Origin: a virus
Length of the DNA stretch: 31,918 nt
IMG/VR virus record: IMGVR_UViG_3300027754_000289
Span: 1 to 31,918 of that record
Strand: one strand, 5' to 3'
Positions 1 through 31,918 of the stretch are shown piece by piece (within the stretch, counting starts at the first letter, position 1; each line of letters begins with the position of its first letter). Made by a program: the position numbers and the translations under genes. Below the pieces are notes generated by a model. The model saw nothing but the letters and a program-made list of their open reading frames with translations. It was not told the DNA's origin and searched no databases.

Positions 1-72
1 CCCAGCCATTCGCTCCTCAAGCATCTTGATTCTGTGGATGGCCGCTGGCAATACTAGGTGAGCCGTAAGCAT
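1..72 (-). CDS. Partial small ORF running off the left edge
   Basis: An ATG at 72 opens five bases after the stop of the replication gene and stays open for 24 codons to the window edge. The peptide begins MLTAHLVLPAAIHRIKMLEE and contains a short amphipathic helix. I do not recognise it. If the molecule is circular, the frame continues at the right end of the window (31918 down to 31784) and closes as a 68-residue protein. The close spacing to the upstream gene fits the compact operon, but the fragment is too short to name. Confidence 0.45.
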   Translation of the reverse strand, partial: MLTAHLVLPAAIHRIKMLEERMAG

Positions 73-77
73 GGAGT

Positions 78-818
78 TCAAGGGCAACCCGCTTTCACCC
101 AATCTTCTCGGCACTTGTAGCCCATCACCTTGTAGGTGGGCGGTGAGTAGCAACTATTCCGGTGGTTATCATTCATTGGCTGATTCCCTTTCTTGGTTGT
201 GGTTTGATTCCTTCGCTGACAATTTCTAGCGCAAGCTCTCCAATCCTTAACAGGGGTCTTGCCCCCAATCTTCCATCCGTTGCTTTCGTAGTAATCAAAA
301 GCCGACTCTGCATCAGTTGTCCCCCATCCGATTTCCTTTGCATATGCAGACCAATCAGAGCGAGTGGGGCGTAAGCCCTCTCTTACTATCTTACTCTTAT
401 TGTAACTCTTATTCTGTACGATGGATGGTTCATCTTTGGCTGATAGATGGGTCATAGATGGCTCATCTATGGTGCATCTATGGTTCATCCTTGAGGCATA
501 GCCCTCTGCCTTTTGGTTCATCTTCACCAGTCCTTTCTCGATGCCAGAGTGATAGATAGCTCCGTCTTTTCGGGTGAAAACACCAGCGGTTTCTAGTTCA
601 GCGAGGAGCTTGGTCGCATCCTCCCCTACCATTCTACCGATCTGTTCCGTGGTCGGGGTGATTCCGTTGATGACTAGCCGCCCCCCCTCGTTGGCTTTGT
701 AGGCTAGGCAGAGCAAGTGAATCCACAAACCCTTCGCACCAAGGCTCACCAAGGCTAGCTTCTCATTCGATAGCCAGCGGTTAGGCTCAAAGGCAAACCA
801 GAAATTATCTCTCTTCAT
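78..818 (-). CDS. Phage replication initiator / replisome-organizer-like protein
   Basis: This 246-residue protein has an N-terminal half resembling the winged-helix start of phage replication proteins (about residues 1-100, with a WLSNEKLALVSLGAKGLW stretch). Its C-terminal part around residues 165-205 carries the DYYESNGWKIGG...VKDWRACARN signature common at the ends of phage O/DnaD-like replisome organizers. Such proteins bind origin repeats and recruit host helicase. The ATG overlaps the previous stop as ATGA (815-818). The middle of the gene holds a DNA repeat array that is out of phase with codons, which supports an origin-in-initiator design like lambda O. No helicase or helicase loader is recognisable nearby. 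The family is inferred from motifs only. Confidence 0.6.
   Translation of the reverse strand: MKRDNFWFAFEPNRWLSNEKLALVSLGAKGLWIHLLCLAYKANEGGRLVINGITPTTEQIGRMVGEDATKLLAELETAGVFTRKDGAIYHSGIEKGLVKMNQKAEGYASRMNHRCTIDEPSMTHLSAKDEPSIVQNKSYNKSKIVREGLRPTRSDWSAYAKEIGWGTTDAESAFDYYESNGWKIGGKTPVKDWRACARNCQRRNQTTTKKGNQPMNDNHRNSCYSPPTYKVMGYKCREDWVKAGCP
379..415. other. AT-rich repeat next to the iterons, candidate DNA unwinding element
   Basis: Directly downstream of the 11-bp repeats in the minus-strand sense lies a purine/pyrimidine-biased AT-rich stretch. It contains two copies of ACTCTTATT (393-401 and 405-413) at a 12-base period, with a weaker third unit near 381-389. An AT-rich repeated segment beside iterons is the usual arrangement for the melting region of lambda-type and bacterial origins. 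Function is inferred from position and composition only. Confidence 0.45.
424..489. repeat. Tandem 11-bp repeats, candidate replication iterons
   Basis: Six contiguous 11-bp units lie end to end. On the + strand they are GATGGTTCATC (424), TTTGGCTGATA (435, degenerate), GATGGGTCATA (446), GATGGCTCATC (457), TATGGTGCATC (468) and TATGGTTCATC (479). The consensus is (G/T)ATGGNTCATC. Because 11 is not a multiple of three, successive units are translated in different frames, so the conservation is at DNA rather than protein level. The period is close to one helical turn, as expected for repeated binding of one protein on one face. They lie inside the likely initiator gene, as lambda iterons lie inside gene O. 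Confidence 0.65.
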
Positions 819-1021
819 TTGCGCTTCTCCTTGTCCCGCTCCCGGTAGGTTTTGGCTCTAGCCAATAGTTCCTTTGTGACCTTGTGCGAGTAGTCGAGGT
901 GGGTGCGAACATCCTTGAACGCCTCTCTTTGTGCAGGGGTGAGGGATTGGAATAGTTCCTTTACTCGGCTTGATAGGTTTTTGTGGAGGTCTCCGACTAG
1001 TGCCAATCGCTTAACGCTCAT
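815..1021 (-). CDS. Small charged helical protein, unknown
   Basis: This 68-residue protein begins MSVKRLALVGDLHKNLSSRV. It is rich in Lys, Arg and Glu, is predicted mostly helical, and has a very basic C-terminus (RERDKEKRK). Its ATG lies 11 bases inside the preceding membrane ORF, and its stop forms an ATGA overlap with the replication gene, so the two are probably translationally coupled. A role as an accessory replication or nucleic-acid-binding protein is possible from context, but nothing identifies it. Confidence 0.6.
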   Translation of the reverse strand: MSVKRLALVGDLHKNLSSRVKELFQSLTPAQREAFKDVRTHLDYSHKVTKELLARAKTYRERDKEKRK

Positions 1022-1157
1022 CGTTCCACCACTTTCTTAGTACATCCCAAAACAGGCCGAGCAAAAATAGCACCCCAAGAAAAACGCCGAATGAAAGCCC
1101 TATCAATATTCCAAGCTCGACTAGTAGCTTGGCGGTGGATAAAAGGAAACTTATCAT
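1011..1157 (-). CDS. Small hydrophobic membrane protein
   Basis: A 48-residue ORF starts with MISFLLSTAKLLVEL and has a long hydrophobic stretch (about residues 2-40, rich in Leu, Gly, Phe and Ile, room for one or two membrane spans). It ends in a charged tail WDVLRKWWNDER. The chosen ATG overlaps the stop of the preceding gene as ATGA; an in-frame upstream ATG at 1184 would add nine residues. Shape and size would allow a holin-like or antiholin-like role, but it sits far from the lysis cassette, so only membrane location is supported. Confidence 0.6.
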   Translation of the reverse strand: MISFLLSTAKLLVELGILIGLSFGVFLGVLFLLGLFWDVLRKWWNDER

Positions 1158-1366
1158 TTGGGTGGGAGCGGCCACGCCGCCCATTGACTAACCCTCGTAG
1201 CCACTTGCCAATCGCCAACATAGAAGTGCGGTTCAATATACCGCCCTCCCAATATTTCGCCGTCTCGATCAAGTAAGATTTTCGCATAGTTGTCCGGTCT
1301 TTCTTTTGTTGATTGCCATTGAAGCATCGTCCACTTCACTTTCGGAATCTGAACATCAATCGACAT
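1154..1366 (-). CDS. Hypothetical protein (70 aa)
   Basis: The 70-residue product has a Trp- and Tyr-rich composition (MSIDVQIPKVKWTML...PHFYVGDWQVATRVSQWAAWP). It includes an ILLDRDGEILGGRYIE segment that looks like a beta hairpin. Its ATG overlaps the end of the upstream gene by about 11 bases, and its stop overlaps the following ATG as ATGA, which is good evidence that it is translated. I do not recognise a family. A competing frame across 1018-1287 breaks the coupling pattern and was rejected. Confidence 0.6.
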   Translation of the reverse strand: MSIDVQIPKVKWTMLQWQSTKERPDNYAKILLDRDGEILGGRYIEPHFYVGDWQVATRVSQWAAWPLPPK

Positions 1367-1583
1367 TGGGTGCGAGCCTCCTTATGGCCAGCACGATATC
1401 GTTGAGTATGTCCTTTATCACTTGGTCTTCCGTGCCGTCTGCTATCTGTTGAACTAGCTCGGCACATCGACTCCGTTCATTGGCCTCTGCCAACCTCAAG
1501 CCCTCCCGCAGAATTGCGGAAAGGTCGGGGAGGAGAGTTGCCCCTATTGATAATGTTTTTGGAACCTCAGAATGGAATTGCAT
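1356..1583 (-). CDS. Hypothetical protein (75 aa)
   Basis: This 75-residue protein begins MQFHSEVPKTLSIGATLLPD. Its second half is acidic and helical (LREGLRLAEANERSRCAELV, then a DQVIKDILNDIV segment). Its start lies 17 bases inside the end of the putative annealing-protein gene and its stop overlaps the next gene. It is probably a small accessory protein of the DNA-metabolism operon; no family is recognised. Confidence 0.55.
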   Translation of the reverse strand: MQFHSEVPKTLSIGATLLPDLSAILREGLRLAEANERSRCAELVQQIADGTEDQVIKDILNDIVLAIRRLAPNVD

Positions 1584-2370
1584 CTTTTTTATCCTCTTCT
1601 GCCAATATCTCGCTAATGATTTGGTTTCGGATTAGGTCGTTCGTGTATGGCTTTCCGTCTGCGGCGGGTTTCAATTCTTGCTTCAACAACCAATCGAGAT
1701 AGTCCAATCCTTTACCGCTGGGGAACTTAGCTATCTCTCGGAGACTCGAACCCTTGTGCTTGCCGAACTTCAATACCATGTCCCGCTTTTCTGTAGCGGG
1801 TGATTGCTCGCTCACCAACTGAGCCGTGATCTCGGCCACTTCTGCTTTCGTTATCTTGGCGGGAGGTGCTTCGTTCTTGTGGGTGTTCAGCGGTTCGTTA
1901 TCGAACCCGCCGTGAGGAACTTCCTCTGCCGGAGTCGTGCTTAGGTTGCGGTCAATCAGAACTACAATATGAGCAAAGGCAGAGCGGCAGGCCCGACTGA
2001 TTGCCCTCGTCTGCACCATAGCTCTCCGTGCATAGACCGGACGCTTGCTCCACATATCCTCGTCATCCCCCAAGAACCCTTCGGCTTGAGAAATCACTTG
2101 GCCTGTGTCCATTCGCTTCACCTCACCGATACACCGATAGCCGTCCTCAACACGCTCAACATCTCGGGCAGAGGCCACGCATCCGTGAGCGATGGCGATT
2201 GATTGCCAGCCCTCAACTCGGACATATCGCTTTACCCCGATCTGTTGTGCAGTTGCGTTTACGATCTCCCTGCATACGCTAGCCACATCCGTAGCCTGTC
2301 GCATATAGTTAAGCACTCCGTTGGAGTGGCCTAACCCTTGGTCATTCTTTACAATCATCTGTTCATTCAT
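1567..2370 (-). CDS. Putative phage recombination (annealing-type) protein with C-terminal DUF3820-like domain
   Basis: The protein has 267 residues. Residues about 40-145 resemble a phage family of ERF/Rad52-like single-strand annealing candidates: a GVKRYVRVEGWQSIA stretch, then YARRAMVQTRAISRACR. The latter matches the helix ending such domains, where QTRA...ALR-type motifs are common. Residues about 200-235 (VLKFGKHKGSSLREIAK then LDYLDWLLKQ) match the short FGKxKG...YLxWLL module known as DUF3820, also found at the end of exonuclease-X-like proteins. A nuclease gene lies two genes upstream, so a recombination pair is plausible. An AAGGAAC ribosome-binding sequence lies upstream of the ATG. 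Annealing activity is inferred and not certain. Confidence 0.5.
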   Translation of the reverse strand: MNEQMIVKNDQGLGHSNGVLNYMRQATDVASVCREIVNATAQQIGVKRYVRVEGWQSIAIAHGCVASARDVERVEDGYRCIGEVKRMDTGQVISQAEGFLGDDEDMWSKRPVYARRAMVQTRAISRACRSAFAHIVVLIDRNLSTTPAEEVPHGGFDNEPLNTHKNEAPPAKITKAEVAEITAQLVSEQSPATEKRDMVLKFGKHKGSSLREIAKFPSGKGLDYLDWLLKQELKPAADGKPYTNDLIRNQIISEILAEEDKKDAIPF

Positions 2371-2391
2371 TGGTTGGTTGTTCCTTTGGGT

Positions 2392-2568
2392 TCAATAGTT
2401 GGGGTGGCTGTTATAGTGTCCGTATTCCTCACGCTCTCGCCGAACTGAGTCGGGGAAGCGCATGAAAGAAAAGTCTTTCTTCTGGTCATGCTCCGTATCG
2501 GGAATGGACTCTGCTTTGATTTCCGTCTTTGGTTCTGTCGTTGCTTTTGTATTCTTTGGTTTTTTCAT
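2392..2568 (-). CDS. Small hydrophilic protein (58 aa)
   Basis: A 58-residue ORF begins MKKPKNTKATTEPKTEIKAE and ends with an aromatic, His-rich stretch (EEYGHYNSHPNY). The N-terminal half is Lys/Thr/Glu-rich and probably disordered. Its ATG overlaps the nuclease stop as ATGA and has AAAGGAAC upstream. It fills what would otherwise be a 195-base gap before the annealing-type gene. No family is recognised. Confidence 0.6.
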   Translation of the reverse strand: MKKPKNTKATTEPKTEIKAESIPDTEHDQKKDFSFMRFPDSVRREREEYGHYNSHPNY

Positions 2569-2903
2569 TTGGTTGTTCCTTTGTTTATGGTTTCTACTAT
2601 CGGGTTAAGCCATTTGTGGGAGATGTCGTGGGAGGGTATGCGAAAAACTAGGATGCCTTTGGAGGCGGCGAGGTTGTATTTTTCCATGTCCCGCAAGAAT
2701 CCTCCGGGTCGTAGGTGACGGCCTCGGATAAACACCCCGCCCTCCAACTCAACGGCCACCTTCAATCCATTCGACTCCACATAGAAGTCGAATCGGAACT
2801 TCCGCTTTGCATCAAACTTAAACTCTGGCGTGAGCTTCGGGCCACGGAGAACCATCCAAAGCAACTCGAACTTGCCCGAGGGTTTCAATTTCTCCCTGCC
2901 CAC
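2565..2903 (-). CDS. PD-(D/E)XK endonuclease, DUF559/resolvase-like
   Basis: This 112-residue protein contains a compact nuclease core: FRFDFYV (catalytic Asp), VAVELEGG (ExE in place of ExK), GRHLRPGGFLRDMEKYNLAA and a final strand ILVFRI. This order matches small phage endonucleases related to DUF559/Vsr-like folds, often annotated as Holliday-junction resolvase-like or VRR-type. The likely role is cutting branched or mismatched DNA during replication, recombination or packaging. The start is GTG (2903), 19 bases inside the preceding ORF, and the stop forms ATGA with the next gene. The fold assignment is fairly secure; the substrate is not. Confidence 0.7.
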   Translation of the reverse strand: MGREKLKPSGKFELLWMVLRGPKLTPEFKFDAKRKFRFDFYVESNGLKVAVELEGGVFIRGRHLRPGGFLRDMEKYNLAASKGILVFRIPSHDISHKWLNPIVETINKGTTK

Positions 2904-3097
2904 TCGCCCTTAAAAAATGGAGTTGGATATTTTAGTTGGGTCTGCTGTTCCTGTAATCTGTTGAGCCTATCGAGCGCAAGCAGAAGACAATTCTCTTGCC
3001 GTTGTTTTTCGGCGGCACTTTCAGCAAGATACTTGCCGATAACTCTGATGCCATTTATTGAAAGCAACACAAAGAAAACAAGGAGGAAAATTGTCAC
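2885..3097 (-). CDS. Small membrane-anchored protein with coiled segment
   Basis: The 70-residue product begins with a GTG start that overlaps the ligase-like stop as GTGA. An N-terminal hydrophobic segment (TIFLLVFFVLLSINGI) is followed by a charged helical region with Glu, Gln and Leu (AEKQRQENCLLLALDRLNRL). The layout is that of a small inner-membrane protein with a cytoplasmic or periplasmic helix. It resembles i-spanin topology but is far from the lysis genes, so no role is assigned. Confidence 0.55.
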   Translation of the reverse strand: MTIFLLVFFVLLSINGIRVIGKYLAESAAEKQRQENCLLLALDRLNRLQEQQTQLKYPTPFFKGEWAGRN

Positions 3098-3666
3098 CAG
3101 CGAATCCTCGTCTTATGCCACTCTGGGGAACAATAGGAAGGGTTTGAAATCCAAGGATATTTCTGATCGTCCTTGCTCACGAACCCTTCCCACAATACTT
3201 CCCCCGCCTTTTGATTCTGATAGTCCATCTCAGCCCAACACGCTTTGAGTTTGTCGTGATCGAAGCGAGGCATCCGTAAGAGGGCGTTGGCCTTGACCTC
3301 ATAAGATGCGGGTTCGATCTCTTCGATCAGCTTGAGCCGTTCTGCAATCGGCTTCGGATTGGCTGGGTCGAAAGCGTCAATCAAGATGATTGTTCCCTTT
3401 GCCGCCTTTGTCCTCATCCCCATTATCTCGCCATCAATATATCGTGCGTTGATCTCGACTCCCTTGAGTCGTTCCAAAACTAGCTCTGCGTTCTTGGCCT
3501 TCACGCCGTGGCGATTCATAACCAATCCGGTAGATTGGTCGAATAAGAATCTCCATCCGTTCGCTTTGGGCTGGTGGATGTGATTGCGATACTCTTTTCC
3601 GTACACGCTCACCGCACAAGGAACTGGCCTAGCGGGTTTCGGGGATATCATTTGCGTATTATTCAT
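3094..3666 (-). CDS. ATP-dependent DNA ligase-like nucleotidyltransferase, adenylation domain only
   Basis: From the ATG at 3666 the protein has 190 residues. It shows nucleotidyltransferase motifs in order: motif I as KANGWRFLFD (candidate AMP-accepting Lys in KxNGxR), motif III as YIDGEIMG, motif IV as EGFVSKD, and motif V as the terminal WHKTRIRW. The usual OB-fold domain that follows motif V is missing because the gene ends there. It could seal nicks, act as an RNA or DNA end-modifying enzyme, or need a partner. Motif I has Asn where ligases normally have Asp (KxDGxR). A longer in-frame start at 3810 was rejected because it would overlay two small coupled genes. Confidence 0.65.
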   Translation of the reverse strand: MNNTQMISPKPARPVPCAVSVYGKEYRNHIHQPKANGWRFLFDQSTGLVMNRHGVKAKNAELVLERLKGVEINARYIDGEIMGMRTKAAKGTIILIDAFDPANPKPIAERLKLIEEIEPASYEVKANALLRMPRFDHDKLKACWAEMDYQNQKAGEVLWEGFVSKDDQKYPWISNPSYCSPEWHKTRIRW

Positions 3667-3695
3667 AGGATTTCTGGGGAGTAAAGATAAATCTT

Positions 3696-3785
3696 TTACC
3701 TTGTGAATATTATTTCCACAATGGCCAGTACCGAGCCAGCCCCGATCACGAGGCCAGCGATATAGTATAGGAGTGGTTTGTTCAT
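3696..3785 (-). CDS. 29-residue single-span membrane peptide
   Basis: This short ORF encodes MNKPLLYYIAGLVIGAGSVL followed by AIVEIIFTR, a near-perfect single membrane helix with positive ends. The ATG overlaps the stop of the preceding 47-residue ORF as ATGA. An AAAGAAAG motif lies exactly 10 bases upstream of the ATG. The coupling, motif and membrane-like composition together make it a believable gene despite its size. Function is unknown. Confidence 0.55.
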   Translation of the reverse strand: MNKPLLYYIAGLVIGAGSVLAIVEIIFTR

Positions 3786-3925
3786 TTGGTTTTGCCTTTC
3801 TTTGATTCAAGATAAGAGGTCAGAAACTTGCGATCTTTTGTTGATATTTGTTTTCTTTGCTTTAGGTCTGCCACTAGATCGCTAGCGAGCGATTCCATTT
3901 TTGCCGTGATTGATTCTAGTTTCAT
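3782..3925 (-). CDS. Small basic helical protein (47 aa)
   Basis: The ORF starts at an ATG with AAAGAAAG ten bases upstream and encodes MKLESITAKMESLASDLVAD followed by a Lys-rich half ending ESKKGKTK. It is charged and predicted helical. It ends with an ATGA overlap onto the 29-residue membrane peptide. No family is recognised. Confidence 0.5.
   Translation of the reverse strand: MKLESITAKMESLASDLVADLKQRKQISTKDRKFLTSYLESKKGKTK
3796..3803 (-). promoter_or_regulatory. AAAGAAAG leader motif before the 29-aa membrane peptide
   Basis: The octamer AAAGAAAG reads on the minus strand with exactly 10 bases between it and the ATG at 3785. The same octamer at the same spacing precedes three other genes. 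It replaces a normal AGGAGG site and could pair with the CUUUCU end of some 16S rRNAs; that pairing is inference. Confidence 0.5.
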
Positions 3926-3935
3926 TTGGTTGGTT

Positions 3936-3943
3936 CTTTCTTT
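3936..3943 (-). promoter_or_regulatory. AAAGAAAG leader motif before the 47-aa protein
   Basis: The octamer AAAGAAAG lies exactly 10 bases upstream of the ATG at 3925 and is the best translation signal in this short gap. The ATG is embedded in an AACCAAATG context also seen at 3785. Confidence 0.5.
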
Positions 3944-3952
3944 GGTTGATGG

Positions 3953-4180
3953 TTAGCGTCCATTAAGAAACTTGCAGAACTTGGAGTATTCGAGGGTCGG
4001 CATATACACCTCCCCAAGATCGCCCATCTCGGTTGGGCGGGTCACTCGCACTTCGCCGAAGGTGGTTTCGATGTAGCAACTCTCAGCCGCACTATCCTCG
4101 AAAACTTTTGAGGCGATAGCACGAATTTGGTTGAGGGTGGAGGGAAGGGTTTCCGTCTTTTCCGCTGTGGTTGTTTCCAT
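3953..4180 (-). CDS. Hypothetical protein (75 aa), first gene after the putative early promoter
   Basis: The 75-residue acidic protein begins METTTAEKTETLPSTLNQIR. It has a helical N-terminal half and a beta-rich second half (ESCYIETTFGEVRVTRP). No Shine-Dalgarno sequence is evident. The gene follows one of the few sizeable gaps, which holds a promoter-like pair, so it may be the first gene of the DNA-metabolism transcript, a common position for small host-takeover proteins. That role is only a guess from position. Confidence 0.55.
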   Translation of the reverse strand: METTTAEKTETLPSTLNQIRAIASKVFEDSAAESCYIETTFGEVRVTRPTEMGDLGEVYMPTLEYSKFCKFLNGR

Positions 4181-4188
4181 ATTGCGAA

Positions 4189-4228
4189 TCTATACCACCC
4201 CACCCGATCTGTAAAGGATTATTTAATC
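4189..4228 (-). promoter_or_regulatory. Possible promoter and operator upstream of the DNA-metabolism genes
   Basis: On the minus strand TTTACA (4215-4210) is followed after 15 bases by TATAGA (4194-4189). These are good matches to the -35 and -10 elements, with a spacer slightly shorter than the optimum. Just upstream is an inverted repeat, GATTAAATAATC (4228-4217), with 5-bp arms. The gap follows a gene for a winged-helix DNA-binding protein, which could act here. This is a sequence-pattern call only. Confidence 0.35.
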
Positions 4229-4561
4229 TTATCTTGACGATTGTTTGTAACTCTTTGATGCTGGGGGCTTTATAGGAGGGGAAATAAGGCGAAAGTATGG
4301 GGTTTTGCGGAGATATTTTTGCCTTGGCCCACATCGTAGTGACTCGTTGTGCTTCTTTCGTTGAGCGCAAATAGTTCCCTTGAACTTTTTCATTTCCGCT
4401 TTGCCAGCCCGAACCATCTGCGAAATAATTCTCGAAGTTGTGGTGGGTGTGCGGTTAAAAAGTTTTGCTATTTGTTTTGTTGTGAGCCAACCCGGAGGGA
4501 TTTCTTCTTCATCCCTTTTCAAAATATGATCGGCAAGTGCCTTGACCCACTCGCTACTCAT
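4229..4561 (-). CDS. Winged-helix/HTH DNA-binding protein
   Basis: From the ATG at 4561, which overlaps the phosphoesterase stop as TGATG, the protein has 110 residues. Residues about 22-55 (PPGWLTTKQIAKLFNRTPTT then TSRIISQMVRAGKAEMKKF) form a clear helix-turn-helix followed by a wing-like segment. The basic C-terminal tail is rich in Lys, Arg and Pro. The gene sits directly before the gap with the promoter-like pair, so it could be the regulator of the DNA-metabolism genes or of its own operon. An upstream in-frame extension exists but overlays the phosphoesterase gene and was not used. Confidence 0.65.
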   Translation of the reverse strand: MSSEWVKALADHILKRDEEEIPPGWLTTKQIAKLFNRTPTTTSRIISQMVRAGKAEMKKFKGTICAQRKKHNESLRCGPRQKYLRKTPYFRLISPPIKPPASKSYKQSSR

Positions 4562-5304
4562 CAGAATGTCTTCATGTTGGTAGGCACGATGAACTTTCCG
4601 TTGCGCTCCTTGGCTTGAAACACATCGTGGCCATGTTCGTGAATCAATCCGAAAGCCCAACCATGTTGCCAGCGCAGTCTCCGCATCTGGCCTCTCGTAT
4701 ATGATGGGGTCTTGTTGGAACAGCATCCGATATTGTAAGCCTCTCGGCTATCGAGGCTCACGCTTTTGAAATAGTCGATGGCGTGGGTGTGACCGAACAG
4801 AACCGCCCCTGCTCCGTAAGCATCGGCGTGTTGTTTCGCTCCATGCATCGAAGCTCCGTAGCCGTGAACGAATGTAAGCGAGCCGTTCTTGTAAACTCCC
4901 GCTGTTGAATCGTAGGGATACATCTTCCCTCTCGTCTCCTTCATTATGGTTTCGATATTGTTGCACCCATCCAGAGCGTAGTCCCTCGCCACTCCGCTCC
5001 TTACATTCGTGGACATATCAAAGATGCGTTCATCGTGATTGCCTCTTAGGAATATCCTCTCCTGTCCAAACTTAAAGAACGCCCTCATAAATTCCTCGCC
5101 CTCATCCCAATCCCTTTGAAGCGAAGAGGCTTGGTCGGTATCGTCTGCCCCTCGGCGTATCGCTCGAAAATCCCAGTTGTCTCCTATGTTTACCACGAGG
5201 TCGGGCTTATAGTCTGCACAAAAAGCAAGCAGAGCCTTGATCGTAGTCGGGTCTTGCTCATCGCCGTGCACATCGCCGGCGGCCACGAACTTTATTGGCT
5301 TCAC
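4561..5304 (-). CDS. Calcineurin-like metallophosphoesterase
   Basis: The 247-residue protein shows the full metallophosphoesterase motif series: GDVHGDE near the start (DxH), NIGDNWD (GDxxD), LRGNHDER (GNHD), FVHGYG and FGHTHAID (GHxH). These residues bind two metal ions and hydrolyse phosphoesters. Phage members can act on DNA ends, cyclic nucleotides or other signals; the substrate here is not evident. The start is GTG at 5304, overlapping the previous stop as GTGA, and the gene is coupled to the downstream HTH gene. Length is typical of single-domain members. Confidence 0.85.
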   Translation of the reverse strand: MKPIKFVAAGDVHGDEQDPTTIKALLAFCADYKPDLVVNIGDNWDFRAIRRGADDTDQASSLQRDWDEGEEFMRAFFKFGQERIFLRGNHDERIFDMSTNVRSGVARDYALDGCNNIETIMKETRGKMYPYDSTAGVYKNGSLTFVHGYGASMHGAKQHADAYGAGAVLFGHTHAIDYFKSVSLDSREAYNIGCCSNKTPSYTRGQMRRLRWQHGWAFGLIHEHGHDVFQAKERNGKFIVPTNMKTF

Positions 5305-5645
5305 TTAATCCCACCCATCATATCAAAGATTTGTTTGCACGAACTTCTTGCTGTCGTGGCACATAAATCTTGATCCTCCATTCCAAGCCTTGCCAGCTCT
5401 AAAATTATTTTGATCTGCCCTCGGAGCGTCATAAGATAGGTCACTTGGTCGATTGATTCTTCTATTGCGTTCTCTGTTACTCGAATGGTGGGCATCGTCC
5501 AAAGGGGGCCAGCCTCGCCGTGTTGAGCTTGGCCTTTGCGATACTTAATTTCTATTGCCTCGATCGTTGCAAGTTGAATCTGGCTAAGGTGGTAGGCGTG
5601 TTTCTCCGTGAATTCATTACTCGCCACAACCTTCACGCCTGTCAT
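5301..5645 (-). CDS. Small helical protein, possibly MazG-like
   Basis: The 114-residue protein is almost entirely helical. It contains a KYRKGQAQHGEAGPLW segment followed by NAIEESIDQVTYLMTLRGQI. A K(Y)xxGxxxHG stretch followed by an EEExxD-type helix recalls phage MazG-like nucleotide pyrophosphohydrolases, but the metal-binding EExxE/ExxD signature is incomplete (EESID), so enzyme activity is doubtful. It starts four bases after the endolysin stop and couples by GTGA to the phosphoesterase gene. Confidence 0.45.
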   Translation of the reverse strand: MTGVKVVASNEFTEKHAYHLSQIQLATIEAIEIKYRKGQAQHGEAGPLWTMPTIRVTENAIEESIDQVTYLMTLRGQIKIILELARLGMEDQDLCATTARSSCKQIFDMMGGIK

Positions 5646-5649
5646 CTTT

Positions 5650-6153
5650 TTAACGACTAGACCAAGGATTTTTTTTCACAATACTTTTCTTTGCAATTAG
5701 TGTCGCTTTCTGTGGAGTGACAAGCTCTCGCCACCCAGAAATCAAAGCATCTTCTAGGTGAGGTTCTTCCCATTCGAGATGTCGAAGCTGATACTTCTCA
5801 CCTATCTTTTGGCAAATGGCATATGTCTCGGAATCGTCCCATGCGACGATAAACGAGCCTGTAGAGCTTAGGGATAGGGGAACATAGTCTATTGCGTGTG
5901 CTCCCTTGCCTTGGTCAATGTGGAGCGATTGCGGGGGTATTCCTCGGGCGTTGGTGACTTTCATCCCTGCCTTTGTTCTTCCTTGGGCATATAACTCTTC
6001 TTGCTCCTCGGGCGTTCTGGATGAGCAGTAGATCAGAACCGGAATCTTTTTGCTTATCAGTTCCGAATACCAGCGTGAAACTCTATCCCCGAAACTAGGT
6101 TCGAGGTTTTTGATATGTCCCCTCGATCTTTCCGAGGCTTCTTTGATGGTCAT
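5650..6153 (-). CDS. Endolysin, M15-family L-Ala-D-Glu / D,D-type peptidase
   Basis: The 167-residue protein has the M15 (VanY/endolysin Ply500-like) zinc peptidase motifs. These are YCSSRTPEEQEELYAQGRTK, then SLHIDQGKGAHAIDYVP (the SxHxxGxAxD metal-binding core, His and Asp ligands), and LEWEEPHLE (catalytic Glu and last His ligand). It would cut peptide cross-bridges of peptidoglycan after holin opening of the inner membrane. There is no signal peptide and no separate wall-binding domain; the short basic tail is the only extra. The ATG overlaps the lipoprotein stop as ATGA. Its position after holin and spanins completes the lysis cassette. Confidence 0.85.
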   Translation of the reverse strand: MTIKEASERSRGHIKNLEPSFGDRVSRWYSELISKKIPVLIYCSSRTPEEQEELYAQGRTKAGMKVTNARGIPPQSLHIDQGKGAHAIDYVPLSLSSTGSFIVAWDDSETYAICQKIGEKYQLRHLEWEEPHLEDALISGWRELVTPQKATLIAKKSIVKKNPWSSR

Positions 6154-6425
6154 TTATTTTCGGCTCTTGCCCTCCACCGCTCCTGTTCTGCGATGGCGTT
6201 GCTGAGTGCTTTAAGTGCTTTTGCGTATTGTTCACGAAACTCGGGCTTCACTAGGCCGATGGTTCTTTCGAGTCGATCCCACTCCATAATGAGTTCGGGG
6301 ATGTCGGCAGGGGAAGGGGCGGTGTAGGTGTAGCTGGTCGAAGCGCAAGAACTAAGGACGAGACCTCCACCAATTATCAAGATCAGCATCACGAACCCTG
6401 CGGCGATATTCAATCTCTGCATCAT
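6150..6425 (-). CDS. Outer-membrane spanin lipoprotein (Rz1-like)
   Basis: From the ATG at 6425 the product has 91 residues: a hydrophobic signal (FVMLILIIGGGLVL) and a clear lipobox LSSC with Cys27. The mature part begins CASTSYTYTAPSPADIPEL, with several Pro, and ends in a charged helix. This is the layout of an outer-membrane spanin subunit, although the mature part (about 65 residues) is longer than in lambda Rz1. Its start lies inside the upstream i-spanin-like gene in another frame, the classic Rz/Rz1 arrangement. It implies a host with an outer membrane. A longer in-frame extension to 6584 would destroy the signal peptide and was rejected. Confidence 0.75.
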   Translation of the reverse strand: MMQRLNIAAGFVMLILIIGGGLVLSSCASTSYTYTAPSPADIPELIMEWDRLERTIGLVKPEFREQYAKALKALSNAIAEQERWRARAENK

Positions 6426-6516
6426 CTCTTTCCGTCCTTGTCTTAGCACGATTTTTAAGCCACCAGAAAACAATCCCAACAACTCCTGCAAGCGAGGCGA
6501 TGGTGGCCTCAAGCAT
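6352..6516 (-). CDS. Inner-membrane spanin-like protein (Rz-like), overlaps the lipoprotein gene
   Basis: A 54-residue ORF has one N-terminal membrane helix (ATIASLAGVVGIVFWWLKN) followed by a strongly charged helix (RTERDDAEIEYRRRVRDADL). That is the shape of an i-spanin, though shorter than most. It starts four bases after the holin stop. It overlaps the first 74 bases of the lipoprotein gene in a different frame. The pairing of a membrane-anchored charged helix with a lipoprotein in an overlapping frame is what supports the call; there is no sequence family match I can name. Confidence 0.6.
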   Translation of the reverse strand: MLEATIASLAGVVGIVFWWLKNRAKTRTERDDAEIEYRRRVRDADLDNWWRSRP

Positions 6517-6519
6517 GGC

Positions 6520-6690
6520 CTACTTCTTCGAGAACTTGCTGAGGAACGAAACGATCTTGGTGAGGGTCGCTTCTGGCTCGTCACCGGGAATCAGGGAAGC
6601 AATCGCAATCACCGCCGATAGCAAGGCAACCAAAGCACCCACCCAAGCAAAGACATCCTGTGACTGAATGAAGGTTAAGATTTGTTGCAT
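6520..6690 (-). CDS. Holin-like small membrane protein
   Basis: The 56-residue product has one long hydrophobic helix (VFAWVGALVALLSAVIAIAS), a short acidic turn (PGDEPEA) and a basic C-terminal tail (SFLSKFSKK). Size, single span and charged end suit a class III-like or pinholin-type holin. Its position first in the cassette, ahead of the spanin pair and M15 endolysin, strengthens the call. No clear ribosome-binding site precedes it, which could keep expression low. Confidence 0.6.
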   Translation of the reverse strand: MQQILTFIQSQDVFAWVGALVALLSAVIAIASLIPGDEPEATLTKIVSFLSKFSKK

Positions 6691-6705
6691 AACAAGAGGG
6701 GGGTG

Positions 6706-7248
6706 TCAAAGGCGAGAGCCAGTAGATGTGTCGTATGTGCCATCATAAGACCAATAAGATATTGGGGTGATTGAAAAAGACGAAGCGCCTCCACTTGTTC
6801 CGTAGAATGTCATGCCTTCAAAGTCAAATGATTGTTCATAACCAGAATAATTTTGGGAAGTTATTGCAAGCCCCCCACCACCACCATCATCGTATAGTGC
6901 GGATATTTGGTAATCTGGAACAATCAAGTTACCATATGAATAGAATTGTCCACCACCGTACCAAGAGCCATTGATCGAGTTTAACGAGGAAGATGACAAA
7001 ATTGTCCAGCTTGGATTACATACAATATCTTTTTCTTCTAATGCAGAGTTCTCCAAAACAATGCTAAAGGTTAGGGTTGAATCATCTTGGCCTGTGTAAG
7101 ACCCGGTTATCGAGAATGAGCGCAACACCCAATACATTTTCATTGAATCTTCTACGCTTGCGGCTGTAAAACTAGATGCGCCACCCGAAAAGACTGGAAG
7201 GCAAAACGGAAAATAACCGCTGTAGCTAGCGTGTAATACTTTACCCAT
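6706..7248 (-). CDS. Hypothetical virion or adhesion-associated protein
   Basis: The 180-residue protein is rich in Ser, Gly, Tyr and Thr and has few charges (for example NGSWYGGGQFYSYGNL and ISPISYWSYDGTYD-like stretches). It looks beta-structured, as in phage tail accessory proteins. It lies between the very long repeat protein and the holin, where receptor-binding or fibre-tip proteins often sit. No family is recognised; the structural role is inferred from composition and position. Confidence 0.5.
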   Translation of the reverse strand: MGKVLHASYSGYFPFCLPVFSGGASSFTAASVEDSMKMYWVLRSFSITGSYTGQDDSTLTFSIVLENSALEEKDIVCNPSWTILSSSSLNSINGSWYGGGQFYSYGNLIVPDYQISALYDDGGGGGLAITSQNYSGYEQSFDFEGMTFYGTSGGASSFSITPISYWSYDGTYDTSTGSRL

Positions 7249-7257
7249 AGGATGTCT

Positions 7258-7275
7258 TTAGGGCATCAGCCCCAA
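7258..7275 (-). other. Intercistronic hairpin after the long repeat protein
   Basis: In the 30-base gap the minus strand reads TTGGGGC-TGAT-GCCCTAA, a 7-bp stem with one G-U pair and a 4-base loop. It starts a few bases after the stop codon of the 1,227-residue gene. There is no U-tract, so it is not a typical intrinsic terminator; it may stabilise or process the transcript, or modulate translation of the next gene. Confidence 0.4.
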
Positions 7276-7278
7276 GGC

Positions 7279-10200
7279 TTATTCTAAAACTCGCTTGGCG
7301 AGGCTGACCGTGGCCTGTGCGACAACTTGTTCATTCGTTCCGTCAGTCTCAAACACTTCCATCAGAATATCCTTTTGGGTTGCTGTGGACAGGATGGCGT
7401 TAGCTGAGGCAGTTGTGATGTTAAAGGTTAGGTCTAACTGATTTCTTTGTAACTGTAAGGATTGTGGTATGGGAGGCTTGGGGAAAATAATTGCTGGGTT
7501 ATTTGTAAAGCCATAACCCCTATCCAAAACATTGATATTTTGCAACTGCCCATTCTGTATTGTCGGATTATCTAATCTAACACCAAGTCCAGTTGCGTCT
7601 TGTATTGTTGCGCTATAATTGTTGCTGGTATAATAAGAGCCAGCACAAGTGATAGAAATAGAGGAAATAATAGACCCCGCTGGCGTTGGGACAGAAATGG
7701 CTGGTGCTGAAGTATATCCTTCGCCGCTTTCGACAATTACATAGTTACCGCTAAGGTTGTTATCAACAATATAATTTACCTTGGCGGTCTGTCCTCCAAC
7801 GGGGGCTGTGCCAACCGTGGCCTCGTATGTTCCCGGTGCATACCCAGCCCCCATAGTCGTTATGGCTACTGACGAAAGCAAGCCATTAGGTGCGTCTGGG
7901 CTTGGTGCGGTAACAATAGGCACAGAGGTATATCCTGCACCAGCATTGACTATCTGAAATACATATTTTGATTCTGATTCTTTAATAAGATTTGCAACTG
8001 CATTTCCCCCCGATTGTGGGCTTTGTTGGATTTGCAATGAGTAGGCTTGTCCAACCTTATATCCGTTGGGACTATTTTGCAATTCAAGGGTATTTAAGAA
8101 TCCAGACTCTAATCTCCTATCTGGGTCTGGTGCTGTGGCAACTTGCGTTGTTTGATAGCCAAAGCCGGGGTTTTCAATAACTACGCTTACAGACCCAGAG
8201 CTAGATTGCGTGAACAGAACAGAGGCTTGCCCTCCGTCTATTGGGCTGGTCGGAACAGAAAGAGAGAATGATTGCCCTATGGAATATCCTTGAGGTTGAG
8301 TTAAAACAGAAACACTTTTTACTTGCCCACTAATAAAGTTTGGTGCTGGGGCGGTTACAATAGGAGCAGAGGTGTATCCGCTACCACCACCTACAACTAC
8401 AATTTGAGATTTTGTCCCCCCCCTACTCACAATTAAATCTATTTGTGCCGCCGTTCCGGAGGCGGGGGATTGCACAGAACAGCTATATGTCCCATCTGAA
8501 TACGAGGCTGGCGCATTAAGCAGGGTGGCAGAACGAACTAGGCCAAGAGTTTGAACGGTTTGAAATCCAATGTTTACGCTTTTTGTGTATCCAACTCCAC
8601 CGCTTCCTAGCAGATATTGAACAGAGGCTGGGCCGGGTCGAGTTGTAATAGAGGCGGGTTGCGAGAAGGGCGAATCAATAAATCCAAGATTGAAAGTAGC
8701 TGGCATAGTATAGACAGTTGCCCCACTATACTCAAAGATAACTGGGTCGCTGGTTAGTGTGCCTAACTCAACAATATCAAACCCCTCTCTATATGTGGAT
8801 GGATACCCCGCCCCTGCATCTAATAGCCTAAACTCTGGCGTAAATCTGCCTCCTCCAAAGTCTTGAAAGCCAAATTCTGAGCCGTTAACGCCTATATCTA
8901 CAACAGCTACTTGATACGATGTGTCTCTAGGCGGGATTACAATTTCCATAACTGCGTATCGGGTCGGAGCAAAATTCCTATTTTTTGGAACAATGGCAAC
9001 TCGTGCGCTTTTGCCAGCAAATTTTTCGTGTTGTGGGTTGGCATATTGATCTGGGGTATTTCTAATGGTGCTTAAAATTTGCTTGCTGGTAGGCGTTGCG
9101 TTTATATTCAAAAGTCTTTGGGGATTTATTGTCCCAATAATTGCAACGCCGTACATAAGCACAGGCGTTCCACGGGGAAAATATGTGGCGTATGCCTCTG
9201 ATGTAATTTGACCGCCGCTGGGCAAGCCAGAAGATTCTGCTGGTCTAAATACTCTGGTTTGCTGGGGATCAAATATTGACCCAGTTACAACAACCCCAAT
9301 ATTATTTAATAATTGTGTGCCATACCTAATAACTTTTGCGGTATTCCTCCGAAGTTCTGCTTTATCGTTGCCTCTTGAACTGAAATTCTGATTGAGGCCT
9401 CCAAATCTGCCACCATCCCGCCCCAGCCCACCAGTAATAAATTTACACATATCGGGGAAAATGCCCGACCCATTCCCAAACCTAACATTAAGGCCGCCAA
9501 GATTGATCTTTGTTGCGGTTTCAGAAAAGGTGGTTACTGGAGTTCTAATCATTCTCCCAAATTCGCCACCTCCAACAATAGTTTTATCAACAACGCTAGA
9601 GTACCATGCATTTACATCAGTCGTTTGACCTTCACTAAACCCCACCCTTGCAACAGGCAAGAACGCTAGAATATCGTCGTGCGATACGGTTGGAGTGGTT
9701 GTTGTAGAATATCCATATCCCACATCAGTAATCGTGGTTCTCCATAAAGTACCCGACCCAGTATATGCTATTGAGGCAACTGGTCTTTTGGATGTCGGGG
9801 GTGTTTGTGCACCATCTGGGTCGCTAAATATAAGAGAGGTTTCGTTTGTGTTTACTCCCTTACACCCCAGATCAACAATCCCTGTGCCAGTTGCATATAA
9901 CGATCTTGTTGGTCTAAAAAGCGTTACAGCCGGAGCGGAAAGATAACTAAACCCCCCGCTTGTAATTGTTACTGACTGAATAAATCCTCCGCTTGCTACG
10001 ACAGTTGCTACAGCAGTTCCCGGTGTTGGCGCATCAAGGGTGACGCTGGGTGCAGTTAAATAGTTAGTTCCTCCATTAGTAATAGTTATTTTATTGATTG
10101 AGCCATTAAGTGAAGATGCAGTTGCCGCCGCCGAAGTTCCAGTTGTTGCGCTAAATACTAAATTAAATGGCCCAACTCCGTAACCAAAACCGCCAGTCAC

Positions 10201-10962
10201 GATTGATATTGTTGTAACTACGCCAGCCAATACTGTCGCAGTAAAAGTAGCTCCCGCAGTTGTAGGTGATGCTATATTTAGGCTGTATGTTCCGCTTGGA
10301 TAACCAGAACCTCTATTTACAATATCTAAATCAACAAGCTCACCGCCAAGTATGCCCGAGGAAAATGTTGCCGTTACTGTGGTTCGAAGTCCTTGTGCCA
10401 AATCTGGGTTAATCAATATTTGGTTTTCTGCAAACTCGTAGCTGTTAGCAATATTAACGCCACCAACGCCAGAATCTATATATCCAAGTGGCCTAGTAAT
10501 AATGCTGGGGGTTGGTATTACAAACCCCGCTGTAACACTTGCTGTGACTGGTGCAACATAATCAACATTTAATCCAAAGATTCCTGTTACTATTGGGAAA
10601 GTTGCTATGGAAGAAATCAGATTTGCGGTAACTGGCGTGTAGGTAAATATCCGAGCCGAACCAACTGTCCTAGATGCTGGTGATGTGACTATTGTTGCAG
10701 TAGCCCTAATCGTGCTGATCGGCTGTGTGCTTGCGGCTTGACCATCTGCTAATTTTAATGCTGAGGTTCCGAGTCTAGCCTTAAAAGAACTATCATCTGC
10801 TGGTTGCTTTGAGCTAACAACATTTTTAACCACTTGAAGAACGTTAATTTTTATATTTCTTTGTTCGTCGGAATAAATAGTTGGCTTTGTAATGGGAATT
10901 GCACTTGCACCATCTAAGAATCTCCCACTCGCAACATCCAGAAATAGCTCTTGAGAGTTCAC
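7279..10962 (-). CDS. Very large repeat-containing virion protein, likely tail fibre or baseplate component
   Basis: This 1,227-residue protein is the longest in the window and starts with GTG after AAGGAAC. Its first 60 residues are non-repetitive (FLDVASGRFLDGASAIPITK) and may attach to the tail. Much of the rest is built of about sixteen copies of a GxGY-centred unit of two kinds. One kind is like GYTSAPIVTAPAPN and the other like GYSIGQSFSLSVPTSPIDGG, often alternating. Similar GGSGYTSAP repeats occur in phage and marine structural proteins and suggest beta strands. Residues about 430-800 form a non-repeat insert, and the end (NITTASANAILSTATQKDIL) returns to a compact domain. Its place after the tape measure and before lysis supports a fibre role. 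Confidence 0.65.
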   Translation of the reverse strand: MNSQELFLDVASGRFLDGASAIPITKPTIYSDEQRNIKINVLQVVKNVVSSKQPADDSSFKARLGTSALKLADGQAASTQPISTIRATATIVTSPASRTVGSARIFTYTPVTANLISSIATFPIVTGIFGLNVDYVAPVTASVTAGFVIPTPSIITRPLGYIDSGVGGVNIANSYEFAENQILINPDLAQGLRTTVTATFSSGILGGELVDLDIVNRGSGYPSGTYSLNIASPTTAGATFTATVLAGVVTTISIVTGGFGYGVGPFNLVFSATTGTSAAATASSLNGSINKITITNGGTNYLTAPSVTLDAPTPGTAVATVVASGGFIQSVTITSGGFSYLSAPAVTLFRPTRSLYATGTGIVDLGCKGVNTNETSLIFSDPDGAQTPPTSKRPVASIAYTGSGTLWRTTITDVGYGYSTTTTPTVSHDDILAFLPVARVGFSEGQTTDVNAWYSSVVDKTIVGGGEFGRMIRTPVTTFSETATKINLGGLNVRFGNGSGIFPDMCKFITGGLGRDGGRFGGLNQNFSSRGNDKAELRRNTAKVIRYGTQLLNNIGVVVTGSIFDPQQTRVFRPAESSGLPSGGQITSEAYATYFPRGTPVLMYGVAIIGTINPQRLLNINATPTSKQILSTIRNTPDQYANPQHEKFAGKSARVAIVPKNRNFAPTRYAVMEIVIPPRDTSYQVAVVDIGVNGSEFGFQDFGGGRFTPEFRLLDAGAGYPSTYREGFDIVELGTLTSDPVIFEYSGATVYTMPATFNLGFIDSPFSQPASITTRPGPASVQYLLGSGGVGYTKSVNIGFQTVQTLGLVRSATLLNAPASYSDGTYSCSVQSPASGTAAQIDLIVSRGGTKSQIVVVGGGSGYTSAPIVTAPAPNFISGQVKSVSVLTQPQGYSIGQSFSLSVPTSPIDGGQASVLFTQSSSGSVSVVIENPGFGYQTTQVATAPDPDRRLESGFLNTLELQNSPNGYKVGQAYSLQIQQSPQSGGNAVANLIKESESKYVFQIVNAGAGYTSVPIVTAPSPDAPNGLLSSVAITTMGAGYAPGTYEATVGTAPVGGQTAKVNYIVDNNLSGNYVIVESGEGYTSAPAISVPTPAGSIISSISITCAGSYYTSNNYSATIQDATGLGVRLDNPTIQNGQLQNINVLDRGYGFTNNPAIIFPKPPIPQSLQLQRNQLDLTFNITTASANAILSTATQKDILMEVFETDGTNEQVVAQATVSLAKRVLE

Positions 10963-10984
10963 TTTAGTCTAGTTCCTTGTCAAT

Positions 10985-11260
10985 TTACCTACCCAAGACC
11001 GTGATTGTGTCGGGAGTTCCGTTGCTACATACCGTAAGGGTGATTTCTCTAAACCCAGCCACCCCTCCCCCAACATTTGCTCCTGCCGTAGCAGATATTA
11101 CATAGCTTCCATCAGTTACCTTGATTGTGATGTTGTCCCCAGCTATCGGGGTTCGTTGCTTTACGGCGGTCTCCATGTCGTGCAGATAGGTTTTTGTGAT
11201 AAGCCCATTATCGGCCAATATCGGAACGCCAACAAAGGATGTTCCTGTTCCATTTTTCAT
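10985..11260 (-). CDS. Small tail-region protein, unknown
   Basis: The 91-residue protein begins MKNGTGTSFVGVPILADNGL. It has a beta-rich second half with a glycine cluster (SATAGANVGGGVAGFREITL). The ATG overlaps the previous stop as ATGA (11257-11260), and the long repeat protein follows 22 bases later. Context suggests a small structural or connector protein of the tail tip; no family is recognised. Confidence 0.5.
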   Translation of the reverse strand: MKNGTGTSFVGVPILADNGLITKTYLHDMETAVKQRTPIAGDNITIKVTDGSYVISATAGANVGGGVAGFREITLTVCSNGTPDTITVLGR

Positions 11261-11919
11261 AGGATTGCTTGCATCTGACCCTTGGTTGCCGAGGCTCGCA
11301 CCCGATATAATCCGCCAGCCTTCTCAACGGACGAGCCAGTTATGTTTATTGCATTAACATCTATGCCAAAGCCGAAGACTGGGTATTGAACCGTGCCAAT
11401 TATGGCTGTTGTGCTTGGCTTGTTCCGAATGACTTGCACCTCTAGGTTGGCCACAAAAGCCCTCACTTGATTCTGTACGGCAGTTATATCTTCGCTTTGG
11501 CTGTTTGTCGTAATAGTGGCTGTTGGAGAAAGCCATTCGCACACATAGTTAATTGCGGCATCTAGGGCTGGTAGCTGAACAAACCCGCTCACGATCTCCT
11601 TTTGGTATTGGTAGCTTGTTTCTAGTACATAAAGAGAGTTGTCCCCAGTACCGCCCTCTGCCGAAACTTCTAGTCGATAAAGCCCTGTGCCTGTATCCCC
11701 CGCTATGTGACTCATGTTTCTACGAACAACTCGGAAGTTGCCCGGAGGCTGGTCTGGCACTCCGCTTAGATTTTCGTCTAGTGAAAAACTTGAACTAAGG
11801 GCAGAGAACGAGCCAACAACGGAAAACTGGAAGGACGAAATCCCATCACGCCCATTGTCTGTTGTGATGTCTGGTTCGTATTCAAAAGATGTAATGTTTG
11901 ATAAAATTGTGGCTGACAT
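11257..11919 (-). CDS. Tail-tip region structural protein, unknown
   Basis: The 220-residue protein begins MSATILSNITSFEYEPDITT. It is beta-rich and acidic, with a Tyr-containing central part (LYVLETSYQYQKEIVSGFVQ) and a segment AAINYVCEWLSPTATITTNS. It directly follows the tape measure gene, the slot where distal-tail or tail-tip proteins lie in siphoviruses. An AAGGAAAC site precedes the ATG. I cannot assign it to the Dit or Tal families by motif. Confidence 0.5.
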   Translation of the reverse strand: MSATILSNITSFEYEPDITTDNGRDGISSFQFSVVGSFSALSSSFSLDENLSGVPDQPPGNFRVVRRNMSHIAGDTGTGLYRLEVSAEGGTGDNSLYVLETSYQYQKEIVSGFVQLPALDAAINYVCEWLSPTATITTNSQSEDITAVQNQVRAFVANLEVQVIRNKPSTTAIIGTVQYPVFGFGIDVNAINITGSSVEKAGGLYRVRASATKGQMQAIL

Positions 11920-11928
11920 ATTGTTTCC

Positions 11929-13383
11929 TTATTTTGCAACAGCGGCTGGTATTTTGCTTGAGAGTGCTTCGATTGCTTTAAGCAGGGCTGAAAATGCTTC
12001 TTCCTTGGGTGCTTTCACTCCTTTTGTTTCCATCCCAAAGGGCTTCCTCTGATCTTCAAATCTTTGAGCGGCGTTTGTTGCGGCCAGCTCGGCTGGGTTC
12101 ACGCCAGTTCGTTGTCCTTGAATCTGCTCCATAAGACTAGGAGCATTTGCGGCCGCTTGTTGGGCGGCGAGCTTCTCTCTGTCTCTTTGCTGCCCAACTC
12201 GCATTGGCCCAAGCGATCCTCCCTGAACTTCAGTTCCTGTAAGCTGATCTGCGGTGCGAGCGTTTTCAGTCTTTAGCTCTCTCTCTCGCCTTTTTGTGGC
12301 CGTGGCCATCGCTTGCCTACCCGCTGGGGTTGCTCCAAGTACTCCCCCAACCGCCTCTCTTGCGGTTTCTTTCTTTTGTTTGTTTTCATCTCTAGTCCTT
12401 ACCGCATCTCTTAAAAGTCTTGAGAATTTTCTATCATCAGCATCGCTCTCCATCCTAATCTTTTCGTCTAGGTTGTAGCGCTCTTCCCTATAAATTCTTT
12501 TATTGTTATCTATCTTTCTCTGCACTCGTTCTTGCTCTGTCTTTTTCTCTCTTGCCTCTGATTGGTTCGCCAACTTTTGTTCTGCATCAAAAACCATTTT
12601 ATCAAACTTGATCTGTTCCTCCGCGCTTTTCTTGGATTGTCTATCTAGCTCTGCCCCTCGGTCTCTTGCAAACTTTGATGCACTTGCGCTACTAAACTCC
12701 TCTCGGGCTTGTGGGTCTTTTATGCTTTCTTGGAATTTCTGCCTTTCCCTATATTGTTGGCTAATTTCCTCTAGCTTTTTCCCTTCTTCATCTAGCCCAG
12801 ACAACCTTTCTTCGTTTATGTTCTGGCTTATCATTCCAGCCGCAAGCTCTAAATCCCTTAGTCGTTGTTGCGATTGCTGTAATTCTTCGATGGATTTTCT
12901 TGTTCCAGTTATACCAGCAATAAAGTTCTTAAGTGGGCTTCGGTCTAGCTCGGCCAATGTTTCGGTTATCGATGATATGTTTGCCTCTAGTCCTTTGACT
13001 TGTGATTGAGCCTCGGCAAGACTGATCGCACCACCCGCATTGTCTATGTCTTGAAATGCCTTAGATGCGGATTGGGCAACCCCCCTTGCAATCTCTCCCA
13101 TCTTTTCAATTTGATCTGTAAAGATTTTAACAGAACCAACTGCGACAGCCCCGACAAGAGATTTTCCTATAATGTGGGCAAGACTATCAGCCGCCCCAGC
13201 CGCTACATCTGCCCCAGTTCGTGCCTCTGCTAGTGTTCGGCTGAAATTGCTAAATGCTCCCCTTGCTTTCTCCCCACTTATATGAAGTCTTTTAACTGCA
13301 TTTGCCGTATCGTTGACGGCCTTGTCTGCTCCTCTGTTGTCCCCTCGAACCCTAAGCATTAGTTCTTGTGATGCGTCTGCCAT
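11929..13383 (-). CDS. Tail tape measure protein
   Basis: The 484-residue protein is highly charged, mostly helical and full of coiled-coil stretches (long runs of Lys, Glu, Arg, Gln and Ala between residues 180 and 340). A hydrophobic patch near residues 65-85 (LAHIIGKSLVGAVAVGSVKI) is typical of tape measures. The order chaperone with frameshift, basic protein, tape measure, tail tip fits. At about 0.15 nm per residue a tail near 70 nm would be expected. It is short for a siphovirus tape measure but within range. The start follows the previous stop by one base. Confidence 0.75.
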   Translation of the reverse strand: MADASQELMLRVRGDNRGADKAVNDTANAVKRLHISGEKARGAFSNFSRTLAEARTGADVAAGAADSLAHIIGKSLVGAVAVGSVKIFTDQIEKMGEIARGVAQSASKAFQDIDNAGGAISLAEAQSQVKGLEANISSITETLAELDRSPLKNFIAGITGTRKSIEELQQSQQRLRDLELAAGMISQNINEERLSGLDEEGKKLEEISQQYRERQKFQESIKDPQAREEFSSASASKFARDRGAELDRQSKKSAEEQIKFDKMVFDAEQKLANQSEAREKKTEQERVQRKIDNNKRIYREERYNLDEKIRMESDADDRKFSRLLRDAVRTRDENKQKKETAREAVGGVLGATPAGRQAMATATKRRERELKTENARTADQLTGTEVQGGSLGPMRVGQQRDREKLAAQQAAANAPSLMEQIQGQRTGVNPAELAATNAAQRFEDQRKPFGMETKGVKAPKEEAFSALLKAIEALSSKIPAAVAK

Positions 13384-13384
13384 A

Positions 13385-14170
13385 TTACAACCCTATCTTG
13401 TCACTTGATTCTTTGTTTTTTCTTCCAAGATATACATTCATGTCTTTCATAACTTTCTGTACTGCCTCAGCAAGTCCGGGGCCACCGATCTTAACCGCCC
13501 CAGATATGGCTCTCTTCCTTACTGGATAAAATCTAGTGTCCTTATCGCCGGCACGATTAAAAATAATGCCTTCCATCAATGCTTTTTTGTTGTCTGCTTT
13601 TGTTCCCCCACCAAGCCTCATTATTGCTTGCTTGCTATAATCACCCCTTGTAAGAGACGCTTTCTTGCCAAATACGGAGGCCGCCGCCGCCCATCCGTTC
13701 CTTATATAGTTAACAGACCGCTTGCGACCAGCTACGAGCCTTCTTGCTAGATGGCCAATCGTGGTTGGTTTTCCACCCATTCCAAGCCCACCCACCCCAA
13801 TTTTCGTTTTCCCAAGAGTTGCAAGCCCTCTATTTTTAAGCAACCAATTTACTAGCTTGTATGTTCCAGCATAGCTTTCGTTTCTTGCAAAAAATTTCTT
13901 GGTTTCTCCAATTTTGCGTTTTATGATTTTACCATTCTTACCAACTCCGATAGGCTTATAGATGCCCTTGGTTTTTACAGAAGAAACAATGCGCTCTAGT
14001 TCAGAAGCTATTTGTGCTGAGTTACTTCGGTATGTTGTCCCAATGGCTGTAATTGCTACATCGCCAAGTTTGCTATTGATAACATCGGCCATATTCTTTC
14101 GGCTTACACTTTGATATTGTTGTAGTTTATGAGCAAATTGAGCTTGGTTCAAAAGGTCAATCGTTATCAT
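13385..14170 (-). CDS. Basic protein between chaperone and tape measure, unknown
   Basis: The 261-residue protein is strongly basic with Gly-rich loops (KIGVGGLGMGGKPTTIGHLA), and it has an ARRLVAGRKRSVNYIRNGWA helix. In the same slot many phages carry a minor tail or tail-completion protein, but I see no defining motif. The ATG follows the end of the frameshifted chaperone by three bases and has GGAG upstream. Inferred tail-associated. Confidence 0.5.
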   Translation of the reverse strand: MITIDLLNQAQFAHKLQQYQSVSRKNMADVINSKLGDVAITAIGTTYRSNSAQIASELERIVSSVKTKGIYKPIGVGKNGKIIKRKIGETKKFFARNESYAGTYKLVNWLLKNRGLATLGKTKIGVGGLGMGGKPTTIGHLARRLVAGRKRSVNYIRNGWAAAASVFGKKASLTRGDYSKQAIMRLGGGTKADNKKALMEGIIFNRAGDKDTRFYPVRKRAISGAVKIGGPGLAEAVQKVMKDMNVYLGRKNKESSDKIGL

Positions 14171-14173
14171 ATA

Positions 14174-14757
14174 TCATTTCTCTCCGTCAAGAATAGTATC
14201 TATAATGCTATTAGCACCAACGCTTTGTCTCCTAACCTCGAAGCCTTTGTTGATCATAATGGCGTGTTCAATTTGGCCGATCTGACATTCGGATAGTTCC
14301 CAAATAATATAGTCTCTTTCCCACCCAAACTCCTTTGCAAAAAGCCAGACGGTAGAAGCTATCCCGGCTGGCCTTATTGTTTTGGGTCTGAATCTCCTCC
14401 ACCCGTAGTCACCCTAGAATCGGCAATCTCTTTGAAGGTTTCTTCTACAATCCTAACCGCCTCTGTGAAGTCCTCCTCCTTGAATGAATCTGCCCAATCA
14501 AGAACCGCACCCCGAAACTTTGCCTTGTCCCAGCCTAGCGAGATTAGTTTCGTCCTATCATTGACCAAGGCAAATAGGGTTGACCAAATAAAGAACTCGG
14601 TTGAATCAGAATCTTCCCTAACTTGCCCCAAGATGATCCTGTGCCCAAGGCTGAACTTGTTTAGCTTCTGTCCCTTAAAGGTCTTTTCTGTCATCACAAA
14701 AGATTTGTCGAGGGATTTGTTTATGATCTCTTCATCGTTTACTAAGTCGTGGTTCAT
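14174..14757 (-). CDS. Tail assembly chaperone, frameshifted long (GT-like) product
   Basis: A -1 slip at CCCAAAA (14386-14380) joins the first 126 codons to a 68-codon extension and gives a 194-residue fusion. The extension has no suitable start of its own. It encodes TIRPAGIASTVWLFAKEFGW followed by ERDYIIWELSECQIGQIEH, matching the WxFAkEFGW...DxxxWxLS pattern of T-domain extensions in phage tail chaperones. The long form recruits tail tube subunits while the short form binds the tape measure. Confidence 0.8.
14344..14386 (-). promoter_or_regulatory. -1 programmed ribosomal frameshift signal
   Basis: On the minus strand the heptamer C CCA AAA (X XXY YYZ, 14386-14380) is in the correct zero frame. 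It is followed by a 7-base spacer holding the zero-frame stop TAA. Then comes a hairpin: GCCAG-C-CGG (14372-14364), an 11-base loop, and CCG-T-CTGGC (14352-14344), eight base pairs with one C/T mismatch. All three parts of a classical frameshift element are present at standard spacing. Confidence 0.85.
14374..14757 (-). CDS. Tail assembly chaperone, short (G-like) product
   Basis: The 127-residue zero-frame product is acidic and helical (SLGHRIILGQVREDSDSTEF, later SFKEEDFTEAVRIVEETFKE). It ends ...GGDSDPKQ two codons after a slippery sequence. Position before the tape measure and presence of the frameshift signal identify it as the lambda gpG analogue, which coats the tape measure during tail assembly. 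The ATG overlaps the previous stop as ATGA. Confidence 0.75.
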   Translation of the reverse strand: MNHDLVNDEEIINKSLDKSFVMTEKTFKGQKLNKFSLGHRIILGQVREDSDSTEFFIWSTLFALVNDRTKLISLGWDKAKFRGAVLDWADSFKEEDFTEAVRIVEETFKEIADSRVTTGGGDSDPKQ

Positions 14758-15140
14758 AGGTATTTGCTCAACTTTCTGCGAAGTTCTGGTGAGGCCGATT
14801 TGCTAATTAGTAGTGTTGCCTTGCCAAACTGCTTTCTCACTAAAGGAGTTGCGTTGTTCATCGCATCTAATAGACGCTCACGATTCTCTAGAACGGCTCG
14901 GCAATAGGCCAAGGGGTCATCTAGGTTTGTGATTGCACCCCAGCCCTTTTCCCATAGGTCAATGATTCGCCCACCCGTACCATCTGGAAGGTCGTTAAAG
15001 AAGAATGTAACGCTCCGCTTGTTGCCGTTGTCTGCATCCTCGATAACAGCCATAGGCTCTGTCTCTCGAAAGGGGATGCCAAAGGTGGCGAGAACCGAGG
15101 CTAGTTTGATGTTGCGTGTATAAAGGATTTTTTCTTGCAT
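14754..15140 (-). CDS. Hypothetical tail-region protein
   Basis: The 128-residue protein begins MQEKILYTRNIKLASVLATF. It has a beta-rich first half (KRSVTFFFNDLPDGTGG) and a helical second half (AYCRAVLENRERLLDAMNNA). It lies between the tail-tube-like genes and the chaperone and is coupled to the chaperone by ATGA. No family is recognised. A chaperone or tail accessory role is only suggested by place. Confidence 0.5.
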   Translation of the reverse strand: MQEKILYTRNIKLASVLATFGIPFRETEPMAVIEDADNGNKRSVTFFFNDLPDGTGGRIIDLWEKGWGAITNLDDPLAYCRAVLENRERLLDAMNNATPLVRKQFGKATLLISKSASPELRRKLSKYL

Positions 15141-15158
15141 AAGGATTTCTTGGGTGAA

Positions 15159-15512
15159 CTAACTTATTCCATCGTATCGAACTGCCGTAAAGCTGACTTC
15201 CTCGAAGTTATCTGCGCTTCGGTTTCTAGAAACTTCCGTCACATAGGCCGCACCAGCAAGATCAAAAGAGCTTCCGTTGGCTACGGTTATGACTGCACCA
15301 ACCAAGGCACTGAAAGTTGTATAAGCACCCGACACGGAGTGAGTAACTTTCTTATTGCGGAAGGCAACCGCAGTAACATCCCCGCTTTTGTTTTTTAGCT
15401 CAACAGAATCAGCAGAAGCAGAGGAGGAAATGGATTTGATAACCATTCCGGTCTGGTCGCTCGTAGCTCCAAACTTGAGGTTCGTGCCAGTTCCGATAAT
15501 TGTGGCGGCCAT
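15159..15512 (-). CDS. Tail-tube-like protein, paralogue 2
   Basis: The 117-residue protein starts MAATIIGTGTNLKFGATSDQ and is beta-rich with few charges. It aligns along its whole length with the gene just upstream: GMVIKSISSSASADSVELKN against GIVIQSFSLAQTAEATEVSA, then VAVAF-type and YVT strands. Small beta-barrel size and position before the chaperone and tape measure suit a tail tube subunit or tube-like decoration. AGGAAC precedes the ATG. Which of the two paralogues is the main tube protein is not clear. Confidence 0.55.
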   Translation of the reverse strand: MAATIIGTGTNLKFGATSDQTGMVIKSISSSASADSVELKNKSGDVTAVAFRNKKVTHSVSGAYTTFSALVGAVITVANGSSFDLAGAAYVTEVSRNRSADNFEEVSFTAVRYDGIS

Positions 15513-15513
15513 A

Positions 15514-15870
15514 TTAAGTTCCTAGTCCGTTGTAGGCGGTTGCGCTTAGATCGAATGTAGCAAACCCATCAGAAGCCTCAGAGAAAGAGGCATCAGTTAC
15601 ATAATAAGTTCCAGAGGAAACAGCCGTTGAGTTAGATGTAAGCGCAAGGGTCTGACCAATTCCACTCGATGCAACCGCCGCACTACAATTCCCAGACATG
15701 CTTATGTTCCTGCGATAACCGGAAAAGGCAACAGCCAAGTGCGTTCCATTGTGTGCCGATACCTCTGTGGCTTCGGCAGTTTGCGCTAAAGAAAAACTCT
15801 GAATTACAATTCCAGACTCAGACGCAAGCCCAAAAGCCAAACCAGTCAATCCGATAGTAGTTGCCGCCAT
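15514..15870 (-). CDS. Tail-tube-like protein, paralogue 1
   Basis: The 118-residue protein starts MAATTIGLTGLAFGLASESG. Like its downstream neighbour it has the order GIVIQSFSLAQ, HLAVAFSGYRRNISMSGNCS, YYVTDASFSEASDGFATFDL. It is separated from that gene by one base, so the pair is a tandem duplication. An AAAGAAAT sequence lies five bases upstream of the ATG, instead of a normal ribosome-binding site. Likely virion structural, perhaps tail tube; inferred from fold-like composition and position. Confidence 0.55.
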   Translation of the reverse strand: MAATTIGLTGLAFGLASESGIVIQSFSLAQTAEATEVSAHNGTHLAVAFSGYRRNISMSGNCSAAVASSGIGQTLALTSNSTAVSSGTYYVTDASFSEASDGFATFDLSATAYNGLGT

Positions 15871-15886
15871 TTGCTATTTCTTTGTG

Positions 15887-16156
15887 TCAAACATGCCTGC
15901 CAAGGAAGCGAGCCTTGATCAATTCCCACAGAGTAGAACAGACTGCACCGGAGATCAAAGCGACCAACCATAGCTTAGTCTTAATGGTGTGAGCGTCAGT
16001 CTCTAGCTTTTGTAGCCTTAGATGATATTCAACAATTCCTAGCTGACTCTTCTCTAAGAGGCCAATCACAAGTCCCTGCCTCTCCTCAATTCTTGCCACA
16101 GAAATTCTTACCTCGGATAGACGCTCCGAAAGTTCCGCTACTTGATCTGCGCTCAC
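15887..16156 (-). CDS. Coiled-coil plus membrane-anchor protein, XhlA-like topology
   Basis: From the GTG at 16156, which overlaps the previous stop as GTGA, the protein has 89 residues. An N-terminal heptad-like helix (LSERLSEVRISVARIEERQG) runs to about residue 60 and is followed by one membrane span (LWLVALISGAVCSTLWELI) near the C-terminus. This is the topology of XhlA-like phage membrane proteins. It sits among tail genes rather than in the lysis cassette. A TTG at 16165 is an alternative start. Confidence 0.55.
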   Translation of the reverse strand: MSADQVAELSERLSEVRISVARIEERQGLVIGLLEKSQLGIVEYHLRLQKLETDAHTIKTKLWLVALISGAVCSTLWELIKARFLGRHV

Positions 16157-16323
16157 TTCCACCAATCTGCTGAGTCTTTAGCCAGTCCTAGAATCGCTTT
16201 CTGTGCGTCTGCAAGGCTCGTGGTGAGGAATACGGAGGGCTGGCCATCAATGTAACCTAACGAGATGAATCCTTCGTCTAGGAGGTATTGGAGGGCTTTG
16301 ATTGCTTGTTCGTCCTTGCTCAT
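16153..16323 (-). CDS. Small acidic protein (56 aa), unknown
   Basis: The 56-residue ORF begins MSKDEQAIKALQYLLDEGFI and ends LGLAKDSADWWK. It includes a SLGYIDGQPSVFLTTSLADA stretch. It is a compact mixed alpha/beta sequence. It fills the gap between two genes and overlaps the next start as GTGA. The coupling supports expression; no family is recognised. Confidence 0.55.
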   Translation of the reverse strand: MSKDEQAIKALQYLLDEGFISLGYIDGQPSVFLTTSLADAQKAILGLAKDSADWWK

Positions 16324-16353
16324 AACATTTAATAAGAAAAGCCTTATTTAAGG

Positions 16354-16656
16354 TTACGCATCATACCGAATCGCATCCACTTCTTCGTTTGTTGTGCAGG
16401 CAGAGGCGGCGGCTTTGCAGGCGAGGTACTTGTTTCGGCACTCGTTAATCCAGCCCAAAATCTGTGCCTTTTTTTCGCCTTGATAGATTCCATTGGCGCA
16501 GTTGCGTTCGTCCGTTTCTGTCACCTTTGTGCGAATAAGTTTGGTGGTTTGCTCTCCCCAGATTTGCTTCCTTTCTTCGATAGTCTCGGAAAGGGTGCGG
16601 GTATCTTCCCGAGAAATTAACTCGCCCAGATGGTTGTAATTTTCAAAAGATGGCAT
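16354..16656 (-). CDS. Small cysteine-containing helical protein, unknown
   Basis: The 100-residue protein begins MPSFENYNHLGELISREDTR. It is helical with a cluster of four Cys in its second half (RNCANGIYQ, NECRNKYLACKAAASACTTN). The preceding gene ends two bases upstream. Position in the virion gene block suggests an accessory structural or assembly protein, but the sequence shows no known motif. Confidence 0.5.
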   Translation of the reverse strand: MPSFENYNHLGELISREDTRTLSETIEERKQIWGEQTTKLIRTKVTETDERNCANGIYQGEKKAQILGWINECRNKYLACKAAASACTTNEEVDAIRYDA

Positions 16657-16657
16657 T

Positions 16658-17278
16658 TTATTGTCCTAAGAAAAAGCCCAAAGCACTTTGACTATTTCCA
16701 CCTCGGCCATCTGCCGATGAGGTAAAGTCGGTAGAAAGATGCGCTGAATTGCCAGGACTTAATTGTATCCAACCAGCGGTATTGTATTGAGCGATGGGGC
16801 TTTTGAATCCTGCGAACTGGCCCATAAAAGACTGAGATTGCTGGTTAAAACTACGAATCCCGAAATCTGAGTTACTGCCAGTCGCAAGATATGTTTTTAC
16901 GACGAGTAGCGTAAGGCCAACTGGCAAAATCCAAGATGATGCAAAAGAAGCACTCTTTACTCCTGTCGAGGCGGTAGATAATCCGCTGACATATGAGTTA
17001 GTAATTTGTGTGGTGGGTTGAATGTAGTCTGGGTGGGAATTGTAGGCGGCAATTTCGAGGGTGGGTGTGTTGGTTTGGGTGGCGGCAGTGGTCACCTCGT
17101 ATTTTACGGTGGCGATTGTTTTTGCTACATTCGTCCAAAACGGAAGGACATAACCGTAAAAAGAGTTCATAGCTATAGTATCGTCCAGCCTTCCGTAGCC
17201 AATGATGGGCGAAATTAAATTTGCCGATTGAACTGAGATATTTCCAAATATCTTATTCCCAGCCTTGTAGATCGCCAT
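16658..17278 (-). CDS. Putative virion protein, unknown
   Basis: The 206-residue protein begins MAIYKAGNKIFGNISVQSAN. It is poor in charges and rich in Ser, Thr, Ala and Gly, as in beta-sandwich capsid or fibre-associated proteins. AAGGA lies upstream of the ATG. It follows a repeat-rich structural protein and precedes small genes, so it is probably part of the virion surface or neck. No family is recognised. Confidence 0.45.
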   Translation of the reverse strand: MAIYKAGNKIFGNISVQSANLISPIIGYGRLDDTIAMNSFYGYVLPFWTNVAKTIATVKYEVTTAATQTNTPTLEIAAYNSHPDYIQPTTQITNSYVSGLSTASTGVKSASFASSWILPVGLTLLVVKTYLATGSNSDFGIRSFNQQSQSFMGQFAGFKSPIAQYNTAGWIQLSPGNSAHLSTDFTSSADGRGGNSQSALGFFLGQ

Positions 17279-17288
17279 TGCCTAATCC

Positions 17289-18374
17289 TTAATGACTGAC
17301 CCAGCTAGCCGTTCCAGCGGTGGCGAAGATTGCGGACAAAGTCGTAGTCGTGAATCCGCACTCAAAATAATCACCGCTAGATAGTGCCACCATAAATCCC
17401 CCGCCAAGGGTAGTGGCCGTTGCCCCAGCGTTCACGAATAGTTGCCCTGCCCCAAGGTTGTACACCGTGGCCATTTTGCGGGCGGTATTGGCAGGGACGA
17501 GTGTGGCTGATGTGAGGGACGAAAAACTTCCAGAGGTGATGGCGCTGGATGAGATGGCGATGTTAGCCGTGACCGTGCCAGAGATTGCAGGAAGGGAGCC
17601 GATTGTGACGCTGTTGCCAATGGTGACGGAGGAGATGCTTACGGGAACCGTGCCAGAAATGGATGCGGTGACTGAGCCGATCTGTGCCGTTCCTGCTGTA
17701 AGTTCGGTGCTTGTAAAAAGTTTTGACGTTGCATTATCTACTGCAAGAAAGCTAGCAACGCCACTTTGAGTTTTTGCGGGTTTTACAGTCCCAATTTCTG
17801 CCGTCCCTGCAGAAAGGGATGCCGTGACGCTCCCGATCTGTGCCGTCCCTGCTCCGATGGTGACCGTGCCAGAGATGGGGAATGGTGCATTTAGACTTGA
17901 GTTATCTCTTGGATAAACAGGGATTCCTCCACCCTCTTGAATAATCGTTGGAGTCGAATTACTATCTACACCCGTAATATTAATGCCATACCCATCCCCA
18001 CCAGTTACTTTTATTGCTTGAGTTCCCCAGAAAGAATCTGTTGTTACAACATTAGCAAGATTCGCCGTTACCGTGCCAGAGATGGGCTGAGTGGAGGCAG
18101 AGGCATCCACTTTCATCGCTCCAACGGAAGAAACATGGACTATGTTTCCTGTCGTAGCCGTTCCAGTATGACCGCCAATTTTAACAAAGGCAATATTGGC
18201 AACGCTTCCTTGTGTTGCAACTGCGGATTGTAATAGGCCAACTGCGGTTGAAATATCTGTAACTGCTTGAGTGCCTAGAGATACAACCGTATGAGCGGTA
18301 ATATGTTGACCGCTTGTAACAATGGTTGAAAGAGTTGTTGCTGTCTGCGTTCCGTCTAAAATTGCTAAGGCCAT
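17289..18374 (-). CDS. Repeat-rich virion surface protein
   Basis: The 361-residue protein contains repeated ISGTVTA- and AQIGSVTAS-type beta segments (at least four ISGTV copies and several GTAEIG/GTAQIG copies) in residues about 95-290. At DNA level an ACCGTGCCAGAGAT-like stretch recurs. The C-terminal part (LVPANTARKMATVYNLGAGQ then LFVNAGATATTLGGG) resembles a module common at the end of phage structural proteins, NxxRKxxxxYNxGxxxLYV. Likely a fibre-like or decorating protein. Its place before the tail tube genes is unusual for a tail fibre. Confidence 0.5.
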   Translation of the reverse strand: MALAILDGTQTATTLSTIVTSGQHITAHTVVSLGTQAVTDISTAVGLLQSAVATQGSVANIAFVKIGGHTGTATTGNIVHVSSVGAMKVDASASTQPISGTVTANLANVVTTDSFWGTQAIKVTGGDGYGINITGVDSNSTPTIIQEGGGIPVYPRDNSSLNAPFPISGTVTIGAGTAQIGSVTASLSAGTAEIGTVKPAKTQSGVASFLAVDNATSKLFTSTELTAGTAQIGSVTASISGTVPVSISSVTIGNSVTIGSLPAISGTVTANIAISSSAITSGSFSSLTSATLVPANTARKMATVYNLGAGQLFVNAGATATTLGGGFMVALSSGDYFECGFTTTTLSAIFATAGTASWVSH

Positions 18375-18389
18375 ATGGTAGGTTTCTTG

Positions 18390-18878
18390 TTAAATGGTGG
18401 GCAGATAGAAGCTGTTGAGGGCATCGCTAAAGTCATAATCCCTAAGCCCATCAGCATTTGCGTCTGGGGTGACGATAAAAGATAGGGTCAAGCCCCTTTG
18501 CCAAGCTCTTTTGCTCGCCCTTATGCTTGGGGATTGGGAGGTGATTCTGCCCATAAATATCTTCAAATCAGTTACATTGTCTTGAACTTTAGTGACTAGA
18601 GTATTGTTGTCGCTGTATAGTGCGGAAAATATGCTGTAATAAGTATCATCAAAAACAGACTGGGTAGTGCGAGCGGTTGAATCGGAGTAGTTAAGTTCAA
18701 CGCTTATCTCGAATACACCGGAATATGGAACGATCTGTTGGCTTCCAATAGATGCATTGATTGACGCATAAGGGAACAACCTTAGCCCTGTTCTGTTCGT
18801 AGTATATACATTCAGCCCCGAGACTGGGGTTAGTAGGCTCGCCAAGGCATCTTCAACTTTGAACTGGGGAGAGGTCAT
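18390..18878 (-). CDS. Neck/tail completion-like protein, paralogue 2
   Basis: Starting at the ATG at 18878, which overlaps the previous stop as ATGA, the protein has 162 residues. It aligns with the gene upstream: GLNVYTTNRTGLRLFPYASI against GLNIFKRDTEGLRLLPSLVV, then QQIVPYSGVFEISVEL and a final RAWQRGLTLSF strand. Size and position between capsid block and tail tube suit a tail terminator or minor tail protein. A longer start at 18920 would run into the upstream gene and was not used. Confidence 0.5.
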   Translation of the reverse strand: MTSPQFKVEDALASLLTPVSGLNVYTTNRTGLRLFPYASINASIGSQQIVPYSGVFEISVELNYSDSTARTTQSVFDDTYYSIFSALYSDNNTLVTKVQDNVTDLKIFMGRITSQSPSIRASKRAWQRGLTLSFIVTPDANADGLRDYDFSDALNSFYLPTI

Positions 18879-19282
18879 AGCGATGTGCAGGTTGTCTCTA
18901 GGGAGATTGTTTTTGACCAAGTACGATTGGCAGACAGCACGGCGGGGGATTCAGAGACTACATTAGCAATAAACACCTTGAGCGTGGCCGTGGTTAGAAC
19001 ACTAGCCAAGTTTGGGCTTTGATACATTACTTGCAAAATCTCTTGGAACTTAGAATCAAAGGCCGCTCTGGTTGTGGTGTCTGCTCTGGTCGAATAGGTG
19101 ACTGAGATTGGGCATTTGAAAACCCCGCTGTAAGGAATGATCTCCTCCGAGCTAATAGAAGACTCAACCACTAGGCTAGGCAATAGTCGAAGTCCCTCCG
19201 TGTCCCTCTTGAAAATGTTTAGGCCGGTTGAGGAGAGGGCGGTTGCCATTCCGTTCTCTAACTGCCTCTCAATGGAAGTCAT
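18875..19282 (-). CDS. Neck/tail completion-like protein, paralogue 1
   Basis: The 135-residue protein begins MTSIERQLENGMATALSSTG. It shares the GLNIF...GLRLLP...EEIIPYSGVFKCPISV...YSTRAD core and a terminal NRTWSKTISLE strand with the following gene. The two are tandem paralogues. This fold pattern, a helix then a beta sheet, is seen in tail terminator and connector proteins, but I see no specific motif that names one. The start follows the preceding stop by one base. Confidence 0.5.
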   Translation of the reverse strand: MTSIERQLENGMATALSSTGLNIFKRDTEGLRLLPSLVVESSISSEEIIPYSGVFKCPISVTYSTRADTTTRAAFDSKFQEILQVMYQSPNLASVLTTATLKVFIANVVSESPAVLSANRTWSKTISLETTCTSL

Positions 19283-19283
19283 T

Positions 19284-19604
19284 TTAAGTTGTTGGGTCGG
19301 CTACATCAATGGTGTATGAAATTCCGTCCGTGCTTTGTGAGTATCCAGCGATCATTCGTTCAGCCGTTGCGATGGTAATATAAGAACCCACGACAGGAGG
19401 GGCAGAGATAGCGGAGGCATCCACAACAAGGCTCTGGGTTATTTTTAGAACTTCACCGCCAATGTCTAGCTCCACCGCATAGGCTAGGTCTGTTACAGAG
19501 GCCGAAACAGCAGAAGTAGCAAGGCCAGTTACCGCCGTGTATAGGTCGGAAATCATCGAATTTAAGTCTGTCTTAAAATAGGAAGTTTGGATATTACCAG
19601 CCAT
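19284..19604 (-). CDS. Possible head-tail connector (gpFII-like position)
   Basis: The 106-residue protein begins MAGNIQTSYFKTDLNSMISD. It has a short helix followed by beta strands (DLAYAVELDIGGEVLKITQS, ERMIAGYSQSTDGISYTIDV). Size, fold-like pattern and place between capsid-associated genes and the neck genes match gpFII-type connectors, but there is no decisive motif. AGGGGTGA lies upstream of the ATG. Confidence 0.45.
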   Translation of the reverse strand: MAGNIQTSYFKTDLNSMISDLYTAVTGLATSAVSASVTDLAYAVELDIGGEVLKITQSLVVDASAISAPPVVGSYITIATAERMIAGYSQSTDGISYTIDVADPTT

Positions 19605-19620
19605 AAACTCACCCCTAGTG

Positions 19621-20292
19621 TCAATCTGCTTTTATCATGCCGTCAAAGTCCCAAACATTCTGCACCGCAAACTGGTTTCTCTCTGGAAAGAACATGGTTT
19701 CTTTCTCCCTTCTAACTGAGGATGCCAAGATCATAGGTGAACTATTGATGCCCCAGAAGTTCTCTGCCCCCCGAATCGCCCTTGCCATTTCTGCAACGCT
19801 TGATGCCGTGTAGGTATCTAACCCCGCTATCTTAATATCTGCCGTTGTAAGCACATAGAAGTTGTCTTTGCCTAGCTGTTGCCTTGCATCCTTTATGAGT
19901 GCAAGGGGGTCTCGGCGGTCGCTTTGGCTTATCCCGAAAGGTGCGACTAGGTTGTACTTTTCTGGAAGTCCTTTGGCTGGCTTATCGTCTAACAGATCGA
20001 GGACGATGTTTGTCTTGTCTGCATCCTTAATTTCTGGGTGTGAATAAACAAACTCGTGCCAAGGGATTTTGCTTGCCATAAATGCCTCATACCGAGTTGG
20101 CCATATTTCTAGGTCTATCTTATCGCCTTTGTTTCCTCGCTTACAATAAGAGACCATTTCAAAGACTCCCGCATATTGCTCGTAACAATCAATGAAAACC
20201 TCGTGGCCTTTGTCGGCTAGAAACTTGGCGGCGGGTAGGCATCGAAGGACATCCCCAAGACGCTCCCGGTAGATAATGGTTTTAGCGGTCAT
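19621..20292 (-). CDS. GT9-like glycosyltransferase (heptosyltransferase-like)
   Basis: From the ATG at 20292 the protein has 223 residues. It opens with TIIYRERLGDVLRCLPAAKF, the GDxxxxxP start of GT9 heptosyltransferases. A later part holds a nucleotide-sugar binding-like region (YNLVAPFGISQSDRRDPLAL) and ENFWGINSSPMILASS near the end, resembling the GT9 donor-site GxxDSG segment. It is shorter than the usual 300-plus residues, so acceptor or donor domain may be reduced. It is the last gene in a sugar-modification block. It overlaps the preceding gene by 11 bases. Confidence 0.6.
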   Translation of the reverse strand: MTAKTIIYRERLGDVLRCLPAAKFLADKGHEVFIDCYEQYAGVFEMVSYCKRGNKGDKIDLEIWPTRYEAFMASKIPWHEFVYSHPEIKDADKTNIVLDLLDDKPAKGLPEKYNLVAPFGISQSDRRDPLALIKDARQQLGKDNFYVLTTADIKIAGLDTYTASSVAEMARAIRGAENFWGINSSPMILASSVRREKETMFFPERNQFAVQNVWDFDGMIKAD

Positions 20293-21049
20293 CAGCCACG
20301 CTCTTGTCTTGGAGATGGTGAAAGTATTCGGATAATCTGACTGGGCCAGTTGTTTTTTGCAGTTCCTTCCATCCATCCACCAACCCGCTATACCCATAGA
20401 AATCTTGCTTAAACTCAACTTGTTTCTGGATGGCGTAGGCATAGTGATCGAACACTAGCCCCCAAGTTTCCGTCACTCCCCTTGGCACTAGCCTAGATTG
20501 AATGTTGAGCCGCGGGGGTTCGTGACTCGTAAAGCATACGCCCTTGCCCCACTTCCAAGCTCGCATCCATTCATACCAGTTAGACCCGAATCCTTCCCTT
20601 GTAACCACTCGCTTGTTTTCGCCTACGAAGAAATTGCAATGAAACTGCATCGTACATCCATCCTCCGCTCCCTTTAGACATTCATAGATTCCCTCGATCT
20701 GTTCTGCTCTCCACATTTCGTCGCAGTCCACTTCCATAACTACACCGGAATCTACTCCAAAGAGGGCTTGTTGAATCATCTCTAGCTTCCCGCTGAATGG
20801 TTTGCCCTGCGAATAAACAACAACATTCCCGCCTTGGATGCTTTCAATATATTCGTGCGTTCCGTCTATGCTCTTAAAGTCCTTGTGCCACTTGTCGGGG
20901 ATTTGCTTGCACCATCGAGTACATCCTAGAGGCTCGCTCACCCCCTCTACAATTCTCCATTGCCAAGGGATTTTTAACTTCTGAAACTCTGCAAGATGCT
21001 TCTCTATAAAGGGCATCCCATTGAGAACGATGGTGAAGATGGTCAACAT
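20282..21049 (-). CDS. Glycosyltransferase-like protein (GT-A fold)
   Basis: The 255-residue protein begins MLTIFTIVLNGMPFIEKHLA, a GT2-type first strand. It carries a DxD-like metal/nucleotide motif in GVVMEVDCDEMWRAEQIEGI (around residues 103-122). A Trp/Tyr-rich region (GFGSNWYEWMRAWKWGKGVC) follows and could form an acceptor site. It overlaps the methyltransferase-like gene by seven bases. The activity is likely sugar transfer to virion or host glycans; donor and acceptor are unknown. Confidence 0.6.
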   Translation of the reverse strand: MLTIFTIVLNGMPFIEKHLAEFQKLKIPWQWRIVEGVSEPLGCTRWCKQIPDKWHKDFKSIDGTHEYIESIQGGNVVVYSQGKPFSGKLEMIQQALFGVDSGVVMEVDCDEMWRAEQIEGIYECLKGAEDGCTMQFHCNFFVGENKRVVTREGFGSNWYEWMRAWKWGKGVCFTSHEPPRLNIQSRLVPRGVTETWGLVFDHYAYAIQKQVEFKQDFYGYSGLVDGWKELQKTTGPVRLSEYFHHLQDKSVADDR

Positions 21050-21654
21050 AACTGAAAGATGGCCGCACCATTCCTACAAGACATATCTTCCCAGAGAAGG
21101 GTGGCTGTTCGCTTTAGCTTTTCATAGTTTGCGTGGTTCTTAATGTCGTTCACATCGTCTAGGGCGATGATTGTTTTCTCCGCTAGGAAGGGTCGGACGC
21201 AACGCAGTTCCGATTCCCCAGAGAAAGGCGAGCCATCAATCAATACAAAGTTAAAATCCACTTGATGATCAAAGTGAACATCCTCGATTGCGCTTGTCTT
21301 ATATTGGTAGGCGGTTTCAAGGCAGACATTGTGCCAGCCCAAGACTTGCTCTAGTGGGTACTGGTTTAGTTTGGTTTTGGTGTTTTGATAGAACTCCTCA
21401 ATATCTTTCTTGTTCAGCCATAGGCTCGATATAGTTGCCGTTCCGTTGATCGCAACACCCCCTCTAGCAGATAGGTTCATAGCGTGTCGGCCTATATGAT
21501 CTGGATGGTTCTCTATGCTGAATAGTTTCTTGGTCTTGATACATTGTGTTGAGCCGTCCCCTGTTCCTCCTCCAATCTCTAACCCTACATCTAGCCCCTC
21601 GCTATATTTTTGGAGGGCTTGGCCGAATGAATCGTGGATGGTTATTTCTTGCAT
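21043..21654 (-). CDS. SAM-dependent methyltransferase-like protein
   Basis: From the ATG at 21654 the protein has 203 residues. A class I methyltransferase start is visible as DVGLEIGGGTGDGSTQCI (glycine-rich motif I) followed by KKLFSIENHPD (acidic residue after strand 2). A DFNFVLIDGSPFSGESELRC strand and IIALDDVND complete the Rossmann pattern, as in sugar or Methyltransf_24-like enzymes. It sits between glycosyltransferases, so a sugar O-methylation role is a fair inference. The start overlaps the previous gene by 13 bases. Confidence 0.65.
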   Translation of the reverse strand: MQEITIHDSFGQALQKYSEGLDVGLEIGGGTGDGSTQCIKTKKLFSIENHPDHIGRHAMNLSARGGVAINGTATISSLWLNKKDIEEFYQNTKTKLNQYPLEQVLGWHNVCLETAYQYKTSAIEDVHFDHQVDFNFVLIDGSPFSGESELRCVRPFLAEKTIIALDDVNDIKNHANYEKLKRTATLLWEDMSCRNGAAIFQLC

Positions 21655-21974
21655 TTTGCCATCTCTAATAATGCCTTCTTGATCACATATTGAATTACGG
21701 CTTCTGGGTCTTGCTTTAGGGCAAGCATCCCGCACTCAAACAACTCTTTCTCTGCCTTCTTGTCATAGGTAATATCAACATCAACGAACTTGGTTTTGCA
21801 GGGTCGGAACTTACCAAAGGTGACTATACCGATCTTATATGGGGTTAGCCTATCGAGGCAAGATTGATTCCAGTAAGTTTTTTTAGCCCACCCACTATCT
21901 TCCCGAGAGTGCCCCTTGGTATCCTCGCCCTTTTTGGCTTTCCTACATCCAATTATTTGCTTTGCGCTTTTCAT
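21642..21974 (-). CDS. Basic protein inside the glycan-modification block, unknown
   Basis: The 110-residue protein begins MKSAKQIIGCRKAKKGEDTK. It has a Lys-rich N-terminus and a beta segment (DRLTPYKIGIVTFGKFRPCK). The C-terminus is helical (LKQDPEAVIQYVIKKALLEM). It overlaps the large glycosyltransferase gene by 32 bases and the methyltransferase-like gene by 13 bases. No family is recognised; a small regulatory or accessory role is possible. Confidence 0.5.
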   Translation of the reverse strand: MKSAKQIIGCRKAKKGEDTKGHSREDSGWAKKTYWNQSCLDRLTPYKIGIVTFGKFRPCKTKFVDVDITYDKKAEKELFECGMLALKQDPEAVIQYVIKKALLEMAKCKK

Positions 21975-23598
21975 ATATGGCTTTGCCTTTCTCGTAGTAT
22001 TCTGGTTTATTGTGGTTCTTAAGCTGGTCGTCTGGGTTGCCCCCTGCAAACATAGGATTTTCGTGTTTGAAAACTAAGTCCCGAGCTTCGATAACTACAT
22101 CATCAGCATAAGCCCTGTCGGTGTGCTCGTTGTCTCCGTAAATCCCATCGCTCTCTTGGTAGTCGGGGTGGAACATATGCCCCCCTTGCTTCCTTAGTCT
22201 CTTTTGCGTTAGGATGGCCATACAAAGGAGTTTATCTGTCCTAAGCCCATCTGATACTGCCAACACTCTTTCAGCCTCTAGGTTGCCAATCCTGCTCAAA
22301 ATTAGGGCATCCCAATATCTAGGTGGACTCCAATCATCGCTCATTTGAACTATCACCTCGCTTTTGGCTAGTTTAGCCCCAGCGTTCCAAGCATTGACTA
22401 TGCCGCCCGGATTCACCCTAATTCCATTGTGAGGCGTGTAGTCCACCTTCTCGTCCTCATCCACCATAAACAACCACTCAACCGCAAGTGGTTCTTTCGC
22501 TAGGGCGAGCCATTGCATCTTCCGCTGAAAAGCTATGTGTGGCCTTCCCCTTGTAGCGTGGATAATGCTGATCTTTGGCTTTGGGTACATATTGCCTAGC
22601 TTCTGCGCTTCTTCCTTTTGCCCATAACAAACCGAGGCTATCCGATAAGCGTCCAGAGCTTGCCAATCGTAGATGCCGTGAACTTGATTCCAGTAGTGAA
22701 GGGTTGGCCTTGGCATCGCCATACAAGCCCTTCCAGAGTGCCAAGCCTTAGGCCAATCGCCCCTAGCTGAATACTCGGCCATCAAATAGAAGTATGCCTC
22801 CCTGCGAATCGGGTTTATGGCAATCGCTTCCCCTAAGTATCTGAATCTCTTTTCATTTGGTGAGCATCTCCCAAGGTTACAGAGAAGTTCATATTTAAGA
22901 GTCTCGTCTAGGTCTTGGAATACCAAAGCTCTTTCCCCTACTTCAATGGCCTTGTCTATCTGTCCCCTTAAGAAAAACTCTTGGTGTTGATAGTAAAGAT
23001 TGAATGGGGCAGAGGTTAGTTCATCGGCTAAAATGCGATGGTTTCTATCGGCTGAATCTGCCTTGCTTGTGATTGGTCTATGAATCCTAAGTATCTTATC
23101 AATGGCCAAGAGCTTCCCCCTATCATTCGGCTCAAGGGCTTCATGAACTCTGTTCCTCCACCTACCGCATCCCTTCCGCAAGGCCATCTCCCTAATAGGG
23201 TTGAGGCCAGCGTTCTCAACCAGATATCTAAAGCAAACAATTTCAGCCCCCACCTTCTCGGCTTGTTCTAGCCCTTCCTCTAAAATCTTTTCTCCATCCT
23301 CTGCCATTATATCGTCAGCATCTACCCATATCGACCATTCATTTTTACAGGCTTCTAGGGCGGTGTTTCTAGCCGAGGCGAAGTCATCTATATGAGGCCA
23401 ATCCAGTTTTTTATTTTGATAATGAATAACTCTAGCACCGAGAGAAAGTGCGATCTCTTCCGTCTTGTCGGGCGTAGCTGTCCCCCGAGCCATACATACA
23501 ACAACCTCCTCTGAGATTGGCTTAAACGATTCAATGACTCGCTTGATGTGGGCTTCTTCATTGCCAGCAATTAGATAAAGGGATACAGGGATTTTCAT
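21943..23598 (-). CDS. Two-domain glycosyltransferase with central TPR-like region
   Basis: The 551-residue protein has two GT-A domains. The first (residues 1-about 120) begins IPVSLYLIAGNEEAHIKRVI and carries SIWVDADDIMAEDGEKILEE, the DxD motif of GT2 enzymes. Residues about 190-335 are helical repeats of TPR type (YYQHQEFFLRGQIDKAIEVG). The second domain starts near residue 341 (KISIIHATRGRPHIAFQRKM), with NPGGIVNAWNAGAKLAKSEV and IVQMSDDWSPP as its DxD-like site. This fusion would add sugars in two steps. It has no Shine-Dalgarno and follows the capsid terminator. Confidence 0.7.
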   Translation of the reverse strand: MKIPVSLYLIAGNEEAHIKRVIESFKPISEEVVVCMARGTATPDKTEEIALSLGARVIHYQNKKLDWPHIDDFASARNTALEACKNEWSIWVDADDIMAEDGEKILEEGLEQAEKVGAEIVCFRYLVENAGLNPIREMALRKGCGRWRNRVHEALEPNDRGKLLAIDKILRIHRPITSKADSADRNHRILADELTSAPFNLYYQHQEFFLRGQIDKAIEVGERALVFQDLDETLKYELLCNLGRCSPNEKRFRYLGEAIAINPIRREAYFYLMAEYSARGDWPKAWHSGRACMAMPRPTLHYWNQVHGIYDWQALDAYRIASVCYGQKEEAQKLGNMYPKPKISIIHATRGRPHIAFQRKMQWLALAKEPLAVEWLFMVDEDEKVDYTPHNGIRVNPGGIVNAWNAGAKLAKSEVIVQMSDDWSPPRYWDALILSRIGNLEAERVLAVSDGLRTDKLLCMAILTQKRLRKQGGHMFHPDYQESDGIYGDNEHTDRAYADDVVIEARDLVFKHENPMFAGGNPDDQLKNHNKPEYYEKGKAIYEKRKANNWM

Positions 23599-23643
23599 TT
23601 GGGATTTCAGTTGTTAAGGATTTCTTAAGTCATAGGGATGTCA

Positions 23644-23686
23644 ATTAAAAAGAAAAGGGGGGAGTAGGCTTTCACCCGCTCCCCCC
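23644..23686 (-). terminator. Strong intrinsic terminator after the major capsid gene
   Basis: The minus strand reads GGGGGGAG (23686-23679), a short loop region that can pair further (GGGT-GAAA-GCCT), then CTCCCCCC (23664-23657), followed by TTTTCTTTTT. An 8-bp GC stem with extension and a U-rich tail is a classic rho-independent terminator. It separates the abundant capsid transcript from the glycosyltransferase genes and probably lowers, rather than blocks, expression of what follows. Confidence 0.85.
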
Positions 23687-23710
23687 ATTTCAGGAATCAA
23701 CCACCAATCT

Positions 23711-24676
23711 TTATGCGAAGTTCGTGGTGATACGAACAGCGGCGTTCGGATCAATAATAACTTCGTCCGTATTCATACGAACCCGGAGCACTTGGCTACG
23801 GCGAGCTTCGTCACGATAGCTCTCTGAAACGAATCCACCAGCCGCATCGCCAGTCCAAACCAAGGTGCGTCCCATTCCACCAGCGGTGAACTCACCACCG
23901 GAGACTTGGCCAACCACGATTTTCGCTGAGGAGACAACGAACGAACCGGTATACGATTTGTTCTTGCCAGCGGTGTTAATTGCCGCACGACCTACGAGGA
24001 GGTTCGTCACACCGAGAGCCGCCGCAATCTCCGCTTCGGAGAGCAAGCGAGCACCTGTGCTAGAAATCACTCCGAAGAACTGATTCTGTAGGAGGGTTGA
24101 ACGACGAATCAACTCAAACACATTGGCCGACATTGCAACGCAGTTCGCTTCGTAACCATACTGAGCGAGGGCGAGCTTGGCGGTAGCCACATCACGAGCG
24201 ATGTCTACTGTCGCAACAAGGGCTTGGGTGTAGTTAACGGCAGGGCTTTGATCGGCAATGGTGAAGGGAGTCGAACTCGCCCACACAACATCATTCACAC
24301 GCTTCTCGTGCGAGAGCTTCAACTGACGAAGCAAGAACTTCGCTGTTTCGCTTTCATACGAAAAAAACCTGTTTAAGTCAGCAGAAGCGTCATCTGGAAC
24401 GAGTTCCTCAAGTCCGAATTCGTTCGTTACATAATTTGCTTGGCTGAAAGAACGAATTCCCCTGCTGTAGTTCGAACCGCTTTCACGATTGAGAACATTG
24501 TTGCTGAGGAGTTCGCCAGCCGCTAACTGCACCTTCAAATATGTTCCCGCTTTTGCATCAACATTTTGAATGGGGAGGAGTTGCGCTCCGATCAAACCCA
24601 CATCCGCTTGAGGGGCTTCGATCAACGCTTGGTTGATATCTGCCCGAATCGTTGCACCGCCGTTAATAAATGCCAT
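23711..24676 (-). CDS. Major capsid protein, HK97 fold (lambda gpE-like)
   Basis: The 321-residue protein begins MAFINGGATIRADINQALIE. It has the pattern of lambda-group capsid proteins: an N-terminal arm, a long helix region (ETAKFLLRQLKLSHEKRVND) followed by the P-domain, and a final strand segment SQVLRVRMNTDEVIIDPNAA. Its position after protease/scaffold and decoration genes is standard. An AAAGAAAG motif lies 10 bases upstream of the ATG, and a strong terminator follows the stop, both in keeping with tuned high expression. Confidence 0.85.
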   Translation of the reverse strand: MAFINGGATIRADINQALIEAPQADVGLIGAQLLPIQNVDAKAGTYLKVQLAAGELLSNNVLNRESGSNYSRGIRSFSQANYVTNEFGLEELVPDDASADLNRFFSYESETAKFLLRQLKLSHEKRVNDVVWASSTPFTIADQSPAVNYTQALVATVDIARDVATAKLALAQYGYEANCVAMSANVFELIRRSTLLQNQFFGVISSTGARLLSEAEIAAALGVTNLLVGRAAINTAGKNKSYTGSFVVSSAKIVVGQVSGGEFTAGGMGRTLVWTGDAAGGFVSESYRDEARRSQVLRVRMNTDEVIIDPNAAVRITTNFA

Positions 24677-24686
24677 ATATTTTAGT

Positions 24687-24694
24687 CTTTCTTT
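24687..24694 (-). promoter_or_regulatory. AAAGAAAG leader motif before the major capsid gene
   Basis: The octamer AAAGAAAG lies exactly 10 bases upstream of the ATG at 24676. No AGGAGG-like site is present, although this should be among the most highly translated genes. Confidence 0.55.
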
Positions 24695-24705
24695 GTTAGG
24701 TTAAA

Positions 24706-25068
24706 TTACTGGGTGAGAGGAACTGCGATTTCAATAACCGCATCAGCCGCTCCACCTTCGAGGGCAACTCCGACGATGCCAGTATTGGCCGCTGCAGTTG
24801 TTACGAGTCCAGCCGTGCTAGTAGCCACTAGGCCACCAACCGCAATAGCCGTGTCGCAATTAGCGAAGAAGGTTGGGTAAAAGAGTTTGACTGAGCCGAC
24901 ATCAGAGGCGGCCACATCCGTTAGGGTGGAGCCGACACAACGAGCCGAGCCAGAGACAGCCGCACGAGCCGTGCCGTCAGTATGAATTTCCACTAAGCGA
25001 TAAGCACAGATCGCACTAGCAGAAAAGGTGAAAGTGCGAACTGCACCGCCGTCGATATTAGTTGCCAT
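24706..25068 (-). CDS. Head decoration protein
   Basis: The 120-residue protein begins MATNIDGGAVRTFTFSASAI. It is small, Ala/Gly/Thr-rich and beta-structured, with a GLVTTAAANTGIVGVALEGG segment near the C-terminus, as in DUF2190-type capsid cement proteins. The slot between prohead protease and major capsid protein is that of lambda gpD. It would trimerise on the capsid surface and stabilise packaged heads. It has the AAAGAAAG motif 10 bases before its ATG. Confidence 0.7.
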   Translation of the reverse strand: MATNIDGGAVRTFTFSASAICAYRLVEIHTDGTARAAVSGSARCVGSTLTDVAASDVGSVKLFYPTFFANCDTAIAVGGLVATSTAGLVTTAAANTGIVGVALEGGAADAVIEIAVPLTQ

Positions 25069-25078
25069 ATTATTTAAT

Positions 25079-25086
25079 CTTTCTTT
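25079..25086 (-). promoter_or_regulatory. AAAGAAAG leader motif before the decoration gene
   Basis: The octamer AAAGAAAG lies exactly 10 bases upstream of the ATG at 25068, directly adjoining the stop of the protease gene. Same motif and spacing as at the capsid gene. Confidence 0.55.
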
Positions 25087-26160
25087 TTAGAGTTTGAAAA
25101 TACCACGAGTCAAAGCCTCGGTGTATTCTTTGGGGTTTGAGAGCATCACGGCTTTCATGGCCTTGAGCTTAGAAGTTCCGTAATCGCTATGGGCGGCCAC
25201 GAGTGCTTCAAAATTCTTGGGTTCGTCTTTCTTTTCAGAAGGAACTTCAATGGAGGGCGATGCGGGAATGGGCTTAATGCCAAACTCGGTGAGAACTTTC
25301 TTCACCACTTCACTCATCGCTTCCTCTTTCTTTTCCTCATCAACAGATTCGCCTTCGGCTTTTGCACCTTCGGCAACTGCCTTGTCATCCATAGGGTCAA
25401 CAACGGCTAGCTTTTTCTGCTCTTCGGGTTTCATAGCGGCTTCGATAGCCCCTAAGCGGACTTTGATGTCCTCGATATCTTTCATATATTGGTCATCCAT
25501 ATTAGTTTTATCCTTTTTGTCAAGTGGTGCTTCCACTACTGCTTTTTTGACTACCGCTGGAATCGTGCCTCCTCCGCTAACATATCCTAGTTTTTCCATA
25601 AACTTCACCATCTCCTCAAAGAGTCCGTTGGTGGCCGCCGGAGAGGAGACAAGATCAGCCGAGGCGATGCTTTGGGGTCTGATGTAATCCTTGCCATCAA
25701 TCGTCTCGGACTCATTTACAAAGGCTAGGGAAACGCCGAACTGGTCGGGGGCTTCGCTGGCCATCTCTTTAATCAGATCGTAATGGGGAGAGCTTTTGAG
25801 CAAGCGAAGATCAGCCACTAGCTTGTTGTTCTCAATGCGGGGATTCCTTGCAAACCCGACAACCGCCTCTAGTCCAGAGCCGTGGTTCATCTTCACCTTC
25901 GTTCCATTCTTGGCTAGCTTCATTAGGTCGAGGGCTTTGCTCAAGCTAACTGCATCCACAAAAAGATCGTGGCCTTTAGCCTCTCCCACTTCAAGGATGG
26001 ACACTGAGGCCATTTCGGTTTCGTCATCGGCAAAGGTTGAGTAGGCAACCGCTGACCGCTGGCTTTCGTCTGGGTATTCAGCAATCATATCTTCATCCCC
26101 CATAAAGCGGGACACGAAGTCTTTCTCTGATTCATCTGCGGAGGGAATAGGAAGTGGCAT
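25087..26160 (-). CDS. Prohead serine protease fused to scaffold region
   Basis: From the ATG at 26160, four bases after the portal stop, the protein has 357 residues. Residues 1-about 180 match the caudovirus prohead protease family: KVKMNHGSGLEAVVGFARNP (catalytic His), then DQFGVSLAFV (catalytic Ser), then SADLVSSPAATNGLFE, which closes the domain. The remainder is Lys/Glu/Ala-rich and helical, with a coiled stretch (DQYMKDIEDIKVRLGAIEAA), as expected of a scaffold domain that is cleaved away during maturation. A further in-frame extension to 26286 overlays the portal gene and was rejected. Confidence 0.8.
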   Translation of the reverse strand: MPLPIPSADESEKDFVSRFMGDEDMIAEYPDESQRSAVAYSTFADDETEMASVSILEVGEAKGHDLFVDAVSLSKALDLMKLAKNGTKVKMNHGSGLEAVVGFARNPRIENNKLVADLRLLKSSPHYDLIKEMASEAPDQFGVSLAFVNESETIDGKDYIRPQSIASADLVSSPAATNGLFEEMVKFMEKLGYVSGGGTIPAVVKKAVVEAPLDKKDKTNMDDQYMKDIEDIKVRLGAIEAAMKPEEQKKLAVVDPMDDKAVAEGAKAEGESVDEEKKEEAMSEVVKKVLTEFGIKPIPASPSIEVPSEKKDEPKNFEALVAAHSDYGTSKLKAMKAVMLSNPKEYTEALTRGIFKL

Positions 26161-26164
26161 AAGG

Positions 26165-28783
26165 TTATGCCTTCTTGTCAATCTGCTTTTTATTATCTGT
26201 AATCGGGCCACCCACAATCCAAGCATCACAAGTCCTTTTAGATGCACACTTAAAGTCAAAAATCTCGCAGTATCCAAGATTCCCACCCACCGCTACTTCG
26301 TTCGCATCCGAGCCAATCCCCTTCTTGATACATCCCAGAATCTTGTTCCTCTGGTCAAAGGCCGCACAATTCCCGCAAAGCATCTTCTTTGCTGTGGGGA
26401 CATCCCCTTGAAATTCGTCTGCCTTGGCCTTCCAGTAGTCCTCGTTGGGTTCGTTGGGATTAGCTGGGCCATAGTTCGCATCATCCACGGCTGTCTGTCT
26501 ATTGGCTAGGTTGGTCTTTACATCTTGCGTTGCGATTGGGCAAGAGGCTGGTTCGGCTAGTTCTTTCTTATCCCTCGCATTCATCTGTCCCACGATCTTC
26601 TTTGCCCAAGAAAATCCAGCATCCCCACCCCATCCATTCCACGCTTGCCAACCCTTCCCCTGCTCCCCAAAGGTCGAGCCTTTCTTGTCCACCTCGTGCC
26701 TGTCGAAAAAGGCTTTCATTCTTTTGATGGTGTCGGGCGATAGCTTCACCCCATTTTGTAAATCCCTAGCCCTAGCGATGCCTACTGGGGTCATTCCTCG
26801 TTGGCTGGGTGGTTTGGTCTCCCGCACCTCTAAGGCTCTTTTAGCGGCATCCCTAGCCCCTTGTGGGGGGGTAAAATCAATCCCATCATACTTTGCCAAC
26901 TCAATCCCACCCATCATCCCCTCAATCAGCATTTTGATTGATGCGGGGTCTAGGCTTTCAAGAATCTCTAAGCTACTTTTTTTTTGTGCCTCTTCCCCAG
27001 TAGGTTTGGTTGGGGTTGCGCTTTGAGGAGCAGATGTCGTGGCAATAACTCCTATATTGACCCCATCAACTATATTGCCAGCTTGTTCAGTAGAGATAAA
27101 TGGGAAAGCAGATGTAATAATTGTAACAGCCCCATCCTTTGATACTGAGCCAGAGGCTACCGCATTGATAATTAAAATCAGAGATGAGACTTGCGCTCCG
27201 TTCAAAGATTGAGTTGATAAATCTTCCGCTGGTTCGATTGGGTCTTGTTGAGTCTCTGATTGTTGTGCGGGGGATTGGTCTTGTGATTGATCGGTTGGCT
27301 TTTGTGTTGTCTGCGCTTGGCTTTCCCTTTGGAGTCCCTGCATCGCAATATCTGAAATAGTATCGGCTGAAACTTCGTATTCCCCAGCCAAGTCCTTAAT
27401 CAGCTTGGCCTCAATAGCCCTTTGCCTCATTGCGCTTTCAAAGTCTTGGCCACGCTCACTATAAATATCTGCCGCCGTCCGCAAGCCACTCTTAAATTCT
27501 GAGATCGCAGATGCACTATCTCTAGATAAGTCTATGGAGACATTCGCTCCAAAGTTAAAGATGCCCCTAGTGGTTCGGCTTCCAGCGTTGTTCTCAATCA
27601 ATCCCCTTGCAACCGCATCGGCAATCACGATGTTCTTAATTGGCTTGAGAACTTTGTCATCTAGTAGCTTCTGGTATCTGCGGAAAGTTCGCCCCGCTTG
27701 TTGCATCTCAAGTCGGGCGGTTGGGCCACTCATAGCGGAGGGGTCAACGGCGAATGAATAAGGGATGCCTACGCCTAAGCAAATGTTACGGAGTAGAATC
27801 TTGTGAAATTCTGCAAACGCTCCGCTTGGTCTGTTCGGGCCATCGGGGAACTGAATCGTTTCGCCCGGTTCGAGATAACTAACCTTACCCGATTCCATTG
27901 TCTCTAGTTTGATTGCTTGGTTGGCAAAGTTCGTGTCGGCGGTCAAATCGCTTAGGTCGGAAGCATTGTTGTTGTTTCTTAGAACGATTGCACTCTGCGA
28001 ACTCGCCACTTTAGCCGACATCTTTTCAAAATTGATTATGTCGTAAATGTCTTGTGCATCGTTAATTGCAGTATGAAAAGCAGAGATGCCCCTGTACTGG
28101 TCGATGCGGAGTGGGTCGTATAGATGGAACGCTTGGCTTGCGCTCACCTTTTGTTGAAAGGTGTAAGCGTTGCCGATAGATCGTGCAAAAATATCGTAGG
28201 CAGTAGGAGCACCAGTTTCTTGGTCGATATGGATGCCTCCAATCAGATCGCTAGTGGTGTAAACTTGGAAAGGATTGCCGAGTCGATCTGCTTCGATGCC
28301 TTGTAGTTTTAGATCGCCATTGTTGTCTCTAATTAAAAGGAATAAAAAGTCACCATCTCGGAGCATCGACATCACCGCAACTTGCATAAGGGTTGAACCA
28401 GTATGCCTAGTGGAGATGTCGCAGTTGTCCCACCATTCAGACCAGAATGATTCTACATCTGTATTCACCGCTGGCTCGCTAGTCCGTGCTTGGTAGGAAA
28501 CATTGGCCGCCGTGTGCGAGGCAAACTTCATTAGGATAGATCGAACCAACCCAACATTCTCGGCCAAGTCCCTGCTCCGCTTCATTAATTCAATACGATC
28601 ATATCCAGTCCGATAACTCTCTGCACCCTGTAACACGCTCGGGCCTTTGCGTTCCCGATTGTACTTAGTCGCATCGTAATTAAAATGTGTCAGCTTTGCC
28701 CTTGCAATCGCTCTCTCAACTCCCGCTTGTGGGTTGACCAAGGCCACGGCTCGGTCGATTAGGTTAAGGGATATTTTCTTCAC
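26165..28783 (-). CDS. Portal protein (lambda gpB-type) with extra C-terminal modules
   Basis: At 872 residues this is far longer than lambda gpB (533). Residues 1-about 480 form the portal core (YRTGYDRIELMKRSRDLAEN, GPTARLEMQQAGRTFRRYQK). A Gln-rich linker follows. Then come three modules: LNGAQVSSLILIINAV (near 526), common at portal C-termini; a RARDLQNGVKLSPDTIKRMK...FFDRHEVDK region (near 665-740) with a WxxWNGWGGDAG strand; and a Cys-rich end (near 800-850) with CGNC, a GC, GYC and FKCASKRTC. Six cysteines there could hold zinc or an iron-sulphur centre. The GTG start overlaps the gpW-like stop as GTGA. Confidence 0.8.
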   Translation of the reverse strand: MKKISLNLIDRAVALVNPQAGVERAIARAKLTHFNYDATKYNRERKGPSVLQGAESYRTGYDRIELMKRSRDLAENVGLVRSILMKFASHTAANVSYQARTSEPAVNTDVESFWSEWWDNCDISTRHTGSTLMQVAVMSMLRDGDFLFLLIRDNNGDLKLQGIEADRLGNPFQVYTTSDLIGGIHIDQETGAPTAYDIFARSIGNAYTFQQKVSASQAFHLYDPLRIDQYRGISAFHTAINDAQDIYDIINFEKMSAKVASSQSAIVLRNNNNASDLSDLTADTNFANQAIKLETMESGKVSYLEPGETIQFPDGPNRPSGAFAEFHKILLRNICLGVGIPYSFAVDPSAMSGPTARLEMQQAGRTFRRYQKLLDDKVLKPIKNIVIADAVARGLIENNAGSRTTRGIFNFGANVSIDLSRDSASAISEFKSGLRTAADIYSERGQDFESAMRQRAIEAKLIKDLAGEYEVSADTISDIAMQGLQRESQAQTTQKPTDQSQDQSPAQQSETQQDPIEPAEDLSTQSLNGAQVSSLILIINAVASGSVSKDGAVTIITSAFPFISTEQAGNIVDGVNIGVIATTSAPQSATPTKPTGEEAQKKSSLEILESLDPASIKMLIEGMMGGIELAKYDGIDFTPPQGARDAAKRALEVRETKPPSQRGMTPVGIARARDLQNGVKLSPDTIKRMKAFFDRHEVDKKGSTFGEQGKGWQAWNGWGGDAGFSWAKKIVGQMNARDKKELAEPASCPIATQDVKTNLANRQTAVDDANYGPANPNEPNEDYWKAKADEFQGDVPTAKKMLCGNCAAFDQRNKILGCIKKGIGSDANEVAVGGNLGYCEIFDFKCASKRTCDAWIVGGPITDNKKQIDKKA

Positions 28784-29016
28784 GGGCCAAATTTTGCGTA
28801 GGTTGTACGAATCCTTGTGCCACTTATATTTTGAATGGCAAGAGTTAGTTCGGCGATGGTTGACGAAACCTCCCCGAGGTTCGCCCTCGAAAAAGAGCGT
28901 CCCGCTATCGAATACGAGCTACCCGCCACCGCAATAGCTTCCAAACAGGTGACATATTTATCACGCAAGGAAGTTAGGGTGGCTAGGGGTAGCCCAATAA
29001 AATCACCCTTCGCCAT
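28780..29016 (-). CDS. Head-tail connector, gpW-like
   Basis: The 78-residue protein begins MAKGDFIGLPLATLTSLRDK. It has the helix-strand-helix pattern of lambda gpW (central GRSFSRANLGEVSSTIAELT). It lies between large terminase and portal, the exact gpW slot. gpW fits under the portal to stabilise packaged DNA and provide the tail attachment site. The start overlaps the terminase end by 14 bases. Confidence 0.75.
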   Translation of the reverse strand: MAKGDFIGLPLATLTSLRDKYVTCLEAIAVAGSSYSIAGRSFSRANLGEVSSTIAELTLAIQNISGTRIRTTYAKFGP

Positions 29017-30793
29017 TGATTTCCTCTTCTGTCAAGCTAGCGGGAGAAATCCGTAGTAGCTTGTAAAGCCCAGCCCCGACGATGTTCATGCACTCACAAT
29101 CGAGTAAGTGGTTCTGCTTTCCGATTTGCTTCCAGACCATCCTAGTCCTACCAGTTAGCGGATTCTTCACCGCCACCTTTACCTCTGCCCGAATATGGGT
29201 GTGCCAAACTTCGGGGGCATCGTCGGCCACGAATCCGTCTGCGTGGAGGAGGTTCGAGAATATGTCTTTGATGCTAGGGTTAGACCACCGCCAAACTGGA
29301 CATAGCCTCCACTTCCACCCAATCCTAGATTGCCCTGCCTTACCCGATAAGGGGTCGCCATTAGAGATTCTTGCAAAGGGTCGAGTGACTTTTTTTTCCC
29401 CCACAATCTCTGAGAAGGAGGAACGATCTGAACCAACCAAGGCCATCCAGCCGTGCAAGCAACATTGATAATAGACATCTCTAGTTTGATCGCCCGAATC
29501 AATAAAGACCATCTTGGGTAGTACCTTAAACTCCTCTGCCTTTGCTTCTATATCGCCCCAAGTCTCAAGGCGGCCAGCCCATACCATCCGAGACTTGCCT
29601 TCATCGTTGTAGGCTCGAACAAGAACCCAAGTGTGAAATCCACCGGACTCTTGAACATCGACGCTCATCACGCACTTCTCGCCCTCCCTAACCTCTCCCA
29701 TTTTGTAGCCACCCGCCTTAATCTCGATTCGTTCCTGTTCGTGTTCAAGCCAAGGCTCGGCCAAGACTCGATTGATAAAATCTTGTAAGCCCACGATTCC
29801 CGCATATTTATCTTGCAGGAACTTCACCGCCAAGCTCCCAAATGTAACCCAAGGGGCATAGAGGCCGTTGAGGTGGTAGGAGCGTCTATTTTTTTCGCAA
29901 TTAGGATTAGTTGGCCTCCACTCCCCCCCTCTAAGCATAGCGGTTTTTTGTCCGTCAGTAATTGGCTTCTTGCATCCTTCACACTCATAAAAGGCTGATG
30001 ATTTTACTAAGGCGAAGTCATAGACGCTATCCTCTAACTTTGCTTTATCGTCCCACTTGATTTGCCCCCAAATAAGTTTCTGTTTCAATCCACAATGCGG
30101 ACAAGGCACAAAGAAGAACCGCATATCCCCTTTAAGCCACTCGCTCCATATCGTGCTATCTGCCGTAGTCGGGGTGCTGGTGGTTATGATTAGATGATTC
30201 GGGTAGGTGCTAACTCTAGCCTCTGCCAGTTGCAACGCTCCCGCCTCTGTTTTGCTAGACCCTGCCTCTGGATATTTGTCCACCTCATCGAGCATCAAAA
30301 GGGAAACGCTACGAGAGGCAAGATTGGCAGGGCTGTTGCTTCCCACAAACCAAAGGCTCATCTTTCTAAAATGCTGTTCCAGAATCTTGATCTTGTCTGT
30401 GTTGTCGGGCTTTTCTTTGGCTAGGGCTGGGCAGTCATCAATCATCGGTAGCCATCGAGTTTCAGAGAACGATCTAGCAAGAGCCTCGGACGGCATCACC
30501 CAAAGCGCAGGGCAAGGCCGCTCGGCTAGTCGATAGGCTAGGCCAGCGAGAATAGTTGTAGTCTTGGAGGTCTGCGCTCCCCAAACTAGGCACACCCGCC
30601 GAACTGAATCATCCCCGAAAGCCTCTAGGGGTTCTCGGACATAGGGCGTTAAGTTGGTTGAATACGCCCCCGGTATGTTCGTCACCCTTGCCGAAAGAGT
30701 GAGATTCTTCTCTGCCCATTCTGGTATTGAAAGATGTTCCCTTGGCTTGAATAAATCCCTAGTGAATCCGTTGATTTCCGCAAGCGTGTTCAT
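29003..30793 (-). CDS. Terminase large subunit, GpA family
   Basis: The 596-residue protein has the ATPase Walker A as WGAQTSKTTT (residues about 71-80), Walker B as SLLMLDEVDKYP (about 164-175) and a zinc-ribbon pair CPHCG...CEGC near the centre. The nuclease half has VMSVDVQESGGFHTWVLVRA and MVFIDSGDQTRDVYYQ with conserved Asp residues for metal binding. This is the lambda gpA type, associated with cos-site packaging. The start overlaps the HNH stop as ATGA. Length is close to gpA (641). Confidence 0.9.
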   Translation of the reverse strand: MNTLAEINGFTRDLFKPREHLSIPEWAEKNLTLSARVTNIPGAYSTNLTPYVREPLEAFGDDSVRRVCLVWGAQTSKTTTILAGLAYRLAERPCPALWVMPSEALARSFSETRWLPMIDDCPALAKEKPDNTDKIKILEQHFRKMSLWFVGSNSPANLASRSVSLLMLDEVDKYPEAGSSKTEAGALQLAEARVSTYPNHLIITTSTPTTADSTIWSEWLKGDMRFFFVPCPHCGLKQKLIWGQIKWDDKAKLEDSVYDFALVKSSAFYECEGCKKPITDGQKTAMLRGGEWRPTNPNCEKNRRSYHLNGLYAPWVTFGSLAVKFLQDKYAGIVGLQDFINRVLAEPWLEHEQERIEIKAGGYKMGEVREGEKCVMSVDVQESGGFHTWVLVRAYNDEGKSRMVWAGRLETWGDIEAKAEEFKVLPKMVFIDSGDQTRDVYYQCCLHGWMALVGSDRSSFSEIVGEKKVTRPFARISNGDPLSGKAGQSRIGWKWRLCPVWRWSNPSIKDIFSNLLHADGFVADDAPEVWHTHIRAEVKVAVKNPLTGRTRMVWKQIGKQNHLLDCECMNIVGAGLYKLLRISPASLTEEEINGEG

Positions 30794-31074
30794 CGCCTCA
30801 CCATAAGGCTCTTTTCATAAGCCCATTTCGGATTCATATGAATCTTGTGATGGCAATCAAAGCACACCGCCAAGAAGAACTCTACCTCATTGAGCCTGTC
30901 CCCAAATCTCCCCCGCCTGTGGTGAACTTGGCTTGCTACACTTGAACATACTTGGCAGAGAGGGTTGAGAGTTAGGAACTGCTCTCGCACTTCCCTATAC
31001 ACATCGTTCTGCAACTTCCTCTTTTTAGAGACTCGGCGTAGCGGGGTCTTGCGTTTTAGTGGGGAGCGTTTCAT
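30790..31074 (-). CDS. HNH endonuclease
   Basis: The 94-residue protein has a basic N-terminus (MKRSPLKRKTPLRRVSKKRK). This is followed by CQVCSSVASQVHHRRGRFGD and VCFDCHHKIHMNP, giving two CxxC pairs around the HH and terminal H of the HNH fold. HNH genes beside GpA or HK97-type terminases are needed for efficient cos cleavage in several phages, so a packaging role is likely. The ATG overlaps the stop of a 24-residue ORF and the stop overlaps the terminase start, both as ATGA. Confidence 0.85.
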   Translation of the reverse strand: MKRSPLKRKTPLRRVSKKRKLQNDVYREVREQFLTLNPLCQVCSSVASQVHHRRGRFGDRLNEVEFFLAVCFDCHHKIHMNPKWAYEKSLMVRR

Positions 31075-31145
31075 TCGTCGAATTGCGAAAGGCTAAGGCC
31101 AAGGATTGATATGGCAACCAGCAAAAGCAGGAAGCACTCGTTCAC
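31071..31145 (-). CDS. 24-residue hydrophobic peptide between membrane and HNH genes
   Basis: A GTG at 31145 overlaps the previous stop as GTGA and opens a 24-codon ORF, V/MNECFLLLLVAISILGLSL then SQFDE, whose stop overlaps the HNH ATG as ATGA. Both ends are coupled. The single hydrophobic helix is flanked by acidic residues. A double coupling is unlikely by chance, so it may be a true membrane micropeptide or only a translational bridge to the HNH gene. Confidence 0.45.
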   Translation of the reverse strand: MNECFLLLLVAISILGLSLSQFDE

Positions 31146-31279
31146 TTGTTAATCCACTTCCCAATACACTCAAAGAAGGTGACGATCAGATAGGCTAGAA
31201 TGATGAAGCCCCAGAACGCCACATTGAGAATCACGACTGCGAGCACTATCCCAACGGCTATTTTTAACGCTAATATCAT
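31142..31279 (-). CDS. 45-residue membrane protein after the small terminase
   Basis: From the ATG at 31279, overlapping the terminase stop as ATGA, the product is MILALKIAVGIVLAVVILNV then AFWGFIILAYLIVTFFECIG and a KWINK tail, nearly all membrane. Size and the basic end would suit a holin- or antiholin-like membrane protein, but it lies in the packaging genes. A longer in-frame N-terminus is hydrophilic and overlays the terminase gene. Confidence 0.55.
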   Translation of the reverse strand: MILALKIAVGIVLAVVILNVAFWGFIILAYLIVTFFECIGKWINK

Positions 31280-31875
31280 TTGAACTCTCCTTCTGCTTTT
31301 TGGATGGTGATAAAAATCTGATCTACCCCTTCTTGGATGGCCACCTTCGCACACTCTGGGTCAGAGGGATTGGCTCGGGCTGAAAGGGAGGAGGGCATGG
31401 CGTCCATTAGGTTTCGGATTGCTCCGAACCAAGTTGTGATAAACTCCCGCACTTCGTCCATCCTAATCGTCTGCCTTGTTGTTTCCTCATAGCGAGCGTG
31501 TTCCATTTCTGCTTCTGATACTCGCTTCTTGGCTTCGCCCCATCCATTGATTGCAGACCGCATCGCAACTGGATTTTCTGCGTTCTTTGCTTTTACCACT
31601 AGATCGTATGCGGCCACCTCTATTTTCTTTGACCTCTCCAATCTTCCCAAGGAATTTACCAATCTGAATGAGCTTGCGTCTAATTCTTTCTGTGGCTCGG
31701 AGGACGGCAACGATTTCGGAAGGATTGACCTTGCTGTGCTTACCCTTGTTTGATTTGCCAATCGCCATCGTTGAGCGTCCGATTCAGAGGTAAGGGGCAT
31801 CCCCCGCTTCACCATTCTTGAAAGTTGCCCCTTGTCGATGCTCCATTTTTCTCGGAGTTCTTTTTGCGTAATCAT
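31276..31875 (-). CDS. Terminase small subunit (Nu1-like)
   Basis: The 199-residue protein begins with a helix-turn-helix (TQKELREKWSIDKGQLSRMV), as in lambda Nu1, which binds cos DNA. The middle is a charged helix (MRSAINGWGEAKKRVSEAEM). The C-terminal part FITTWFGAIRNLMDAMPSSL then SARANPSDPECAKVAI matches the assembly part of this family. It is followed by HNH and GpA-type large terminase as expected. No clear ribosome-binding site precedes the ATG at 31875. If an upstream gene exists it lies mostly beyond the window. Confidence 0.75.
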   Translation of the reverse strand: MITQKELREKWSIDKGQLSRMVKRGMPLTSESDAQRWRLANQTRVSTARSILPKSLPSSEPQKELDASSFRLVNSLGRLERSKKIEVAAYDLVVKAKNAENPVAMRSAINGWGEAKKRVSEAEMEHARYEETTRQTIRMDEVREFITTWFGAIRNLMDAMPSSLSARANPSDPECAKVAIQEGVDQIFITIQKAEGEFK

Positions 31876-31918
31876 TGGCTAGGGCTATGGCAGAGGCATA
31901 GTCCTCGTTCATTTGGCA
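31784..31918 (-). CDS. Edge ORF that overlaps the small terminase start, uncertain
   Basis: A frame is open from the right window edge through an ATG at 31912 to a TGA at 31784. It encodes MNEDYASAIALANDYAKRTP followed by a basic stretch. It overlaps the terminase gene by about 90 bases in another frame, which is large for this genome. It is in phase with the partial ORF at 1-72 if the molecule is circular. A second frame ending at 31872 would overlap the terminase ATG as ATGA and is an alternative for an upstream gene. Confidence 0.25.
   Translation of the reverse strand, partial: CQMNEDYASAIALANDYAKRTPRKMEHRQGATFKNGEAGDAPYL

Follow-up and report, generated by a model that had tools for sequence, protein, structure and literature searches.

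An array of 11-bp iterons and an adjoining AT-rich stretch lie inside the initiator gene of an uncultivated tailed phage, and this region is very probably a replication origin built into that gene, for which we propose steps of binding, opening and helicase recruitment. The window, i.e. the whole stretch of DNA analysed, is the entire 31,918-bp record of the phage. The initiator gene (78..818, minus strand; 246 aa) was identified through homologues and through fold matches to phage replisome organisers and replication initiator proteins, and the terminase genes are located at the opposite end of the window. The first-pass annotation had interpreted the region as a putative lambda-type origin, a reading which, at the level of sequence, gains support from the 11-bp arrays of homologues and from cassette exchange among relatives.

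An iteron array and a weak duplex inside the initiator gene

Tandem-repeat and recoding tests define six contiguous 11-bp iterons with the consensus [G/T]AT(G/C)nnCCAT[A/C] at 424..489 (minus strand). In gene order, the units span 479-489, 468-478, 457-467, 446-456, 435-445 and 424-434, and on the coding strand they read GATGAACCATA, GATGCACCATA, GATGAGCCATC, TATGACCCATC, TATCAGCCAAA and GATGAACCATC. The two tandem arrays that TRF scores highest in the window have period 11 (425-489, 5.9 copies) and period 22 (424-489), and the best tandem score for all periods from 8 to 30 across the whole window falls exactly on position 424 with period 11. The two-unit pattern ATNNNCCANNNATNNNCCA occurs five times in the window, always inside the array, against a chance expectation of 0.09; in a 38-kb relative with a 98% identical initiator, it occurs once, at the same gene position. 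Neither the window nor this relative's genome contains a second copy of the iteron array, and a second origin as in SPP1 was rejected on that ground.

Individual units fit the consensus at 7-11 of 11 positions, and A2, T3, C7 and A9 are invariant in 19 distinct units from seven related genes; the core ATG-N3-CAT forms a loose dyad. An extra copy of the repeat core (repeat family D3; 514..524, minus strand) is found eight units upstream in the gene, in register with the copy at 426. It is a possible outlying iteron, but may also be coincidental coding sequence. The limits of the array are thus uncertain, and it may extend further in degenerate form.

Since 11 is not a multiple of three, consecutive units are read in three frames. 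The period-11 self-match at 424-489 amounts to 40 of 55, compared with a mean of 25.8 for synonymous recodings drawn at phage-wide codon usage, none of which reached the observed value in 20,000 trials. Periods 10, 12 and 13 in the same interval show no excess over this null. By lag, the recoding P values are 5e-5 (11), 1.5e-4 (22) and 0.014 (33); lag 33, the only one that a peptide repeat would favour, thus has the weakest excess. Likewise, permutation of the gene's own synonymous codons never attained the observed period-11 score (0/2000), while a stricter null with codon usage taken from the window gene, array included, gave P = 0.01, partly because the array itself feeds into that usage. 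Direct reading of one relative, L014, revealed two additional units (22 bp) and the loss of one base at the array edge, by which the frame is kept.

Next to the iterons, an AT-rich stretch that is purine-biased on the coding strand (379..423, minus strand) constitutes a probable DNA unwinding element. Its AT content is 69%, compared with 50% for the gene, and positions 378-417 form the weakest 40-bp duplex of the gene, within the top 0.2% for instability genome-wide. The 9-mer ACTCTTATT (given for the plus strand; the feature lies on the minus strand) occurs twice, at 393-401 and 405-413, 12 bp apart from start to start; in relatives, this repeat family (D15) belongs to an array of period 6/12. 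Altogether, the features first described from the letters are borne out, namely six end-to-end 11-bp units within the gene, a non-triplet period that reflects conservation of DNA rather than protein, and AT-rich DNA with two 9-mers 12 bases apart; that iterons are followed by AT-rich DNA as in lambda O also holds against the annotated lambda iterons.

Domains of the encoded protein and its genomic setting

The N-terminal domain (codons 1-100; 519..818, minus strand) is a predicted winged helix and presumably binds the iterons, as suggested by its AlphaFold model (pLDDT about 90, winged-helix appearance), by viral fold matches and by its exchange together with the iterons. Most of the iterons and the AT-rich array are encoded within residues 119-147, where pLDDT drops below 50; this stretch is thus predicted to be a disordered protein linker, and its length varies among homologues. 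The conserved C-terminal domain (78..374, minus strand), which includes P151 and the motif DYYESNGWK.GGK..VKDW.AC.RN recognised from invariant alignment columns, is modelled confidently as helical and is presumed to recruit a helicase or loader. The window protein carries the invariant P, D-Y-Y-E-S-N-G-W, W and R of this motif.

This C domain characterises a wide family in which the N domain varies: a full PF09681 N domain is present in L052 and a DUF6291 N domain in L073, both joined to the DYYESNGW...KDW C domain. The viral fold matches of the window protein comprise replisome organisers, Lin1244/Lin1753-like, DUF1376 and DUF6291 proteins and replication initiator proteins, and some of the replisome organisers (with PF09681, Lin1244/Lin1753-like, DUF1376 or DUF6291 N domains) share this C domain. 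PF09681 (Phage_rep_org_N) aligns to the window N domain with E 0.037 and 14.4 bits, below its gathering threshold of 23.3. Sequence and fold searches of the PDB returned no significant match, with no fold match at E 0.001; the best fold matches are winged-helix proteins including the Rep initiators 5kbj and 4pt7, at a non-significant E of 0.31-0.35. RepA_N (PF06970) gave no match at E 1, and the window protein has no Pfam or PHROG match to the lambda O family. No gene for DnaB_C or a DnaC/IstB-type loader was found in the window and eight relatives (9 records). Distant relatives of the initiator gene adjoin DnaB-like helicase or primase genes.

As to the surrounding genes, window positions 1567-2370 encode a protein of unknown function (phrog_19042) with an ExoX-like C-terminal match below cut-off, possibly a recombination protein adjoining the replication gene, and 4561-5304 encode a calcineurin-like metallophosphoesterase that may be an exonuclease of phage DNA repair. 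In the 37,973-bp relative (record G001; L085, L086), a Mom-like DNA modification protein (PHROG 1384, E 1.3e-50) is encoded a few genes downstream of the initiator (L085:1935-2612); the window record ends short of the matching region. An identical sequence of 12-13 bases at both ends of G001 suggests that this assembly is circular, though classed as linear. A DNA search against annotated phage genomes yielded 0 matches, and bacterial genomes searched for a host matched only at the level of the C domain or as distant relatives. The relatives include the lake-water phage Pam1, and we regard the group as aquatic, judging solely by relatives such as Pam1 and not by the contigs' sample records.

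Repeat periods and cassette exchange among relatives

Phages with the same C domain carry 11-bp arrays at the same gene position with differing repeat sequences. The linkers of homologues keep period 11, and the repeats are clade-specific (CAAGATGCTCC, GTCACGCCGAT, TGTCCAGCAAA, GTAACGCAAAT, AGAAACGCAAA and GGGTATCCAAA). Hence, the alignment of homologues that had been put forward as a check shows the 11-bp period to persist while repeat sequence and amino acids change. That the period is kept while the sequence varies freely suggests a constraint on helical phasing more than on sequence.

We surveyed periods in 76 non-redundant genes, comprising 75 of the same C-domain class or relatives of it, and lambda O as a control. 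Significant periods were 11 in 16 genes, 22 in 8, 10 in 9 and 20 in 9; periods 7 and 14 were found in 14 and 7 genes, and periods 8, 13, 16, 17, 19 and 26 in 0-1 genes each. The excess thus clusters at helical-turn values, plus 7/14. Some of the 10/20 signals occur along with 15 and 25 and probably reflect 5-bp arrays of the AT-rich part, and multiples of three (12, 15 and 18) that also occur may arise at the protein level. In the lambda O control, the same scan finds period 20 in the annotated iterons, at codon 112. The period-11 signal is weak in the short-array genes L013, L015 and L017 and in the relative L027 (P 0.02-0.06), as well as in the short-array relative L016 (z 2.1). Four genes with the same C domain (L131, L139, L160 and L052) have arrays of 5/10/15/20 bp near codons 128-163 in place of 11-bp arrays.

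The relatives fall into two N-domain types, I and II, about 37% identical in protein, and the repeat type tracks the N-domain type, not the genome backbone. In window-type relatives, the AT-rich stretch is an array of AGTAAT/AACAAT hexamers, with period 12/18 detected in L003, L012 and L017. In type II relatives (L019-L047), 4-5 copies of the heptamers AGAAGCT/AGAGGTT directly follow the 11-bp iterons at gene nt ~366-400, and their period 7 is as significant as the iterons. Like 11, 7 is no codon multiple, so that the array does not stem from a simple codon-level repeat; it is possibly a sequence-specific unwinding or loading element. A DnaA-trio-like element in the AT-rich array, considered by eye for relatives with TAATAG repeats, was set aside because the strand orientation did not match.

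In phage pairs with 77-89% identical flanks, all DNA similarity vanishes at the start codon, stays lost until the AT-rich array ends and returns in the C domain. For instance, L015 (type I) and L026 (type II) show 88.7% DNA identity ahead of the start codon, cannot be aligned over the next ~409 nt and show 86.5% identity from the C domain onward, with 37% protein identity between their N domains and 99% between their C domains. A similar gap over N domain and arrays is seen in L013/L020, L016/L030, L012/L027, L012/L040 and L014/L022; in the swapped pairs, protein identity is 32-39% for N domains and 81-99% for C domains. Across all 364 cross-type pairs, DNA identity is 0.56 in the N domain, against an aligner random level of 0.53, and 0.74 in the C domain. 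Five changes of N type fall on the C-domain tree, and at least three of these changes are forced by strong branches. N domain, iterons and unwinding array thus travel as one cassette, with at least three and probably five exchanges, while the C domain stays put. If these iterons are read by the N domain, one would expect iterons and AT-rich array to go with it, as they do in the genes compared. Cassette exchange thereby provides evidence, independent of motif spotting, that the array DNA is matched to the encoded N domain.

A putative origin: mechanism, alternatives and precedents

We thus propose that the N-terminal winged-helix domain would bind the 11-bp iterons at 424-489. As the iterons are one helix turn apart, bound molecules would line up on a single face of the DNA. 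The resulting initiator-iteron complex would open the neighbouring AT-rich array (about 378-423), and the conserved C-terminal domain would recruit the host replicative helicase, the host being invoked because no DnaB_C or DnaC/IstB-type gene was found in the window and eight relatives. We likewise infer origin activity and a direction of replication. The switch in cumulative GC skew that had been anticipated did not appear: the skew is monotonic both in the window and in the 38-kb relative, falling steadily in the latter. It is uninformative here, since almost every gene is on the same strand.

Binding sites within a gene could block transcription, and by themselves they do not prove an origin. 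The iterons might be mainly an autoregulatory operator at which the bound protein acts as a roadblock to its own synthesis, with replication starting elsewhere. We consider this unlikely: the window and the 38-kb relative have no second copy of the array, the iterons are in every case accompanied by a neighbouring short-period array, AT-rich or purine-rich, which is swapped along with them and which an operator would not need, and the lambda, SPP1 and pSK41 origins share the layout. Autoregulation could nevertheless be served by the iterons along with, or in place of, initiation.

Two further explanations would deprive the DNA period of a role of its own. The protein does contain an 11-residue similarity (DEPSMTHLSAK DEPSI), and synonymous recoding retains part of the periodicity (mean 25.8 of 55), as would be the case if a peptide repeat in a low-complexity linker produced the DNA period as a by-product. 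Yet the excess over the recoding null is greater at lags 11 and 22 than at lag 33, clades devoid of such a peptide repeat still keep the 11-bp period, and the linker is predicted to be disordered and is variable in length, which makes this account very improbable. Still less credible is a functionless repeat due to chance or replication slippage; short arrays can arise that way and the units match their consensus imperfectly (7-11 of 11), but position and period are the same in several sequence-unrelated arrays, the array scores best in the whole genome, and it is exchanged together with the N domain.

An origin embedded in its initiator gene is of a kind already known from lambda O/ori, SPP1 gene 38/oriL and pSK41 RepA_N with the pPR9 swap. 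Iterons inside the CDS and an AT-rich region directly 3' of them, the architecture of a lambda-type origin, are both present in the window. In the O/ori of lambdoid phages (lambda, Stx phages), mid-gene iterons of varying number precede an AT-rich region, and two extra iterons in Stx O add 13 aa (PMC7466680); these phages, as the window, have no phage DnaB, and they use the host helicase (PMC7466680). In contrast to the contiguous 11-bp units described here, lambda iterons are 18 bp long at 20-24 bp spacing; moreover, we found no sequence-family relation between lambda O and the window protein and identified no lambda-P-like loader in the window phage. The putative window origin thus resembles that of lambda in its layout, but its initiator lies outside the lambda O family. 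In SPP1, direct repeats and an AT-rich unwinding element lie within gene 38, which encodes the origin-binding protein G38P (oriL; PMC6316719); SPP1 differs in having a second origin as well as a helicase and a loader of its own; none of these were found here.

The plasmid pSK41 offers a further parallel: the winged-helix N domain of its RepA_N protein binds repeats in the centre of its own gene, and protein provided in trans can do without the ori-encoded central linker, which stands next to a separate conserved C domain (PMC5703833). In pPR9, about 500 bp of N domain and ori were naturally replaced by a phage-like counterpart (PMC5703833). Unlike RepA_N plasmids, the window protein has no detectable Pfam RepA_N domain and its C domain belongs to a different family, and unlike in pPR9, the swap recurs within one phage group. 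What is new is an aquatic-phage family with iterons of one helical turn.

In summary, our analysis locates an inferred origin and the likely binding site of its initiator in an uncultivated aquatic phage group. We tentatively go further, to a reading that is possible rather than probable: N domain, contiguous one-turn 11-bp iterons and a second array, of short period (6 bp or 7 bp, by type), may form a self-contained specificity cassette, repeatedly exchanged in a large C-domain class, in which the second array would be a sequence-specific single-strand-loading element and not merely AT-rich DNA. If this is true, cassette exchange would let co-infecting relatives escape cross-recognition of their origins. 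Natural phage pairs that differ in the roughly 410-bp cassette of N domain and origin, with closely similar flanks, provide a handle on initiator-origin specificity and its exchange.
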